DNA of 64,000 nt from Bythopirellula goksoeyrii (GTDB taxonomy: Bacteria; Planctomycetota; Planctomycetia; Pirellulales; Lacipirellulaceae): contig NZ_CP042913.1 of the NCBI RefSeq assembly GCF_008065115.1, positions 2,392,338 through 2,456,337 of the forward strand, written 5' to 3'. Below the pieces are notes generated by a model, which saw nothing but the letters and a program-made list of their open reading frames with translations, did not search any database and was not told the DNA's origin. The number at the start of each line of letters is the position of its first letter. The first letter of the stretch is position 1. Below are positions 1 to 64,000 of the stretch, in pieces. Made by a program: the position numbers and the translations under genes.

Positions 1-622
1 CATAGGTGTCAATCTCACGACCATAGCGACCGTTGGCGATTTCGGGTGCCATGTAGTGCACGGTGCCTACGCTTTCGGTCTGGCCACTACGGCGACTGCA
101 AGAAATGAACTTCGACAATCCGTAATCGCCAATCTTGACGGTATCTTCATCCAGGAAAATGTTCGCTGGTTTCAAGTCGCGATGGACGATGCCGTGGTCG
201 TGCAAGTAGGCCACGCCGGCAGCAATTCCACTAAACCATGCAATTGCTAAGTCGACTGGCATCCCGTTCGGGTGACGGTCGATAGCATCTTCGAGAGATT
301 CACCGGAGACATATTCCATCACCACCCATCGGTCATCGTTCTCGTCGGTACGAATATCGTAGATAGCGACCAGGTTGGCATGTTTGAGATTCAAGCAGTG
401 GGTGACACCACGAATCTCAACATCGAGATTGCGGCGAATGAGCTTGAGAGCGACTTCCTTGCCCGCGTCGCTCAGGGCGTAGTACACCTCGCCAAATCCC
501 CCGCGACCAACTCCCCGCTTGATCGTGTACCCATCCAGCGGCTGGCTGCCACTGGCGTACGTGAAGCGCTGACCAGCCTTGGGCCGATCGTCGGATTCGG
601 GTTCTGGATACGGTGCAGTCAT
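1..622 (-). CDS. Serine/threonine protein kinase, 3' part outside the window
   Basis: A reading frame starts at an ATG at 622 and runs off the left edge without a stop, giving about 207 residues. In order it shows a glycine-rich loop ([10 protein letters not shown]), the ATP-anchoring lysine (EVALKLI), the catalytic loop HRDLKPAN and a MAPE motif, so this is a Hanks-type kinase that phosphorylates proteins on Ser/Thr. The metal-binding DFG motif reads DYG (IGDYGLSK). An in-frame GTG 27 bases upstream is an alternative start. It follows the FHA gene on the same strand with a 75-base gap. FHA domains bind phosphothreonine, so the two probably form a signalling pair. The C-terminal part, which often carries sensor domains in planctomycetes, is not visible. 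Confidence 0.93.
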
Positions 623-697
623 GGCAGGTTCTGTGGCTAGTGCGGACACTTGCTTGGTCTTTCTTTAATTGATTCTAACTTGATTAGGGCCTCTCGC

Positions 698-2122
698 TCA
701 AATCTCCTCAAAGCTGAGGGCATAGTTTTCCCCACTAATTCGGCAATTTGCGGTGATTATGCCGTTGGTGGTACCGGGATGATCTTTGGTTTCGACCAAT
801 TCCTTGGTGCGAAACTGTAAATCGTCGCCTCGACGGTAGAGGACCAGGTCATTCTCCCAGTTGGGGCATCGAATGTGGCTATGCGACCCAGCCCCCAGCA
901 CACAACTTTCGCTCATGAGAACGATGGCATCGACAGCAGGTTCGGTTTTATGTTTGGATTCCACTTCCAGGACGGCTGTAGCTGAGAGTGAATGGGGCTT
1001 CGTGAAGCGAAGCTGCAGCGAGTCTCCCAATTCGATCAGTGCCTGGTTGCGTAGTACGATGGGTCCGGTGAGTACGTGGCCGTCAACTTTTGTAGTATGA
1101 ATCGGTGTAAGTACATAGTTTTCTCGTTCGCGTCGGATCGTGGCGTGACGACGTGAAAGATCCGCACGCACTGGAATATCGACGCCACCTTCTGCCGTTG
1201 GCTGACCAATGACGATTTCGTCGTTCAGGCAAATCAGGAATCCGCCAATCTCGTCGATCCATGCGATTATGCGTTTTCCAGCTTCTGGTTTGGTGGTCAT
1301 AGTGTCGACAGTCGCGCAACTGCGCCAAGCTTGAGTACTCGTTGTAAGGGGCGAACCGGCCTTTCGACCGTTTTGGCGAAATTGTGGGCGAATGTTTCTT
1401 GTTGTGGCCTTCAAACCAACCGCTTCCCAGGCCCGCCTTCTGGCCGTCAGGGCAGGGGGGTGCTCAGGAGCCAATTCTAGCACGGCTTCCGCACGGGTGA
1501 GAACTTCAGTCCAATTCTCCTGCTGAATCGCATCATGCAGTGCATTCACCATGGTCGGACACTGTTGAGCGTCTCTAGCGAGTTCCGCCTGGCGGGAGGC
1601 AAGTTGCGTTGCCAAGGATTCGTTCCCCTCGGGCAGCAACCGCTCGACTCGGGTAAGTCCCTGAATGGCTTGGCTAAATTCACCCGAGTAGGCTAGGGAC
1701 TTGGCATCGTTTATCAAGCGTACGATGATTTTCCAGAGGCGTCGTTCGTCGCCGCCCAGTCGATGCTGTTCGAGTTTAGCAATCTGACGTTCCGCCATAG
1801 CTGTTTCTCCACACTCCAACATCTGCCGAGTATTGGCAATTCCTTGTCGGGCTTGCTCCTGGCGGAACTGGTCGATCAACTGTTCGCTTCCGCCCATTCG
1901 TTCGACCTGCCGAATGTCATGCCAGCCGGCAACACTGTCGCCAGCGGCAATTTTCCCGGCTGCACGGTCTACCATACGAGTGGCCACTTCTTTGGAGAGT
2001 CGCTTGGCGGGAAGAAAGTCTCGCAGAGATTCTCGACTCAACAATGCGGAAGCTTCTTCACAGCGACCTTCGTCGATGGCTACTTGAGCTGCTCGAATTT
2101 TTATCCGCCAGCTTGGAAACAT
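698..2122 (-). CDS. FHA domain protein with TPR-like helical N-terminus
   Basis: The product has 474 residues. Residues 1-235 are helical and resemble degenerate TPR repeats (for example ENWTEVLTRAEAVLELAPEHPPAL). Residues about 280-380 form an FHA-type phosphothreonine-binding fold with the typical core LSRRHATIRRERENYVLTP. A second beta-rich stretch follows to the C-terminus. No signal peptide is visible, so it is probably cytoplasmic. An AAAGGA ribosome site lies about 9 bases before the ATG. It sits directly upstream of a Ser/Thr kinase gene and probably acts as that kinase's adaptor or substrate (inference from neighbourhood). The FHA call is firm in outline; the partner is not known. 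Confidence 0.82.
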   Translation of the reverse strand: MFPSWRIKIRAAQVAIDEGRCEEASALLSRESLRDFLPAKRLSKEVATRMVDRAAGKIAAGDSVAGWHDIRQVERMGGSEQLIDQFRQEQARQGIANTRQMLECGETAMAERQIAKLEQHRLGGDERRLWKIIVRLINDAKSLAYSGEFSQAIQGLTRVERLLPEGNESLATQLASRQAELARDAQQCPTMVNALHDAIQQENWTEVLTRAEAVLELAPEHPPALTARRRAWEAVGLKATTRNIRPQFRQNGRKAGSPLTTSTQAWRSCATVDTMTTKPEAGKRIIAWIDEIGGFLICLNDEIVIGQPTAEGGVDIPVRADLSRRHATIRRERENYVLTPIHTTKVDGHVLTGPIVLRNQALIELGDSLQLRFTKPHSLSATAVLEVESKHKTEPAVDAIVLMSESCVLGAGSHSHIRCPNWENDLVLYRRGDDLQFRTKELVETKDHPGTTNGIITANCRISGENYALSFEEI

Positions 2123-2138
2123 GGTTGAGTGTCCTTTC

Positions 2139-2198
2139 TGTCATTTCGAGGTACCCCGAGAAATCTGGCCAGATCCCTCGGGATACCTCGGGATGACA
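2139..2198. repeat. 60-bp palindromic intergenic element
   Basis: A near-perfect dyad of exactly 60 bp runs from TGTCATTTCGAGG to CCTCGGGATGACA, with three mismatched pairs in the outer 24-base arms and a perfect 12-base core ATCTGGCCAGAT. It lies in the gap between two minus-strand genes. Its ends (TGTCA...TGACA) and size resemble REP/MITE-like elements scattered in intergenic DNA of many genomes. Identification as a dispersed family is inference, because only one copy is seen here. Confidence 0.8.
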
Positions 2199-2235
2199 AC
2201 ACGTGCCGGAGGGCGGGGTCTCGTGTGACTAACAA

Positions 2236-2255
2236 CCCCCACCTTCCGGTGGGGG
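2236..2255 (-). terminator. Candidate terminator after the coiled-coil gene
   Basis: An 8-bp GC-rich stem (CCCCCACC / GGTGGGGG) with a TTCC loop lies 16 bases past the stop codon at 2272. On the minus strand it is followed by TTGTTAG, a short T-rich run, which fits an intrinsic terminator. Confidence 0.6.
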
Positions 2256-2271
2256 CTGCGATGCACGATTG

Positions 2272-3081
2272 CTACTTCTCGAAATTCACAACGGCCACTT
2301 CTGAATCACCAGCTTGGTTGAGCTGAAAATACTCAGCAACCTGATCTGCGATGTTCTCGGTGGCTGGCTCATCCAGCGGAATTTCATCTGCGAAATTGGT
2401 ATCCGCATTGGCGAGCTTTGCCGCCACATCGAGTCGTGTGCGAATATCGACGATCAGTTCCTTGGCACGAGCCAATTGACTGTCGTCGAGTTTCATGTCG
2501 CTCGATGCCTGGGCTACTTCGACAAGCTTCAATTTGGCTTCCAGGTTCTCGACTTCCACCTGAAGCTGGCGTTGGGAGCTCATCATCGCCGCCAACTTTT
2601 CGCGGGCCGCTTCGAGGTTACGCTGCCGTGCGTTACGCATGTCGGCCAGGCTTCCAAGTGTGGCATCCGAGGTCTTGTAGCGGACAAACCGACGCGAGAG
2701 ATCTTGCTTCACTTCGTCAGAAGAGTAGCGATTCCCAGCGTAGCGAAAGACATTCTTTCCTGAGCTCAGGTCAGACTGCAAACGCATGATTTCCGACTTT
2801 TCCTTGGCAGCTTTCGCTTCGGCCGTCTCAATCCGCTTGTCGAGCGATTCGACCTCAACTTCTTCCTTGGCAATGACATGCATGCTGCGACGAACTTCCG
2901 GCTCAAGATCGCGGACCATTTTACGGGCACGGTCGATCTGGAACTCCAAGGGTACGCTCTCTTCGACGGTCTGACTCGCACGCTCATAGGAGGTCGTCAG
3001 GTAGCTCATGGCCCCTTTGCCCAAGAGAATCCCCCATAGCAGCCCCACAACTAACACACTCAAGACTAATTTTTTGATCAT
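2272..3081 (-). CDS. Membrane-anchored coiled-coil protein, function unknown
   Basis: The 269-residue product has an N-terminal hydrophobic segment (about residues 5-20, LVLSVLVVGLLWGILL) followed by a long charged, heptad-rich coiled coil (about residues 30-205) and an acidic tail with the motif EYFQLNQAGDSE. It is probably an inner-membrane protein with an extracytoplasmic or cytoplasmic coiled-coil stalk. A strong ribosome site (GGAGGG, 8 bases before the ATG) supports the start. The coiled coil is loosely reminiscent of PspA-type proteins, but nothing specific enough was seen to assign it. It precedes the FHA and kinase genes on the same strand, separated by a terminator-like hairpin and a 60-bp palindrome, so co-transcription is doubtful. 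Confidence 0.75.
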   Translation of the reverse strand: MIKKLVLSVLVVGLLWGILLGKGAMSYLTTSYERASQTVEESVPLEFQIDRARKMVRDLEPEVRRSMHVIAKEEVEVESLDKRIETAEAKAAKEKSEIMRLQSDLSSGKNVFRYAGNRYSSDEVKQDLSRRFVRYKTSDATLGSLADMRNARQRNLEAAREKLAAMMSSQRQLQVEVENLEAKLKLVEVAQASSDMKLDDSQLARAKELIVDIRTRLDVAAKLANADTNFADEIPLDEPATENIADQVAEYFQLNQAGDSEVAVVNFEK

Positions 3082-3395
3082 GACAAATACCCTCCAATTA
3101 GGTTCTAAAAGCCATTAACACCGAAAACAGGCCGCTGCCAAATTCGGTCACTAAGAGGTATTTCGCCGTGTCTTTAGGGATCTTGGCCAAAAATATGAAA
3201 AAGTTCATGAAAGTCCGAACATGGCTCCTGCCCAGCACGTACCGAAACCCTCCCTGGCTCTGGAACCCAAGACCGATGTTGACGAAACGGGCAGAAACCG
3301 GTCTGTTGGCGGTTTAGACAAGAGCGGGCACAGCGAGTCCTCGCTCTAACCTCGCCAATCTCTCCAAAACCTCACCTTCTACGGCATTGGCTGAC
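3082..3395. other. Intergenic region between divergent genes
   Basis: About 314 bases between a minus-strand gene and the His-rich lipoprotein gene. It must hold the promoters of both, but no convincing -35/-10 pair was recognised. A short hairpin AGCGAG-TC-CTCGCT lies at 3332-3345. No open frame in it looks like a gene. Confidence 0.5.
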
Positions 3396-4151
3396 ATGAT
3401 TCGTACTTTAGCTAGAAATACTCTCAGTTCCGCATTCACCCTCGCCCTGTGCGGGGCGTTCTTCCTTCTTGGCCAGATTGGCTGCACCAATTCAAGCGTC
3501 GATCCCGCGCTTCTGGCCAAGTATCAGGAGAAGTTCACCCTGACCTCTGAGCCACCAGAAGTGGATACAGTCTACGGAATCCGCGAGACCCTCTTAGGTA
3601 CCAGCGAAGCGGATCATGAAGACCATGATCACGATCACTCCGACAGCAGTGGCCACGATCATGATTCAGAGGACCAAGCCGATCACGAAGAGGAAGCTCA
3701 CGAACATGAAGAGCACAATCACACCGATGAGCACGCTCACGAACATGCCAAGGAAGTCGCGGAATCGACGGAGCCCCAGCATGTAGCCATGGTGGGTCAA
3801 ATAGGTGGGCTGGCTAACCCTTGGGAAGAGACCCAACCGGAATTTCCCTTTGCCAAGAGCCAGGCGATTTTTTTTCTGGCTGATCCACAAGCCATCGCCG
3901 AACACGCGGCCGAAGGGCACGTTCATGCACCCGGCGAAGAGTGTGCCTTCTGCGCTGCCCATGCCGAAGAGAATTCAGAGTTGCTAGCTGTGGTACGATT
4001 AGTCGATGAAAAAGGCCAAGTTGTGCCCATTGATGCCCGCGAGTTGCTTAATCTCAAGGTGAACGATATGGTGGTCGTCGAGGGCGAAGCTCAAGTCTTG
4101 GAAGGTGGCATGATGGTCGTCAAAGCCACCGGCGTTTTTGTACGCAAGTAG
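3396..4151 (+). CDS. Histidine-rich putative lipoprotein, likely metal-binding
   Basis: The ATG at 3396 is preferred over an upstream TTG at 3387. The 251-residue product begins with a signal sequence ending in GQIGC, a plausible but non-canonical lipobox, so export and lipid anchoring are likely. Residues about 70-125 are a His/Asp/Glu-rich stretch (repeats of HDHD, HEHE, HEHA) of the kind found in zinc, copper or nickel handling proteins. A later segment carries HVHAPGEECAFCAAH, a Cys/His cluster that could bind a metal. The C-terminal 60 residues form a small beta-rich fold (VDEKGQVVPIDA...VVEGEAQVL). It lies 34 bases before an HMA-domain gene on the same strand and the pair probably works in metal homeostasis (inference). 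Confidence 0.8.
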   Translation: MIRTLARNTLSSAFTLALCGAFFLLGQIGCTNSSVDPALLAKYQEKFTLTSEPPEVDTVYGIRETLLGTSEADHEDHDHDHSDSSGHDHDSEDQADHEEEAHEHEEHNHTDEHAHEHAKEVAESTEPQHVAMVGQIGGLANPWEETQPEFPFAKSQAIFFLADPQAIAEHAAEGHVHAPGEECAFCAAHAEENSELLAVVRLVDEKGQVVPIDARELLNLKVNDMVVVEGEAQVLEGGMMVVKATGVFVRK

Positions 4152-4185
4152 TATCTACCAACTCAATTTCTCATAAAGGATTTCG

Positions 4186-4638
4186 ATGATGGAAATAATC
4201 TATCGTAAGTCACTGTTGCTCGCTGCCGTCTTACTAGTATGTGCAGCTTCTGCGCAAGCGGCTGATAAGGCTCCGCTTTCGGAGTCGAAAGACATTCCTG
4301 CTGTGAAAAAGACCCTTAAGATGGCACCCAGCGAGACAGCCATCTTCGTCGGGGACATGCACTGTGCGAATTGCGCTAAAAAGGTTGCCCGCAAGCTCTA
4401 CGCCGTGAAGGGGGTTACCAAAGTTCGCACGGATGTGAAAATCGATGTCGCTATTGTCACTCCACAGCGGAACCAAGAGCTCGATTCCAAGGCGCTCTGG
4501 GCCGCAGCTGAAAAATCGGGAATTCCACCCATCAAGTTGATCGGACCTGCAGGAATCATCGAAGCAGATGAAGAAGCCAAGAAAGAGGCCTCCAAAGCTG
4601 CCCACGACCACGCTGCGGAAGAAACCAAGACCAGCTGA
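4186..4638 (+). CDS. Exported heavy-metal-associated (HMA) domain protein
   Basis: The 150-residue product starts MMEIIYRK with a ribosome site AAAGGA 7 bases upstream (the next ATG at 4189 is also possible). A signal peptide ends at about AQA-AD (residues 24-26). The middle is a ferredoxin-like HMA fold with the metal-binding loop GDMHCANCAKK (CxxC), as in copper chaperones and P-type ATPase N-domains. The C-terminus is charged and holds a His-containing tail (KAAHDHAAEE). As a signal-bearing single-domain protein it would bind Cu or Zn outside the cytoplasm. It follows the His-rich lipoprotein gene closely and is closed by a strong hairpin. Confidence 0.86.
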   Translation: MMEIIYRKSLLLAAVLLVCAASAQAADKAPLSESKDIPAVKKTLKMAPSETAIFVGDMHCANCAKKVARKLYAVKGVTKVRTDVKIDVAIVTPQRNQELDSKALWAAAEKSGIPPIKLIGPAGIIEADEEAKKEASKAAHDHAAEETKTS

Positions 4639-4668
4639 ATCTGAGGCTGAATTCCAACACGAAATGAA

Positions 4669-4698
4669 AACGCCCCGGGATTGCAATCCCGGGGCGTT
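4669..4698. terminator. Bidirectional intrinsic terminator
   Basis: A perfect 30-bp palindrome with a 13-bp stem (AACGCCCCGGGAT) and TGCA loop sits between two convergent genes. On the plus strand TTCTCC follows the stem, and on the minus strand TTTTCATTTC follows. It can end transcription of both the HMA gene and the epimerase gene. Confidence 0.85.
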
Positions 4699-4722
4699 CT
4701 CCGTTTGATCTTCACTATTCCT

Positions 4723-5712
4723 CTAGGCAGGCTGGCCGGCGTACTGCTTTTGATATTCGCCGTAGATCCAGTCATAGGTCTTTTTCATCCCGTCGCGGAG
4801 ACGGATGCCAGGGGCCCAACCCAAGTATTCCTGGATCTTGGTGTTGTCGCTATTGCGGCCGTTGACCCCCTTGGGAGCGGTCAGATTGTGTGTGTGTTTG
4901 AGCTTCACGCCGGCAATGTCTTCGACCATGTCGTAGAGGCCCTCAATCGTGGTGAGCTCATCTGAGCCAAGATTGATGGGTTCGAGGATATCGCTATCGG
5001 TAATGGCCAAGATACCTTTGATGCAGTCATCGATGTACATGAAGCTGCGGGTCTGCTTGCCATCGCCCCAAATTTCCACCTCGGTAGCCCCCGTTTCTTT
5101 GGCATGGATGATCTTGCGGCAGGTCGCAGCAGGTGCCTTCTCACGACCCCCTTCCCAAGTGCCGTAAGGACCATACACATTGTGAAAACGAGCGACACGG
5201 GTGTAGAGGCCATAGTCTTCCCGGAAGTGGCGACACATCCGTTCAGAAAAGAGCTTCTCCCAACCGTAACCATCTTCAGGCATCGCCGGATAGGCATCCG
5301 CTTCTTTGAGAGGCACTACGTCTTCGGACTTCTGCTTATCCGCATTGTAGACACATGCACTACTAGCATAAAAATAACGATCTGCCTTGGCCTTCTCAGC
5401 TGCTTGAAGCAGATGGGTATTGATCAGGACTGACAACATGCAGAGAGCCTTGTTGTTTTCGATGAATCCCATGCCACCCATATCGGCAGCCAGGTTGTAG
5501 ACATCACCCACCCCCTGACAAGCAGCATGGCAGTTGTCGCTTCCCTTGAGGTCAGCAACGACGTTCTCTGCGTCATCAAAAACCTGGTACCACTCCTCTA
5601 CGGGCTTGATATCGACACTGCGCACTTGATGACCATCCTGAAGCAATCGTGCGACTAAATGCCCACCGATGAATCCACCGCCACCGGCAACGAGAACTGG
5701 TTTCTTACTCAT
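4723..5712 (-). CDS. GDP-mannose 3,5-epimerase-like NAD-dependent epimerase
   Basis: The 329-residue protein is an extended short-chain dehydrogenase. It has the NAD-binding GGGGFIGGHL near the N-terminus, the acid/base cysteine segment SSACVY, the YxxxK pair in DGYGWEKL, and the stretches FHNVYGPYGTWEGGREKAP, EIWGDGKQTRSFMYIDD and INLGSDE. These closely follow plant GDP-mannose 3,5-epimerases, whose catalytic Cys and Lys (in SSAC and REKAP) are both kept. The reaction would turn GDP-D-mannose into GDP-L-galactose (and GDP-L-gulose) in the cytoplasm. It is the last gene of the minus-strand polysaccharide locus and presumably supplies an L-sugar donor. A different specificity within the epimerase family cannot be excluded. 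Confidence 0.85.
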   Translation of the reverse strand: MSKKPVLVAGGGGFIGGHLVARLLQDGHQVRSVDIKPVEEWYQVFDDAENVVADLKGSDNCHAACQGVGDVYNLAADMGGMGFIENNKALCMLSVLINTHLLQAAEKAKADRYFYASSACVYNADKQKSEDVVPLKEADAYPAMPEDGYGWEKLFSERMCRHFREDYGLYTRVARFHNVYGPYGTWEGGREKAPAATCRKIIHAKETGATEVEIWGDGKQTRSFMYIDDCIKGILAITDSDILEPINLGSDELTTIEGLYDMVEDIAGVKLKHTHNLTAPKGVNGRNSDNTKIQEYLGWAPGIRLRDGMKKTYDWIYGEYQKQYAGQPA

Positions 5713-5849
5713 CCGAAATTGTCTCCGCAGAAAACTGAATTAGTGTTATTGAGTTGTCTCGATCTCAGGTAAACATTTCATTATACCTTGCAGCTGATCG
5801 TTGTAAAACGGACCAAATGCAAAGCGGCAGTACTCCGAAATCTGCAATT

Positions 5850-7124
5850 TCAGGTCCATTCGACCACGTCGCAGAACTTGCCACAGAGGGTCTTCATGCT
5901 AAGTTCCTGCTCGATCAACTGCTTGCCACGGTTTCCTTTGACAGCGAGTTCAGCCGCTGGAGTAGCTGCCAATTGGCGAATGCAGGCTTCCGCATTGGCA
6001 ACATCACCATGATTGACTTGCCAGCCAATGTCGTGTGATTGGAGCAATTCTCCCACGTGCGATTCCATGGGTCCTAGCAGCAAAACCGGACGGGCTACTG
6101 CCATGGCCCCGTAGACTTTGCAGGGGTGTACGATCCCCACCATTTCTGTGCCCATCGCCACTAAATGGACATCGGCCGCAGACAGCGAGTATTTGATTTG
6201 GTCCAAGGGTTGATAGGGCAGGGTACGGACATTGCTAACTTGCTCGCGCTGGATGAACTCGTCAATTTGCTTTTTGCCGTTTCCGCCGCCAATGAATAAA
6301 AATACTATGCGCGGATCATCCTGAATTTTGCGAGCCGCTTCGAGAATCGTGATCACAGGATGTGCTGGACTAATGTTGCCCGAATACATAATGACAAACT
6401 TGTCGTCTAAGCCATGCTCTTTCCGGAAGGGATTGTTCGCGTGATCCACAGGTTCCAGATGGCTTTCATGGGGCCAGGGAGGCATGATCGCCATGCGATC
6501 ACCCACAGAGCTCTTCGCTTCCAATCGCGCCGCCATAAAACGGTCGAGTGCCACCACGCCTCGGGCCCGCTTGAGAATCGTCCGATTGATCCAGTCAAAC
6601 ACACGCACGACGAACGACCCTTCGCGGGCTTGCCCCATTGCCACGATCTGATCGGGATTGATGTCCATCGCCCAGAATGTGATTGGCACTCTTCGGAAGA
6701 ACTGAATAAACACAGCAGCGGTTGAGGCCATCGGTGGCGACGTACTCACCAGAATTCGGTCCAAACGCCGAGTGAAAAGGCCACGAACAATCACTTGCAG
6801 TAAAAAGAGTGATTGGCCAAGAAGTCGAACCTTGATCGATTTCTTGCCAAAACTCGAAAGTGGCAACCGGCGGATAGTCACCCCGTCCAGCGTTTCACGG
6901 CGAAGGTACTTGCGGCTGGGATCGTCATAGCCTCGTGAGGCGGCGTAGACTAACACTCGATAGCCCCGTCGGGCCAATTCAGCGGCTGCATCGTGCATAT
7001 GTTGTCCTACCGAGGTAGGATCAGGGATATAGACCTGGCTGATTACCAGAATCGTTTCTTGGGCTTTCTTGCTACTCAACTCAATTGGCCTTAAAAAAGG
7101 GATACGAATCTGGCTCTCGGCCAA
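5850..7124 (-). CDS. Glycosyltransferase family 4 (WcaI-like)
   Basis: The 424-residue protein has the two Rossmann domains of GT-B enzymes. The N-terminal half carries QVYIPDPTSVGQHMHDAA (acceptor side) and the C-terminal half MYSGNISPAHPVITILEAAR, LPYQPLDQIKYSLSAADVHL and a donor-binding region ending GPMESHVGELL. It resembles the WcaI/WbuB group used in colanic-acid-type assembly. The frame opens at a TTG two bases after the previous stop. A second TTG at 7079, preceded by AAGG, may be the true start. It lies in a tight run of minus-strand glycan genes. Sugar and linkage cannot be told from sequence. Confidence 0.85.
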   Translation of the reverse strand: MAESQIRIPFLRPIELSSKKAQETILVISQVYIPDPTSVGQHMHDAAAELARRGYRVLVYAASRGYDDPSRKYLRRETLDGVTIRRLPLSSFGKKSIKVRLLGQSLFLLQVIVRGLFTRRLDRILVSTSPPMASTAAVFIQFFRRVPITFWAMDINPDQIVAMGQAREGSFVVRVFDWINRTILKRARGVVALDRFMAARLEAKSSVGDRMAIMPPWPHESHLEPVDHANNPFRKEHGLDDKFVIMYSGNISPAHPVITILEAARKIQDDPRIVFLFIGGGNGKKQIDEFIQREQVSNVRTLPYQPLDQIKYSLSAADVHLVAMGTEMVGIVHPCKVYGAMAVARPVLLLGPMESHVGELLQSHDIGWQVNHGDVANAEACIRQLAATPAAELAVKGNRGKQLIEQELSMKTLCGKFCDVVEWT

Positions 7125-7126
7125 GA

Positions 7127-8272
7127 TCAGGAACTTGTCTTATCGTACAACTTAAGTAGTTCTTCCGTATACTTATTCCAATTCCAGCGTGCTTCGATAT
7201 CGCGCTCCGCCTCCTGCCCCATTCTGAGAGTCCCCTCTGCATCCTCGATAAGTTCCTTTATGGCGGAAGTCAAAGCGGTGTCGTCTTCGGCTGGAACCAC
7301 TAAGCCTGTTTTCTCATGCAGCACCAGTTCACTGCAAGAGCCAAGCTCTGTGCAAATAGTTGCCACACCAGCTTTAAGTGACTCGGCTATGGCAAGTTGA
7401 GGTTGGATAGTTAGCTTGCGAAATGGCAGTACCACGCAAAGAGACTCAGCAATAAGCCGGGCCAAGCTGATCTCATCAGGATAGGGAAAGCGAAACACAC
7501 TGACATTCTCATGCTTCTCACACAGGGCCTGAACGCCTGGTACTTCAAAACGATTTTCACGCAAGGCCAGATCAAAGCTCAGTTCTGGATACTGTGGTGC
7601 CAAGGCATCGAAAGCAGTGAGTACCAGATCACAGCCTTGTTCGTAGGTACCTTCTCGCCAGAACAAAACTCGCTTGCGTTCGCCTGGTTCACATCCGTTG
7701 AGCTCAGTGCGAAAATCGCGAGTGATCCCTGGTCGAACTAACTGGGCTTTTCCACCAACGCTTGCACATTTGTTGGCGACGAATTGCGTCGAACAGGCGA
7801 TGGCCTTTGATTTTCGGTAAAGAGGAGCCCAAATACCAGGGTGCGGCGGTTTGTAGGCGGTGCTAATAACTGGGCAAGAGCTACCCAGCATATTCAGTAA
7901 GCCTGCCAATAGAGTCATTCGATCCGCGCCGAAAAGGTGTAGCATGTCTAGCTTTAAGTCACGCGTGAGTCGTAATATCTCGCGCAGATGTTTCACCATA
8001 GCTAGCGGATAATATCCCGCCTTAATGTTTTGCTTGCCAACTTCACCTCGCCGTCGACCATCCGTAACAAAATGCAGGGGCACGACCGCGGGGCCGGGAA
8101 CCACCTTGGGCAGCACGTAATCTTCTCGAAAGCAAGTCGTGATGAGTCGGACCTCGACGCCCGCTTCGCGCAAGAGAGTAGCCGTGTGCATTGGGAGCTG
8201 CACATGCCCCGAGACATTTTGCTCGCGACCCTTGGGCACTCCTATGCCCGTTACCATTAACCCAACTTTCAC
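7127..8272 (-). CDS. Glycosyltransferase family 4
   Basis: The start is placed at a GTG at 8272 whose GTGA overlaps the stop of the upstream methyltransferase by four bases, rather than at an ATG 45 bases further up inside that gene. The 381-residue product starts MKVGLMVTGIGVPKG and is a GT-B enzyme. The C-terminal half has LFWREGTYEQGCDLVLTAF, FRFPYPDEISLARLIAESLC, and a nucleotide-sugar site around PQLAIAESLKAGVATICTEL. The four-base overlap implies translational coupling with the methyltransferase. It probably adds one sugar of the repeat unit; donor unknown. Confidence 0.82.
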   Translation of the reverse strand: MKVGLMVTGIGVPKGREQNVSGHVQLPMHTATLLREAGVEVRLITTCFREDYVLPKVVPGPAVVPLHFVTDGRRRGEVGKQNIKAGYYPLAMVKHLREILRLTRDLKLDMLHLFGADRMTLLAGLLNMLGSSCPVISTAYKPPHPGIWAPLYRKSKAIACSTQFVANKCASVGGKAQLVRPGITRDFRTELNGCEPGERKRVLFWREGTYEQGCDLVLTAFDALAPQYPELSFDLALRENRFEVPGVQALCEKHENVSVFRFPYPDEISLARLIAESLCVVLPFRKLTIQPQLAIAESLKAGVATICTELGSCSELVLHEKTGLVVPAEDDTALTSAIKELIEDAEGTLRMGQEAERDIEARWNWNKYTEELLKLYDKTSS

Positions 8273-9057
8273 TCCGCACTCCCCGTCTTGCGGAAGAACA
8301 CATAAGATCGTGCACAACTTCGCGGCAATAATTTGGAAAGGACACGATCTGTAGTGCTAAGCAGCCCGAGCAAGGGGTTCGGGCATTTCTTGTAGGCTTG
8401 CATACTGAGCCAGTAGGCTCCGATGTAGGTGATAACTTCGCCTCCAGCTGCTTCTCCGCGTCGGGCAACTTCGGACGGTCGCAGTCGAGTCGTTGGCCGT
8501 CGTGCCGTGCCTATTCGGGGTCGTGCTTCATTGACAAACTCGATCAGAAAGTAGCCTCCAGTCTTCACAAGTCGCGCAATTTCGTCTACCACCGTGAGTG
8601 CATATTCTGGAGACTCCGTCTGGTTGAGAAGTCTGATCGTGTAGGCGAAGTCGTAGCTCGCATCCGGCTTCGGTATGTCTGCAGCTTCTGCAACGATCAA
8701 GTTCACATGCCGTCGCTGCTCTTCGGTGAGCTTTGCTTTCAAATGCTCAAGCATCGGTCCCGATGCATCCACCCCATCGACTTGATAGCCTGCCTCAAGA
8801 CCTTCACTTAGGAGCCTTCCTGTGCCACAACCGACCTCAAGGACTTTCGCATCTTTTGAAACGTTCTTTAGCGCCGATAGTAGAATATCGCGCTCAAAGT
8901 TGTGTATCCTCTTATCCCGAGGTTCAATGGTTCGTTTTGCATCGTAATCAGCTGCATTGTCGACTGTGTAGGCGGTATCCGCTGCACGAACGCTTTCAAC
9001 ATTACTTTCTAATGCGTCAACTGAACCGGAGAGAGTTTTTGGGTGTGTTTTAGCCAT
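8269..9057 (-). CDS. Class I SAM-dependent methyltransferase
   Basis: The ATG at 9057 (MAKTHPKTL) is preferred to an ATG 81 bases upstream because the intervening residues do not look like part of the fold, although no clear ribosome site was found at either. Motif I is VLEVGCGTGRLLSEG, followed by the acidic end of strand 2 (VDGVDASGPML) and motif IV region YDFAYTIRLLNQ. The fold is that of small-molecule methyltransferases. In this locus it probably methylates a sugar or a sugar intermediate. It overlaps the following GT4 gene by four bases. Confidence 0.82.
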   Translation of the reverse strand: MAKTHPKTLSGSVDALESNVESVRAADTAYTVDNAADYDAKRTIEPRDKRIHNFERDILLSALKNVSKDAKVLEVGCGTGRLLSEGLEAGYQVDGVDASGPMLEHLKAKLTEEQRRHVNLIVAEAADIPKPDASYDFAYTIRLLNQTESPEYALTVVDEIARLVKTGGYFLIEFVNEARPRIGTARRPTTRLRPSEVARRGEAAGGEVITYIGAYWLSMQAYKKCPNPLLGLLSTTDRVLSKLLPRSCARSYVFFRKTGSAE

Positions 9058-9371
9058 AAGGAGTTGTCTGGGTCCAAGGATCAAGAAATGCATCACTTCC
9101 TGGGACAATAATACCCCAAAAAGCAGGCGACCCTTCATTCTAGTCGCATTTAACTCTTTCTTGTAGGCAATGAGGCCGAAGTTCCTAAAACTGGGCCCCG
9201 ACAGTCCTCAAGCCCGGAACGACCCGCAAAACTATTAGGTTTCTAGTAACTGGTAAGAAGACGAGTAGATCTGCTGCCTTCATTAGAACCTCGACGGCTA
9301 GTCGCTTCCTCCTCCGGCGAGGAGGGTCTCTGGACTCGACAGTGATGAACGCGTTCCACTGACTATATTCT
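9058..9371. other. Gap inside the polysaccharide locus
   Basis: About 314 bases between the acetyltransferase gene and the methyltransferase gene. It contains a hairpin CCTCCTC-CGGC-GAGGAGG at 9308-9325 but no T-run after it on the minus strand. No coding frame is convincing; it may hold an internal promoter. Confidence 0.45.
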
Positions 9372-9995
9372 TTACGCCGAGGGGAGTTCGTGTTTCCCGA
9401 TGACTTTAGCAGGGACCCCGCCGACGAACTCACAATTCTGAACGGAATTAGTTACGACACTTCCAGCTGCCACGATCACATTTGCTCCAATGTCTACCCC
9501 TCCCAAAAGTGTTGCCCGTGCTCCTACCCAAGTACCGTTTCCGACTACTATCGGTCTAGCAACCAGATCGAAGGTAGTCTTCCTATGATCATGGCTGCCA
9601 GTACAAAAATAAACTAGTTGAGAGATGCAAACATGATTGCCGATAGCCACACTTTCGATATTGTCGATCCAGACATTTTGCCCGATCCAGCAATGGTCAC
9701 CGAGGGTCAGTCGCCACGGATTCTTGATACGTACATGGGGTTTGATTACAACTCCTTTGCCGATTCGTGCACCAAACCATCGCAGGAGCAATAACTTGAA
9801 GCGACCGACGGGAAACCAACCGCTCTCAAAGAGGAGTAAACTCAAAAAGTACCAAACGATTCGGACCAACTTGCCTCGGCCTGGATTGTAATCAGAATTA
9901 TCGAATGTGCTCAAGTCGACGAAAGATCGATCACTAGTTTCAACCGGATCTTCAATCACAGCAGTGCTGTCGAGAATCTTCTTATCGTTCTTCAT
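9372..9995 (-). CDS. WcaF-like hexapeptide acetyltransferase
   Basis: The 207-residue protein has an N-terminal extension with a hydrophobic segment (IVWYFLSLLLFESG, about residues 45-60) and then left-handed beta-helix hexapeptide repeats (IGKGVVIKPHVRI, LGDHCWIGQNVWID, VGNGTWVGARATLLGGVDIG). This is the arrangement of the colanic acid acetyltransferase WcaF and the CatB/LacA group, including the catalytic-type His in GSHDHRK. It would transfer an acetyl group from acetyl-CoA to a sugar of the polymer or its lipid-linked precursor. It follows the upstream GT4 gene by 11 bases. Confidence 0.87.
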   Translation of the reverse strand: MKNDKKILDSTAVIEDPVETSDRSFVDLSTFDNSDYNPGRGKLVRIVWYFLSLLLFESGWFPVGRFKLLLLRWFGARIGKGVVIKPHVRIKNPWRLTLGDHCWIGQNVWIDNIESVAIGNHVCISQLVYFCTGSHDHRKTTFDLVARPIVVGNGTWVGARATLLGGVDIGANVIVAAGSVVTNSVQNCEFVGGVPAKVIGKHELPSA

Positions 9996-10006
9996 GTGCA
10001 GCTTTG

Positions 10007-11245
10007 CTACCGTGGTCCCTTCTCAACGGTGTCACGATATATACGTTCATACCCTTGGACCACATTGTCTCTATCAAGCCAGTTGCGAACAAAATGTAGT
10101 CCTTTCTGACCGATTTCATCGCGCAACTGTTTGTCAGTAACAAAAACACGTATCTCGTCGGCCAAAGACTCTCCGTTTATCTCCGCGATCCGGGCACCGC
10201 CCCGCTCGATTTCGCGCCATATATCCGTCCCGCGAGTTGTTACCACAGGTGTGCCGCAGGCCATGGCTTCGGCAATCACTAGTCCGAAGTTTTCCTGATA
10301 GGTTGGCAGCACAAACACATCGGAAAGTTGAAATAACGATCGTTTTTCAATTCCTCGCACCATTCCCAGGAACTCGGTTTGTTCTTCGATGCCCAAGTTA
10401 CGAGCCAATGCTTTCAGTTGATTGATGTAGCTCTCTTCACCCGGCCCGGCGATGAGCAACTGAACCGGTAACCCTTCATCGCGTAAGAGGGCACCCGCCT
10501 GTAGCAGGAATTCGACTCCCTTCTTGGGGTGGATGCGACTCAAGAAGAGGATCTTTTTCCTCTCCGGACAAATCGCAGGATAGGCCTTGTAGGCTGGATC
10601 GGGTCCCGGCAGAGGGTCGTAGGAAGTCAAATCCAAAGCGTAGCACTGGACTGCTTCTCGATCACCGATCGGGACCCAACGACTGGCCTGTTCACTCTCC
10701 GACTCGGCCGTCAAATGGACCGTTGTCGCGTTTTCAAATAATTTGCGCCCGCAGAGCGACAAATAGGCCTGCTTCTTTAGCGACTTGCGTTGCATCGACC
10801 ACTCGTCCAACATTCCGTGTACGGTGACGATGTAAGGTATTCCCTGCTTCCGCAGGACCCGCATTATCTGCAAATTGCTAGGTTCCCACGGAGTATGCAA
10901 ATGAGCCAGATCGACTCCATCGAGCATGTCTCGAAAGTCTTGAAGTCCCTCGCGGCTTACAAACCGTTTCGAGTACGAAGCCGACTTGATTTCAACTACC
11001 TGAGGCCAATTTCCAGAAGCTTCCGTCCAATGTGCTGGAACATCGGTTGCATCAAAGGTAACCAAAGTCACCTTGTGCCCGCGGGCAGAGATGGCCTGAC
11101 AGAGGTCAACGACGGCCTGAACAACGCCCCCAAGTTCGAGCCGAATCTCACTGACAAAATGGATACATGATAAGGGGGACGTCAAAGTGGGACTCCGAGC
11201 AGTTGCGGCTGTGGACTGGTCGATATGAGATTCTTTAAATAGCAA
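10007..11245 (-). CDS. Glycosyltransferase family 4
   Basis: The 412-residue GT-B enzyme opens with a TTG two bases after the polymerase stop. N-terminal features are SEIRLELGGVVQAVVDLC (substrate loop) and DLAHLHTPWEPSN. The C-terminal half has LFLSRIHPKKGVEFLLQA and the EX7E-type donor site in LPTYQENFGLVIAEAMACG followed by TPVVTTRG. These are classic retaining GT4 signatures. The N-terminal 20 residues are low-complexity and the true start may differ. The tight spacing on both sides puts it in one transcription unit with the Wzy-like gene and the acetyltransferase gene. Confidence 0.88.
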   Translation of the reverse strand: MLFKESHIDQSTAATARSPTLTSPLSCIHFVSEIRLELGGVVQAVVDLCQAISARGHKVTLVTFDATDVPAHWTEASGNWPQVVEIKSASYSKRFVSREGLQDFRDMLDGVDLAHLHTPWEPSNLQIMRVLRKQGIPYIVTVHGMLDEWSMQRKSLKKQAYLSLCGRKLFENATTVHLTAESESEQASRWVPIGDREAVQCYALDLTSYDPLPGPDPAYKAYPAICPERKKILFLSRIHPKKGVEFLLQAGALLRDEGLPVQLLIAGPGEESYINQLKALARNLGIEEQTEFLGMVRGIEKRSLFQLSDVFVLPTYQENFGLVIAEAMACGTPVVTTRGTDIWREIERGGARIAEINGESLADEIRVFVTDKQLRDEIGQKGLHFVRNWLDRDNVVQGYERIYRDTVEKGPR

Positions 11246-11247
11246 GC

Positions 11248-12579
11248 CTAATATCCGTCTCTAGTTTGAGGCCACTGGGCGTACTGATACTGTGGCATAG
11301 ATTGTTTTCCAAAGAATAGTTTGACGATGAACATGAGTGCCATAGTTGAAACGAAGGCAACAATAATGATTGCCGTAAAGGATCCAATGTCGCCACGAGC
11401 CAAGCCCAAGAACTGTCCGGTCACACAACCGGCGGGCAAAATAATGAACGGGTTGAACGGATTCTGACGTACTAACTCATCAAAGAACCGCGTGAACTGG
11501 CCAAAGAACAGGGCATAAATAATCAGCGCATACATCCCACCTTCAGCAGCCGCATAACCTATGACCCCCGGTGGGATCGTAATCTTCGCGCGATTCACTC
11601 CTTTGAGCTTTGCTAAAGTGGCAACGTCCTGAGAGAGAGGTTCAGGTTTGTTTGGCCAAATCTGTCGCGGGACGAAATACAACGCCATGTATTGCAAGCT
11701 AAAGAGTGGCTTTGGTTTCAGGAACACAGGGTATTGTTCTAGTGCCCACATCATGGCTCCGGCACATCCTTGACCGCTGGCGGCAGCTGCGCTGCCTTCC
11801 TTCACGTCGGCTTGCATCATCGCACGAAACAGAGCCTGCACGTCTGCAGTGCTTGAGGACTCGCGACGAATTGCCGTATAAGCTCCAATGATTATTGTGG
11901 CACCCGCTAGCAGAGGGATCATGTAGAGGATCAATCTACTAGGGACAACATATCTTGCCCAACGGTAATAGGCACCCCAGGCAAAACCAAAGAGGACTCC
12001 AATAAGCGGTCTTCTGCCAAAAATACTGTAGAGACAGATCACAAGGCTTCCAACAAGCACTGCACCAGCCACAGAGATTACCGCCGGATTGAATTTGCGT
12101 TGGCTCCAGACCCATCCTGCCGAAGCACATGCCAGCCCTGCCAAAGCAAATGAAACGTTGGTCATCGCGGGACCGACCACGGGAAGATAGTGGCCAAAGA
12201 AGCGTAATGGTAAGCCAACAGCTATCAATCCCACACTCAACGCCATAAGCATGCTGTCGGATGCTTCTGATGGCATTCCCGACGCTTTGGAGGCGAACCA
12301 CCGAGCGATATTGATTTTATGGTAGGCAAAAAGATAGACAAAGAAAAAGACGTAGACATAGATCGTCAACCACAGGGCGGTGTTTTTGGGATCATTTATA
12401 CGAAATCCGCTGAAATCGCCTGTCGATATAGCCTTGGCCGGGCCAATCACGTGATATACCACAAACCCCGCTAGATAAAGATTGCGGATGCTAAAGAATT
12501 CAACTTTTCGAGAAAGACCTTGCTTTAGCACTATGAGGGCCGTTATCAGGCCTAACAGATATAGAAGGATAACCGACAT
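11248..12579 (-). CDS. Wzy-like polysaccharide polymerase
   Basis: The 443-residue protein has about ten to twelve hydrophobic segments spread over its length (for example VILLYLLGLITALIVL at the start and FTAIIIVAFVSTMALMFIV near the end) and a larger hydrophilic loop about residues 250-330 containing RQIWPNKPEPLSQDVA. The architecture and its place among glycosyltransferases and a flippase match O-antigen/exopolysaccharide polymerases (Wzy), which are too divergent for motif proof. It would join lipid-linked repeat units in the periplasm. A candidate promoter and two palindromes lie just upstream. Confidence 0.7.
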   Translation of the reverse strand: MSVILLYLLGLITALIVLKQGLSRKVEFFSIRNLYLAGFVVYHVIGPAKAISTGDFSGFRINDPKNTALWLTIYVYVFFFVYLFAYHKINIARWFASKASGMPSEASDSMLMALSVGLIAVGLPLRFFGHYLPVVGPAMTNVSFALAGLACASAGWVWSQRKFNPAVISVAGAVLVGSLVICLYSIFGRRPLIGVLFGFAWGAYYRWARYVVPSRLILYMIPLLAGATIIIGAYTAIRRESSSTADVQALFRAMMQADVKEGSAAAASGQGCAGAMMWALEQYPVFLKPKPLFSLQYMALYFVPRQIWPNKPEPLSQDVATLAKLKGVNRAKITIPPGVIGYAAAEGGMYALIIYALFFGQFTRFFDELVRQNPFNPFIILPAGCVTGQFLGLARGDIGSFTAIIIVAFVSTMALMFIVKLFFGKQSMPQYQYAQWPQTRDGY

Positions 12580-12605
12580 GTCTTGAGCTTGAACGATGAC
12601 CGAAG

Positions 12606-12635
12606 TTTATAGGGAATTATCAACTTGTGAAGCAA
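12606..12635 (-). promoter_or_regulatory. Candidate sigma-70 type promoter for the Wzy-like gene
   Basis: Read on the minus strand it gives TTGCTT, 18 bases, TATAAA, with the -10 box 27 bases before the ATG at 12579. A perfect 10-base palindrome CAATCGATTG (12633-12642) overlaps the -35 box and a perfect 14-base palindrome TAGCTTGCAAGCTA lies at 12654-12667, both possible operator sites. Confidence 0.4.
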
Positions 12636-12642
12636 TCGATTG

Positions 12643-12988
12643 ATAATCTAATGTAGCTTGCAAGCTAACTAATGCGCAGGGAAAAAAGCTATAATTGACA
12701 TAATACTACTCTAGATCATCAAATTTAGTGTATGTCCGACTGTGGCAACACGGGAGGCTATCCACTGACCTCTGCGATTCTACCCAACCCCTACTCTCAT
12801 AAAGAGTGGTACCACTTTTGGGGCAGGCCACCTGCATTGCCAGCCGCAGTCCCAATGGCCTTCGACTGGCCAGCCCAAAGTGCTGGCACCGGGATCAGTG
12901 TGCGCGTCCAGGAAGCGAGCTAGAGAGCAGCTGCCAAAAAGCGTTAGCCAAACTACTAGAAGAACAAGGAATTACAGAAGGTATAAAA
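12643..12988. other. Non-coding stretch with a large inverted repeat
   Basis: This stretch separates two minus-strand glycan genes. An imperfect inverted repeat spans 12813-12882: arm CACTTTTGGGGCAGGCCA pairs with TGGCCAGCCCAAAGTG, and an inner GCATTG/CAATGG pair sits inside. Short frames here are not gene-like. The element may be a dispersed repeat or a structured RNA. Confidence 0.5.
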
Positions 12989-14242
12989 TCATACTGACTT
13001 ATAAGTACAGCTTTCAAGCGATCGCTCTAGAGGAGTTGGGGGATTCGGCTCGACTGGTTTTGGACACTCTAGCAATCCTACCTCGGACATTGCCAATCGA
13101 ACGCCTTGTACTGGGTCTCCACGTCGTCGCCAGTCATCGAGGGCTTGTAGTGTGTTGCATTGTAATTCCGCAAGTCGCTCATCGTCTTCGGTGACCCACA
13201 AAAGTTTATCTGAAAGATTGTTAACGTCTCCTGCCGGGAAAACGGCTCCATTGTATCCCTCGCGACAGAGCTCAGTCCCTGCACCTACCATTTCGCTTGT
13301 CAGGATTGCCAGACCTGCTGCTGCTGCTTCACAGACGACCACTGCCCAAGGCTCAAAACGACTCGGCAACACAAACACTTCCGCAGAATGATACAAGGCA
13401 AATAGTTCCTCCTGGTCACTGACAAAGCCTGTCCAAACTATTCGATTCTTCAGGTTTGCCGGAACTCTTGCCTTGAGCTCTGCTTCAAGTTCGCCACCTC
13501 CCACGACCAGGAGGTCCCAGTCAGGCCGATCAAGGGCGATCCGTATAAAAGCGGCAATCAGAGTGTCAACTCCCTTCACTGAGACCAGCCTACCAGAATA
13601 AATGAAATAGTTGCGGTCCGATTGAAGACCGTATTTAGCTTGTACAGCTAAGCATTGGTCTATAGAAATTGAGAAAATCCGGTCGTAGTTCGGCTCGTGC
13701 GGTAAGAAGAAAACTGGCTTGTGAGCACCTCCATAGCGTTCAAAAAACTGCTTTCCGCGAACTCCGCAAGGAAGCAAACCTGTCACGTGCTTCACAGCGT
13801 ATCCTACGAATAGTTGTTTTAAATAGCCACGAATACCGTCTGCTTTATCTCCGAGGACGTTTGAATCGCCAAAGAGAAAATTAGGGATACAATTCTTACT
13901 ACACCACCGAATAAGCCTTAGTAGACCAAGGTCATTAGCACCGGTGGTTATCACCATATCGATCTGTTTATCTTGCAAGAATCTAATAACCTCCCCCATT
14001 TTTAACCATTGGCGCAGCGGATGAAGGTGCTTCGATTGCAATACCTCTCCTTTACCAAAGACGACAGGACGAATCTCAGGAGGAAATTCTCTTTGCCAAG
14101 GCTGCCAATCGTGTTCGAACAAGACTAACGACCACAATTCGACCTTTTCCCCAAGTTCCCTTGCGATGCGCAAATGTTGACTTGCCCGATAGGGAGCAAT
14201 TACGTTAGAAACGATCGCCAGTTTTACTCTAGTATTCGTCAT
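12989..14242 (-). CDS. Glycosyltransferase family 4
   Basis: The 417-residue GT-B protein starts MTNTRVKLAIVSNVIAPYRA, a typical N-terminal strand-loop. The donor half has YSGRLVSVKGVDTLIAAF, VVGGGELEAELKARV, and VLPSRFEPWAVVVCEAAAAG (EX7E region). It is a retaining transferase of the GT4 type, cytoplasmic or membrane-associated. The C-terminal 40 residues are proline-rich and poorly conserved-looking. It belongs to the minus-strand polysaccharide locus; donor and acceptor are unknown. Confidence 0.88.
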   Translation of the reverse strand: MTNTRVKLAIVSNVIAPYRASQHLRIARELGEKVELWSLVLFEHDWQPWQREFPPEIRPVVFGKGEVLQSKHLHPLRQWLKMGEVIRFLQDKQIDMVITTGANDLGLLRLIRWCSKNCIPNFLFGDSNVLGDKADGIRGYLKQLFVGYAVKHVTGLLPCGVRGKQFFERYGGAHKPVFFLPHEPNYDRIFSISIDQCLAVQAKYGLQSDRNYFIYSGRLVSVKGVDTLIAAFIRIALDRPDWDLLVVGGGELEAELKARVPANLKNRIVWTGFVSDQEELFALYHSAEVFVLPSRFEPWAVVVCEAAAAGLAILTSEMVGAGTELCREGYNGAVFPAGDVNNLSDKLLWVTEDDERLAELQCNTLQALDDWRRRGDPVQGVRLAMSEVGLLECPKPVEPNPPTPLERSLESCTYKSV

Positions 14243-14318
14243 TCTTCTTTGACTGCTAACTAAAAAGGGTTATTCACGCTTACCGAAGGTTTTCTCTTTC
14301 TGAGAAAACATCATTGCA

Positions 14319-15206
14319 CTACAAGGACTTATCCAATACATGGAATTTAGGGGCATTTTGGACTCTTTGATTTGCGACTTCGATGTCGCGAATGAAAAGG
14401 GTGTTCCCTGATGAGTTGCTTTTCTCCTGCAGACGAGTTAGTTTCCGATGCCATGGATCATAGTTGTACGGACAGAAACCGTGATTCTTCAACGTGCTGA
14501 TAATCGCTTCCTCGTCAAACCCATAACGTGTGCCACTTCCATTTAATTCGATCAAAATGAAGTTCAGAGTCTTGTCCGTCAGCACCCGCTCAGCCCCTTT
14601 GAGTACCATCGTTTCGTACCCCTCAACATCGATCTTCATCATTGTGGGGACTTCCCTTAATTCCTCATCTAATGCAATGACGGTAACTTCAATGACCTTG
14701 CCAGCAGTTTCAGCGGTAGTCAGAACATGGTTCATGCAGCCTTCGTCTTCAGTAAACCTTAGGGTAGATCGGCTATCGCCTACACCTTGATTGAAAGCCT
14801 GTGTGCGATCGAGCAAGGAATTGACTGCAAGATTTTTCATCAATCTCTGGTAGGTTTCTGGCACGGGCTCGTAGCAGATCCCTCTTGCCCCCGCCACTCC
14901 ACAGGCCAAAATCGTGTAAGAACCTACGTTAGCTCCGACGTCTAAAAAGAGATCTGTGTCGTTCAAGGCATGTAAGACGAAAGACATATCGTGGAACTCT
15001 TGGAGGCCAGAAAAGATATTGCCGGTTAATCCTCTCTCACCTGGTGACACAATGATTTTGGAATCATTCACCCAGTTCACAAGTACTTTGCCCGGTACCA
15101 GTCTGCTACCTATTTGCCATTTGGCATACCTAATAAGAGCAGCAAATTTTCTGTGCCTATTCAGCGGACTGTTGGCTATAAATCGTAGAGTACTAGCAAA
15201 GGGCAT
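14319..15206 (-). CDS. FkbM family methyltransferase
   Basis: The 295-residue protein has motif I FLDVGANVGSYTILACG, then CYEPVPETYQRLMKNL, and the FkbM-typical MMKIDVEGYETMVLKGAE and FILIELNG. FkbM proteins are SAM-dependent O-methyltransferases often found in glycan clusters, where they methylate sugar hydroxyls. The position between a GT4 gene and a Wzx flippase gene supports that role. A second FkbM gene occurs at 48657-49496. Confidence 0.9.
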   Translation of the reverse strand: MPFASTLRFIANSPLNRHRKFAALIRYAKWQIGSRLVPGKVLVNWVNDSKIIVSPGERGLTGNIFSGLQEFHDMSFVLHALNDTDLFLDVGANVGSYTILACGVAGARGICYEPVPETYQRLMKNLAVNSLLDRTQAFNQGVGDSRSTLRFTEDEGCMNHVLTTAETAGKVIEVTVIALDEELREVPTMMKIDVEGYETMVLKGAERVLTDKTLNFILIELNGSGTRYGFDEEAIISTLKNHGFCPYNYDPWHRKLTRLQEKSNSSGNTLFIRDIEVANQRVQNAPKFHVLDKSL

Positions 15207-15290
15207 GGGGAAAATTCCAAAGGCAGCCGAACCGGGAGCAAGCTTTGATTAAAGCATGCAAATGCTAAGATTTCATGAATCGCTAGAAAA

Positions 15291-16877
15291 CTAGTTCTGC
15301 CAAGCAGAAGAGTCGAGAAATAGCGATCTCAGCAGAAAGCTGTCCCAGGGAGGGGGAATGATACCAGCCAATTCAGCAAGACGACGACTAAAAAACAATC
15401 GCATGAACAACAAGAATAGTGCACAGAAGATTGCGGTGTTGGCTGCAAGCAGAACGAAGTATTGACCGTCAGTCGTAATGGCATTCCCAATCTTTACAGT
15501 AATCAATGCTGCTCCCATTGAGCAGAGCCAAGCTGGCATTAACGCTTTCACGATAAGTGATATAGATATCTTGAAGTTTGATAAGACAATCATCGTAAGG
15601 GCCAACGAAAACCCTGTTTGCAAAGTGGCAACAATCAAGGCTATGCCGGTAATATTAGCTCCAGTGATGCTTGCCGCCAGCCAGACGCTCAGCATGAGGA
15701 AGGCCCCTTCTAGTAGGAATAAGTTTGCGCTTCGTCGAAACTCTCCCCGAGACGTAATGGCTGCATGAACAATATCAGGAATAAGTCGAATTGGAGCAAC
15801 AATTGAAAAGATCTGCATCAGAGGCACAGCCATTGACCACTTCTTGTCCCAAAGCACAGCTTCGAGAACTTCAATATTGATTGCTACGAGCAAACATATC
15901 GGACACGAGACTAACATCATCACACGAATCGTTTTGATTATCGCTCTCGATTGGCGACCAGGGTCAGTTGCCAAGTGGCTCAGAACTGGAAAGAGTACAA
16001 ATTGCACATTACTAGCCATTAGAATGGCGAATTGTGCTGTAAGCTGATAACCGAAAAAATACTGGCCGACTAGACTAGGTGATACCAGCAAACCAAGGAC
16101 GATGTAATCTCCATTGCGTGCAAGCCCCCGTGCAAATGCGGAGAGCATTGCCCACGTGGAATTTCCGAGAATGCTCGGCCACAAGTGAAGCTGCCACCCC
16201 CCTTTCCAAGGAGTCATTCGCGTTAGAATATAAAAGGCAACGCATTCAAATAAGGATGCAAGAGGAAGAGGCAAGACGAAACTCATGGCTCCATATCCTC
16301 GGTAGGCCAAGTAAATAACTCCCAGGTACCGAAGAAAAAACCAGACGGTTCCGACCCAAGCGAGTGTTCTAAACCGGAGTTCAATCCGAAGTTTTGCTTT
16401 GAATAGTGTCGTTGGTGCACTAATTACTATCGTCAATGCAAATACCCACAACAGAGGCACCAACTGCGAATCACCATAAAGCGCAGCAATCCAAGGAGAC
16501 GCGGCAGCCAAGAAGATTCCCGTAAAAAGACTGAAACATATGCCGATCCAAAAAGCAGGAGCGGTCCATTTTTCAAAGAGTGCTGGTCCCCGCTGAATCA
16601 GTACTTGGGCAACTCCCCCGTCGTTCAATATTCGGAGAAAGTTAGCGATTGAGGTAGCAATAGCAAACACGCCGAAGTCTTCATCCAACAGTAATCGTCC
16701 GAGAACAATCTGCGTAACAAAGCTGAGCAACTTGCCGACGGCCAGAGTTAAGGATAACCAGGTAAACCCACTTCCTGCAGTCTTCCCGAGAGCCTTTTGA
16801 GAAGGAAGGCGTTCTCCACTAACCACTTCGGCAGTTGATGTATTCTTACCATCGTTTTCCGACTGAAGAGATTGCAT
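15291..16877 (-). CDS. Wzx-type polysaccharide flippase
   Basis: The 528-residue protein has a short polar N-terminus and 12-14 membrane segments. The N-terminal signature GRLLLDEDFGVFAIATSIAN and the following DGGVAQVLIQRG match the MOP-superfamily lipopolysaccharide/exopolysaccharide exporters (RfbX/WzxC group). It would flip undecaprenyl-linked repeat units across the inner membrane. It is clearly paralogous to the flippase at 33955-35511, which shares this signature almost residue for residue. Confidence 0.9.
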   Translation of the reverse strand: MQSLQSENDGKNTSTAEVVSGERLPSQKALGKTAGSGFTWLSLTLAVGKLLSFVTQIVLGRLLLDEDFGVFAIATSIANFLRILNDGGVAQVLIQRGPALFEKWTAPAFWIGICFSLFTGIFLAAASPWIAALYGDSQLVPLLWVFALTIVISAPTTLFKAKLRIELRFRTLAWVGTVWFFLRYLGVIYLAYRGYGAMSFVLPLPLASLFECVAFYILTRMTPWKGGWQLHLWPSILGNSTWAMLSAFARGLARNGDYIVLGLLVSPSLVGQYFFGYQLTAQFAILMASNVQFVLFPVLSHLATDPGRQSRAIIKTIRVMMLVSCPICLLVAINIEVLEAVLWDKKWSMAVPLMQIFSIVAPIRLIPDIVHAAITSRGEFRRSANLFLLEGAFLMLSVWLAASITGANITGIALIVATLQTGFSLALTMIVLSNFKISISLIVKALMPAWLCSMGAALITVKIGNAITTDGQYFVLLAANTAIFCALFLLFMRLFFSRRLAELAGIIPPPWDSFLLRSLFLDSSAWQN

Positions 16878-17230
16878 GTAATTGAATAACTTTTGTTCAA
16901 GAGCGAAGCAGTCAAAGCCATCGACTGCTGGTTAATTTCTAGTACTTAGTGGACAAGGGAAAAACACAATGATCGAAAGATGTAAATCAACAGATTCTCA
17001 TATTGTCTCTATAGGGCGCAGCTTAGCGGGTGTAATGGAAGGGTGACTGCGCAATCATCAAGCGAATTGACTTACAGCCAGGCCGAGAGTATGTAGCTCA
17101 CACCTATTCCGCTGAAATCTTGCTGCTAACATTTGCAGGACATGTGGGACTTTATCCTACTAGATGGCCTGTTCGCAAGCATACAATTCAGAAGCCAGTA
17201 AGCTGTAGCCGATTTGACCACCGGATGCTC
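16878..17230. other. Intergenic stretch without recognised features
   Basis: About 350 bases between the sulfotransferase-like gene and the flippase gene, both on the minus strand. No gene-like frame, strong hairpin or clear promoter was seen, although the flippase gene probably has its own promoter here. Confidence 0.4.
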
Positions 17231-18112
17231 TTAAAGATCAGCTTGTCCTGAATCTTCAGTCTCCACTGCTTCCGAGCCTCTCGTTCCTTCGTAATTCTTC
17301 CTTATTGAAGCACGCTCCTGCTCAGTAAAGAAGTGCTTTGCATACTGCGAATTGACGATAGTATCCAAGTAGCTAGGTGGGATCACGATGCCTTCTTTCA
17401 AAGCCCTATATTTCTCCGCATAAACGGTTTGTTCACCAGGTGTTCCCGGGAGTAGGGGATTACTAGGGTCTGCGGTAATTGCGAGATTTACCATTTCGAT
17501 TTCAGGGAGCCCCAGAAAATCTGCTACCAGTCTTGATTTCTTCTCATCAGTTATTTCGGTCCTCATAATGAGTACATCATAGGGCCCTTCTGAGAATTTG
17601 ACAAAACCATTCTGCTTGTCAAAAGGATAATCGTAGACATTGACTCCCAGAGCCGCCTGAAACTCGGTGGTAAACCACTGGAGCGGATGCAAGTAACGAT
17701 CTGATTGCAGATAGGACTCGCAAAATTCACTCAACACTTGATCAGAGTCGATGCTCTCCCCTTGCGTTGAGTCCCTATCTGCTTGGCTTGCTTGCTGACC
17801 AAAGTCGCTTCGTGCAAAGGTAGAAAGCATGTTATCAATAGGATGCCGTACTAGAGAGATTATTTTAGCAGGCTTTCGCCTGAGAACTATGTTTCTACAT
17901 GCCCAGCGGGCGGATCCAGACAGATTCTCTGATGTTATCTTCTTTGGATCCAAGTAATGCGTTCCAATCACGAAGACCCTATGCTTTCTCAGGGTTCGAT
18001 ACAATGCTACGGACCCCGATCGCTCCATGGAATAGACAATGACCGGAGCGCGAAGCAGTAGGAAATAGTTCACGTTGAGATAGAGAGCACGCTTGATTTT
18101 TTCTATATACAT
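17231..18112 (-). CDS. Sulfotransferase-like / capsular polysaccharide synthesis protein
   Basis: The 293-residue protein begins with VIVYSMERSGSVALYRTL (about residues 24-41), which has the form of the 5'-phosphosulfate-binding loop of sulfotransferases, and continues with KIISLVRHPIDNMLSTFAR (about residues 82-100), which fits the 3'-phosphate-binding segment. Proteins of this kind are annotated as sulfotransferases or as putative capsular polysaccharide synthesis (NKWYS) proteins. It would move sulfate from PAPS to a glycan. It is the first gene of the minus-strand locus. The P-loop is weaker than in the next sulfotransferase, so the assignment is less sure. Confidence 0.65.
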   Translation of the reverse strand: MYIEKIKRALYLNVNYFLLLRAPVIVYSMERSGSVALYRTLRKHRVFVIGTHYLDPKKITSENLSGSARWACRNIVLRRKPAKIISLVRHPIDNMLSTFARSDFGQQASQADRDSTQGESIDSDQVLSEFCESYLQSDRYLHPLQWFTTEFQAALGVNVYDYPFDKQNGFVKFSEGPYDVLIMRTEITDEKKSRLVADFLGLPEIEMVNLAITADPSNPLLPGTPGEQTVYAEKYRALKEGIVIPPSYLDTIVNSQYAKHFFTEQERASIRKNYEGTRGSEAVETEDSGQADL

Positions 18113-18445
18113 TGTCTGCTGCTATTGGATCGCACTTGGTCGAATACAGAGTTCCTGCGCCAAAATGTACTGCGCTGCCCACAAGGAAGAGTCCGGTACC
18201 ATACTTTCCAACCCTATTCTACATGATCGCCCGTAATAGGTTGAGATAGTCGCCGATCATGGGCACCAAGTTTATGGAGCCGGGCCTGTAGGGAAGTAGA
18301 AAATGTCGACTGTGCTAGATGTGAGGGGGGCGAATAATGCTATAATTAGATGTCTTCCAGACAATTGTCGGGGTGCTAATGGTCCTAACGAACCTGATTC
18401 ACCAACTACTTATAGACTATATATAGCTTAAGGAAAGCCGTTGGG
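18113..18445. other. Divergent promoter region between two sulfotransferase-type genes
   Basis: About 333 bases between divergent genes. An extended -10 element TGCTATAAT is at 18338-18346 on the plus strand, about 100 bases before the next gene, without a good -35. Nothing else was recognised. Confidence 0.4.
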
Positions 18446-19408
18446 ATGACCGAGCGTACTGATGACGAACTCTTACAGAAACCGATTTTAGTTGTCGGAT
18501 GTGGCCGCAGTGGGATGAATTTCCTTGGCGATGCAATTGCACAATATCCAACGTTGGCGGTTGCCCATGAGCCTCGATTAGTTTGGAAGCGAGGCAACGA
18601 CCGGCTTTCCGATTTATTACGTCCGCATCATGCACGGCCGGAAGTCATTGCCGATATTCGAGCTCATTTTGCTTCGGTCGTTCGCAAAGAGGGCAAGCAG
18701 CGCTATATCGACGTCACTCCAGGCAACGCGGTCCGCCTCGATTTCGTCGACAAAGTTTTTCCCGACTGCCAGTATGTCCACTTTATTCGAGATGGAGTGG
18801 ATAACGTGCTTTCGATGCGAAGGTTCTACGCCGTCGTCGCACGTATCCTTCGCAGAAATACTCCAAAATTGCAAGACAGTTACATGGCGCGCCGCGCGAA
18901 AGAATCGCGTCTGCGGCAGCTCCCCTACATGGTTGTGGAGGCGATACGAAGGATGGCGCCTTCTTGGCTCCTACCTCTGGTAGGACCCCCGGTTGCAGGT
19001 GTCCGGCTTCCCGCAATGTCGGCTATGCGACGCGAGATGGACCTTCTTGACGTCTGTTTTCTCCAATGGAGGTATTCGGTCGAATCAGCCTGTCAGTTTG
19101 GACGTAGCCTCCCGCCGGGTCGTTACATGGAGTGCCGTATTGAAACGTTCTGCGAAGAGGACCTAAGACGGATTTACGGTTTTCTCGGATTAGAAATCAC
19201 GCCGGAAGCACTCGAGTTCGTGCGCAAGAGTTTCCAGCCAGGGCGAATTGGCCCAGCGATGCAGGATTGCTTTCCCGAGGAACTTGAGCGGCTCAAGTCC
19301 ATGGTCGAGCCGACGATGCAATGGATCGAATCGTATCAACGGGACCATCTCTCCTCTGATACGAGCACACCGTCGTCCACTGGCAACCCCGATCGACATA
19401 CGACTTGA
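18446..19408 (+). CDS. Sulfotransferase family protein
   Basis: The 320-residue protein has a clear 5'-phosphosulfate loop VVGCGRSGMNFLGDAIAQYP (residues 16-35) and the 3'-phosphate motif YVHFIRDGVDNVLSMRRFY (about residues 111-129), the two hallmark PAPS-binding sites. Near the C-terminus are RYMECRIETFCEEDLRRIYGF and FQPGRIGPA, typical of bacterial carbohydrate sulfotransferases. AAGGAAAG lies about ten bases before the ATG. It faces away from the polysaccharide locus but is next to it, and is followed by a STAS gene and then the convergent ATP-sulfurylase fusion, so glycan sulfation is the likely job. Confidence 0.88.
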   Translation: MTERTDDELLQKPILVVGCGRSGMNFLGDAIAQYPTLAVAHEPRLVWKRGNDRLSDLLRPHHARPEVIADIRAHFASVVRKEGKQRYIDVTPGNAVRLDFVDKVFPDCQYVHFIRDGVDNVLSMRRFYAVVARILRRNTPKLQDSYMARRAKESRLRQLPYMVVEAIRRMAPSWLLPLVGPPVAGVRLPAMSAMRREMDLLDVCFLQWRYSVESACQFGRSLPPGRYMECRIETFCEEDLRRIYGFLGLEITPEALEFVRKSFQPGRIGPAMQDCFPEELERLKSMVEPTMQWIESYQRDHLSSDTSTPSSTGNPDRHTT

Positions 19409-19428
19409 TAAGAAAGACGTGTCTGCCT

Positions 19429-19818
19429 ATGTCAGTTTCAACCGTTTCATGGATCGACAAACAAACCGTCGAAGGGGTTTGTGTATTGACGGTCAATATT
19501 GACCGACTAGACAAAAAGCTGCATCCCCGTAAGGAGTTTGCCCAGCTGCTTGATGACGCAGTGGCTGCTGGTGAACGACGGTTTGTTCTCAACCTCTCGA
19601 AATTCCGTATTACCAATCATACCTACGGCATCTTGCAACTAGCATTCACCATAGGAAACGTCTTGCACAACACGGGCAGCCGCGTTGCAGTTTGCGGACT
19701 AAAGGGCCACCCCCGCCGGGCATATCTGTTCGCCAATGTTGAACGATTCATTCCGGAATTTCTCACCCAACAGCAAGCGATTGATGCGGTTAAGAACGAT
19801 GCAGTGCGTGAGCATTAG
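19429..19818 (+). CDS. STAS domain protein (anti-anti-sigma factor-like)
   Basis: The ATG at 19429 is used; an upstream TTG at 19405 would overlap the sulfotransferase gene. The product has about 129 residues and a STAS fold: GVCVLTVNIDRL, then the loop RRFVLNLSKFRITNHTYGILQL and VAVCGLKGHPRRAY. In anti-anti-sigma factors the loop has a phosphorylatable Ser after D; here the order is NLSKFRITN, so phospho-switching is uncertain. It begins 20 bases after the sulfotransferase stop and is probably co-transcribed. STAS domains also occur in sulfate transporters, but this one is free-standing. Confidence 0.78.
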   Translation: MSVSTVSWIDKQTVEGVCVLTVNIDRLDKKLHPRKEFAQLLDDAVAAGERRFVLNLSKFRITNHTYGILQLAFTIGNVLHNTGSRVAVCGLKGHPRRAYLFANVERFIPEFLTQQQAIDAVKNDAVREH

Positions 19819-19854
19819 TTCCGACAGATTTTTCTGCCAGAAAGCAGATGCCAC

Positions 19855-22047
19855 TCAGTCCACAAATAGCGGCCTCTTCGCTTCGCGCAACTCCAGCAGG
19901 TAATTGGAAACTTCCTCTCGCATGCACCAGTCGGGTACTGGCTGGCCTTCTAAAAGTAAATTCCGAATCATGGTCCCTGAGATCGATCGTAAATGTTTTT
20001 CATTGGGGGCAGTGGACTCGACCATGGCATCTTTCTCCTCCGAATAATACACCGTATCAAAGAACACAGGGGTGATGCCAATGTCCCCCAGTTGATCAAA
20101 CAAGTCTTTGTTCTGGTTGGCGGCGTAGAAGTTGCCCACGCCCGTATGATCTCGCCCCAAGACGAAGTGCGTGCATCCAAAATTCTTGCGACACAGTGCC
20201 GTAAACACCGCTTCGCGTGGCCCGCAGTAGCGTGAGTACGTGCTGAACGCCGCCAGTAGAGAGTTGGGGAGTCTTGCCGTGATCAGTCGCTCGTAGGCTC
20301 CCAGGATTGCCTCTTGAGTGAAATCTCCCGATTTTTTTGGGCCGATGACAGGATGAATGAGCACGCCGTCGGCATTGCTTCGTTCACAGGCATTTGCGAT
20401 GACATACTCGTGCCCTCGATGGGGAGCATTGCGGGTGTGAAACGCAATAATCTTCGACCAACCCTTAATCTCAAACAGCATGCGAGTTTGTTCGGGCGTC
20501 AGTTGGTAGGGCGAGCGGGCAATACTCGCTGGGCCCAGATATTCGATGGGTCCACCCAAGAGTGTGACACCTCGGCTCATAAACCGAGCCACCCCCGGGT
20601 GGTTCTTGTCGGTCGTGCCAAACCAGCGGCTGGCGACGCTCTCCAAGTCCACTTCGTATTTATCCTCCAGATGGAGAATTGCTGTCGATTCGCCGGTGCG
20701 GTGGTCGATGAGCCGAATCGATTGCCCCGGTTGATAGGCGGCAAATTCCTGGCTCTTGCCCTGCAGAATAATCGGCATGGTCCAAATATCACCGGAGGGC
20801 AGGCGAAAGTCATTGAGCACACTCTCCAATTGTGCCTCAGTCATGAAGCCATTCAGAGGCGAATAGACTCCATGGGCAATCTGTTCGATGTCCATCGCCG
20901 TTTCAAGATCGACTTCGATCGCTGGAAGTTTGCTGAGCAACTCCTTCGGCATCGGACGATACGAAGCCACGCTATGCTTCTCAATATCGCTTCGCCCATG
21001 GAGAGAAGGGAGCAGCAGGGGGCTCGATTCCAGCAGATCCTCGATCCGATACCCATCTAACGACCGCCGGAATCGCTCGATCATGCTCAGCACCATGTCG
21101 ACCGCCCCTACGGGGTACTTGCCGATCGCCGTTTCGGCGGCCAGAACGAGCCCATTCGCCCCGTCCAGCAAGGTGTTAGTGATATCGTTCAACTCCGCCC
21201 TGGTCGGTTTACGATTAACAAGCATCGACTCGAGCAGGTTCGTAGCCACATGGACTGGTTTGTTGGCCATGTTCCCCTTGCGGATTATCGCCTTCTGCAA
21301 AAACGGGATATTCTCTAGCGGCACTTCGCGCGACAAATCTCCCCGATCGATCAGGATCGCATCCGATTCTGCCAGGATTTCATCCAGATTGCGCACACCC
21401 AGCTTGCTCTCGATCTTGGAAATTATCGTCGATCCTGGCCCCGCATACTTTCGCAACAGGGCAACATCCTCGGCCGTATTAGCAAAGGAGAGCGCAAAAT
21501 GGGTGACCCCCATCTGCCGGCCGATCTCAACCGCTCCAATATCGTCATCGGTCAGCGGCGGCAATTTGGGAGCCGGATCAATCACTACGGCCTTGTTCGA
21601 GCCAACCTTCCCGCCGTTTAATACCACGGTATCGGCACCAGTCTCATCCGCATGGAGTACCAGCAACACCACGCCATCGAAATCGAGTCCAATCAAGTTA
21701 TTCGGCCGCAATCCCGCAAAGAGGGTCGGAGGAGTCAGCGATAGGCAATCACCCGTGCCAACCACCGTCTCGGCGGTCAGCCGCACATGCTGGCGATCTT
21801 GCACCACCACGTCCTTCTCCATCGTGCCGGTCCGCACTTGGGCCCCTTCCGTATCGAGGCAAATCGGCGTCGACGAATGGTCCTGAATAATGCGAATCGT
21901 CTCTTCGACTTTGCTGAGCGGGGTATGCGACAGATTGATACGAAACAAGTCCACGCCGCGAACCTGCAGCCGTTCGATCACTTGGCGATTCAAGGAACTG
22001 GGGCCGAGTGTGCAGAGAATATTGATAACGCGATCCCGTGTGGCCAC
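19855..22047 (-). CDS. Pyruvate kinase / ATP sulfurylase fusion protein
   Basis: The start is placed at a GTG (22047) with GGAAGG seven bases upstream; an upstream frame to 22122 adds residues unlike either domain. The 730-residue product has two parts. Residues 5-335 are pyruvate kinase-like: CTLGP, LFRINLSH, CLDTEGAQVRTG, the lysine in SKIES, IDRGDL, VATNLLESM and AAETAIGKYPV, so the main catalytic residues are kept, but the usual C-terminal allosteric domain is missing and DTKGPE reads DTEGAQ. Residues 365-725 are sulfate adenylyltransferase with HTRNAPHRGHE, GRDHTGVGNFY and SISGTMIR. The ATP-sulfurylase half makes APS from sulfate and ATP. The kinase half could supply or regenerate ATP locally (inference). 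No separate APS kinase is seen nearby. Confidence 0.9.
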   Translation of the reverse strand: MATRDRVINILCTLGPSSLNRQVIERLQVRGVDLFRINLSHTPLSKVEETIRIIQDHSSTPICLDTEGAQVRTGTMEKDVVVQDRQHVRLTAETVVGTGDCLSLTPPTLFAGLRPNNLIGLDFDGVVLLVLHADETGADTVVLNGGKVGSNKAVVIDPAPKLPPLTDDDIGAVEIGRQMGVTHFALSFANTAEDVALLRKYAGPGSTIISKIESKLGVRNLDEILAESDAILIDRGDLSREVPLENIPFLQKAIIRKGNMANKPVHVATNLLESMLVNRKPTRAELNDITNTLLDGANGLVLAAETAIGKYPVGAVDMVLSMIERFRRSLDGYRIEDLLESSPLLLPSLHGRSDIEKHSVASYRPMPKELLSKLPAIEVDLETAMDIEQIAHGVYSPLNGFMTEAQLESVLNDFRLPSGDIWTMPIILQGKSQEFAAYQPGQSIRLIDHRTGESTAILHLEDKYEVDLESVASRWFGTTDKNHPGVARFMSRGVTLLGGPIEYLGPASIARSPYQLTPEQTRMLFEIKGWSKIIAFHTRNAPHRGHEYVIANACERSNADGVLIHPVIGPKKSGDFTQEAILGAYERLITARLPNSLLAAFSTYSRYCGPREAVFTALCRKNFGCTHFVLGRDHTGVGNFYAANQNKDLFDQLGDIGITPVFFDTVYYSEEKDAMVESTAPNEKHLRSISGTMIRNLLLEGQPVPDWCMREEVSNYLLELREAKRPLFVD

Positions 22048-22574
22048 TGATTTACCTTCCGTATTATTTATCGTTGCTTCTTGGTTAGCGCAAGCTGGCC
22101 AGCGATCTAGTAACCGAACCAAACAGCGCAGGAATGACGAAACCTACATTCTCCCTATCAGCCTGACACGCATAGTGGAGAATGAAGGAAATCTCCATTC
22201 TAGCTAGCTGTCTCAGAACGGGCAAACATGCTAGAAGCTTGTGCAGGCTTGGGATGATCGTATCGAATTAGTCTACCTTGCCAAAGGCATCTTGAACTCT
22301 CAGCAGTCAAGTCCAACTGGCTTGAGGATAGTCCAGAAAGAGTCTCCCTGGATTGAAGGAGATATCGTGGCGTACTCAGGCCAATAAAGTAGGGGTTTGT
22401 ACGCAATTTATCGAGCCACTCAGCATTCTCTTTGCTTCCAAGTTAGGCGGGCCCTATTATACTGAAATGGTGGAGATCGCTAGAAAAGCCATCCACATTC
22501 GTTTCGCTTCCTAACCATATCCTCACAGGTTGCTCGACTGCTCTCGCCCGCGATTTACTTCCGGATCAACTCTG
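22048..22574. other. Divergent regulatory region
   Basis: About 527 bases between the minus-strand fusion gene and a plus-strand PEP-CTERM gene. No gene-like frame was accepted. The plus-strand promoter candidate is listed separately; none was recognised for the minus-strand gene. Confidence 0.45.
22432..22460 (+). promoter_or_regulatory. Candidate promoter for the SGNH-like PEP-CTERM gene
   Basis: TTGCTT (22432-22437), a 17-base spacer and TATTAT (22455-22460) form a reasonable sigma-70-type pair about 115 bases before the ATG at 22575. Confidence 0.4.
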
Positions 22575-23741
22575 ATGAAACATAGTCATTATTTACTCAT
22601 TTTCCTACTATCCTATTCTCTGGGAGATGTGGCCGCGAACGCCCAGTACACATCCTACCATATTGGAAACTCCTTGACGTACGACAGTTTGGGAAATGTA
22701 AAAAAGACTACCAACAATTCGGGTTTCCAAGAAATTGCGGCCTTTTACGGGCAGACTCAAGCTATTGGTTTCCATGTAGACGGCGGTCAACCCTTGCATG
22801 CGATCTGGAATAATCCGCTGGGAGTGCCAGGTTCAAGTGATGACGATCTTGACGAAACTCGCGAACCTTATAATGGATACTCTAATGCTTTGCCAAATTA
22901 CTCTTGGGATGCAGTTGTATTAGAGCCTTATTTTTCCCAGGGCGCAACGCTTGGATCGGATAAGCAGATGCTGGCCAACTTTGCTGGAATTACTTCAAGC
23001 TCTCCCTGGTTCTATATCATGCAAGTGTGGCCGCAGACAACCTGGGGGGACTACCAGACCTATTGGGACGGCCCCAGCCTCGACAGCGACTCCACCCCCA
23101 CCCAGCCAAGAAGAGAGTTTTACCAAAATCTCATGGGAGATCTAGATAATCGTTACCGCATGATTCCCACGGGAGAAGTGATCTATGAGATTGCCAAGGC
23201 ACTCGCTACCGATGCATATCCTGAACTCGCTGGTTTATCGATCTATAATCCGGCCGATGACGATCTCTCGTTCCATCGAGATACGATTCATCTCAGTGCA
23301 GACTTGGGGCGCTACGTAGCGACTGCGACTATGTATTCCACGATGCACAAACAAGATATTCGTGGACTTGTTCCCCCTTCCAATATCTTCGACCCGCTCG
23401 TCCTCACGCCTTCGATCGCCGATAGACTCAACTCAATCATATGGGATGTCGTTTCCAGCTCTCCTTACAGCGGCATTGCCGACTTTAATGACGATGGATA
23501 TGTAAACGCGACGGATTTGACGCTTTGGCAGAATGAGTTTGGCACGACCTACGATGGGAGCGATTTCCTCAATTGGCAGCGACAATTACTAGGAGGATCC
23601 AATCTACTTGCCTCTGCGGTTCCGGTTCCTGAACCCACGAGTCTGGCTCTGTTCGTTGTGTTCGTAGTATCACAGGCTCGCATTTGCCGCTTTAGATACA
23701 ATAACTATCAGACGATCAGTAGGACATCTAAGCCAAGGTAG
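22575..23741 (+). CDS. SGNH-hydrolase-like PEP-CTERM protein
   Basis: The ATG at 22575 opens a clear signal peptide (LLIFLLSYSLGDVAANAQ); an earlier in-frame start would put 15 polar residues before it. The 388-residue product resembles an SGNH/GDSL esterase: block I YHIGNSLTYDS and a late Asp-His pair in HRDTIHLSADLG, where the family has its catalytic DxxH. A dockerin-like segment with ADFNDDGYVNATDL and GSDFLNWQRQ precedes the C-terminal PEP-CTERM signal (VPVPEPTSLALF, hydrophobic run, RICRFR), which marks it for exosortase sorting to the surface. Substrate unknown; glycan de-esterification is possible. Confidence 0.8.
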   Translation: MKHSHYLLIFLLSYSLGDVAANAQYTSYHIGNSLTYDSLGNVKKTTNNSGFQEIAAFYGQTQAIGFHVDGGQPLHAIWNNPLGVPGSSDDDLDETREPYNGYSNALPNYSWDAVVLEPYFSQGATLGSDKQMLANFAGITSSSPWFYIMQVWPQTTWGDYQTYWDGPSLDSDSTPTQPRREFYQNLMGDLDNRYRMIPTGEVIYEIAKALATDAYPELAGLSIYNPADDDLSFHRDTIHLSADLGRYVATATMYSTMHKQDIRGLVPPSNIFDPLVLTPSIADRLNSIIWDVVSSSPYSGIADFNDDGYVNATDLTLWQNEFGTTYDGSDFLNWQRQLLGGSNLLASAVPVPEPTSLALFVVFVVSQARICRFRYNNYQTISRTSKPR

Positions 23742-23817
23742 ATTGGTTAATAGATGTCATAACGCTTGTACTCCTACACAGTCCCGAGTTTATCGAATTT
23801 ATGTTGCTACACTAGAG

Positions 23818-25116
23818 ATGAACACAATGATTAGCTTGAAAACCGAGTGGAATATACTTACTCTTCTAGTCACTTTCGCCCTTCCAGTCTCTCCTGTGCT
23901 TGCTGTATCGATCGAAACAGTCCTGGTCGGCAATCCTCACAATGCTCCGGATCATGATTACTTCGCGCCAGGCAACGTTCTGCAGCAAGGGCCCAACGAT
24001 GGCGGGCGGGGATCAGTGGCATATAACTACGAGATCGGTAAATATTTGGTGACCAATGCACAGTACGCCGAGTTCTTAAATGCAGTTGCTTCTGAAGATG
24101 CTCACCTCCTGTATAATACAGCAATGAATAGCGCTATATATGGCGGCATTACAAGAAGTGGAACAAGTGGGAATTACTCCTATACGCTAAAACCAAATAT
24201 GGCCCACAAGCCAATCACCCAGGTAAATTTCTGGGATGCCGCACGCTTCACCAACTGGCTTCACAATGGCCAACCCACTGGCGCCCAAGACGATACTACG
24301 ACCGAAGATGGCGTATACACTCTAGGGGGAGTCACAGTTCCAGACAACTTGAGTGTTTTTCGAAACGTAGGAGCCAAGTGGTTTCTTCCGAATGAGGATG
24401 AATGGTATAAAGCCGCTTTCCATCAACCAGCATCACAGGGGGGGGATTCCGATGATTACTGGATGTTTCCTACGGCGAGCAATGTACAACCGATCACTGC
24501 AACTGCCGATTCGGTAGGGAACATCAGTAACCCTGGATCGAATGTGGCAAGCTATCAAGGGACTGCAAATTGGAATGGTTCAACGAATGGCAATCTCACC
24601 ACAGTTGGGAGTGCGGGACCGCTTAGCGAAAGTTACTATGGTACAGCCGATATGGCAGGAAACGCGTGGGATTGGTTAGAAACGATTGTCTACACCAGCG
24701 TCAATGTTCGCGATGAAGATGGGCGTAGGGTTTGGGGCGCAGGGCATGACAATAATCCTACGAATTTCCGTGCCGATCATAATGTTCATCATTTCGTTGC
24801 AACAGAGGACCGACGAAATCTTGGCTTCCGCGTCGCCAGATATGCCCAGGAAGCACTCTTTGCTGGGGACTTTGATCTCGACGACGATGTCGATGAGAAT
24901 GACCTCACCGATCCAACTCTTGGTTGGTCAGCCCGCTACGGCATCGATTTAGATGGATCGGATTTTCTTAATTGGCAGCGCCAATTCGGTAGTAGCGACG
25001 TTCCTCAAACATCTTCGGCGACAGTTGTGCCGGAGCCTTCGAGTAGTTTGCTGCTCATAGGACTCGTCACCGTCGCGGGGCGCTTCCTGTATCGAGACAT
25101 TGGCGGACTGGGTTGA
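23818..25116 (+). CDS. SUMF1/FGE-fold PEP-CTERM protein
   Basis: The ATG at 23818 (or 23827) starts a signal peptide ending near SPVLA. Residues about 40-350 show the formylglycine-generating-enzyme (SUMF1) fold: NYEIGKYLVTNAQYAEFLNA, WDAARFTNWLHNGQP, KWFLPNEDEWYKAAFHQP, GNAWDWLE and NLGFRVAR. The cysteine pair needed for sulfatase maturation is not seen, so it is more likely a structural or binding member of the family. A dockerin-like stretch with FDLDDDVDENDL and GSDFLNWQRQFG follows, then a PEP-CTERM tail (VPEPSSSLLLIG, ending in YRDIGGLG). It is probably a secreted, surface-sorted protein. Confidence 0.85.
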   Translation: MNTMISLKTEWNILTLLVTFALPVSPVLAVSIETVLVGNPHNAPDHDYFAPGNVLQQGPNDGGRGSVAYNYEIGKYLVTNAQYAEFLNAVASEDAHLLYNTAMNSAIYGGITRSGTSGNYSYTLKPNMAHKPITQVNFWDAARFTNWLHNGQPTGAQDDTTTEDGVYTLGGVTVPDNLSVFRNVGAKWFLPNEDEWYKAAFHQPASQGGDSDDYWMFPTASNVQPITATADSVGNISNPGSNVASYQGTANWNGSTNGNLTTVGSAGPLSESYYGTADMAGNAWDWLETIVYTSVNVRDEDGRRVWGAGHDNNPTNFRADHNVHHFVATEDRRNLGFRVARYAQEALFAGDFDLDDDVDENDLTDPTLGWSARYGIDLDGSDFLNWQRQFGSSDVPQTSSATVVPEPSSSLLLIGLVTVAGRFLYRDIGGLG

Positions 25117-25193
25117 TCAACAGCGTTTGTCCGCCAGCAGCTGGTTCATTTGTATCCCTGCAGAGAACGGCCCCTACCGCGTGTTTTTACGGA

Positions 25194-26969
25194 TTAGCGA
25201 ACGCGTTGTAGAAGGGCGATCAATCCGATTAACCCTATGAGCAGAGAACTGGGCTCTGGAATAGCATTGGTATTGGAATTGGCCGCTTGGGTAAAGCGGC
25301 GCTGCCAGATGAGAAAATCTCGACCGTCGCTATCACCGTCTCCATCTGCGTCGTATAGACCGGTATAGCCGTTGGATTGGGTCCACAACTCCAAGTCTAA
25401 TTCGTCCACGACTCGATCGTGGTTTGCATCGGCGGCTTCAAATGGTGTGAAGGCACGTAACCAGAAGAGAAAATCTGCACCGTCGGTATCCCCATCGCCG
25501 TCGATATCCCCCCCATTATTCAGGCCGTATGCCTGTTGCAAAATAACCAGGTCCTCTCCACCGACGGGGCCCTCCTGATTCAGATTGGCTGGGCTATCGA
25601 CGAAAGGAATATCGTTGTGCTGGTTCTCTTCCCAGATTTGATAGTCCTCGTCATTAACCAGGCCATCCCCATTCGCGTCGTACAACGGGCCTGAGAAGGA
25701 GTCTTGCCATAGCACTAGGTCCGCTTCATTGATACTACCGTCTTGATTAAAGTCGGGCCCCCATGGCAGAATCGATGAAATGTCGTATGTGTAGGCCTGC
25801 CCCGTATCCATCCCACTTGCGGTGTCCTTCTGCCAGGCTCCGGCGACGACATGATTGCCACTAATCCCTACTGCCGTGCCAAATTCATCGTTAGCCGCTG
25901 CATCGGAAGCGGTAATCTTCTGCTCGTAGAGTTCATTGCCAAGCTCCAGATCGTACAGATAAGAGGATCCGGAGCTCGTGCCATCATCATCGTCATTGTA
26001 GGCCCCAACAAAAACCGTCGAGCCACTAATACCCAGAGAGTATCCAAACCAGTCCCCTCTTTCACCATCGGAAGCGGAAATCTTCCTGATTTCAGCACCA
26101 GTAGTCACATCATACACATAGACGGCGCCGGTATCCTGCTTATCGCCGTAGGCTCCTACGACAGCCGTATTGCCATCGATCGCCACAGCGTAGCCAAACT
26201 CAGCGTTGCTGGAAGCATCAGATGCGGTCAGTTTCATGAGCTCTTGACCAGTAGTCACGTCAAAGAGGTAGGCAGAACCTGATCGGAAGCCAGCATGGTC
26301 ATCGTATTTCGCTCCCACAATGGCGATGTTGCCACTAATTGCCGTCCAATACCCAAATTCATCATGAGCAGCTCCATCAGATGCGGTCAGTTTCATAAGT
26401 TCCTGGCCAGTTGCCACGTCGAAAATGTACGCCGACCCTGATCCACCTCCCTTATCGTCGTCGCCATGAGAACCCACGATCGCTCGATTGCCATCAATTC
26501 CCACCCCATGGCCGAAATAGTCGCGAGCAGTTCCATCAGAAGGGAGTAGTTGAAAAAGCTCGTTGCCCGTCGTCACATCAAACAGATAAGCCACACCAGA
26601 CTGATCCCCCAATCGATCTGCCCCGAATCCTCCTATTAGGGCAGTATTACCACTGATCGCTACCGAGTGGCCAAATAGATCTCGCGCCTGGGCATTCGAT
26701 GCCGTCAGCTTGAAAAGTTGCTGGCCGGTGGTCGCATCGAACAGATATGCCGAACCGGAATTTGAGCCATGATCATCATTTCGATTTGCTCCAGCGATGG
26801 CCACATTGCCACTGATCGCCACGGCCTGACCTAGCCGGTCATCAAAATCGGCGTCGGCAGCGTTGAGTTTGAATTCAGTAGCATTAGAAACTGCCAATGC
26901 ATTGACAGCCAAGAAAACAGCGAACATGACTCCGAGAGACATGGATGCGGACTTGAGAGTTGACTTCAT
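25194..26969 (-). CDS. FG-GAP/beta-propeller repeat PEP-CTERM protein
   Basis: The 591-residue protein has a signal peptide (residues 1-30) and then about seven repeats of around 50 residues with the pattern ASDG..DEFG.AVAISGN.A.VGA and SGSAYLFDVTTGQEL, which form an FG-GAP/integrin-alpha-like beta-propeller. After it come two or three dockerin-like, Asp-rich calcium-binding segments (DFNQDGSINEADLVLWQ, DANGDGLVNDEDYQ, GRDFLIWQRRF) and a PEP-CTERM tail (IPEPSSLLIGLIGLIALLQRVR). It is likely a surface-displayed adhesive or scaffolding protein. The repeats are also visible at DNA level across roughly 25800-26900. It is convergent with the SUMF1-like gene. Confidence 0.88.
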   Translation of the reverse strand: MKSTLKSASMSLGVMFAVFLAVNALAVSNATEFKLNAADADFDDRLGQAVAISGNVAIAGANRNDDHGSNSGSAYLFDATTGQQLFKLTASNAQARDLFGHSVAISGNTALIGGFGADRLGDQSGVAYLFDVTTGNELFQLLPSDGTARDYFGHGVGIDGNRAIVGSHGDDDKGGGSGSAYIFDVATGQELMKLTASDGAAHDEFGYWTAISGNIAIVGAKYDDHAGFRSGSAYLFDVTTGQELMKLTASDASSNAEFGYAVAIDGNTAVVGAYGDKQDTGAVYVYDVTTGAEIRKISASDGERGDWFGYSLGISGSTVFVGAYNDDDDGTSSGSSYLYDLELGNELYEQKITASDAAANDEFGTAVGISGNHVVAGAWQKDTASGMDTGQAYTYDISSILPWGPDFNQDGSINEADLVLWQDSFSGPLYDANGDGLVNDEDYQIWEENQHNDIPFVDSPANLNQEGPVGGEDLVILQQAYGLNNGGDIDGDGDTDGADFLFWLRAFTPFEAADANHDRVVDELDLELWTQSNGYTGLYDADGDGDSDGRDFLIWQRRFTQAANSNTNAIPEPSSLLIGLIGLIALLQRVR

Positions 26970-27141
26970 TTTCTGTTCCGAAGTAGCGAGTCATGACAAT
27001 TGAGGTCTATCTGCAACCATTATATTACATGAATCCTAGAGTTCCAGCGTGTGGCAACACTCTAAGAACTCAATGCTCCGAAGCCTTTGCATTCCTACGG
27101 CCTATAGGGAAAGAAATCTGCAAAATAAATAAGTCATTATG

Positions 27142-27171
27142 TTGGCCAGCCAGAGCATACTTAGCTATAAT
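27142..27171 (+). promoter_or_regulatory. Candidate promoter for the metallophosphoesterase gene
   Basis: TTGGCC (27142-27147), an 18-base spacer and a perfect TATAAT (27166-27171) lie about 75 bases before the ATG at 27247. Confidence 0.45.
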
Positions 27172-27246
27172 CAATACCGTGTTTCGTGCTGGCTTTGTTG
27201 GTGAAGCTATTATCGACCCGTCTGAGTTTCGGAGTTTCTAATTGAC

Positions 27247-28533
27247 ATGACACGAGTTTTTTTACTAAGCGGACTCTTCCTAATAAACTTGTATTCCTGG
27301 AATGCGATTCAACCTTTGCACGCAAACGATATTGCTTGGACCATGGTTGTTGTGCCTGATACACAGAATTACCGTTCTGGCAATGGCCATTTGCAGGAAT
27401 TATATGACACAATGCAGTGGATTGTGGACAACAAAGAAACGCGAAATATTGAAATTGTGGCAAGCCAGGGAGATTTTACTAGTAACCGTCCCGTGGATTG
27501 GGTCAATCAGGCCAACGCATGGGGCACACTCAATGGTGAAGTCCCCTACATCGTGGTTACGGGAAATCATGACTACGATCCTTTTGGAAAGCCTATCGCA
27601 GACCACGACGCGACTTTGATCAATGAGTATTTCGCTGTTGCGGACAATCCTCTCAACTCCATAACTACCGAACGGATTCCCGGTAGAATAGAAAACTCGT
27701 ATACAGAGTTTCAAGCCCCGGACGGGCGCAACATGTTGGTGTTTTCACTTGAATGGCAATCTCGACCCGAAGTTTTGGATTGGGCCAATTCAATAGCGGG
27801 GCAATCACAGTTTGCTAACCACACGGCAGTCGTTCTCACTCATGGGTATTTGCGGGAAGGCCATCTAAATCCAGATGGTACAGACAATGCATTCCGTACG
27901 GAGGAAGACGGTGAACCGATGTGGAATGGCTTAGTTAGGCACCACGAGAATTTCGAATTGGTCTCAAATGGCCATTACCTAGATTGGAACGATGATAATC
28001 CTTATGGTCCACTTACGACCGGTCGCCAAACCAGTATCGGTGACAACGGAAACGTGGTACATGAAATCGTGTTTAATGCCCAGGAACAACCCAATGGTGG
28101 TAACGGATACATAAGATTGATGGAGTTCATGAATGATGGTTCGACAGTTCAGGTCCGAACTTATTCCCCAACGTTGGATGTCTGGTTGACGAATGACCGC
28201 AACGAGTTTCAATTTCAACTAACGCCACTCTTTTCAGCCGATTTTGATGGGGACGATGATATCGACGGAAGCGATTTTCTTGCTTGGCAGAGAGGGTTCG
28301 GAAGTACAGAGTTCTCACCGGGCGACGCCAACAACGACGGAATGATTAACTCTCTTGATCTTGCAATATGGCAGCAGCAGTACGCAACGGATGCAGCTTT
28401 ATCATCAACCCTAAGCATACCGGAGCCCCAAACGGTTATGCTCTTTTCAGTTGCATTTGCATTATGTTTTTCTTTTTTTCGCCGAGGAGTCTTGCTGCGG
28501 AAAAGTATTTACATGGGCCAGAGAACGATTTAG
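27247..28533 (+). CDS. Metallophosphoesterase PEP-CTERM protein, copy 1
   Basis: The 428-residue protein has a signal peptide ending about HAND and then a calcineurin-like phosphoesterase domain with the metal-ligand blocks VVVPDTQNY, SQGDFTSN, VVTGNHDYDPF, VLTHGYLREGH and SNGHYLDW. It should bind two metals and hydrolyse phosphoesters outside the cytoplasm. The tail holds a dockerin-like pair (DFDGDDDIDGSDFLAWQRGFG, DANNDGMINSLDLAIWQQQ; here quoted in parts) and a PEP-CTERM signal starting IPEPQTVMLF and ending in basic residues. It is paralogous to the gene at 40559-41671. The substrate is not known. Confidence 0.86.
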   Translation: MTRVFLLSGLFLINLYSWNAIQPLHANDIAWTMVVVPDTQNYRSGNGHLQELYDTMQWIVDNKETRNIEIVASQGDFTSNRPVDWVNQANAWGTLNGEVPYIVVTGNHDYDPFGKPIADHDATLINEYFAVADNPLNSITTERIPGRIENSYTEFQAPDGRNMLVFSLEWQSRPEVLDWANSIAGQSQFANHTAVVLTHGYLREGHLNPDGTDNAFRTEEDGEPMWNGLVRHHENFELVSNGHYLDWNDDNPYGPLTTGRQTSIGDNGNVVHEIVFNAQEQPNGGNGYIRLMEFMNDGSTVQVRTYSPTLDVWLTNDRNEFQFQLTPLFSADFDGDDDIDGSDFLAWQRGFGSTEFSPGDANNDGMINSLDLAIWQQQYATDAALSSTLSIPEPQTVMLFSVAFALCFSFFRRGVLLRKSIYMGQRTI

Positions 28534-28855
28534 CAGAAAGAGACCGACCGCATCCCCCCCAATCTGGTGCTTTCAATGCAAATCTCTCAGTATTTGCGGT
28601 TTACCTAGATAGTTTTTTTTGCTCTGATCCCCTAGAATCATGGGGCGTCGCCATCTCTTCTTGGGGCAGATAGGCGGCGATTCATGGAACAGAGCATCTT
28701 TCCTCCATCGCATTGGGCTTAGTCCCTAGCCGATGGTGAGGCCTTGTGTGTCGCGTTAGGCGGCAATTGCACATTATCACAATTTCCTGGTGCGTCGCAT
28801 TGCATGATCGCAATGTTGACCAATCGCTTTTCATACTTGAGGGATCAGAAACGTC
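28534..28855. other. Upstream region of the RTX protein gene
   Basis: About 322 bases. A weak dyad CCATCG/CGATGG lies around 28703-28734. A GAGGGA sits 13 bases before the ATG, too far for an ideal ribosome site. No convincing promoter or gene was seen. Confidence 0.4.
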
Positions 28856-31800
28856 ATGGCATCAAAGAGTAGCTTTTGGGATCGTTTGCGGGTGGAAATT
28901 ACCAGTACAGTGTTTCGTACGCAATCGCGACGAAATTCAGCGACAACGGCTCTCAGCGTAGAGTCGCTCGAAGCGCGCCGTTTGCTTTCGATCACGCCCC
29001 CCTTTATTCACCCAACTAATGGCAATTTGGTAGTTGAAGGTTCCGACCAGGCGGATCAGGTGACAGTTTCAGAAATAGATCTCGGGAGAATCCATGTCGA
29101 AATATTGAGCAATGGTGAAACTCACAATAGCTACTTTTCGAAGTCAGAGATCTCCTCTCTCATTCTCCGTGGCAACGGTGGCGACGACATATTGACGAAT
29201 CAAACGGACATTTCGATGAATGCTTATGGTGGAATGGGCGACGATACGATTACGGGAGAAAGATCATCCAACATTATCTATGGCAATGATGGGGACGATC
29301 GAATTGTTGGAGGGGATTTCGATGACCGTATTTACGGTGGAGCCGGAGTGGATTCTATTCGTGGCGGTCAAGGCAATGATACCATCGGAGGGGATGAAGG
29401 GAACGACTTCCTACTTGGAGAGGGGGGCGATGATTTGGTTTTTGGGGGCGATGGTGACGATGTTCTGGATGGGGGAGCCGGAAATGACGATCTCCGCGGT
29501 GAAGCAGGGCAAGACCTCTTGCGGGGAGGTTCTGGTAACGATCGCCTGGATGGAGGGGATGATGACGACTATCTTCTCGGACAATCTGGTAGCGACGTAC
29601 TCCTAGCTGGAACGGGCAATGACCGGCTTCGTGGCGGAGATGGTGAGGACACACTGTACGGTCAGCAGGGAAATGACATACTGCTGGGTGATGATGACAA
29701 TGACGTCCTATATGGCAACGATGGCGAAGATACCCTTGATGGTGGAATCGGCGACGACACGCTAAGTGGTGGAAACGAAAATGATACCCTCTACGGTGGG
29801 ACCGGTCTCGACAGTATTCACGGAAATGCCGGCGATGATCGCTTGTTTGGGGGAGATGACAACGATGCACTCTATGGGAACGAAGGCAACGACGTCATCC
29901 GCGGTAATAATGGGGATGATAAGCTGTACGGCAGCGAAGATAACGATGTGCTCTTAGGAGGTATTGGCAACGATAGTCTGAGCGGCGGCGATGGCAATGA
30001 TACTCAATACGGCGAAGAGGGAAGTGACACTCTTATCGGCGAGACTGGGGAAGACATGCTCTACGGTGGCGAAGGAGTGGACACTCTTGATGGAGGTGAT
30101 GGCAATGACGTTCTCTACGGTGGAGAGGGCGACGATTTCCTATATGGCGGTCACGGCGCCGATATCCTCCGAGGCGAGGAAGGCTCTGACTCACTAAGCG
30201 GAGGTATTGGCGATGATACTCTGTTTGGAGATATCGGCAACGACAGTCTCTACGGAGGTGATGGCAATGACGACCTTAATGGTGAGGAAGGAGACGACAC
30301 TCTTCAAGGAGACGAAGGTAATGATCAATTAGATGGAGGTGCCGGTGACGATGCTATCTTCGCGGGCATGGGAAATGACATAGTCGTTGGCGGCGATGGC
30401 CACGATCGCCTATACGGAGACCTGGGTGACGATCTCCTCTATGGCAACGACGGAAATGATGACATCTTCGGTGGCGGCGGTGATGACATTCTTCAAGGAG
30501 GTGCAGACGACGACAATCTTCGTGGGCTGGAAGGTAATGATCAACTTTATGGCGATGTCGGCAACGACACCTTGCTAGGTGGCGACGGTCATGATTTGTT
30601 GCAAGGAAACACCGGCAATGACACCCTCTATGGCGGTCTAGGCAATGATCTTCTTTTTGGCGGCGATGGTGAGGATCTGCTTTACGGAGAAGCCGGGATC
30701 GACTACCTCCAAGGGGATGCCGGCAATGACCAGCTTCACGGCAATGAAGGGAATGATACGCTACTAGGCGACGAGGGGAATGATCAGCTCAACGGAGGGG
30801 CCGGATCAGATCAAATTCTCGGCGGTACAGGGAATGACGAACTCGCCGGAGGAGATGGCAATGACTTGCTGATCGGCGGAGAGGCAATCGATACCCTGTC
30901 TGGAGGCGAAGGCGATGACATACTCATCGGCGGCACGACTTCGCATAGCGTGGCAGCACTGGATATGGCTCTTTCTATCTGGAGTTCAACTGCTTCGTAC
31001 GACCAGCGCCGAATGACCCTAGAAAGCGAGGGCTTCTTGGCTCGGCTCTATTCGGAAGTGACAGTTTTCGACGACTACGTTCCTGACAGTGTCACCGGAG
31101 ATGGAGGACAAGATTGGTTCTTCTTGCCTGGGGCGCTGTCGATTTACGATCCCACGGGTAACTCTGTGAATGAAGTCGGCCACTCACACCAAGGCACTCA
31201 GGATCATTCTCACCTCCCCGTACCGGTGATTGGTCATTTGCCGGTCGTGGAGGGTTTTGCTTTTATCGATTCACTGGACGAGATCTATGGTCGTCAAGAG
31301 AACGAGGCACTCCATACCCTAGTTCCTCATGCGGGGATGGATAGTAGTCGTCAAACCGAGCATCTCGGCTTATTCGAGCTGGTAAAGTACGCTGATGTGA
31401 CGCATGCCGCCATTGCCAGCGGCAACTGGAGTGATCCGAGCAACTGGGCCGGTGGAGTCGTGCCTGGCAATGGCGCCCGTGTGCTGGTTCCTATTGGAGT
31501 TTCAATTACGGTCGACAGAGTGATGACCGCCAGGTTGAAAACCATTCGAGTGGACGGCAATCTTTCGTTTGCCACGAACGCCAATACCCAACTCCTCGTC
31601 GACACCATGGTAGTGGGTGACACGGGAGAACTACAGATCGGGACTGCTGCGGCACCAATTTCTCCCAATGTCACAGCACGACTACGGTTCACCAATGATG
31701 GCCCCATTGATCGCAATGTCGATCCCTTTGGCATCGGTCGTGGTCTGATCACCCATGGCAGTGTGGAGATGGTAGGGGCCGAAGTGACCTCTTACGCAGA

Positions 31801-33439
31801 AATGCTAGGCCCGATTACCGCAGGCACCACAGCTTTGACACTTTCCAGCGCACCGGTGGGCTGGAAGTTCGGCGATCAGATCGTGATTGCCGGAACAGAT
31901 CCGAGTCAGAATCAGGACGAAGTGCGCACTATTATTGGTGTCTCAGGCAACTTGGTCATTGTCGCCCCGTTGGTACACGATCACCTTCCTCCCGAGGGTG
32001 GGCTCTCGGTCCATGTGGCCAATTTGACCCGCAATATAGTTATTGACTCCGAATCGTCCTCAATCACCCGTCGCGGCCACGTGATGTTCATGCACAACAA
32101 GGATGTGCAGATTCAAAACGCCGGCTTCTATACCTTAGGCCGAACGGACAAGCTCAATCCAATCAACGATTCGGTCGTTGACGAGAATTGGAATCTCGTG
32201 CCGGGCACGGGGAGCAATAATCGCGCGCGCTACCCAGTTCATTTTCATCGTTCTGGCACACTCGCCACCGGCGATCCTGCAGCGGTCTCAGGAAGTATCG
32301 TTATGGATGCGCCAGGATGGGGCTATGTCAATCACAGCAGCTATGTGGAATTCATTGATAATGTTTCTTATGGTATCACTGGTTCAGGATTCGTGACCGA
32401 AGTGGGCGATGAAGTTGGTCTCTTTCAGGGCAACCTTGCCATGAGAACCTATGGCTCTGGCGAGGAAATCGATTCTCGCCGGCCAATCGGCGATTTTGGT
32501 CATACCGGGGATGGCTTTTGGTTTCAGGGAGCTGGTATCGAGGTGATCGACAATTTTGCAAGCGGAGCGGACAATGCCGCTTTTGCCTACTACACCGAAG
32601 GCCTATCGTTCAATGGCATCCGAGCCACCTACCTCACTGCCAATCTGCTTGACCCATCCATCGCCAACGGGGCCGAGTCGATCGGTATCGATCGCGTCCC
32701 CATTCGTAAATTCACCGGCAACACGGGCTATGCCTCTGAGATGGGGCTACTCGTACGAAATCATTTACGATCTGCTCCTCGTACTCAGTCGGGATTGATT
32801 GAAGATTCCACATTTTGGAATACGGAGAAGGGAGTCGATCTGCCCTATTCAGAGCAACTGGTATTGAGAAATCTGCACATCGTCCGGAATCCTAGCTCTC
32901 TGACTTCGACTGGAGTTGACGGGAACATCGATTCAAAAGACATAATGTACGAGAACCTTGAGATTGCGGGGTATTACACGGGGATCGATGTTGCCAGAGA
33001 TGGATTTGCCATAGTCAACGGCGGCACTTTTACCACGCAGAGTGCAATTCGTGTTCGTACTGCCAACAATGATAATCGCTTCGTTCTTGTTCAGGGCCCG
33101 ATTACTTTCAACCCCACGCCGTTCAATTTCACATGGATGCGGGAAATCGAAATGGTATTCGGGGCGTTTTACACTTCCAGTGGCATTGATCGCATCTTCA
33201 ATAGTAGTAATGTCACACTTAACTACGGCCCCTATCAGAATCAAAGGCTTTACTTCCTAGAACAAGATCCTGACGCCGTGGTCTATCCCGTACCCGAGGA
33301 AAATGTCCCTTATTACTATATTGGCCTTACCTCGCAAGAATTCCAAGATCTTCACGGCTTGACACCTGGTGGCGAATTGGCACCCTCGAACACCTACACT
33401 GTCGAGCGTATCCGTGGGCTCCTGGCACCGAACAATTGA
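28856..33439 (+). CDS. Giant RTX / G8 / beta-helix extracellular protein
   Basis: The 1527-residue protein has no classical signal peptide but carries SVESLEARRLLS at residues 34-45, the planctomycete extracellular N-terminal motif. Residues about 105-695 consist of roughly sixty RTX nonapeptides of the type GGxGNDxLx, which bind calcium and fold as a beta-roll. Residues about 760-830 are His-rich (HSHQGTQDHSHLP). Residues about 850-970 form a G8 domain (SGNWSDPSNWAGGVVPGNGA), and the remaining part is a right-handed parallel beta-helix with RARYPVHFHRSG near residue 1125, as in CEMIP/TMEM2-type proteins, some of which act on hyaluronan. It is probably a secreted, calcium-stabilised surface or matrix protein; polysaccharide binding or cleavage is an inference. 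Confidence 0.9.
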   Translation: MASKSSFWDRLRVEITSTVFRTQSRRNSATTALSVESLEARRLLSITPPFIHPTNGNLVVEGSDQADQVTVSEIDLGRIHVEILSNGETHNSYFSKSEISSLILRGNGGDDILTNQTDISMNAYGGMGDDTITGERSSNIIYGNDGDDRIVGGDFDDRIYGGAGVDSIRGGQGNDTIGGDEGNDFLLGEGGDDLVFGGDGDDVLDGGAGNDDLRGEAGQDLLRGGSGNDRLDGGDDDDYLLGQSGSDVLLAGTGNDRLRGGDGEDTLYGQQGNDILLGDDDNDVLYGNDGEDTLDGGIGDDTLSGGNENDTLYGGTGLDSIHGNAGDDRLFGGDDNDALYGNEGNDVIRGNNGDDKLYGSEDNDVLLGGIGNDSLSGGDGNDTQYGEEGSDTLIGETGEDMLYGGEGVDTLDGGDGNDVLYGGEGDDFLYGGHGADILRGEEGSDSLSGGIGDDTLFGDIGNDSLYGGDGNDDLNGEEGDDTLQGDEGNDQLDGGAGDDAIFAGMGNDIVVGGDGHDRLYGDLGDDLLYGNDGNDDIFGGGGDDILQGGADDDNLRGLEGNDQLYGDVGNDTLLGGDGHDLLQGNTGNDTLYGGLGNDLLFGGDGEDLLYGEAGIDYLQGDAGNDQLHGNEGNDTLLGDEGNDQLNGGAGSDQILGGTGNDELAGGDGNDLLIGGEAIDTLSGGEGDDILIGGTTSHSVAALDMALSIWSSTASYDQRRMTLESEGFLARLYSEVTVFDDYVPDSVTGDGGQDWFFLPGALSIYDPTGNSVNEVGHSHQGTQDHSHLPVPVIGHLPVVEGFAFIDSLDEIYGRQENEALHTLVPHAGMDSSRQTEHLGLFELVKYADVTHAAIASGNWSDPSNWAGGVVPGNGARVLVPIGVSITVDRVMTARLKTIRVDGNLSFATNANTQLLVDTMVVGDTGELQIGTAAAPISPNVTARLRFTNDGPIDRNVDPFGIGRGLITHGSVEMVGAEVTSYAEMLGPITAGTTALTLSSAPVGWKFGDQIVIAGTDPSQNQDEVRTIIGVSGNLVIVAPLVHDHLPPEGGLSVHVANLTRNIVIDSESSSITRRGHVMFMHNKDVQIQNAGFYTLGRTDKLNPINDSVVDENWNLVPGTGSNNRARYPVHFHRSGTLATGDPAAVSGSIVMDAPGWGYVNHSSYVEFIDNVSYGITGSGFVTEVGDEVGLFQGNLAMRTYGSGEEIDSRRPIGDFGHTGDGFWFQGAGIEVIDNFASGADNAAFAYYTEGLSFNGIRATYLTANLLDPSIANGAESIGIDRVPIRKFTGNTGYASEMGLLVRNHLRSAPRTQSGLIEDSTFWNTEKGVDLPYSEQLVLRNLHIVRNPSSLTSTGVDGNIDSKDIMYENLEIAGYYTGIDVARDGFAIVNGGTFTTQSAIRVRTANNDNRFVLVQGPITFNPTPFNFTWMREIEMVFGAFYTSSGIDRIFNSSNVTLNYGPYQNQRLYFLEQDPDAVVYPVPEENVPYYYIGLTSQEFQDLHGLTPGGELAPSNTYTVERIRGLLAPNN
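29169..30940 (+). repeat. RTX-coding tandem 27-bp repeats
   Basis: A coding repeat array with a 27-base unit encoding the calcium-binding nonapeptide GGxGNDxLx, about sixty copies with considerable codon divergence. Such arrays are prone to length change by recombination. Confidence 0.85.
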
Positions 33440-33954
33440 GCAGGAGTTTTCTGGTCTAGCTGTTTGCCGTAACTTTGCGCGAGCTTTTGGCCGCGCGATC
33501 TGCTAGAATCCTCTTTGCACAAGGTATCGAACCATACCTTGGTGCTGCGCCGATCGATTGGCAATTCAGCCCTTTCCTCCCTACCTCAAGTAGCTACCTG
33601 TTGCGAGCTGCAGGGCTACGGATTTGTCTGTCATCCCCAGCCCGTCGATTGCTCGTAGTATTCCACATTTTTGTAGCCCGGAGAGGCGAGTTTTGTTTCA
33701 AATAGTATTTGAGAATTTCCCTAAAACCGCAGGAAAACGTAAGAATTCCACGGAGTTTTGTTTTTTAGAAATAGTCATCGACTAAATGGAACTGACAAGA
33801 CGCGCGTTGCTGCGCAGGATCGAGCGCCATGGAAATATCAATCAGCTACCACTTGAAAATCAACACTGTCGCTCCCAAGGGGAGAGAAAATTGAAGATGC
33901 CTTGCCTTGGGAGGGTCAGCTACTCAGGGCCGGGGAGGGGTATTGGGATAGTGC
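33440..33954. other. Gap after the RTX gene
   Basis: About 515 bases between convergent genes. A hairpin AAGGTAT-CGAACC-ATACCTT at 33521-33540 lies 80 bases past the RTX stop but has no T-run. Short frames are not gene-like. Confidence 0.45.
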
Positions 33955-35511
33955 TTATTGTCTTACCTCGAGTGTTGGCAAGAAGAAGACCTTTTTAAGA
34001 ATCCTGGCAACCGGTTTCGGTGCGACTCTGGCCAAGTCATTGAGATCAGACCGCAACAGCCACATCGCCAGCAGCAAGAATACGATCGTATAGACGGTTC
34101 CCAACACCAAGATCTGTACCAGGGGTAGCGTTCCTGTTGGCAGAAAGTGACCAACTATCGCAGTCAGTCCCCCTGCAACCATTGCGATCGTCCATTGCGG
34201 CAAAAAAGAATTCAGAAATGTCAGGGTCCGAATGTTAAAAGTCTGGAGGACCAAGGCACTTTCGGTTAAGAGAAAGGCCGCTTGAAGCCCAAAAATCCAA
34301 AAAGCGATGAGAGTGATATCCTCGGTGCCGGCTATCATCACAGCCAACCAGGCAGAAAACAGAAGCCACACGCCTTCGGCACAGGTAAGAATTCCACCCA
34401 GGCGAAATTGCCCCCGAGATGCCAATGCAGCGCTAACCACATCGGAAAGAATCAAGATGGGGGAGATGATGGCAAAAATTTGCATCAGCGGAACTGCAGA
34501 AGCCCATTTTTGATGCCAAATCAATTGTTCCAGTGGACCAATCGTTACAGCTAACGCGGTATTGATCGGTGCCATCACAAGCATGAGCATTCGCAGTGTG
34601 CGAGTTATCGCTGCGGCCTGACGAGCTGGCTGATCTGCCAATTGGGATAGAATGGGAAAAAATACATGGCGCAGGTTCAAGGCTAGGAGCCAAGTGAATT
34701 GGATTGTGAGTTGATAGCCAAAAAAATAGAGACCCACCAATTCGGTAGGAATCATAAGCCCCAATACGAGATAGTCACCGTTTCGCGCCAGTCCGCGGAA
34801 TATGGCAGTGAACACGACCCACGATGAATCAGCCACCAATGCGCGCCATTCTTTCCAAGCGACATGCGCATTCCAAGGCTTGGCTCGGGTGTAGAGATAA
34901 GTAGCCACATTGTCGAAGATTCCAGTAAAAAGCAAGGGAAGAACAAAGCTCATCGCGCCAAAACCTATCCATGCCAACAGAATCATTCCAATGCTGCGGA
35001 TGGCAAAACGAACCGCTACGATAATCGAAATGATTCGAAACTGAAGGTTGAGCTGCAGAGTGGCTCGCATGAATGTCGCGGGCGCTCCCAAGGGCAATGT
35101 GAGAGCCAGCACAAACAGCAGGTTCGTCAGGCGGGCATCTCCATAGATCCTGGCTATGATCGGGGCAGCGATCATGAGAGCGAGTCCCGCACCAGTACTA
35201 ATTGCTGCCACGAGCCAGAAGCCAATGCCTTGCAAGGCGTCGAATTCAGTCTTCCCGCGTTGGACCAATACTTGGGAAAGTCCACCATCCTGAAAGATTC
35301 GGACAAAGGCGATGAACGAAGCCACGATAGCAAGGACACCAAAATCCTCTTCAGTGAGAATCCAGCCCAGGACGATCTGGGCAAAGAATATGAGCACCTT
35401 TCCCAAGACAAGACTAAAAGACATCCATGAGAAACCACGCCCGGCTGCTTTGCCGAGAGAAACTTTATTCTCGGACTTAGTAGCCTCGGTATCGTTGGGA
35501 TTTTCTGACAT
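33955..35511 (-). CDS. Wzx-type polysaccharide flippase, second copy
   Basis: The ATG at 35511 (MSENPNDTE) is preferred; the frame extends to 35550. The product of about 518 residues has 12-14 membrane segments and the signature GWILTEEDFGVLAIVASFIAF followed by DGGLSQVLVQRG (quoted in parts), parallel to GRLLLDEDFG and DGGVAQVLIQRG in the flippase at 15291-16877. It would export lipid-linked glycan units. It lies next to the WecA-type gene on the same strand, so initiation and export for one polymer may be encoded together here, while the other flippase belongs to the left-hand locus. Confidence 0.9.
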   Translation of the reverse strand: MSENPNDTEATKSENKVSLGKAAGRGFSWMSFSLVLGKVLIFFAQIVLGWILTEEDFGVLAIVASFIAFVRIFQDGGLSQVLVQRGKTEFDALQGIGFWLVAAISTGAGLALMIAAPIIARIYGDARLTNLLFVLALTLPLGAPATFMRATLQLNLQFRIISIIVAVRFAIRSIGMILLAWIGFGAMSFVLPLLFTGIFDNVATYLYTRAKPWNAHVAWKEWRALVADSSWVVFTAIFRGLARNGDYLVLGLMIPTELVGLYFFGYQLTIQFTWLLALNLRHVFFPILSQLADQPARQAAAITRTLRMLMLVMAPINTALAVTIGPLEQLIWHQKWASAVPLMQIFAIISPILILSDVVSAALASRGQFRLGGILTCAEGVWLLFSAWLAVMIAGTEDITLIAFWIFGLQAAFLLTESALVLQTFNIRTLTFLNSFLPQWTIAMVAGGLTAIVGHFLPTGTLPLVQILVLGTVYTIVFLLLAMWLLRSDLNDLARVAPKPVARILKKVFFLPTLEVRQ

Positions 35512-35670
35512 GCACTGGTTATCGTTCAATCGGAAAGCCTGTGAAGACACGCGTCAGTTGATAATGTACTGAATGTAGAATTGGCACTCTTGCCCGTCTA
35601 CCAGGCAAGCAGCCAGCAATGACCGTCTCCGGAACAAATGTATTTTTCCGCTCACCCATGCGATTGGGCA

Positions 35671-37197
35671 TTAAGTGGCCGAGGCGGGTGCCGAGGAGGA
35701 GACGGAAGGGGGGGCAGAGATCCCTGTTGAGGAAAGGGCTCGAATATCCCGACGTTCTGGATCGGTCGCGGTGGAAACGATCTCAGCTTCTAGAGGTTCG
35801 AGGAGTTCCATCAATTGGTTGATCGTTTCGCAAGAAGTCATTCCTTGTGGGCGTGTACCACAGACATGCAGTCGACCGATCACGTGGTCGCCTGAGAACA
35901 GGGGAACGTCGGCACTCCATCGCTCCTGCTTCTCAGTCCGACTTGGTCTGCGCCAGGAGGCATGAAACCCCTCTTGGGCGGCAGCAAGATTCACATCCAA
36001 CACGACTTCGATAAGGTCCAGCTTTTGGGCAAACTCGATCACGGATTCCCAGAGCAGTTTCCAGTCACGCTCACCCTGCAATCGAAATGAGTATTCCCGA
36101 TCTCCCTTGGAATGCACTAGGGACATTGCGAGCGATTTCAAGCGGCTCAGCAGCATCACGAACTCGATATGTCCGAAAGCTTGCGTCACAACTAAGATGC
36201 AAAGGACAGAGACAATCGAAAGCAGCGCTACCAAGTCATTCTTCATGAAGATGCTGATCAAGGCCCCAGCGCAAGTTACGGCACAGCAAACAGCCACGAC
36301 AGCCAGGACGCGCGTATTCTTGCCAAAGACTGCCATGAGTCGGTGATGCAGATGGCCGCGATCCGTGGCATAGATACTTCGGCCTGACAGTTTTCTTCGC
36401 ATAATCGCTGCCACGGAGTCGAAGATCGGCAGCGCCCACATTGCCAAGGGGGCCGCCATAGCGACGGTAGCGGGGCCCTTCATGGAACCGCCAATCGCTA
36501 GTGATCCAACGACCAAACCGATCAACATGCTACCGGCATCTCCGAGGAACATTTTTGCCGGGGGATAATTAAAGCGGAGAAATCCAACAAGGCTTCCTAC
36601 AAAAACGGCAGCGACAAGGGCCACTTCAGGCCGTCCAAATACAACGGCAATCACCGTAATCGTGGAACAAAGTATAATCCCAATCGTCGTAGCCAATCCG
36701 TCGATGCCATCAAGCAGGTTTAGAGAATTGACCGCACCAAGCAACCAGAAGATCGTAAATGGAATCGCGAAAGGCCCTAATACAAACTCTTGATCAAATA
36801 CCACAAAGCGGTCGATCTGCAGACCCGACTTAATAATTATCAGCGTCGCAACAAGCTGACCGAGTAGCTTGTAACGGCCTTTCATACCAAAGCGATCGTC
36901 ATACAGCCCAAGTCCAACGATCCATGCACAAGCTAGAAGCAGTCCACTAAGGAGCGATTGCCTCTCTCCAAGCAATTCTTGTAGGCGAGAGGAAGAGAAG
37001 TATTCAACAGCAAAGGTAACCGCAGCAGCCAAGTAGACAGCAAGCCCACCACCAAGTGCAACTTCACGACTATGCCCTTTATGATGTCCGTCTGGTCGGT
37101 CGACCAAACCCCAGCGAGGCGCCCAGCTACCAATAAAATTGGTGAGCGTGTAGCTGACAACGGCAGCGATGAATCCCAGTGCGAGCAAATAGTACAT
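35671..37197 (-). CDS. WecA/MraY-family sugar-1-phosphate transferase with C-terminal extension
   Basis: The 508-residue protein has 10-11 membrane segments with the family motifs VDRPDGHHKGHSREVALGGG, NLLDGIDGLATT, FNYPPAKMFLGDAGSMLIG and the cytoplasmic RGHLHHRLM (HxHH type). These enzymes load GlcNAc-1-P or a related sugar-1-phosphate on undecaprenyl phosphate, the first step of glycan assembly. Typical members end near residue 350; this one has about 160 more soluble residues (from about 345) with segments such as DWKLLWESVIEFAQKL and a Ser/Ala-rich end. The extension is common in planctomycetal and related WecA proteins, and its role is unknown. Confidence 0.88.
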   Translation of the reverse strand: MYYLLALGFIAAVVSYTLTNFIGSWAPRWGLVDRPDGHHKGHSREVALGGGLAVYLAAAVTFAVEYFSSSRLQELLGERQSLLSGLLLACAWIVGLGLYDDRFGMKGRYKLLGQLVATLIIIKSGLQIDRFVVFDQEFVLGPFAIPFTIFWLLGAVNSLNLLDGIDGLATTIGIILCSTITVIAVVFGRPEVALVAAVFVGSLVGFLRFNYPPAKMFLGDAGSMLIGLVVGSLAIGGSMKGPATVAMAAPLAMWALPIFDSVAAIMRRKLSGRSIYATDRGHLHHRLMAVFGKNTRVLAVVAVCCAVTCAGALISIFMKNDLVALLSIVSVLCILVVTQAFGHIEFVMLLSRLKSLAMSLVHSKGDREYSFRLQGERDWKLLWESVIEFAQKLDLIEVVLDVNLAAAQEGFHASWRRPSRTEKQERWSADVPLFSGDHVIGRLHVCGTRPQGMTSCETINQLMELLEPLEAEIVSTATDPERRDIRALSSTGISAPPSVSSSAPASAT

Positions 37198-37913
37198 TTT
37201 CTAACAATTCCTCAGTAAATGGCTTATCAATGTTCGGTCGTGATCAGAATTGCTTCTTGTAGCTATCAAGATCTCTCGGTGCATACGACTTCTAGAGTTG
37301 AAGAACAATAGGAGCATGCAATGCGACCTTACATGCGTACACGACGAGAAATCAGTTTCCAACATTATCCAGTCTAACAATCAATGGAACAGTTTACAAA
37401 AGTCCGATACCCTAAGAGCCTTCCTAAAGTCCTTCTTGAACTGACAATCGCTACGACCCCTATTGTCAGACGGACTATGCAAGTCTCCTGGCCATAGCAT
37501 AGTGCAATTTCCGCGCCCGGCATACGAATGGCCACATAAATCTGCCAGGTGCCTGGACAAGTAAGTTGGCGTATCCTCTCTGGATATAAGGCTTTGCTAG
37601 CGTTCAGCTTCCGGAGATTCAGAACGTTTTCCCAGTATGTTATCTTCGCCCAAGAGGGCAAAAGTGTCAACGAATAGGAAGTAGTCCTTTGCGAATGTTG
37701 CCAATTTACGACATCTTTGCTCGTGCCTTTAGCCAGACTCCAATGATGTTGTAAGAGACGTCAACAGAGAAAGGGCACCCTGATCTGGATTAGCGGCGCA
37801 CGATGCACCTGGAGCCGCTCAGGTGCCTTTCTGATCTATCACAGACTATAATGAATCGGAGATCGTGGCAGCAATTAGCTTCCATGGCGATTGGCACCAA
37901 ATACATCAGTCCT
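37198..37913. other. Long divergent intergenic region
   Basis: About 715 bases between the WecA-type gene and the propeller PEP-CTERM gene. A hairpin GCACCTG-(8)-CAGGTGC at 37805-37826 is followed by CTTTCTG, and a TATAAT at 37847-37852 could be the -10 box of the plus-strand gene. No gene-like frame was seen. Confidence 0.45.
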
Positions 37914-39344
37914 ATGCGTACTTTTCCACCGATCCAAAGCTTTCTAGTTTGTTGGCTGTTCGTCCCCTTAATGGGAATTTCGAATGTCCAGGGTCACGAT
38001 GTTGGCGATGTCCAACCGTTGCTTTTTACAGGTTATCTCGCACCATTCGGTAACAACAAGTCGACGACATATACCGACGTCTGGGGTGAAGGGGATCTAG
38101 CAGTGCTTGGCTCGTTGGAATCGGGAGTTGCTATTATCCAAGACAGTGGAACTGGGCCGTTGAATCACATCGGAACCTTTCTACCGTCCAGCCCTCGACA
38201 ATTTCAAGATGTCAAAATTAGCGGCGACTATGGGTTTTTCTCCAGCCCAGATGGTGGCGGCACCTTTGTTGTTGATCTCTCCGACCCAGCGGTGCCGACT
38301 GAAGTCGCTCAAATCAATGTCAGTACCAGCGGTCACAACAACGTGCGAAATGCGACCCTCGGCAACGGCTACTTGTATCAACTGGACGAGGCGTCTGCTT
38401 TGATTCATGTGTTTGACATTGGTATGCCTGCCTCACCTCAGTTTGTTCGTACCATGGACACAGGTGACTCGGTAGGTATCTACGATGCAACACTTGTCGG
38501 AGATCGACTTTACGCATCAGGGCTGGGCGGAACCGCGGGAGAGGGTGCCGTGTATGTTTACGACATTGCCGACATTGGCGCCAGCAATCCGACGCTTCTG
38601 GGTAAGGTAGCCACCGGTGCCAACACGTCATCCGCTGCGCTTACTTACAATGGGCAATACCTTGCAGTCACTCATCGCGAGGTAGGGGGCGATATCGGTA
38701 TCTGGGATATTTCTAACCTTAGTCAACCAACGCTCGCCTCTTTTGCTGACGCCTCCGACTTGGGGCTTACAAGTTATTCGGCTAGCGAAGTCCTTGCCGT
38801 AGGTGACCTGCTGTATGTTGCTTGGTGGCAGGCAGGTGTTCAGTTGCTCGATCTCGATAATGATCTACTCAATAGGGGAGTACAGTTGATCGGTCAATTC
38901 GATACATCGAATTTTACCAGTCCATTGGAAGGCTTTGTCGGAAACCAGAGTGTGTTTCCCTGGGGAGGTCACGAGCGCGTCTTGCTCAGCGACTCACAAT
39001 GGGGGCTTCATGTCGTCAATTCTACCAATGTTTTACCTAGGCCACCGAACGCTGATTTCGATGAGGACGGTAAGATCGATGGAGCTGATTTCCTCGTTTG
39101 GCAACGAGGATTTGGAATATTAATGGATGCCATCCTCGCTGATGGCGATGCCAACGGCGATGGACGTGTAGACGCTCTCGATCTCAGTGTTTGGCGAGAC
39201 CAATACAGCCTTGAAACGACATCTTCTTTGCAGGCCATAAACCTTGTACCAGAGCCACCAGGTATTCTCATCGCTGCCTTGACCATGTTGACATTGGTTG
39301 CCCGGAATTGCATTCAAATGACTCGGTTTAGACCACTACGATAG
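37914..39344 (+). CDS. LVIVD-type beta-propeller PEP-CTERM protein
   Basis: The ATG at 37914 is chosen because it begins a good signal peptide (SFLVCWLFVPLMGISNVQG) and lies after a possible -10 box; earlier in-frame ATGs exist at 37851 and 37884. The 476-residue product has repeats of the kind FVVDLSDPAVPTEVAQIN, HVFDIGMPASPQFVRTM, YVYDIADIGASNPTLLG and GIWDISNLSQPTLASF, each a blade of an LVIVD/choice-of-anchor-B-like propeller. A dockerin-like segment (DFDEDGKIDGADFLVWQRGFG in parts, DANGDGRVDALDLSVW) precedes a PEP-CTERM tail (VPEPPGILIAALTML and basic end). Secreted and surface-sorted; binding role inferred. Confidence 0.82.
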   Translation: MRTFPPIQSFLVCWLFVPLMGISNVQGHDVGDVQPLLFTGYLAPFGNNKSTTYTDVWGEGDLAVLGSLESGVAIIQDSGTGPLNHIGTFLPSSPRQFQDVKISGDYGFFSSPDGGGTFVVDLSDPAVPTEVAQINVSTSGHNNVRNATLGNGYLYQLDEASALIHVFDIGMPASPQFVRTMDTGDSVGIYDATLVGDRLYASGLGGTAGEGAVYVYDIADIGASNPTLLGKVATGANTSSAALTYNGQYLAVTHREVGGDIGIWDISNLSQPTLASFADASDLGLTSYSASEVLAVGDLLYVAWWQAGVQLLDLDNDLLNRGVQLIGQFDTSNFTSPLEGFVGNQSVFPWGGHERVLLSDSQWGLHVVNSTNVLPRPPNADFDEDGKIDGADFLVWQRGFGILMDAILADGDANGDGRVDALDLSVWRDQYSLETTSSLQAINLVPEPPGILIAALTMLTLVARNCIQMTRFRPLR

Positions 39345-39406
39345 GTAAGCAGATATACGCATAGAGTTTGCTGAACTGAAAATCACTCGCAGAAAACGGA
39401 TTTTTC

Positions 39407-39434
39407 TTGCATTTGCCTGCGACAGGTTTATAAT
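39407..39434 (+). promoter_or_regulatory. Candidate promoter for the CHRD gene
   Basis: TTGCAT (39407-39412), a 16-base spacer and TATAAT (39429-39434). The start codon is about 200 bases further, so a long leader would be implied. Confidence 0.3.
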
Positions 39435-39631
39435 ATGTTCTGATAAGCAACTGGGACCTGCTCCGGACCCATACAATCGAGATTGATCTAATATTGAACC
39501 GCCACGAATCGAAGTATTCACTCGCCCCAGTAGGAGTGCGGATGCTGCGACTCAAGGCGGTTTTTCCTTTACCTACATTGGTTCCCACAGCTTGATTTAT
39601 TCAAGTCAACTTTGATGGCAGGAGACAATTG

Positions 39632-40300
39632 ATGATTTCAGTTCTACAGCATCCCGTGAGAAAGTTCGTGGTTGCTTGTTCCTATCTAATCGTGGCCCTA
39701 GCTCTCTTGGAAAACATTACGAACTTAGCCTTGGCAGAAGTCTTAATTTGGGGTTTTTCAATCGACGAATCCCAAATCAAGAACGGCCCCGAGGTTGATG
39801 GTTCCACGAACAGCCCAGCAACTGGTAGTGGACGTTTTGAATACAACACGAATACCAATGTTATCTCGTATGAGATTACTTGGAGTAACTTGTTCGGTGC
39901 CCTGACTAAACTTCATGTCCACGGACCGGCTGATGCTACGTCCAGCAATCCCTCGCATATCATTGAGATCTTTGGACCCCCTGACATTCCCGGGTCGGTC
40001 GATCTCAATTCAGACACATGGAGCGATAGCCACACTCTCGAGGCACTTCAGCAGACGGGTATCAATCCAATGACCAATCAGCCCTACGATCCGATCACCC
40101 CTGCTCAAATTATTGCCATTATGGAAAGCGGTCAATCTTATTTAAATGTGCATACGGATGTCTTCGGTATGGGGGAGATTCGCGGCAACTTGGGACTGCC
40201 CGTCCCCGAGCCAGCTTCGCTAGGCCTTTTAGCCATCGGCGTCATAATGGTGAGTTTCAGACGGTCCAATAAACCATGTTCTCGATTATGCTTAGGCTAA
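39632..40300 (+). CDS. CHRD domain PEP-CTERM protein
   Basis: The ATG at 39632 has GGAGA about seven bases upstream. The 222-residue product has a signal peptide ending near LALAEV. The middle part matches the CHRD domain: GSGRFEYNTNTNVISYEITW, LTKLHVHGPADATS and the repeated core YLNVHTDVFGMGEIRGNL. CHRD domains occur in chordin and in many bacterial exported proteins, with unknown function. The C-terminus is a PEP-CTERM signal (VPEPASLGLLAIGVIMVSFRR). It lacks the dockerin-like segment present in its neighbours. Confidence 0.88.
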   Translation: MISVLQHPVRKFVVACSYLIVALALLENITNLALAEVLIWGFSIDESQIKNGPEVDGSTNSPATGSGRFEYNTNTNVISYEITWSNLFGALTKLHVHGPADATSSNPSHIIEIFGPPDIPGSVDLNSDTWSDSHTLEALQQTGINPMTNQPYDPITPAQIIAIMESGQSYLNVHTDVFGMGEIRGNLGLPVPEPASLGLLAIGVIMVSFRRSNKPCSRLCLG

Positions 40301-40558
40301 AATTGAACGTATTTGTCTTGAAATGGTAGATCAAGGCGATAGAGTCAAGCACTTATCTGTTTGTTATTTTCCTGCCAGTATTACTTTGTTTTGACGGGTG
40401 TCCCTAGGAACAACTCCGACCTGTGGCACAATTGAATTCAGAATTGTTGCCATCAGGAAGCATTCAGATTTGTTCAGGATTTAATAAAACCTTAGTCATT
40501 CTGGTCAAACGGAAACTCTGATTGATTGTTCCGATCGTTCAACACTGGGAAAACGACT

Positions 40559-41671
40559 ATGAGAGTTTCTACACGGGCGATAGCTCTACTTCCGCTATTA
40601 TGTCCTGGGGCAGTCATGGCGGATTGGTCGATGGTCGTCATCCCAGATACTCAAAACTATGTGCGCTACTGGCCGCAGGAGCAGGTTTGGCTTGAATCGC
40701 ATGTCAATTGGATCCGCGATCATGAGTTTGAATTTGTGTTGGGAACAGGAGATATCACGTGGGACAATTCCGACTGGCAGTGGGCTGCGATCAAGGCGCA
40801 ACTTGATAGCATGAACACTCCGTATATTGTTCCTACAGGGAACCACGACTATAGTCCCGTCGGAGCGTATGCACGTCATACATGGAAACCGACAACTCGA
40901 TATAATCAGTACTTTAACGAAACTTTCCCCGGGCTCATCCCTTGGCAAGAGGGAGACTGGGTCAATAGCTATGTAAGGTTCAGGGCTCCCGACGGTCGCA
41001 GACTCTTGCTTTTAAATCTCGAAGACTACCCTCGTCCAGAAGCATTAGCATGGGCTACCTCAATTCTTCAACAGTATCCTTACGATACGGGGATTGTTGC
41101 GACACATATGAATATCGAAGAAGGAGACGCTGACCCGAACACAGGAGAGTCTTTGTTTGCCCGAGATCCGAACGCGGAGCCTCTGTGGCAGTGGCTTAGG
41201 TCCACTAGCAATGTGGAGATGGTTTTCAATGGCCACGAACTAGATGGTGATGACATCGATATAGATGATCCCCTTTTCTTTGCTGTCAATTGGGCGAGCG
41301 TTGCGGATGACGGCCATATCATCAATGAGATAGGATTCAATACGCAAAGAATTGAAGGGGGCGGAGGCAGTTGGCTGCGGACCTACACATTTGAAGAGGC
41401 CACAGTCCATGCGCAGACTTATAGTCCACATCTGGAAGAGTGGAAAACTGACCATCGAAATGACTTTACAGTTCAACTCTCTCCAATCGTGAACTTTAAC
41501 CTCGGCGAGTGGCAATCCAACTATGGCGATGTTTTGGACGGTAGCGATTTGCTTAATTGGCAAAGACACTTTGCAGCATCAGCGCATGTCGTCCCCGAAT
41601 CTGCCACCTTGGTGCTCGGTCTTTTTGGACTATTAGGAATGCACTATCTCATGCCGCGAAAGCGAGTCTAG
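40559..41671 (+). CDS. Metallophosphoesterase PEP-CTERM protein, copy 2
   Basis: The ATG at 40559 starts a short signal peptide (AIALLPLLCPGAVMAD); an upstream TTG at 40526 is less likely. The 370-residue product has calcineurin-like blocks VVIPDTQNY, GTGDITWDN, VPTGNHDYSPVG, VATHMNIEEGD and FNGHELDGDD. A shortened dockerin-like segment with GSDLLNWQRHF and a PEP-CTERM tail (VPESATLVLGLFGLLG, then PRKRV) follow; the tail has VPES where the usual sequence is VPEP. It is paralogous to the gene at 27247-28533. Exported phosphoesterase of unknown substrate. Confidence 0.85.
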   Translation: MRVSTRAIALLPLLCPGAVMADWSMVVIPDTQNYVRYWPQEQVWLESHVNWIRDHEFEFVLGTGDITWDNSDWQWAAIKAQLDSMNTPYIVPTGNHDYSPVGAYARHTWKPTTRYNQYFNETFPGLIPWQEGDWVNSYVRFRAPDGRRLLLLNLEDYPRPEALAWATSILQQYPYDTGIVATHMNIEEGDADPNTGESLFARDPNAEPLWQWLRSTSNVEMVFNGHELDGDDIDIDDPLFFAVNWASVADDGHIINEIGFNTQRIEGGGGSWLRTYTFEEATVHAQTYSPHLEEWKTDHRNDFTVQLSPIVNFNLGEWQSNYGDVLDGSDLLNWQRHFAASAHVVPESATLVLGLFGLLGMHYLMPRKRV

Positions 41672-41689
41672 GATTTAAGCAATCTACTT

Positions 41690-43408
41690 TTAATCTGTTA
41701 ACTCTATCCTCAGAGGCCGAGATCGCATGCCGGGCTTTCCCTTGGAGATGGCTGTCAGGGTAATCGGTCCCGCCCCCAGTTTCTCTTTCGCGACTGCTAT
41801 CTGACCGTTGCCATTGTCGATCTTGCCCAATTCGATGTCATTGCAATACAGCGCAACCGGGTCCTGATTCGTAGCATTTACGTTGAAATTGACAAAAGTT
41901 GAGCTCGCAGCCAGAGAATCTTTCTCCACGCTAACTTGAACCGCATCGGAGCCATTCTTAACTATCACTTGCCCCAACCAACGGCCTTGGGTTTCGATGG
42001 GGGTATTGTCGGTGGCAACGACCCGCAATTCATGATAGCCATCAGGAATTTTCGTGGTGTCCCACTGGAAGCTTTGTCCCGCCTGTTTCTGCTGTTTTAG
42101 AACACCGTCAACAAATAATTTTAGGTCTGCCACACCTTCCTCAATATCTGAGACCTGTGGAGTGATCGTCACTTTGCCCTCTACCATCGAATTCTCCTTA
42201 ATTCCTTCGAGCGAAACTTCAGGTATTTTCGCCCAAGGTTGGCAAAGAGGATCCCCCACCAGGATCTGCTGAAAGGGAGAGGCGACCGACTGGTAAAACG
42301 ATTCGGCCAAAGAGCAACCATGAACGTAGTGGACCTGCTGAGTTGAGTTGGGAAACTTCGGTGCCAGAGCAAAAGGTTCTACAACTGTGCCACAGGCACC
42401 GGCGGCACCCATTCGAAGGAACTCGCTCAGGCAGGTTTGATTCTTACCCGGCAAGAACTGGCCACCGGCACTTGTGAGGTTATCGATAAATGCACCCGGC
42501 AAAAATCGGCAGTGCGACCCGGCTGGGTTCACGAGGCTGTGTCCACAGGTAACACCAGCAACGTTTTGCTTGTATTCAGGAAAATACCCTTCGATGACTT
42601 CCGCTTTCACGCCAGCGAGTTGGATCTTGGCGACGGCTTGGAGATACTCCTTGTCGCGGACTGTTGAGCGAATCGTCTTGTTCTTGGCAAAGTAGATAGT
42701 ACCAGCGGGTTTTGTTCCGTCAGCCTCAGCCGACCGCTTCAGATACCAGGCGATCTCATCCACCGTGTTGCCAGGCACGCTGTTCACGCCCAGAACCGAC
42801 GACAGCATGTAAGGCAAACCGTCAGCACCTGCCCTCCTTCCACCAAGGGACCACCGATAGCTGGAGCGGAAACCTCGCGAGACAACGACGAGATTGTTGG
42901 CAGGACTACAATAAAAATTTGCATTGGAACCAAACATCTCCTTGCGATCAGCAAGCACAAACGCTGACAAATAGGTTGCACTTGAAAGCGAGACATAAGG
43001 ATTCTGCTGACGACTGAAGTTCTCCGTTGGAAACACTTTGGCAAAATTCACTCGCCAAGGGAAATCACAAGAATAAACGATGTAATCGATTTGACTGGTG
43101 AGCTTCCGCTTCTTGATCTTGGCAATGATCGGCTCGAGGAATACCTTCTTGAAACGATCTCCTCCCATCGAAGCCCGTCCGGGAGGATACTTGAGAAAAC
43201 AAACGTTGGAAGGCGGGATTTTGCGAAGGTCGATGTAGTGATTCGCTACCGTAAGTGAAGCGGGGCTGGAGCTGTTGACCACAAGAAACACATTCTCCGG
43301 TCCACCCCCTGCATCGCAAGAAAGGGGGTACAGCACGCTTCCGACTACTGCGACCACGCTCAGGAATAAGAACTGGTGTAGGCTGCCCTTTGCCCAGGAG
43401 AAATTCAT
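41690..43408 (-). CDS. TIGR03790-family exported protein
   Basis: The ATG at 43408 begins a signal peptide (HQFLFLSVVAVVGSVLYPLS), so the 84-base upstream extension of the frame is not used. The 572-residue product has the family's opening ENVFLVVNSSSPASLTVANH and YIDLRKIPPSNVCFLKYP, and later GGQFLPGKNQTCLSEFLRMG and VEPFALAPKFP. The last 170 residues are two Ig-like beta domains (VKNGSDAVQVSVEKDSL region). TIGR03790 proteins are exported and of unknown function, found in planctomycetes and acidobacteria. No PEP-CTERM tail is present here. It is divergent from a GT4 gene. Confidence 0.82.
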   Translation of the reverse strand: MNFSWAKGSLHQFLFLSVVAVVGSVLYPLSCDAGGGPENVFLVVNSSSPASLTVANHYIDLRKIPPSNVCFLKYPPGRASMGGDRFKKVFLEPIIAKIKKRKLTSQIDYIVYSCDFPWRVNFAKVFPTENFSRQQNPYVSLSSATYLSAFVLADRKEMFGSNANFYCSPANNLVVVSRGFRSSYRWSLGGRRAGADGLPYMLSSVLGVNSVPGNTVDEIAWYLKRSAEADGTKPAGTIYFAKNKTIRSTVRDKEYLQAVAKIQLAGVKAEVIEGYFPEYKQNVAGVTCGHSLVNPAGSHCRFLPGAFIDNLTSAGGQFLPGKNQTCLSEFLRMGAAGACGTVVEPFALAPKFPNSTQQVHYVHGCSLAESFYQSVASPFQQILVGDPLCQPWAKIPEVSLEGIKENSMVEGKVTITPQVSDIEEGVADLKLFVDGVLKQQKQAGQSFQWDTTKIPDGYHELRVVATDNTPIETQGRWLGQVIVKNGSDAVQVSVEKDSLAASSTFVNFNVNATNQDPVALYCNDIELGKIDNGNGQIAVAKEKLGAGPITLTAISKGKPGMRSRPLRIELTD

Positions 43409-43569
43409 TTGTTCACTGCTCTTCTGCTTTGCATGAAATGGTCCGAGGTGAGCAATAGTAAGGTATTGCAACCCACCAATACTTGTTAGCATCCTAGCAA
43501 AAGACTGCTACCTGACCAGTAGCGAGTCATGCGGTCAATTTGCTGGCTTCGCTTCCAAAGGGCTCTTTC

Positions 43570-44730
43570 ATGAGGTCAAATCCAGAGCTATCCGCGCACA
43601 AAAAATCCGGGCGTCTATTGACGGTTGTGCAACTGCTCCCCGCTCTTGAAGGTGGAGGTGTCGAGTCCTGTACCGTGGAAATCAATGCTGCCTTAGTTGC
43701 GCGGGGGCATCGCAGTGTGGTAGTTTCTGCAGGAGGTAAGTTGGTTGAGGAAATAGAGGCTGTAGGGGGAGAGAGTTTCCAACTAGACATTGGTCGCAAG
43801 TCACCCTTTGCTCTTCTGAATGCATTCAAGCTGCGGCAATTCTTGAAGCAAAGTGGTGTAGATGTTCTCCACGCACGTTCCAGAATGCCGGCGTGGATTG
43901 GACTTCTCGCTTGTAGAATGATGCCTGCTCGGCAGCGTCCTCGTATTGTGACGACCGTGCACGGTCTGAATTCTGTGAATCGTTACAGTAAAGTTATGAC
44001 CTACGGCGAAAGAATAGTTGCAGTATCTGAGTGTTGTCGAGAGTTTATCTTGAAGAATTATCCCGATACGGACGCAAGTAAGATTGTGGTGATTCCTCAT
44101 GGAATTGATCCATCGAAATTTTCTTACGGGTTTCAACCTAGTGCGGAATGGCGCAACTCTTGGAATCAACAATACCCCTCCTTGACAGGCAGATTTGTTG
44201 TACTGCTACCGGGACGCCTCACACGGTTAAAGGGCCACTTTGATTTCCTTGGAGTAATTGACCTGCTCAAACAAGAAGGAATCCCCGTCGCAGGGCTAAT
44301 CGTTGGTGGCGAAGACCCTCGACGTCGCAAGTATTCAAGATTGCTCAGAGAAGAGATAGGTCGCAAGAATCTAAATCAGGACATCCTTTTCACTGGGCAA
44401 CGCAAAGATCTGCGTGAAATCATGTGTGTTTCATCGGCCGTCGTATCGACTTCTACGAAGCCTGAGAGCTTTGGGCGTACCGTGCTAGAGTCGCTCAGTC
44501 TGGGGCGCCCCACCTTTGGGTACGAGCATGGCGGTGTGGGTGAGATTCTCGCGCAAGTCTATCCTATGGGGAGAGTCCCAGTCGGCGACATTACTGCTAT
44601 GGCAGATAAGCTCGCTCAGGTGTACCAGAATGCATTGCAGGCCCCAATTCCCGTAGAAGGATATGACTTGCGTTCTGCCCTTGAGAAAGAAATAGAACTC
44701 TATGAGAGCCTAGCTGGAGATCGCCTCTAG
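43570..44730 (+). CDS. Glycosyltransferase family 4
   Basis: The ATG at 43570 is preferred to a TTG 30 bases earlier. The 386-residue GT-B enzyme has VVQLLPALEGGGVESCTVEI (acceptor loop), VVTTVHG-like VTTVHGLNSVNRYSK, then LLPGRLTRLKGHFDFLGV, LFTGQRKDLREIMCV and the donor site STKPESFGRTVLESLSLG. These are typical of GT4 enzymes such as heptosyl or N-acetylglucosaminyl transferases. It is the first gene of the plus-strand part of the right-hand glycan block. Sugar specificity unknown. Confidence 0.88.
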   Translation: MRSNPELSAHKKSGRLLTVVQLLPALEGGGVESCTVEINAALVARGHRSVVVSAGGKLVEEIEAVGGESFQLDIGRKSPFALLNAFKLRQFLKQSGVDVLHARSRMPAWIGLLACRMMPARQRPRIVTTVHGLNSVNRYSKVMTYGERIVAVSECCREFILKNYPDTDASKIVVIPHGIDPSKFSYGFQPSAEWRNSWNQQYPSLTGRFVVLLPGRLTRLKGHFDFLGVIDLLKQEGIPVAGLIVGGEDPRRRKYSRLLREEIGRKNLNQDILFTGQRKDLREIMCVSSAVVSTSTKPESFGRTVLESLSLGRPTFGYEHGGVGEILAQVYPMGRVPVGDITAMADKLAQVYQNALQAPIPVEGYDLRSALEKEIELYESLAGDRL

Positions 44731-44783
44731 CAAGTCTTATCTTCCTGCTCAACTTTCCTGGCCACCTGCATTTTGCAGAATTA

Positions 44784-44821
44784 GCCGCCAAATGATGGGC
44801 AGATCTCTCCCGATTGGCGGC
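44784..44821 (+). terminator. Hairpin after the GT4 gene
   Basis: An 8-bp stem GCCGCCAA/TTGGCGGC with a 22-base loop lies about 55 bases after the GT4 stop. There is no T-run, so it may be a weak terminator or a leader structure of the next gene. Confidence 0.3.
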
Positions 44822-44983
44822 AGAAAACGTTAATACCGCTGGGGTTTGGTTGTGTGGGGAGAACGCTAGCACACATTGCTCTCGCCTCGAAAGGTAATTG
44901 CTGGTTAAGCTTTCGAAAACTGGTTTCTGTTGCGACAGGGATCGAAGCTAGTAAGCCTTTCAAGCACCCGAAAGAGTGGAAAC

Positions 44984-46102
44984 ATGGCGATTGCACAGTT
45001 GACAAGAATGCTTGGCGTCGAGCGCAAATACAACCGATTGCGGACCTATCTCACCACGAGTGAGGAGTTTTTGCGGGAAGAGATACTTGAGTTTCATTTC
45101 TTCCAATTCAATTCGGGCAACGCGAAGTATTTTCTTCAGAACGACCAACCGCTTGATGTACAGATTGCCGAACTGCCTCACTATCAGGTCGCAGAGTCAG
45201 TTCGCTCTGGCGATAGCATGGCGATTGAAAAAGCGAAGCGAGAGTATCTCAAGTATCTGGAATTTAGCTGGCCTAGCCACGGCATTGAAACCAGTCCAAG
45301 TAATCTGGAAGAGAAATACGATCGATTCGTCGACTTAGTCCAAAAGACCGAAGCAGCGGGCAAGCTCAATGCCACGGTCATCTTGACAAAGATTCCCGGC
45401 CTGCAGGGCTACTTCGTAGTCGATGGAAATCATCGGTGCAGTATCGCCGCTGCGCTTGGACTTCCAGTAAACGCAAAAGTACTCGGTTTTCCTGATGTGT
45501 TCGACCAGTATATGCGTGTCGACGAATTTTATGGGACGAATAACAAGAACTTGCCATACCAAAGTATCTATATTGACAAAGCCATCGTAAGGCATGGACG
45601 TCGTGAAGATATCTACGACCGGCTCGCCACGTTGCCACCAGAGTTGTTAGGAGGGAAAACAGTCCTTGATGTCGGGTGCAATATTGGCATGAATGCCATC
45701 GGAGCCTACAAATCTGGAGCACGCAAGGTAGTCGGCTTAGAAGTTTCTGGAAGAATTGTGAACTTTGCCACGCGTTTTGCCATGTTTGACCAATGTTACC
45801 CCAACGTTGAGTTTCGCCAATTCAATGTTGATTCAGATCAGTTGAATGGAGCAGAGCAATTTGATATTGGTTTCATGCTATCAGTGCACCACCATCTAAA
45901 GAATCCTGAAAGACTAGCTCATATCGCTAAGAACAATGTTACCCAAGCGGTTGTTTTTGAGGGACATCCGGATACGAATTTGGACGACTATGCCAATTTT
46001 CTCAATACAGTCGCGTTCTCACGGATTGAAAAAGTGGCCGATCTTGCCACTTCAGTATTTAAGTCAGAATTAAGCCGACCGCTGTGGGTTTTTTATAAGT
46101 AA
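44984..46102 (+). CDS. ParB-like / SAM methyltransferase fusion
   Basis: The ATG at 44984 is preferred to a TTG at 44930. The 372-residue product has a helical N-terminus, a ParB/sulfiredoxin-like segment (about residues 130-172) with VVDGNHRCSIAAALGLPV, and a class I methyltransferase domain with motif I TVLDVGCNIGMNAIG (about residues 226-240), followed by KVVGLEVSGRIVNFA and FDIGFMLSVHHHLKNPERL. ParB-like domains fused to methyltransferases occur in glycan and natural product clusters, where the ParB part is thought to bind a nucleotide. Here it probably methylates a sugar. It lies between GT4 and GT10 genes; the latter is convergent. Confidence 0.82.
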   Translation: MAIAQLTRMLGVERKYNRLRTYLTTSEEFLREEILEFHFFQFNSGNAKYFLQNDQPLDVQIAELPHYQVAESVRSGDSMAIEKAKREYLKYLEFSWPSHGIETSPSNLEEKYDRFVDLVQKTEAAGKLNATVILTKIPGLQGYFVVDGNHRCSIAAALGLPVNAKVLGFPDVFDQYMRVDEFYGTNNKNLPYQSIYIDKAIVRHGRREDIYDRLATLPPELLGGKTVLDVGCNIGMNAIGAYKSGARKVVGLEVSGRIVNFATRFAMFDQCYPNVEFRQFNVDSDQLNGAEQFDIGFMLSVHHHLKNPERLAHIAKNNVTQAVVFEGHPDTNLDDYANFLNTVAFSRIEKVADLATSVFKSELSRPLWVFYK

Positions 46103-46134
46103 TGTGCATTCATGCTGAACCGCGTAAGAGCAGT

Positions 46135-46998
46135 TTATGCAGCCGATATGTTGGACAACTCATATTGCAGCATTTTCGCAATGGCTTGTTCTTGATTGAT
46201 ATAGGAGAGCGCCCGCTCACGATTTTCGGCAGAGTAAGCGCTGAGACGCTCAAAGTCTCTATAGTTTAAAGACGATAGGGCTTGTTTTAATTCATTGATA
46301 CTCTGACAAATGACCATCCCTCTTGTATCGAAGTATTGGTTCACATCCGGAGCGCCCCAATAGACGGGAATCGTGTTGCAAAGTAGACAGTCGATCAACT
46401 TTTCAGAGAAATAGCCCGGTTCGCGACTGTTCTCAATAACCGCTGAGAACCGGTAGGGAGCGAGCCCTTCTTCCTTCTTATCAAAGGACTTAAACGCCCG
46501 ACCCAAGAGATCTACTTCGACCCCAGCTTGTGAAATCCAGGCAGCCAATTGATGACGTATGCGATGCCCTCTCATTTTTTGTTTGCCAGATGCTATCAAA
46601 GACATTCGCTCAGTTTTTGAAACGTTCGCAGCGTTTAGGTCCGACACCCAAGTTGACGTAAGTGTCAATGCTCGGGCATTCGGAATACGCCGTCTCAGCT
46701 TATGGCATCGCGAAAAGATGCGAAAGAATCGTGGCCACAGCACATACATCGCTAGATAGTGACGCCTATGGACCGCATAGGGTTCGGTAATTCTCAGGGA
46801 GATTGAACACTGGAGGTTCTCAAGGGGACGATACAGTAGTTGCGAACTCGGGGGAATGACCAAGTGATCCTCGGGTAACAACTCGCGGACCGTCCCTTGG
46901 CGGATACTCGCTTCGAGTGGCAAGATAAGTTGATCAAGCGGTACATCGGCTAGATTACGGATATTCTTCAATCGATAGGGGAGTATTGCAATTGTCAT
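46135..46998 (-). CDS. GT10 (fucosyltransferase-like) glycosyltransferase
   Basis: The 287-residue protein ends with the GT10 donor-binding region: FSAVIENSREPGYFSEKLID, then CLLCNTIPVYWGAPDVNQYF. This is the alpha-1,3/4-fucosyltransferase signature (ENS...EKL...PVYWGAP). The N-terminal half is short and diverged. GT10 enzymes use GDP-L-fucose; no GDP-fucose pathway genes are in the window, whereas a GDP-mannose 3,5-epimerase-like gene is, so GDP-L-galactose is a possible donor (inference). Its ATG overlaps the upstream stop by four bases, so it is coupled to the pyruvyltransferase gene. Confidence 0.85.
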   Translation of the reverse strand: MTIAILPYRLKNIRNLADVPLDQLILPLEASIRQGTVRELLPEDHLVIPPSSQLLYRPLENLQCSISLRITEPYAVHRRHYLAMYVLWPRFFRIFSRCHKLRRRIPNARALTLTSTWVSDLNAANVSKTERMSLIASGKQKMRGHRIRHQLAAWISQAGVEVDLLGRAFKSFDKKEEGLAPYRFSAVIENSREPGYFSEKLIDCLLCNTIPVYWGAPDVNQYFDTRGMVICQSINELKQALSSLNYRDFERLSAYSAENRERALSYINQEQAIAKMLQYELSNISAA

Positions 46999-47831
46999 AC
47001 TGAGACTCCGACTTCAACTCGGTTTGTAGCAAGTGACAAGGACGCACAGGCATTACTTATTGCGGTGCGATACTGCTGTTTTGAATATTTGAATTGGCCG
47101 ATCATGAATGGGTATTGCGAAGGATGTTGAAAGATGTCTTCGTTCGCAGCGAAAAATGGCTTTTCTTGATCAAGCGTAGAGAAATAGTCGTCAAATTTGA
47201 ATCTCCCTCCAGCCATCGAATCCGAGGGTGCGAGCCATAAATTAGGAATCTGCAATGCGTCTGCCACAATCAAACCGTGCAATGATTGACTCACGATTCT
47301 TTCACAGGAAGCAATTTCTTCCACGACTCTCCACGGAGATTGCATGGGGCTGATCAGATGGGTGTAGCGACCGTACTTTGCCTTCATCGCGGAGATATTC
47401 AGTACATGCGATACCAATCCGATTTCATGCTTCTTTCGAATTGGCTTATCGAATAATTGATCGACCAAAACGAGGGGGTCCCCTAGCAGGACATGATCGC
47501 CGCAGCCGGCGAGTTCGAGACTCCTTTGACCGCGGACACTGACAACCCTCGTCTGTTTCGGCAACGGTCCAGAATCGGGTTTGAGATAACCGGAACCTAT
47601 TACGATTGAAGACGGCGTTGCACTTTCGAGGATGCTACCTACGCCGAGGAGGTGAGGTTGGGAACGATTCGTGGCGAAGCGGACTTGCTGGTCACTAAGC
47701 CGCTCCAGAAACGAAGGGTTGATGTCGTCACCGAAATTTGGTCGACCGACATGCCAAAAAAGGGGGAGATTCGCCGTCGATTTTAGGCGCCAACTCCAGT
47801 ATCGTCTCGCCTTTTCGATTTTACGATGCAT
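46995..47831 (-). CDS. Polysaccharide pyruvyl transferase family protein
   Basis: The 278-residue protein opens with a basic N-terminus and LPLFWHVGRPNFGDDINPSF, the NFGD motif typical of the pyruvyltransferase (CsaB/WcaK) superfamily. Further features are HLLGVGSILESA, VVSVRGQRSLELAG and the histidine-containing IVSQSLHGLIVADAL with the family SxH site. Such enzymes use PEP to add a 4,6-ketal pyruvate to a sugar, making the polymer acidic. It overlaps the GT10 gene by four bases and follows a GT25 gene. Confidence 0.87.
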   Translation of the reverse strand: MHRKIEKARRYWSWRLKSTANLPLFWHVGRPNFGDDINPSFLERLSDQQVRFATNRSQPHLLGVGSILESATPSSIVIGSGYLKPDSGPLPKQTRVVSVRGQRSLELAGCGDHVLLGDPLVLVDQLFDKPIRKKHEIGLVSHVLNISAMKAKYGRYTHLISPMQSPWRVVEEIASCERIVSQSLHGLIVADALQIPNLWLAPSDSMAGGRFKFDDYFSTLDQEKPFFAANEDIFQHPSQYPFMIGQFKYSKQQYRTAISNACASLSLATNRVEVGVSV

Positions 47832-47847
47832 ACGCCGGATCCGTTAT

Positions 47848-48588
47848 CTAAAAGCTGATTTGGGCACTCCGACGAGCGCAGCTCGCCAGTTTGTGCCTAT
47901 AAAGCGGGCGGAGTATTTCTCTCTTTAGCGTTTCTCTCCATGACTTTCGCTTCCCAATGCAACTCCCTCCGAGTTGAGCAGACCTTTCGGTGATTCCGCC
48001 CGGATAAACACTAATTGGCTGCACACCCGTTTGCCATGTCATTTGCAAGAACGCATCGACGGGCCGATCAAATCGCTGAGTATGTTCCAATAACGATTTT
48101 GCCGCGTTCTGTCCAACCAATTGTCCGATCATTCCCAAGCCGGTCACCTCGGGCACAATGAGCCGGTGAGTTGCCGTAGAAGCACGAATTGATGCAGCTC
48201 TCTCACGGCATTTTTGAGGAAACCGAACATAGTCTTCCAGAGTAAAATGTCGTAGCGCAAGGTCGAAGGCGGAATTAAAAACAGTCACGTCAAGTTCGAC
48301 ATCGTCTTCTAGGATTAGACCCCCATCAAGATTCTGATCGACGATCGCTTGCCAGCACTTACGATGGCTATAGAAACAGGCTATCTCTGCCAACCTCAGC
48401 TGGAAAGGATAGGACGGCTTAAAGTGTGAGCAGTCTCTTCTCTCGCGAACACTCTCATTCTCAAGTGCTTCACTATCGACCGCTTCTACGACCTCTACGG
48501 GAATCGGACATTGCTGCTTAAGACGCTCGACCTGTTCATGCCGATCCGTTGCTCGTTCCAGGTGGACAATAAATGCTTTGACGTTCAT
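47848..48588 (-). CDS. Glycosyltransferase family 25
   Basis: The 246-residue protein starts MNVKAFIVHLERATDRHEQV, has LRLAEIACFYSHRKCWQAIV and the DxD site in GGLILEDDVELD. This is the layout of GT25 enzymes (LPS beta-1,4-galactosyltransferases and the procollagen galactosyltransferase group). It is likely to transfer a hexose such as galactose in the cytoplasm. It lies 16 bases before the pyruvyltransferase gene and is probably in one operon with the GT10 gene. Confidence 0.88.
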   Translation of the reverse strand: MNVKAFIVHLERATDRHEQVERLKQQCPIPVEVVEAVDSEALENESVRERRDCSHFKPSYPFQLRLAEIACFYSHRKCWQAIVDQNLDGGLILEDDVELDVTVFNSAFDLALRHFTLEDYVRFPQKCRERAASIRASTATHRLIVPEVTGLGMIGQLVGQNAAKSLLEHTQRFDRPVDAFLQMTWQTGVQPISVYPGGITERSAQLGGSCIGKRKSWRETLKREILRPLYRHKLASCARRSAQISF

Positions 48589-48656
48589 TCTAGATCTCGG
48601 TAAGAGTAAACCTATTCAACCGGATGCGAAGGAATTTAAATGGCAACGTGGGTGAC

Positions 48657-49496
48657 CTAGGCGGCTCTATTGAAATACCTTTGATATCTTTTATGAAAGC
48701 TTTGATGAAGACGTGTCAGAAGTGATCTTCTTCTTGAGTTTTCCCCGGCAGCAAAGGAAACGCTAACCGTGTTGCAGACAACTTTTTCATCGAGTTCCCT
48801 GCCGACATTTCGATAGTGATTGACCTCGCCTGAAAACGGTACCTCACGAATCTTCCGTGCTAGCTCACCCTCTCTGACCCAGAATGAATTGACGCCGATC
48901 GTGCGTGCGATTTCATATCCTTGAGCAGTGAGTAGCTTTCGCACCATGCTTTCCGCTTCATGTTGTTTGTGGTCTGACTCGACTACGAGCACACGAACAT
49001 TGTATTTGTCGAAATCAAGGCCACGCAACGCAGCAAGCTCAGCACCTTCAATATCAATCGACATGATGTCAATCGTTGCAGGAGCACGAGCCTCATCAAG
49101 CAGAGTCGTAGTGCGTGCAGTCCTGACCTTAGTTTCGCGATAGCTGTGCGCTGTCACTTCAGAACGCCGCTGGATGAAGTAATCTCGTTGTGCTGGGTCA
49201 AACGTGGAGAGGGAGCCACGGGGAGTTTCGTAGAAAACAACTTCGCCGTCCTCTTCGGAAACAGCGGCCCGAATACAAGTCGATCCTTTGCGGTTTGTTT
49301 TGAGAGCGTCGAAGAGTCCCGAATGCGCTTCGACCAACAGACCACTCCAGCCCCGTTGTTCGAAATAGTAGGTATTCGACAAATGCACACCATCGTGGCT
49401 GCCGAGTTCGACGTAGTATCCTTCTTTTTGTCCTGCAAACACCTTATCAAGCAAGATGTCCTCGCCGTGCTGGCTACAATACGCTGATTTATTCAT
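48657..49496 (-). CDS. FkbM family methyltransferase, second copy
   Basis: The 279-residue protein has the motif I region GYYVELGSHDGVHLSNTYYF, then WSGLLVEAHSGLFDAL, IDIMSIDIEGAELAALRGLD and VLVVESDHK, the FkbM layout with SAM-binding and Asp-Glu sites. It starts with AYCSQHGEDILLDKVF, typical of a clade found in glycan clusters. It probably methylates a sugar hydroxyl. It sits between a GT4 gene and a GT25 gene on the same strand. The C-terminal 30 residues are basic. Confidence 0.88.
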   Translation of the reverse strand: MNKSAYCSQHGEDILLDKVFAGQKEGYYVELGSHDGVHLSNTYYFEQRGWSGLLVEAHSGLFDALKTNRKGSTCIRAAVSEEDGEVVFYETPRGSLSTFDPAQRDYFIQRRSEVTAHSYRETKVRTARTTTLLDEARAPATIDIMSIDIEGAELAALRGLDFDKYNVRVLVVESDHKQHEAESMVRKLLTAQGYEIARTIGVNSFWVREGELARKIREVPFSGEVNHYRNVGRELDEKVVCNTVSVSFAAGENSRRRSLLTRLHQSFHKRYQRYFNRAA

Positions 49497-49539
49497 AACG
49501 AGTGGTTCCTTAGTGGCTACATGTGAATTATGACATCAC

Positions 49540-50676
49540 TCAAGCAGCATTCCGAAGTTCCCAAAGCTGTTGGTAGACTTGTCCGATTCCTTCAATTTCT
49601 TGGGTGACGCTAAACTCCTGCTCGACAGTTTCTCGTGCCCCTCGCGACATATCTTCTGCCAGATTAGGATCATCGAGAATCTCTTCGACTGCATCACACA
49701 CCTTTTCTATGTCGTTGATCGGCACTAGCCGACCACTCTTGCTATTGGCCACAAATGTGGCAAACGCGCCCGTATCACTGACTACCACAGGAGTACCTGA
49801 GGCCATCGCTTCGAGGGGAGTCATGCCGTAGCCTTCGTAACGTGGCACAGCAACCAGTAGCGTCAACGCGGAGAGGATTTCAGGCAGCTTTTGTTTCTCG
49901 ATCTCCCCCGTAAAACAAATTCGACCTTCGAGTCCTGCCTCAGCTATGCGACGTTTCAGCGCCTGTGAGAATCGAGCAAACTTCGCCTCGGTCTTTCCGA
50001 TAATTAGAGCGGTCACTTCGGGATGATGCGGTAAAATTCGGATCATTGCCTCGACGAAGAGATCCGTCCCCTTTTCTGGTCGGACTCGACCAACCGTGGC
50101 GATCCCTCGTTTGCCTGAAAAGCCTGTCGCTTGCCAGGCGCTAGCGCGATCTACTGCCGGTTGAAAACTCGATGTATCGACGCCGTGCGGTACGACGGCG
50201 ACTACATTCGGCACAAATCCCGCCGCCCTTGGCGAAGTAGCGACAACCGCGTCCATTCTCGAAATCAAAAATCTCGGCAACGCCGAGTGGCGACGAATTG
50301 CGGCCGAAGTAAAAACCGTCTTGATCGGCAACCGCAGCAGATCGCGAGCAACCAGTGCCCAAAACATTTCACAATTCCGACGCACATGCCAAATAATACA
50401 TGGCCTGTTTCTTGGCGCCCTAAAGGAACTGAGGATCGCTTGTCTTATTGAGACGGGCTTCGTATTGACTGCAGGGAGTGGGTTCCCGCAAAAAAGTGTC
50501 TTGTAATTCTTCTCCTGGATGCGCAGGAGTTGATCTATCGTCGCCGAGACCCCGGTAAAATTCCGATTGAGGTTGGTTACCACCAGTTCAGGCGCCGAAT
50601 CACTAGACATAAGGGTCTCAGGAAGGGTAGCAATTTCAAATAAGTGAAGCCGTCCGCCGACAGACAGACTACTCAT
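49540..50676 (-). CDS. Glycosyltransferase family 4
   Basis: The 378-residue GT-B enzyme has GTVGRVRPEKGTDLFVEAM-like sequence (IATVGRVRPEKGTDLFVEAM), FTGEIEKQKLPEILSALTLL and a donor site VPRYEGYGMTPLEAMASGTP. The N-terminal half holds IIWHVRRNCEMFWAL and VPHGVDTSSFQPA. It is a GT4 retaining transferase that probably adds a sugar of the repeat unit. First gene of a minus-strand run of five (GT4, FkbM, GT25, pyruvyltransferase, GT10). Confidence 0.88.
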   Translation of the reverse strand: MSSLSVGGRLHLFEIATLPETLMSSDSAPELVVTNLNRNFTGVSATIDQLLRIQEKNYKTLFCGNPLPAVNTKPVSIRQAILSSFRAPRNRPCIIWHVRRNCEMFWALVARDLLRLPIKTVFTSAAIRRHSALPRFLISRMDAVVATSPRAAGFVPNVVAVVPHGVDTSSFQPAVDRASAWQATGFSGKRGIATVGRVRPEKGTDLFVEAMIRILPHHPEVTALIIGKTEAKFARFSQALKRRIAEAGLEGRICFTGEIEKQKLPEILSALTLLVAVPRYEGYGMTPLEAMASGTPVVVSDTGAFATFVANSKSGRLVPINDIEKVCDAVEEILDDPNLAEDMSRGARETVEQEFSVTQEIEGIGQVYQQLWELRNAA

Positions 50677-51088
50677 AGCACTTCCAGCGGAGAAATACCC
50701 GGCGAACTAGACCTGATCGCCCAGATTCCGTCAACCTCATTGGAGTGAAGGGCAGGGGAATCATAGTGAAAGTACCATGCCCTTCTCCGGGGGTCGTAGC
50801 CGATCGAATAGAAGCACAAAACCTTTAAGAGAACAGCGCCCCAAACGAGTCGAACAGGCGTTGTGCTAGCAGGTCAATTGCTAGCAGGCCTCCAAGAATT
50901 GAGTTCGAATCATGAGATCGTGAAAGCTACCGAGGATTCTTGATGATCTTGATTCATCGGTAGCAAAAGGACTATAGACGTCTTCTTACAATGTCAACAT
51001 TTTTCAATCCTCCACAATAATTGAACAAGCAGAGAGCCGAAGCACCTTGTTAACTCTCGTCCAACACAAAACGGCAACTGCGCACACC
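50677..51088. other. Divergent intergenic region with a short direct repeat
   Basis: About 412 bases between divergent genes. Two identical TGCTAGCAGG copies lie at 50864-50873 and 50879-50888, separated by TCAAT, each containing the palindrome GCTAGC. It could be an operator. No promoter or gene was recognised. Confidence 0.45.
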
Positions 51089-51829
51089 ATGATCCCTCCC
51101 AATCAACACGCTCCTTTTCCAGTTGGCAGCACTCGCGTACTAGCTCTTGGAGACTGCAATCTCTTCGGCACACATGTCGCTCCCAAAGGTAGTTCGATCC
51201 TCGATAAGTTTTGCCGATGCCTTGAGCAGGCGGGTTATCGCGTCTCCGGACAGAATCTTGCTTGCCAGCGGGCCTGCTCTCGAGAAGGAACTGCTTTGAT
51301 GGCTTCCAGCAAGATTCAGGCAGATATTCTCCTGTTGAATTACGGACACGTAGACTCAAGGATCACACCGATAGCTCGGGGCACGTATCCCTACATTACT
51401 GAGGTGGGTTTGAAGACAACGAGTCGCAAACTGCTGAATCTCAAGAAATTCCGTTCGGGCAACATATCACCCCGAAGCGTCGTTTCAGGAGAAACCTTAG
51501 TGCCAATCGCCGATTTTTGCTCCAACATTCAGCGGATGATCAAGTTCGCTCGCAAAGCGAATCCCGGCGTGTGGATCCTGCTCTGGGGGAGTCCACCCCT
51601 ACAACACAATGCCCAACACAATGAGCAACTTTTGAGATACAACGCCGAATCGCACGACATCGCCACGCGGATGGGAGCGACCTACCTTCCTACAAAGCCA
51701 GTCATCGACAATCTCTCTTTTTCTGAGGAACTCCGCGGCAAGCAGCGCTTCAGCGAAGTTGCAACCACATCCATTGCTGCGGAGATGGCCCACGCGTATC
51801 TCTCCCAACGGCAACGCACGGCTGCATAG
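51089..51829 (+). CDS. SGNH-fold-like protein in the glycan cluster
   Basis: The ATG at 51089 is preferred to a TTG at 51047. The 246-residue product has no signal peptide. It opens with STRVLALGDCNLFGTHV, which resembles SGNH block I (GDS), but with Cys in place of the nucleophilic Ser, and then ADILLLNYGHVDSR, comparable to block III. No clear DxxH block was found. Similar proteins occur in surface polysaccharide clusters. If the fold is right it may be a diverged hydrolase or acyltransferase, or inactive. It is followed closely by the ELM1-like gene. Confidence 0.5.
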   Translation: MIPPNQHAPFPVGSTRVLALGDCNLFGTHVAPKGSSILDKFCRCLEQAGYRVSGQNLACQRACSREGTALMASSKIQADILLLNYGHVDSRITPIARGTYPYITEVGLKTTSRKLLNLKKFRSGNISPRSVVSGETLVPIADFCSNIQRMIKFARKANPGVWILLWGSPPLQHNAQHNEQLLRYNAESHDIATRMGATYLPTKPVIDNLSFSEELRGKQRFSEVATTSIAAEMAHAYLSQRQRTAA

Positions 51830-51837
51830 GATTTACC

Positions 51838-52878
51838 ATGCAAATCGGGGAATCAACAGGTCATTCCCGCGCAGGCGGGAACCTAGTCACTACGCGGAGT
51901 CGAATGGATCCCCGACCGTGCGGAGATGACGCTTCCCTACGCAGGGATGTCAATCCAGCAAGTTGCACAGTCATCTGGCGATTCCACGACGACAAATCAG
52001 GTCACATCAATCAAACTCGTGGTCTCGTCAAAGCCATAGCGGAGATCACGCCTGTCGAAACTTTCGACTTGCCTTGCTTCTCTCGTAGACAAAGTTGTCT
52101 CTGGTGGCTGGGGAATCAGTTTCCCCCGGGCGAAAATCTTAAACGGCCGGACCTCATTCTAGGTGCAGGCCACGCCACCCACTTCGCCCTTCTGGCGGCA
52201 CGTCGACACAACGGCGGCAAGGCAGTTGTGTTAATGAAACCTTCGTTGCCCCATTGGCTGTTTGATCTTTGCATTGTTCCCGACCAGGACGGCCTCGAAA
52301 AATCCGAGAATGTGATTCTCACTCGCGGCGTCCTCAATGTCGTTAACCCCTCGCGGTCGCAGCAACAGGAACGCGGACTGATCCTCATTGGCGGCCCCTC
52401 CTCCGCTCATGGCTGGGACAACCCATCCATCATCAATCAGATTGGAGCCATTGTCAGCAACCAACCCGACGTCAACTGGCATCTCACCACATCGCGCCGC
52501 ACTCCCGCTGATCTAGTGATGTTACTAGAGCACCTTCCTCTGCCAAATCTCACAGTTGTGCCCCATACCAGCACGAGCCTCAACTGGGTGCCCGAACAAC
52601 TCACTCATTCGTCACAAGTTTGGGTCAGCGAAGACAGTGTCTCGATGGTCTCTGAAGCACTAACCAGTGGCGCAAGCGTAGGCTTGCTGGAAGTGCCAGA
52701 GAACTACGAGGGTCGTGTTTCCCAAGGAGTGCAAAAACTGCGCGACCTTGGCTGGGTCACGCATTTCACCGACTGGGACCGCACCCGCCCCATCTCCACA
52801 ACGCGAGTGAACTTGAATGAAGCCCAACGGTGCGCTACACTTCTCTGCAACAAATTCGATCTTGTCAGAACAGTTTGA
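51838..52878 (+). CDS. ELM1-family protein with a palindromic insertion near the start
   Basis: The 346-residue product has the ELM1 (PF06258-type) family core from about residue 45: VIWRFHDDKSGHINQTRGLV, ILGAGHATHFALLAARR, GLILIGGPSSAHGWD and WVSEDSVSMVSEALTSG. ELM1 proteins look like GT-B nucleotide-sugar enzymes and are often found with lipid A and glycan genes, though the mitochondrial name is misleading. Residues about 8-40 are encoded by a palindromic repeat (see 51861-51929) and carry nothing typical of the family. The ATG is supported by AGGAT about six bases upstream, eight bases after the previous stop. Confidence 0.85.
   Translation: MQIGESTGHSRAGGNLVTTRSRMDPRPCGDDASLRRDVNPASCTVIWRFHDDKSGHINQTRGLVKAIAEITPVETFDLPCFSRRQSCLWWLGNQFPPGENLKRPDLILGAGHATHFALLAARRHNGGKAVVLMKPSLPHWLFDLCIVPDQDGLEKSENVILTRGVLNVVNPSRSQQQERGLILIGGPSSAHGWDNPSIINQIGAIVSNQPDVNWHLTTSRRTPADLVMLLEHLPLPNLTVVPHTSTSLNWVPEQLTHSSQVWVSEDSVSMVSEALTSGASVGLLEVPENYEGRVSQGVQKLRDLGWVTHFTDWDRTRPISTTRVNLNEAQRCATLLCNKFDLVRTV
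51861..51929. repeat. Palindromic element inside the ELM1 5' coding region
   Basis: Arms TCATTCCCGCGCAGGCGGGAACC (in two parts, 51861-51883) and its near-complement ending GGAGATGA (51906-51929) form a degenerate inverted repeat of the common TCATTCCCGC...GCGGGAATGA type. Such elements are usually intergenic. Here it lies inside the open frame without breaking it. Confidence 0.75.
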
Positions 52879-53204
52879 ATGGCACAGCGCAAACCTATGC
52901 CTACTTTTTTGTGACTTTTTGTGCTACTAACGACACAAATCTTCGAAGCATACGCAAATTCATCTCAGTTGAAATCAAAGAGGGGAAATTAGACGCGGAC
53001 AAACGCGGATTTAGCGGATTACCACGGATCATTCGTGAGTTGAATTCTCTTGACATCCGCGTAAATCCGTCCGATCAGCGATCATCCGCGTCTAGTTTCT
53101 TCCTTTTAATTTGGTTGCGGCAAGTGACCGCGCTGTGCTTTTCGTGGCTATCTTAGGTGTAGATAGTACTACTTGTCTCATTCACCACCGAGTTGGTTTG
53201 TAAC
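52879..53204. other. Intergenic region with a large imperfect inverted repeat
   Basis: This stretch lies between the ELM1-like and cupin genes. Two 40-base arms at 52990-53029 and 53055-53094 pair imperfectly (TAGACGCGGA...ACCACGGAT against ATCCGCGT...CGCGTCTA), with a 25-base loop. GC-rich GCGGAT runs of this type are a widespread intergenic repeat family. No gene-like frame. Confidence 0.6.
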
Positions 53205-53549
53205 ATGTCCGAACCCTATCGCATCGAACACCTCGCCGACTTGCCTCCAGTCAAATGCCTCTGCGGCGAAACGCGCCGGGCCTTTGTCGATGACGCCGCC
53301 GGCGTCGCTTCCATGCACCTGGTCGAGATTAGCACCGATGCCCAAACGCACTATCACAAAAGTCTGACGGAACTCTATTACATTCTTGAAGGCGAAGGAG
53401 AAATGGAACTAGACGGTCAGCGCCACCCTGTGAAACCAGGCGACGCCATCCTCATCAAACCTGGCTGCCGCCACAGGGCCATCGGCCGGCTAAAGGTGTT
53501 GAACGTTCCGGTCCCCGCCTTCGACCCGGATGATGAGTGGTTCGATTAA
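53205..53549 (+). CDS. Small cupin domain protein
   Basis: The ATG at 53205 opens MSEPYRIEHL. The 114-residue product is a single cupin barrel with THYHKSLTELYYILEGEGEM (motif 1, His/His/Glu metal ligands) and DAILIKPGCRHRAIG (motif 2, with the last His). Small cupins of this type bind a metal and act as isomerases, dioxygenases or sugar-binding regulators, and the exact role cannot be told. It stands alone between repeat-rich intergenic regions. Confidence 0.88.
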   Translation: MSEPYRIEHLADLPPVKCLCGETRRAFVDDAAGVASMHLVEISTDAQTHYHKSLTELYYILEGEGEMELDGQRHPVKPGDAILIKPGCRHRAIGRLKVLNVPVPAFDPDDEWFD

Positions 53550-54786
53550 AGCGTAGAACCTATCCCGGAGCCGATTTTTCTCAAAAGTAGCTTGGGTCCC
53601 AGACCCGAGATTTAGAGCATTTGTCCAAACGGGACGGGGTCCCATTCTACGTTTTGGGATAGGCACTTGGTGCATGTCCCAAGAATTCGCCGTAGAATGG
53701 GCTCTCCTGTCCGTTGCGAAGTTTTGGCAAAGTCACTTAGGAAGAAAGCCGCCTGCTATGCCCGCCACCGGTGACTACCACCAGTGCGATTGAAAGTGTT
53801 ACGTCAGGTGACTCTGTTGGCAGGCTTCTTGCTCACCCCGCCCAGAGGCGTCTCCTCAGTACTGCTGCTCGGCCAACTTAAGCAATTGGCTATCGAACTA
53901 CCGAGTTGGTAGCTTCGTCTTTCATGAGCAGTTGTCATCATCCGCGAAAACGGCTAAATGATCACCATGACTCGGCCAATGTTATGAACTTCACTATTCC
54001 TGCTATCGCCGGCCGATTGGGCACTTCAAAAAACATTCGTCTGCGATTCACGACAGGTACATCCTGTGCGAGTAAACTATGTGTCTTCATCGCGTTCAGC
54101 GTTTACTTCTGAGGCAGACTTGGAAGACGAACCGATCTACAGAAAAGTGCCACTCCTGGCCAGCTAGTGGAACTTAGGATAAGACATACAAGAGTCAGCT
54201 CTTCCTCTCTTAAGAATAAGGGCGCAACTACCGAGGTTGTCAACACCGCCAGCAGTTGGGCAACAGGCTAAGCTGCTGAAGTTGGTCCATCCGCTGTCAG
54301 TTTGGAAATCCGCGAACTGCGGGAGGTCGATTAGACCGAATTAGGTTTCGCTACCGTAACCCCGAAAAGAGTCAGTTTTATCCAGTGTCACGGATCGATG
54401 AGTATTTGAGACGAATTTAAACACGTGCGATTCTCCTGGTAATTGTTTGCTGCCCCAATCCTCATTGGCACTACGTTGGAGGGCTGGAGTCTGATGGTCT
54501 AATCTACTGCGGGGGAACCGATTGAGCAGAAGTTCATCTACCAATCGACAAGATTGCATCCGTTCAGATTGGTTCAATAAGGGACTCTCTCGTTCATCCA
54601 AGTCGCTCATTGAAGACCATGCAGACTGAAACGATTCCTTCTTAACCCTCGGACAACCTCATTCTTAGGTCTGGTTGGTTTCGCTGCGGTAGAGAAACGC
54701 CAACAGTGGTTTCTGAACCTTGGTTGAGCTAGATCCTGAGAACATTTAAGAGAGGCAACTTCCAGGCTCATGCCATTCTTTACTAC
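53550..54786. other. Gene-poor 1.2-kb region
   Basis: No convincing gene was found on either strand; the short frames lack a consistent start, length or recognisable protein. A nested inverted repeat occupies 53641-53701: CCCATTCTACG/CGTAGAATGGG outside, TTGGGA/TCCCAA inside, and GCAC-TTG-GTGC at the centre. The rest shows no clear structure. A decayed gene or an unknown RNA is possible. Confidence 0.5.
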
Positions 54787-56100
54787 TCAACCCAACAAAC
54801 CTGGAGCCTGTTTCTCAAGAATTATGTCAGGACTTTGTGGAGTGAGCACTTCGCGAGTGGGTACCAGTTGTCCGCAACCGCTGAGAATGCGCTTGGCCAT
54901 CCAAATCGAAAGCAATTGCACGATTCCTATGATTAATAGTGCGTATCGCAATGCGAACGTATCGGAAATATTGTTGGCCAACAAAATAAACAACCCGCAA
55001 CCGGCTAAGCGGCCGATGAAAAAACCGAACTCTTGATTGAAGATGTACGCGAATTTATTGCGGTGTTCGATGGCGGAAACTGTGTCGATCACTTGCATTT
55101 GAATGGGGAAATAGGCAATGTCATGCAGCGGTCGGCCCAGCAGAAGGCATACCATGAAGATGAGAACGCCTGTAGCATTGAAGAGCAGAGCGTTTGCTAA
55201 CCCGCCCAGGACAAACAGTCCAAGGCCAATAGTGAAGATCATAATGCGGTGTTTCGGCTTGGCAGTCCGGCCAATGAAGTAGAGTAGAAAAGCTGATAGG
55301 ATGCCTCCGACTGCTTGAATTGTTCCCAAGGCACCTTCTTGCCCGACCAAAAGCATTACCAGCATGGCTGGAGCGGTGACGATATAACCTTGCGCCAATC
55401 CTTTCAAGATGGCCAGTAACTGCATCCGGTTCCACAGCCAGTGGAAGCGAAAATAGATGAAATCGGACTTTGGCGGGTTTTCGAAGTTACCCCGATGGAT
55501 CAAGATTGATGAGAAAATGGTCAGTAGGAACACCATCGCTGTGACGATTTGATAAGCTGCGACGCGGTCCCCGCCAAACCATCCCCACTGGCCTGTGCCC
55601 TCGATAAACCAGCCGATGAGGACCGGCACAACGACGTAGGTATTCGTGTAGAAAAATGTTTCCAGGCCATAGTAGTAGTTGCGATTTGAGTCATTGGTAG
55701 TAGAGAGCGCAAGGAAGTCGCGATTGGCCCAGAATAAGCCAAAGGACATTCCCATCATTAAGCCTGCCACCCCGATGCCCATTATGCTGAGTTTTCCCAG
55801 CGACATCATCACCGCCATGGAAATCCCGCTCAGTAACATTCCCGCCGAATAGAGACGCTTAATACCAATGTGTTGGAGCAGGAAGCCGTTGACTAAAAAT
55901 GTGAACGGAATACCTGTGTAGACTGCAAGTTGGTAAATAACGACCATTTTCACGTCCTGCGTGTTGCGCATGACGTAGGCCCCTACGAAAATGTCAATCA
56001 CGGGCAGGACGAAGGCGTAGATCAGGTTCGTGAGAAGCAAAATCTGCATATCGCGCGGAAAGGAGAGAAAGTGCAGATACTCTTGGCGGAGTTTATTCAT
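54787..56100 (-). CDS. MFS transporter
   Basis: The 437-residue protein has twelve hydrophobic segments. After helix 2 a loop reads LLQHIGIKRLYSAGMLLSG, the MFS A-like motif position, and later helices include QGYIVTAPAMLVMLLVGQEG and KHRIMIFTIGLGLFVLGG. It is a secondary carrier of the inner membrane. It lies ten bases beyond the GH130 gene stop on the same strand, so a sugar or oligosaccharide (perhaps a mannoside) is a likely substrate (inference). Confidence 0.88.
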   Translation of the reverse strand: MNKLRQEYLHFLSFPRDMQILLLTNLIYAFVLPVIDIFVGAYVMRNTQDVKMVVIYQLAVYTGIPFTFLVNGFLLQHIGIKRLYSAGMLLSGISMAVMMSLGKLSIMGIGVAGLMMGMSFGLFWANRDFLALSTTNDSNRNYYYGLETFFYTNTYVVVPVLIGWFIEGTGQWGWFGGDRVAAYQIVTAMVFLLTIFSSILIHRGNFENPPKSDFIYFRFHWLWNRMQLLAILKGLAQGYIVTAPAMLVMLLVGQEGALGTIQAVGGILSAFLLYFIGRTAKPKHRIMIFTIGLGLFVLGGLANALLFNATGVLIFMVCLLLGRPLHDIAYFPIQMQVIDTVSAIEHRNKFAYIFNQEFGFFIGRLAGCGLFILLANNISDTFALRYALLIIGIVQLLSIWMAKRILSGCGQLVPTREVLTPQSPDIILEKQAPGLLG

Positions 56101-56109
56101 AGGTCGGTA

Positions 56110-57156
56110 TCAACTTAAAGTTTGAAGTATCTGTTCAATCGAGAATCGTGCCCCGCAGATCACGCTATCGGAGGCACCATAGTAGATTGTGAGCTCGTCA
56201 CCTGTGACCAAGTGACCGTTGGTGAAGACGACGTTGCCAAAGAAACCGATCCGTTCATATTCGGCAATGGGCTCCATTATAGGTTCACTTGATCGGGCCA
56301 AAACTTTCCAGGGTTGTTCGAGATCTAACAGCAATGCCCCGAGACAGTACCGATTCTGAGCATCAGCACCATGGTAGATTTCCAACCAGCCATTGGACGT
56401 GCGAATGGGAGCTGCCCCAGCCCCCACGCGAGCGCTGTCCCACATGCCCGGACGACTGTGTGCTAGACATCGGTGCTGGCCCCAATGGACGAGGTCCGGC
56501 GATTCGGCAATCCAGATGTAGTTGCCGCCAATGAACTGACTGCTGGGACGGTGGAGTGCATAATATTTGCCACCTATCCGGTCATCGAAAACTGCGCAGT
56601 CTTTATTGTGGGGAGGAAGAATCATCCCGAGTTCGCGAATCATGCGCCAATCCGTTGTGCTACGAAGTCCGACACCAACTCCATGAGCCGACACTTGCGT
56701 AAAGGTGAGGTAATAGGTCTCCTCAATTTGCGTAACGCGGCAGTCTTCGATGCCGTAGGCTTCCAATTCGCCCTGGCCACACATCGCCGGATACGAGGGA
56801 TGTTCTGAAAAGTTGATGCCGTCTTCGCTAGCGACCAACCGCAAATGCGACATCGTCGTCAAGTAGTCCTTGTTGTCGTAGCTAATAATCCTGGCGTCAG
56901 AGAGATCGAGCTTGGGATCTGCACTGTCGAATTCTAGTATTTGAAGTCTGCCGTTTTCGGCAAGTATGGGAAATGAAGTTTTGCCAGGGCTTTGCACAGG
57001 GCGTTCGGCAACACGCAAGAGCAACCATGTTTTGTTCTTGAATCGGAAGACGCCGGGATTCAGAAGACATTCCACGTTCATTCCCTCTAGGCTTGGAGGT
57101 ATATCGGCTGGCCCGAGAAGGGGGTTCTGAGCAAATCGCTTTGCGATGTCAGCCAT
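56110..57156 (-). CDS. GH130 beta-mannoside phosphorylase family protein
   Basis: The ATG at 57156 (MADIAKRF) is preferred to 57213, which would overlap the next gene. The 348-residue protein is a five-bladed propeller of GH130. The proton-donor region reads EAYGIEDCRVTQIE (family GIEDxR), and NKDCAVFDDRI and GMWDSARVGAGAAPI match further active-site segments. GH130 enzymes break beta-mannosidic bonds with phosphate and give mannose-1-phosphate. No signal peptide, so intracellular. It lies with an MFS transporter and a secreted protein, consistent with uptake and phosphorolysis of mannosides. Confidence 0.88.
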   Translation of the reverse strand: MADIAKRFAQNPLLGPADIPPSLEGMNVECLLNPGVFRFKNKTWLLLRVAERPVQSPGKTSFPILAENGRLQILEFDSADPKLDLSDARIISYDNKDYLTTMSHLRLVASEDGINFSEHPSYPAMCGQGELEAYGIEDCRVTQIEETYYLTFTQVSAHGVGVGLRSTTDWRMIRELGMILPPHNKDCAVFDDRIGGKYYALHRPSSQFIGGNYIWIAESPDLVHWGQHRCLAHSRPGMWDSARVGAGAAPIRTSNGWLEIYHGADAQNRYCLGALLLDLEQPWKVLARSSEPIMEPIAEYERIGFFGNVVFTNGHLVTGDELTIYYGASDSVICGARFSIEQILQTLS

Positions 57157-57170
57157 TATTTGAACGTTTC

Positions 57171-59342
57171 CTATGGAGTGTATCGTACTACGACGTCGTT
57201 GATCAGAATGCAAGTTTCTTCGCGTCGGATTTCCCCTCTTGCCGGAGAAAGGACCACGATCCTCGCTGTATCGTCTGGAATGATGAACGATACAATTCCA
57301 GTTACATTTTTCTGCAGAAACTCGTCGCTTGCAGCATCGTAAATATCCTTCGCCTCGGACCCGACATCGATCTCGACAACCTTGTTCGATGAGTAAGGGT
57401 TGTAATAGAGGTAGGTGGGATACGCTGTGTCGTGGTAGTAATCCGTTTTCAGTAGATCCAATTGTAAAATTGCTTCAACATTAGTCCGTCGAATAATTCC
57501 GCCAAGTGTCCCGACATGGGAACTGCCGTACAGCCCCAGATCGGTGGCTGCCGGAGCAGGCCGATAGAGCACGATGGGAACAGTGGCTTCTTCGAGGAGG
57601 TCGATGAACTTGACCACCAAGTCCCCCTGGGCAAACGGACCGACGTTGGATTGATAGGAAATCGCCATGGCGTCCACCGAGAGTTTGTCTTGGCCACTTC
57701 CACACGGAGATTCGTCACTGCTATGTGCTTTAACGTAGAGTGCTTTCCTCATTTTGGTGGGGATTTCCGCAACATACGCGGAATCTAAACCAGACACCGA
57801 GAACGCGGGAGTGTACGGACCGTCTGGTCGATCGGAAAATGAAAATCGAAAAGCATTCCCTATATGTCCGCCATCTATTCGCTTGGCCGCCACGACGAGC
57901 CAACGATCCAACTCATCTGGAAGTTCAAATTCCCAGATATGCTCAAACGGTGGCCCCATGCCGGACGCTTCTTCGAATACCTGAAGATCGGGTGGTGCCT
58001 CTTCCTGAAAATGAGTGGAAACGAAACTTCCATTCAAGATTTTACCTCGTAACGTCCGGAAATCGGATCGGGCGGTCGCTGAACCGCGTTTCCACTTGCG
58101 TATTCCCTCGTAGGCAATCACTGATTTACCGTCGTGTGCTTTGGCCCATTCGAAACTCGATTGATGCTCGGGGTCATGGGCATCGGGATAAAATAGTCGC
58201 GACGCATTCGCTAGGTTTAATATCCATTTACCTATGTCGTGAGCATACCGATTGTCGTAGCGTGCTAGTGGCACAAGTGCGCCAGCCCATTCGAACGTGT
58301 TCATGGCGAAAGCATAGCCTTCGCCATCCGTAGTACTCCCAACCAGACCATATGCATCCAAGCCATTCCACCGATCAGAGATCACTCCCCACCCTGGCCG
58401 GGCTTGAGGTCGGCCAAGGGGTTCAAAGCAATCATTCACTAACCTAGCGACGTCATAATCACGACCCAATTCGGCGTTCATTCGGGCGGCGACCAGCGCG
58501 CCGTAAGGCAGGAGGACTTCATAGAGTGGACTCTTATCGGCCGGCCTTTCTTGGAGGGATCGGATCGCCCAATCTGCGGCCGTCAGAAAACGCGGATCTT
58601 GGAACTTTACCCACGCCATATACTCCAGCCATGCGATCCCAGCGGCAGCTTCGGGTTCAATGCGCCCCTTCTCTACAGGCTTCATGGTTTTGAGATTCAA
58701 TCCAGTGTGATCAAAGTTGGGCAGTGCGAGCGGAACAGTCCCCCCTCCCAAGGCGATACAAGCTTCATGCCACTTTAGCGCCACGGAGAGGGCCTGTTGT
58801 GTGCGCACAGGATCATCCGGATACAAATCGTCGACTTGATAAAATAAGACATTGGGAAAAATGTCATACCAAAACGAGCTCCCCGAGCCGCGGTGCAGCC
58901 GGTTCAAGTAGACTCCTTCCTCTGGCCTGAAGAAATTCATACCCATCGTCACCCAATCATGACCAAGTTGAGTTCGCATGTCTAAGCCAACAAGTGAACC
59001 ACTGATCACCGCACCCAGATAGTTAATCGCTTCAGGATCGCGCGGACCGCCGATGAATGCTGGCATCGAGACCATCGTCTGCTTCTCATCTATCCAACTG
59101 ACGAGAGGTAGGTGATCCCCACGCTGCTCGAAATCGAACAGCATGTTGATATAATCGCGGGTTACCTGGGACCAATCACGCATCGAATACGGCTGGGGAA
59201 GATTCGGCATCGGTGCAACTCTCGAGATCATAGTTTGCGACATTGTCTCAACAGCGTTCAATGGACTGGCACCGCCAAGCGTCAACAAGCAGATAAAGCC
59301 GGAGTGGATGCGCAGATAGGCGGATCGCATTTTCATAAACAT
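57171..59342 (-). CDS. Large secreted protein, putative (alpha/alpha)6-type glycosidase
   Basis: The 723-residue protein has a signal peptide (SGFICLLTLGGASPLNA). Residues about 60-420 are helical with aromatic and acidic motifs (LPLVSWIDEKQTM, GVYLNRLHRGSGSSFWYD, AAAGIAWLEYMAWVKFQDP, DGEGYAFAMNTFEWAGALVP), the look of an alpha/alpha-toroid as in several glycosidase and lyase families. The C-terminal 250 residues are beta-rich. No family was recognised with certainty and no catalytic residue is assigned. It precedes the GH130 and MFS genes by 14 bases and is probably in one operon, hence a role in extracellular glycan breakdown is likely. Confidence 0.7.
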   Translation of the reverse strand: MFMKMRSAYLRIHSGFICLLTLGGASPLNAVETMSQTMISRVAPMPNLPQPYSMRDWSQVTRDYINMLFDFEQRGDHLPLVSWIDEKQTMVSMPAFIGGPRDPEAINYLGAVISGSLVGLDMRTQLGHDWVTMGMNFFRPEEGVYLNRLHRGSGSSFWYDIFPNVLFYQVDDLYPDDPVRTQQALSVALKWHEACIALGGGTVPLALPNFDHTGLNLKTMKPVEKGRIEPEAAAGIAWLEYMAWVKFQDPRFLTAADWAIRSLQERPADKSPLYEVLLPYGALVAARMNAELGRDYDVARLVNDCFEPLGRPQARPGWGVISDRWNGLDAYGLVGSTTDGEGYAFAMNTFEWAGALVPLARYDNRYAHDIGKWILNLANASRLFYPDAHDPEHQSSFEWAKAHDGKSVIAYEGIRKWKRGSATARSDFRTLRGKILNGSFVSTHFQEEAPPDLQVFEEASGMGPPFEHIWEFELPDELDRWLVVAAKRIDGGHIGNAFRFSFSDRPDGPYTPAFSVSGLDSAYVAEIPTKMRKALYVKAHSSDESPCGSGQDKLSVDAMAISYQSNVGPFAQGDLVVKFIDLLEEATVPIVLYRPAPAATDLGLYGSSHVGTLGGIIRRTNVEAILQLDLLKTDYYHDTAYPTYLYYNPYSSNKVVEIDVGSEAKDIYDAASDEFLQKNVTGIVSFIIPDDTARIVVLSPARGEIRREETCILINDVVVRYTP

Positions 59343-59520
59343 TACTTCCCCAAGAGATATGTGCCGAGCTAGCGGCCTGCAGACGTTCCTCTAGAGACTT
59401 GTCTTAATTCTAGTGCCGTAGAAATTTGATTAAACAACAGGTAAAAACCTACGACGCATAATCGAGCAGTGAAGCGGCCAAGGCTCGCGGTGACTAAACG
59501 GACCAACTCGATCGGTGGCT

Positions 59521-61098
59521 TTAATCGGCCTCGCCTGCCAACTCATAGAGCTCTAGAACTTGACTTGCCGTAAGAGGGTGGTTGAAAATCGCCAACTCAT
59601 CAAGGCGACCATCCCACATGTTGAAATCTCTCTCTTCGGGGGCATCTCCACTCAAGTTCAGCTTGGTCCCTATCGCCAAAGAACTGATCCGCGGATCGCG
59701 GTGCATTTGGTGATACGCAGCGGACGCCACCTCTTGCCCGTTGCGGTAGAGTCGCAGCGTCGATCCATCGGCGACGAAAGCGACATGGTGCCACATATTC
59801 AGTGGCAGTGGCGTCTTTTCCTTCGCGACAATTTCTCTGCCACTACTGTCGAAGATATGTACCTCAAGTTCACCACCATCCTGAAAAAGTCCGAAATGAA
59901 ACTGGCCCTTGTCCTCATCACCTCCTGCCCAATTCTTGGCGATGCTGGCCCAACGAGGTCTTGAGTTGGCGTAAACCCATGCGGCTACGCTCAGAGCGTC
60001 TCCTTCCGCTTGAGGATACTGCCGTGCCGAGGCGTATGCTTGCTCAGCGGGTCCCCCAAGTGACAGCGCAGCACCAACTCTACCAACTGTCCAGACTGGC
60101 ATGCTGCCGCGTCCAATGTGAATTCTCGCATCTGCCCCGCTGGAGGACGAATCGATAAGCCGCTTTCCATCGCTGGTTGGTTCCATGCGATAATACACCG
60201 CAGGGTTTAGGGCTAGAACAGTTTGGGCATAGGAACTAACCTCACCACGTAGGCTACGGAGGAATTGCCTAGAGTCCAGATTAATGCCAGACGGCATCCC
60301 TGTGAAAAAGTCGACTCGGGCTGCTTCACCCGAGACCAAGCGTAACTTTTCCGCTGCCTTGCTTTTTTCCCCATGCAGGTCGACTAGCACCTCTCCCTTA
60401 AACACGTGAACTTCTGATTCTTTGTTCCTAACCGCTTGAACAGCGAAGTCGGTGCCTAAGTCGATCACAGTTGCTCCGGGCGATTCGACGCGAAAGCCGG
60501 TAGCTGCCGCGGGCACATGCGCTGCGAGTTGCCCATCTTCCAGCTGGACGCTAGTGTGATCAACTAAGTTGAAAACGGCTGGAGCTTTCAAGACAAGAAT
60601 GGCTCCTGATTCGTATTGAATTTCTATCAAGCCATTGAGTAACTCATAGATTCCTTTTCGCAGTCGAATGCCTTCCGAGGGACTCGTTTCGCCATTCACA
60701 CCATAGCTAAAGCTAGCACCTACGACCTTGCTGAGTACGGCTATTTCTTCGCCGCGGAGGGGCGGTTGACCTTGTTCGAAGGTGCGAAGTGCCATCCCAA
60801 TGACTGCGACCAAGATGCTTGCAGCTATTGTCCAACCGAATAATTTGCTTCGCCTGGTCCACTTGTCTCGAACCATTTCCTTGACGGATCGATTTGTGGG
60901 TATCACCATGGCAGTCAGTAGTCCATGCTCAGAACAGAGAAGGGCGTGCATCTGGCAGAAATCCAGATATTGTTGTCTCAAAGTTGGATCTGATTCGATC
61001 AGAACGCCCAGCCGTTGATGCTCAGATTGACTCAGATTTCCTTCGGTCAATTGTCCGAGAAGCTGCTGAAATTCAAAATCTTGACTACTGCTCACCAT
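59521..61098 (-). CDS. FecR / LamG-like membrane regulator
   Basis: The start is the ATG that overlaps the sigma-factor stop (TAATG), so the product is 525 residues and translation is coupled. Residues about 1-85 form a helical cytoplasmic domain (EFQQLLGQLTEGNLSQSEHQ), then a membrane helix (LFGWTIAASILVAVIGMAL), a FecR domain (about residues 115-250, with SGAILVLKAPAVFNL and ATVIDLGTDFAVQ) and a LamG/concanavalin-like domain (about residues 330-510, with SVAAWVYANSRPRWASI and WHHVAFVADGSTLRLYRNGQ). FecR proteins control ECF sigma factors from the membrane; here the LamG part may sense a carbohydrate. Confidence 0.9.
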   Translation of the reverse strand: MVSSSQDFEFQQLLGQLTEGNLSQSEHQRLGVLIESDPTLRQQYLDFCQMHALLCSEHGLLTAMVIPTNRSVKEMVRDKWTRRSKLFGWTIAASILVAVIGMALRTFEQGQPPLRGEEIAVLSKVVGASFSYGVNGETSPSEGIRLRKGIYELLNGLIEIQYESGAILVLKAPAVFNLVDHTSVQLEDGQLAAHVPAAATGFRVESPGATVIDLGTDFAVQAVRNKESEVHVFKGEVLVDLHGEKSKAAEKLRLVSGEAARVDFFTGMPSGINLDSRQFLRSLRGEVSSYAQTVLALNPAVYYRMEPTSDGKRLIDSSSSGADARIHIGRGSMPVWTVGRVGAALSLGGPAEQAYASARQYPQAEGDALSVAAWVYANSRPRWASIAKNWAGGDEDKGQFHFGLFQDGGELEVHIFDSSGREIVAKEKTPLPLNMWHHVAFVADGSTLRLYRNGQEVASAAYHQMHRDPRISSLAIGTKLNLSGDAPEERDFNMWDGRLDELAIFNHPLTASQVLELYELAGEAD

Positions 61099-61637
61099 TA
61101 TGCGGTTTCCGTATTGGCATCTTTTTGAACGCATTCGATTAACCACTTGCGAGCTCGGAACAGAATCTGATAGACCGAGTTCGCATTGCAGCGGAGTTTC
61201 TCGCCCATGTCACAGACTTTCACTTCCTCCAAATATCGGAGTCGAATCGCCTCACGCGAGCGGAGAGGCAAAAGGGCTAGGCATTTTTCCAATGCCGCGG
61301 CCCTCTGCTCATGGGTTTCATCGATTTCTTTTGCCTCCCAGGCGAGCTTGGACAATAGTTCGTTGCTGTAGTGAACTTTGTCTCGAATCATTTTTTGCCG
61401 ATATGCCATGAATTGAAAATGTGCAATCCGGAAGGACCATGCTTTGAAGTTGGAACCAGGTTCGAATTGGTCCCACTGCTTCCATAGCACTATATTCGCC
61501 TCCTGGAGTACATCGTTGGCTGAATCGGTGTCTCCTGAAAGAGACAAAATATACCCGTATAGCCGCCCTTGGTATTGGGTCATGAGTTCGACGAAATCGT
61601 GAGTGACGGCCGAATCATTGGCTGTCATGGCATTCAT
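61098..61637 (-). CDS. ECF RNA polymerase sigma factor
   Basis: The ATG at 61637 is preceded by AGGAGAGGAG; a second ATG at 61628 is equally possible, and an upstream GTG at 61661 is less likely. The product of about 179 residues has region 2 (LMTQYQGRLYGYILSLSGD, DVLQEANIVLWKQWDQFEPG) and region 4 (LEKCLALLPLRSREAIRLRY, MGEKLRCNANSVYQILFRAR), the layout of the planctomycete ECF family. It directs transcription of a small regulon. Its stop overlaps the FecR/LamG gene start, so the two are coupled. Confidence 0.93.
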   Translation of the reverse strand: MNAMTANDSAVTHDFVELMTQYQGRLYGYILSLSGDTDSANDVLQEANIVLWKQWDQFEPGSNFKAWSFRIAHFQFMAYRQKMIRDKVHYSNELLSKLAWEAKEIDETHEQRAAALEKCLALLPLRSREAIRLRYLEEVKVCDMGEKLRCNANSVYQILFRARKWLIECVQKDANTETA

Positions 61638-62221
61638 CTCCTCTCCTAAAGAAAAGAACACTTATATCACGAATCTTACACTAAAACTTTGTGATGCGTA
61701 CGGAAGAGATAGAATTCATTAGTACTGCAGATTGGAATAGTTCGGCCTTTAAGTATTACAAAAAGGTTGTACAAAACAGTCGAAAGGTAGAATACAGGGG
61801 TAAATCAATCGACCGGAAAGGGGAGTCAATGAGAGTTTCATGCTCGAAATAGCCTCAATACTGCCCCAAGGATCGATTCCTTTGCAGATTCGAATAAAGT
61901 AATGAATTGTTAGTAGAATTATCTTTGAATTCGTAAGATTCTGGTCGCAACTGCTATATACTTAGGTCAGCAGATGACGGGCGTCGACTATCGCGTCCAC
62001 ATCACTTATTGCGTCCGCTCATAACGAAATAGTGGGATAAAAAGCGGACTCCGGCTCGTCATTGCTCTCTTTTATCTGTTCTGTCTCAGGTGCCGCGGGC
62101 AGCGGTTATTCATTTGGGCGGTCTGGGTACTAGCCGGCACGCCATGCGTCTTGGTTGTGTCTTGCCATTTTTCTTGGCATCCTGTTCAGGAGTTTCCATG
62201 GTTTTTGAGGGAGAAAGCGTA
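61638..62221. other. Divergent region between sigma factor and PEP-CTERM genes
   Basis: About 580 bases. The region must hold promoters for both directions, and ECF-type sites may be present, but none was identified with confidence. An in-frame upstream extension of the PEP-CTERM gene to 62090 is judged not to be translated. Confidence 0.4.
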
Positions 62222-63397
62222 ATGAAGAAATTTTCTGTGACGAGCCTCGGTCTATTGTTGGCCCTTTCAGTGATCAGCACGAATAGCTGGGCACTCATCT
62301 TTCAGTTTGATGGCGGTGGCTTACCGTCTGACGATTTCCAGATAGCGGCCAACTGGAATGATTTCGCCGCTGGCCCTGATGCTGTGCCTGGCGCTGGTGA
62401 CCGAGCCATCATCAACGACAACTTTGTTGTACAACATAACACAGCTGTTACGACTACCTTGGGGAGTCTAATCGTCGGTGCCGATTGGCCGGTGACGGGA
62501 GAACTTGGAACCGATGGAACGCTCAACCTGTCAGCCGGAAAGATCATCGTCACCGGTGGTGGCGACAACTTCCAGATCGCCCGCGCACGCGGAGCCGTAG
62601 TGGGCGATGCCGATGGGGATGGCTTGATTGTCATCACCAATGCCGAGTTAGAGATTAGTGGTTCGGACCCGATCGTAGGAACACGCGATCATGGTGTGCT
62701 TGATGTCGGCCTGAATGGCAAGGTTTACAATACACCGGGCAATGATAATTATTGGCGGCTGGGGAATTACGGCCCGAGTGTTGATGCCGGTCTCGAGGGA
62801 AATGGCCTGCTGGATGTCCATGACAATGGCACCTTCAATGCCCATGTCATCTTCATCGGGGACCGAGACTCGACTGGCGAGTTGCGGGTTTCCGACACCG
62901 GTTCGGTAGTGCTGACAGGCAACCTGGTTGCAAGACCCTCTGGATTTGAAGCGGGTGGGTCAGCCAAGGTTCAGATGAACGGTGCGACGGCGACATTAAG
63001 TGCCTTCAATCTGGAGTCGGAAAGTTTGGTGGGAGAGGTTCCTACACTTTATGAGTTTAACGCCGATTCTTTGCTCGGTGTGTCAGCTATAAAGTTGCAG
63101 GACGCGATTAATATCACCAATAACGAGCTCGTAGTTAACTTGAATAGCTTTCCTCTGGCAAATCTTTCGTCGATCTTGCTGTTTGATGGTGACCAATCCT
63201 TAGTAGGAGACCGAGTATTCGGTACGTTTGCTTCGACGACGGTTAGCGGCGGTGCCCTCGGTGCACAATACTCAGTGGTTTATGACCAAGCTGTCGGGGA
63301 CATTCTCCTACAACGTATTCCTGAGCCGTCGACGATATTACTGTTCGGCCTCAGCTTGATGTTTACAGCCGGCGCAAGACGTCGGCAATCGTGCTGA
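62222..63397 (+). CDS. PEP-CTERM protein with beta-helix-like repeats
   Basis: The ATG at 62222 has GGGAG about ten bases upstream and opens a signal peptide (FSVTSLGLLLALSVISTNSWA). The 391-residue product has a beta-rich middle with autotransporter-like repeats such as GDADGDGLIVITNAELEISG, GVLDVGLNGKVYNTPGND, NGLLDVHDNGTFNAHVIFIG and GELRVSDTGSVVLTG. It ends in a PEP-CTERM signal (IPEPSTILLFGLSLMFTAGARRR). It has no dockerin-like segment. Divergent from the ECF sigma gene; possibly controlled by it. Surface protein of unknown function. Confidence 0.87.
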   Translation: MKKFSVTSLGLLLALSVISTNSWALIFQFDGGGLPSDDFQIAANWNDFAAGPDAVPGAGDRAIINDNFVVQHNTAVTTTLGSLIVGADWPVTGELGTDGTLNLSAGKIIVTGGGDNFQIARARGAVVGDADGDGLIVITNAELEISGSDPIVGTRDHGVLDVGLNGKVYNTPGNDNYWRLGNYGPSVDAGLEGNGLLDVHDNGTFNAHVIFIGDRDSTGELRVSDTGSVVLTGNLVARPSGFEAGGSAKVQMNGATATLSAFNLESESLVGEVPTLYEFNADSLLGVSAIKLQDAINITNNELVVNLNSFPLANLSSILLFDGDQSLVGDRVFGTFASTTVSGGALGAQYSVVYDQAVGDILLQRIPEPSTILLFGLSLMFTAGARRRQSC

Positions 63398-63440
63398 TTA
63401 GGTAATAGTTTTTGACCATTCCTATTGGAATTGACAGAAC

Positions 63441-63464
63441 GGCCATCCCGCTCTTGGGATGGCC
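63441..63464 (+). terminator. Hairpin after the PEP-CTERM gene
   Basis: A 9-bp stem GGCCATCCC/GGGATGGCC with a GCTCTT loop lies 44 bases past the stop. There is no T-run, so termination may be partial. Confidence 0.45.
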
Positions 63465-63546
63465 GGCTGTCGGTAACGAAGACTATCTAGGAGTGGACAT
63501 TGACAGAGAACGAAGGTGAGTCTGAGGACAAAGCCCGGAGCAAGGC

Positions 63547-64000
63547 ATGAATAATTCGGTTTCTTGGAATGCAATCGTCGGAATCAGGAAGCGATGCTCC
63601 ACGAACGAGAAGTATGGTTTCACTCTCGTCGAACTATTGGTGGTGATCGCCATTATCGGCATTCTGGTAGCGTTGCTTTTGCCGGCGATTCAAGCTGCAA
63701 GAGAAGCCGCTCGACGCACCGACTGCAGGAATCGGCTCAAGCAAATGGGCCTGGCAATTCAAAATCATGTCAGCACACAGCGTGTATTTCCGACAGGAGG
63801 TGTCGGCGTTTATCCAGACATTGCGAATTTCGTCACGGGAGGAAGGCCCTTTGGCCCTGAGAAGCAAGGTCTCAACTGGTGTTACCAGATATTACCCTAT
63901 CTGGAACAAGGCGCAATTCAAGGCCTTACCACGCAAGTTGAACTTCAAGCTCAGTCTATCCCGCTCTATGTATGTCCCTCCCGTCGGACAGTCTCAGCCG
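63547..64000 (+). CDS. DUF1559 prepilin-like protein, 3' end outside the window
   Basis: The frame starts at an ATG at 63547 with GGAG about eight bases upstream and runs off the right edge (about 151 residues visible). After a short basic leader comes the prepilin cleavage motif [20 protein letters not shown] and the DUF1559 continuation [33 protein letters not shown] and [15 protein letters not shown]. Such proteins are type IV pilin/pseudopilin-like, cleaved and methylated after the Gly, and are greatly expanded in planctomycetes. It follows the PEP-CTERM gene after a hairpin. Confidence 0.95.

Follow-up and report, generated by a model that had tools for sequence, protein, structure and literature searches.

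A conserved pyruvate kinase-ATP sulfurylase fusion protein of planctomycetes and two rhizobial plasmids

ATP sulfurylase (ATPS) releases APS and PPi, not ADP, while APS kinase releases PAPS and ADP. Sulfate activation is energetically uphill, and in nature it is pulled by a GTPase (CysN), a pyrophosphatase or APS kinase. The ATPS fusions known from the account in PMC2275785 join the enzyme to APS kinase, pyrophosphatase or APS reductase. In fusions of the PAPS synthase type, as in the protein described here, the chain that activates sulfate also carries another enzyme that works on the same adenylates, but here the partner is pyruvate kinase (PK), and APS kinase is a separate gene. The ATPS-inorganic pyrophosphatase fusion of stramenopiles and haptophytes (PMC2275785) also carries a partner that would pull an unfavourable reaction; there PPi is removed, whereas here ADP would be recycled and PPi left to other enzymes. 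The same set of reactions has been run in vitro in PAPS cascades with added PK and PEP, in which purchased PK and recombinant PAPSS1 were mixed by design (PMC9885120). As that work describes it, the PAPS peak was practically missing when PAPSS1 reacted without PK, APS kinase is caught by APS and ADP in a dead-end complex, and PK with PEP is needed for PAPS synthesis in vitro, where it clears the ADP that contributes to inhibition of APS kinase. A natural PK-ATPS fusion is real and conserved, as detailed below, and it is undescribed as far as our searches reach: no report of one was found by title and start of abstract among the open-access papers listed for the fusion, ATPS fusions, PAPS regeneration, and a PK domain with a sulfurylase (for the last, 12 of 161 papers, none of which contains the phrase 'pyruvate kinase domain'), and the term pyruvate kinase is absent from the main text of a gene-fusion compendium (PMC4921024). 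It is best placed as a variant among the fusion enzymes that activate sulfate, and the unexplained re-specification seen at its two active sites might set it further apart.

The window, a 64,000-nucleotide stretch of the Bythopirellula goksoeyrii contig NZ_CP042913.1, includes on its minus strand an open frame of 755 codons when read from a TTG (19855-22122), with zero internal stops. The original prediction that one frame joins a PK-like part to a sulfate adenylyltransferase was borne out by this single stop-free frame and by three Pfam domains that score far above cutoff (Table 1): PF00224 with 223.2 bits against a cutoff of 30, and PF01747 and PUA_2 with 225.7 and 133.7 bits. The GTG at 22047 is most likely the true start, since GGAAGG lies 7 bases before it and the nearest relatives begin at about the same place. 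Also as predicted, the allosteric C-domain of PK is absent; Pfam finds the barrel domain alone, followed by PUA_2, with neither a C-terminal PK regulatory domain nor an APS kinase domain (PF01583) in the chain. The protein falls under the NCBIfam cutoffs of both TIGR01064 for PK (259.1 against 306.4) and TIGR00339 for ATPS (300.6 against 322.95). The linker between the halves is poorly conserved, with 11-58% identity to the window protein across the fusion family.

Table 1. Coordinates of the fusion gene, its domains and neighbouring genes in the window.
Feature	Coordinates	Strand	Evidence and remarks
FkbM-type methyltransferase, same polysaccharide locus	14319..15206	-	PF05050 E 9.6e-19
Polysaccharide flippase-like protein	15291..16877	-	PF13440 E 7.6e-47
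NKWYS-family protein, sulfotransferase-like	17231..18112	-	PF10364 E 1.7e-12; PF13469 24.2 bits vs cutoff 27
Sulfotransferase (Sulfotransfer_3)	18446..19408	+	PF13469 E 8e-15
Small ORF, 137 aa	19405..19818	+	no Pfam match; homologue near fusion in G034
PK-ATP sulfurylase fusion gene	19855..22047	-	730 aa from GTG; open frame reaches TTG 22122
ATPS catalytic domain	19891..20508	-	residues 539-744; HTRNAPHRGH, GRDHTG, SGTMIR; PF01747 E 5.7e-67
PUA_2 domain of ATPS	20536..20937	-	residues 396-529; PF14306 E 5.9e-39
PK A/B-domain half	21100..22026	-	residues 33-341 of 755-aa frame; PF00224 E 6.2e-66; C-domain absent

An AlphaFold2 model built from 12 sequences (mean pLDDT 82.5, pTM 0.70) has a low-confidence linker. 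Among the 50 Foldseek matches listed for this model, the first 5 are ATP sulfurylases (8a8d, E 1.9e-39; 1v47, E 3.4e-38), the other 45 are pyruvate kinases (4qgc, E 8.6e-33; E. coli PykF 4yng, E 1.4e-32), and none is a PK-ATPS fusion. The solved structures nearest to the PK half are pyruvate kinases of about 33% identity, and the ATPS half is about 40% identical to the Thermus and Methanothermococcus enzymes.

Database searches for the same two-domain order, one of the checks proposed in the original prediction, gave a set of 14 sequences from planctomycetes and, on two plasmids, Rhizobiaceae. Ten come from the taxonomic family of the window's genome, where the fusion was found in 10/43 genomes (the window's own included), in one frame without stops; nine of these run to the end, and the one from G026 lacks the C-terminal motifs. 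In an even sample of the phylum, 98 of 392 genomes had a match at 1e-55 or better, but both halves were covered in only three of them (the window's genome, G342 and G308), the other 95 matching the ATPS part alone. A class sample yielded the fusion in 3/397 genomes (the window's genome, G017 and G308). At least 80% of the query was covered in 2 of 72,556 plasmid records, Sinorhizobium chiapasense pA and an Ensifer adhaerens megaplasmid, both deposited as complete, whose fusions are about 45% identical to the window protein end to end. The ten same-family genomes, G342, G308 and the two plasmids make up the 14 members compared below. A scan of genome contigs gave two close relatives and one ordinary PK (L015, titled Verrucomicrobia); the fusion was not found in 387 genomes of the phylum of G434, the genome that holds L015. 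Such an empty result carries little weight when no positive genome is in the sample, but the same alignment did detect the fusion in the class sample. None of 50,697 phage records had 80% coverage of the fusion, and among viral contigs 30 stretches fitted a pattern but the fusion was confirmed in none. A frameshift or assembly artefact can be ruled out, as all 14 sequences have the two parts in the same order in one frame, including the pair from plasmids deposited as complete.

In a tree of the PK half (14 fusions and 13 ordinary PKs) the fusions fall on one side of a branch with support 100/100, and in a tree of the ATPS half (14 fusions and 26 stand-alone enzymes) they do so with support 100/99, both trees being flagged for long branches. 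The stand-alone ATPS set was made by taking 31 loci and dropping five (L022, L028, L038, L040 and L074) for which an antisense frame had been picked. The trees would fit a single fusion event followed by horizontal transfer.

Compared with pyruvate kinase (EC 2.7.1.40), the PK half has the same A/B-domain fold and all the phosphotransfer and Mg2+ residues that were checked. In the numbering of the 755-residue frame, 13 catalytic positions are invariant in 14/14 fusions (R61, N63, S65, H66, D90, R97, K177, K236, E238, R260, G261, D262 and T294), including the lysine, threonine and arginines (K236, T294, R61, R97) by which the original prediction proposed to judge the PK assignment; the S65 and K177 positions vary among the 13 ordinary PKs. 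K236 corresponds to the catalytic lysine of pyruvate kinase, E238 and D262 to its Mg2+ ligands, T294 to the substrate threonine, and R61 and R97 to the phosphate-binding arginines. At the position presumed equivalent to the one that determines K+ dependence, the fusions have Gln, as against Lys (10), Glu, Arg or Ser in the ordinary PKs. PMC10338316 ties K+ dependence to the choice of Glu or Lys at a single position and also names the phosphate-contacting Arg and Lys of PK.

The PK half differs from pyruvate kinase in lacking the allosteric C-domain and in the residues of the substrate pocket or its surroundings, where it has Asp in place of Ala, Ser in place of Gly, Asn in place of Gln and Ala in place of Ser. 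At twenty positions all the fusions share a residue that occurs in 0/13 ordinary PKs; some of these positions may reflect the small, planctomycete-rich PK set, Thr91 being also Thr in E. coli PykF and 2e28. Five residues set the fusions apart from all four aligned PK chains as well as the 13 ordinary PKs: Asp259, which adjoins the catalytic RGD, Ser264, Arg265, Asn295 and Ala328 (respectively Ala243, Gly248, Val249, Gln279 and Ser312 in E. coli PykF). All motifs quoted in the original prediction are present, but IDRGDL and VATNLLESM do not stand as plain PK motifs, for the 13 ordinary PKs read ARGD[LM]G and AT[QH][ML]L[EDQ]SM. In place of the ordinary pocket motifs (ARGD[LM]G, ATQ/ATH and LSGET/LSAET), all 14 fusions have IDRGDLSR, ATN and LAAE, with LDRGDMSR in G342. 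None of the 13 ordinary PKs compared, a small set, shows the fusion signature. The equivalents of Ala243 and Ser312 presumably lie on the C3 side of PEP, the Ser taking part in a proton relay with the substrate Thr; loss of the Ser312 equivalent could spare phosphoryl transfer and slow ketonisation, or could admit another substrate. We consider the odds roughly even that the PK half is a working PEP:ADP phosphotransferase.

The ATPS half can be compared with the homo-oligomeric ATP sulfurylase (Sat, PF01747), with which it shares the PUA_2 and catalytic domains and the HXXH, GRD and SGTxxR motifs, the latter kept in the window protein and in 12/14 members overall and lost in G026 and G308. It differs from Sat in reading HxRN for QXRN and GRDHT/S for GRDHA, in the attached PK, and in lacking the Cys cluster near the C-terminus, which some stand-alone ATPSs also lack. 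According to PMC3779200, the sulfate of APS is contacted by Gln199, Arg201 and the amide of Ala299 of ATPS. The residues at these contacts are His, Arg and Thr/Ser in 12/12 intact fusions, as against Gln, Arg and Ala in 26/26 stand-alone ATPSs.

The two remaining members, from G026 (a 58% complete assembly) and G308, lack TRNxxHxxH, GRDH and SGTxxR, and their C-termini are truncated, yet both keep every PK residue checked. The G026 protein is 49% identical to the window protein in the catalytic ATPS domain, compared with 69% in PK and 72% in PUA, and the non-synonymous difference between it and three relatives comes to 0.34-0.37 for the catalytic domain versus 0.20-0.22 for PK, a ratio of about 1.7, whereas the ratio in six intact pairs is 0.3-1.3; dN/dS was not usable, synonymous sites being at or near saturation in most pairs. 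A sulfotransferase gene and an antiporter gene (the latter assigned by cluster) still flank the G026 fusion gene. Since G026 and G308 sit in different parts of both trees, ATPS catalysis was probably lost twice. The PK half thus seems to have a use independent of ATPS catalysis on the same chain, since both proteins keep their PK residues with the ATPS motifs gone; either ADP recycling for an APS kinase paired with another ATPS or a different reaction would fit.

The fusion gene adjoins a polysaccharide locus in the window (Table 1), which also includes an epimerase/dehydratase-like protein with sub-cutoff NCBIfam matches; neighbouring genes here and in the other genomes are the longest open frames kept by a simple script rather than gene-predictor calls. 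Several other frames of this locus were read by eye as glycosyltransferases. The link to glycan sulfation that had been proposed for this gene gained support from the relatives. A Sulfotransfer_1, _3 or _4 gene lies within two genes of the fusion in 9/10 same-family loci, as the next ORF in five (G016, G017, G020, G021 and G026) and as the second in four (the window's genome, G033, G034 and G036). In the tenth locus, that of G019, the neighbour is an NKWYS gene, and no other sulfotransferase candidate stands next to the fusion. Chance adjacency is unlikely because Sulfotransfer_3 is not abundant, with 2-10 matches per genome in 11/12 genomes and 0 in G342.

The NKWYS gene is the next ORF to the fusion in G019, G033, G034 and G036, the third in the window's genome, and in G016 it is on the same contig about 17.5 kb off. 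It was found in 6/43 same-family genomes, all six among the ten that carry the fusion (Fisher p 3.4e-5, with no correction for relatedness; the six are split evenly between two genera). A sulfotransferase function is likely for the NKWYS protein but no more than that; for the G019 and G033 proteins HMM searches gave no sulfotransferase match. Pfam names the family putative capsular polysaccharide synthesis protein. A gene for a CPA2-type cation/proton antiporter lies beside the fusion in G033, G034, G036 and G026, identified by HMM in the first two and by cluster in the others.

In both rhizobial plasmids an APS kinase gene (PF01583) is located directly downstream of the fusion, which also supports the proposed link to sulfation. 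These APS kinases are diverged, scoring 114.5 and 115.2 bits against 192.7-246.4 for six other matches in the same search. The order of genes is fusion, APS kinase, antiporter, then PqqD/HprK-related and nucleotidyltransferase genes, where the last three were identified by HMM in S. chiapasense and as look-alike sequences in Ensifer; the CPA2-type antiporter of S. chiapasense is one gene further from the fusion than in the same-family loci. An O-antigen-ligase-like gene lies upstream of the fusion in the rhizobial plasmid context, and Pfam gave no sulfotransferase in S. chiapasense, where 8 of the 19 ORFs around the fusion were scanned.

The window's genome includes two CysD/CysNC pairs (NCBIfam, above cutoff), a third PF01507 protein, a stand-alone APS kinase and two ordinary PKs, and the fusion is its only PF01747 protein. 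The presence of CysDN rules out the fusion as the cell's sole ATP sulfurylase. With all these other enzymes already in place, the fusion is surplus to assimilation and a dedicated extra. No APS kinase gene was seen near the fusion in the planctomycete genomes; for 11/12 planctomycete carriers every APS kinase match falls on a different contig or, where the contig is shared, at more than 0.7 Mb from the fusion, and no match was found in the 58% complete G026. An ordinary PK was also found in 7/8 fusion genomes searched (the window's genome, G017, G019, G020, G034, G308 and G342), and none in G026.

In the window's family a dedicated link between the fusion and glycan sulfation is well supported and in our view quite probable. 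A more specific proposal, to which we give an even chance, is that it is a dedicated sulfate-activating enzyme of exported-polysaccharide loci that supplies PAPS, with the PK half recycling the ADP from APS kinase. Both activities, their coupling and the sulfated product are predicted from the conserved fusion, its phosphotransfer residues and its gene context. The C-terminal half would convert ATP and sulfate to APS and PPi; a separate APS kinase, encoded by the next gene in rhizobia and elsewhere on the chromosome in planctomycetes, would convert APS to PAPS and ADP; and the N-terminal PK half would transfer phosphate from phosphoenolpyruvate onto that ADP. The regenerated ATP would feed both steps, and removal of ADP would relieve the dead-end complex of APS kinase. 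Neighbouring sulfotransferases would use the PAPS to sulfate the polysaccharide or the units from which it is built, and removal of PPi would be left to a separate pyrophosphatase. A local ATP supply by the PK half, as first suggested, would be plausible, with the amendment that the idea needs an APS kinase as partner: because ATPS itself releases no ADP, only that of APS kinase can be recycled. Points that weigh against the PAPS-supply proposal are the family-specific residues in the PK and sulfate pockets, the distance of APS kinase genes from the planctomycete fusions, and the lack of a sulfotransferase among the neighbours scanned outside the family.

A pure ATP-supply role does not predict the two members in which the PK half is kept beside a dead ATPS, and the persistence of this half is one of several points that favour a reading in which both halves have been re-specified. 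The PK would then phosphorylate or dephosphorylate a substrate other than PEP/pyruvate and the ATPS would adenylylate an oxyanion other than, or besides, sulfate. The outcome would be a new activated group with which APS-kinase-like and sulfotransferase-like enzymes could decorate glycans. The coordinated, invariant pocket changes in 14/14 PK halves and 0/13 ordinary PKs, the replacement of the sulfate-contact Gln by His and Ala by Thr/Ser in 12/12 intact ATPS halves against Gln and Ala in 26/26 stand-alone enzymes, and the diverged rhizobial APS kinase all point in this direction. On the other hand, several of the neighbouring genes encode members of sulfotransferase families, whose donor is PAPS, and the sulfate-contacting arginine of QXRN is kept in 12/12, and we regard this alternative as unlikely. 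The same low probability attaches to its fullest form, a two-site enzyme with a PK fold free of glycolytic PEP chemistry and an adenylyltransferase with an altered sulfate pocket or another oxyanion, which would provide a separate nucleotide-donor route for glycan decoration, moved between phyla, with the PK half alone catalytic in some lineages.

The pocket substitutions could also mean that the PK half has no glycolytic role and serves as a sensor or scaffold, tuning or docking the sulfate activator, by analogy with fungal ATP sulfurylase, whose APS-kinase-like domain is regulatory rather than catalytic in the account of PMC2275785. Such a role would agree with the missing PK C-domain and with the ordinary PK present in 7/8 fusion genomes searched, but the phosphotransfer and Mg2+ residues checked in the PK half are all unchanged in 14/14, which makes a regulator, the other role initially offered for this half, less likely, and in two lineages the PK half outlives the ATPS active site, the opposite of what is expected of an ATPS regulator; we consider it doubtful. 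Were the protein an ordinary ATP sulfurylase, assimilatory or dissimilatory, with an incidental PK domain attached, its family match to ATP sulfurylase would be accounted for, but this reading is very improbable given the two CysD/CysNC pairs already in the genome, the sporadic occurrence of the fusion (10/43 in the family and 3/397 in the class, the window's genome being counted in both) and its location in polysaccharide loci. For the artefact already dismissed no support was found, and its probability is negligible.

If the PAPS-supply proposal is true, a PEP-driven kinase on the ATPS chain would be a further way to pull sulfate activation, and one that matches the route by which biochemists make PAPS in the tube. 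It would then provide a self-recycling catalyst for enzymatic sulfation and a genomic marker by which planctomycetes and rhizobia could be screened for sulfated-polysaccharide loci. With its altered pockets and its two members whose ATPS is dead, the family also offers a test of whether a PK fold has gained a new use.

Matches annotated 'pyk' in Azospirillum are pyruvate kinases adjoining pflA, and the one compared (L090) is without the fusion signature. In the two planctomycete carriers outside the family, no sulfotransferase was found among the 3 neighbours scanned of 14 in G308 or the 3 scanned of 3 in G342, where the contig is 4.7 kb long. G308 forms the exception among the loci: of its 3 scanned neighbours, one is a protein kinase carrying WD40 repeats, one resembles a PhoD phosphatase, and one gave no match. 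The G342 locus includes PseB and PseC (NCBIfam, above cutoff) and a cytidylyltransferase downstream, pointing to a location of this fusion in a pseudaminic-acid-type sugar locus.

The two homologues of the pyruvate kinase-ATP sulfurylase fusion whose ATP sulfurylase half is degenerate (L085 and L087) are placed apart, in different regions of the pyruvate kinase-half and ATP sulfurylase-half trees. The diverged APS kinases of loci L088 and L089, both on rhizobial plasmids, have scores far under those of ordinary APS kinases, and their substrate might be another adenylate. The genes downstream of the fusion in genome G342 possibly constitute a pseudaminic-acid-type locus. In planctomycetes and rhizobia a CPA2-type cation/proton antiporter repeatedly adjoins the fusion or sits close by.

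Within the window, the 137-aa ORF had no match in Pfam and looked STAS-like by eye; a homologue is present in genome G034. By eye, the repeat runs of the 1527-aa protein were taken for calcium-binding repeats of the RTX type.

Features of the window and of loci (L) carrying fusion homologues
Feature	Location	Remark
PseB, PseC and cytidylyltransferase	L086:2239-4696	directly downstream of G342 fusion
CPA2-type antiporter	L082:10484-11860	
CPA2-type antiporter	L083:7130-8611	
CPA2-type antiporter	L085:7675-9030	
CPA2-type antiporter	L088:14845-16101	
Diverged APS kinase	L088:14218-14796	directly downstream of fusion
Diverged APS kinase	L089:14235-14813	directly downstream of fusion
Fusion homologue	L085:9279-11342	ATP sulfurylase active-site motifs gone, pyruvate kinase half intact
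Fusion homologue	L087:8426-10543	ATP sulfurylase active-site motifs gone, pyruvate kinase half intact
1527-aa protein	window 28856-33439	long GGxGxD-like repeat runs
137-aa ORF	window 19405-19818	between sulfotransferase and fusion
FGE-sulfatase domain protein	window 23743-25116	PF03781 (Pfam), near fusion
Second FGE-sulfatase protein	L078:6326-7498	near G017 fusion
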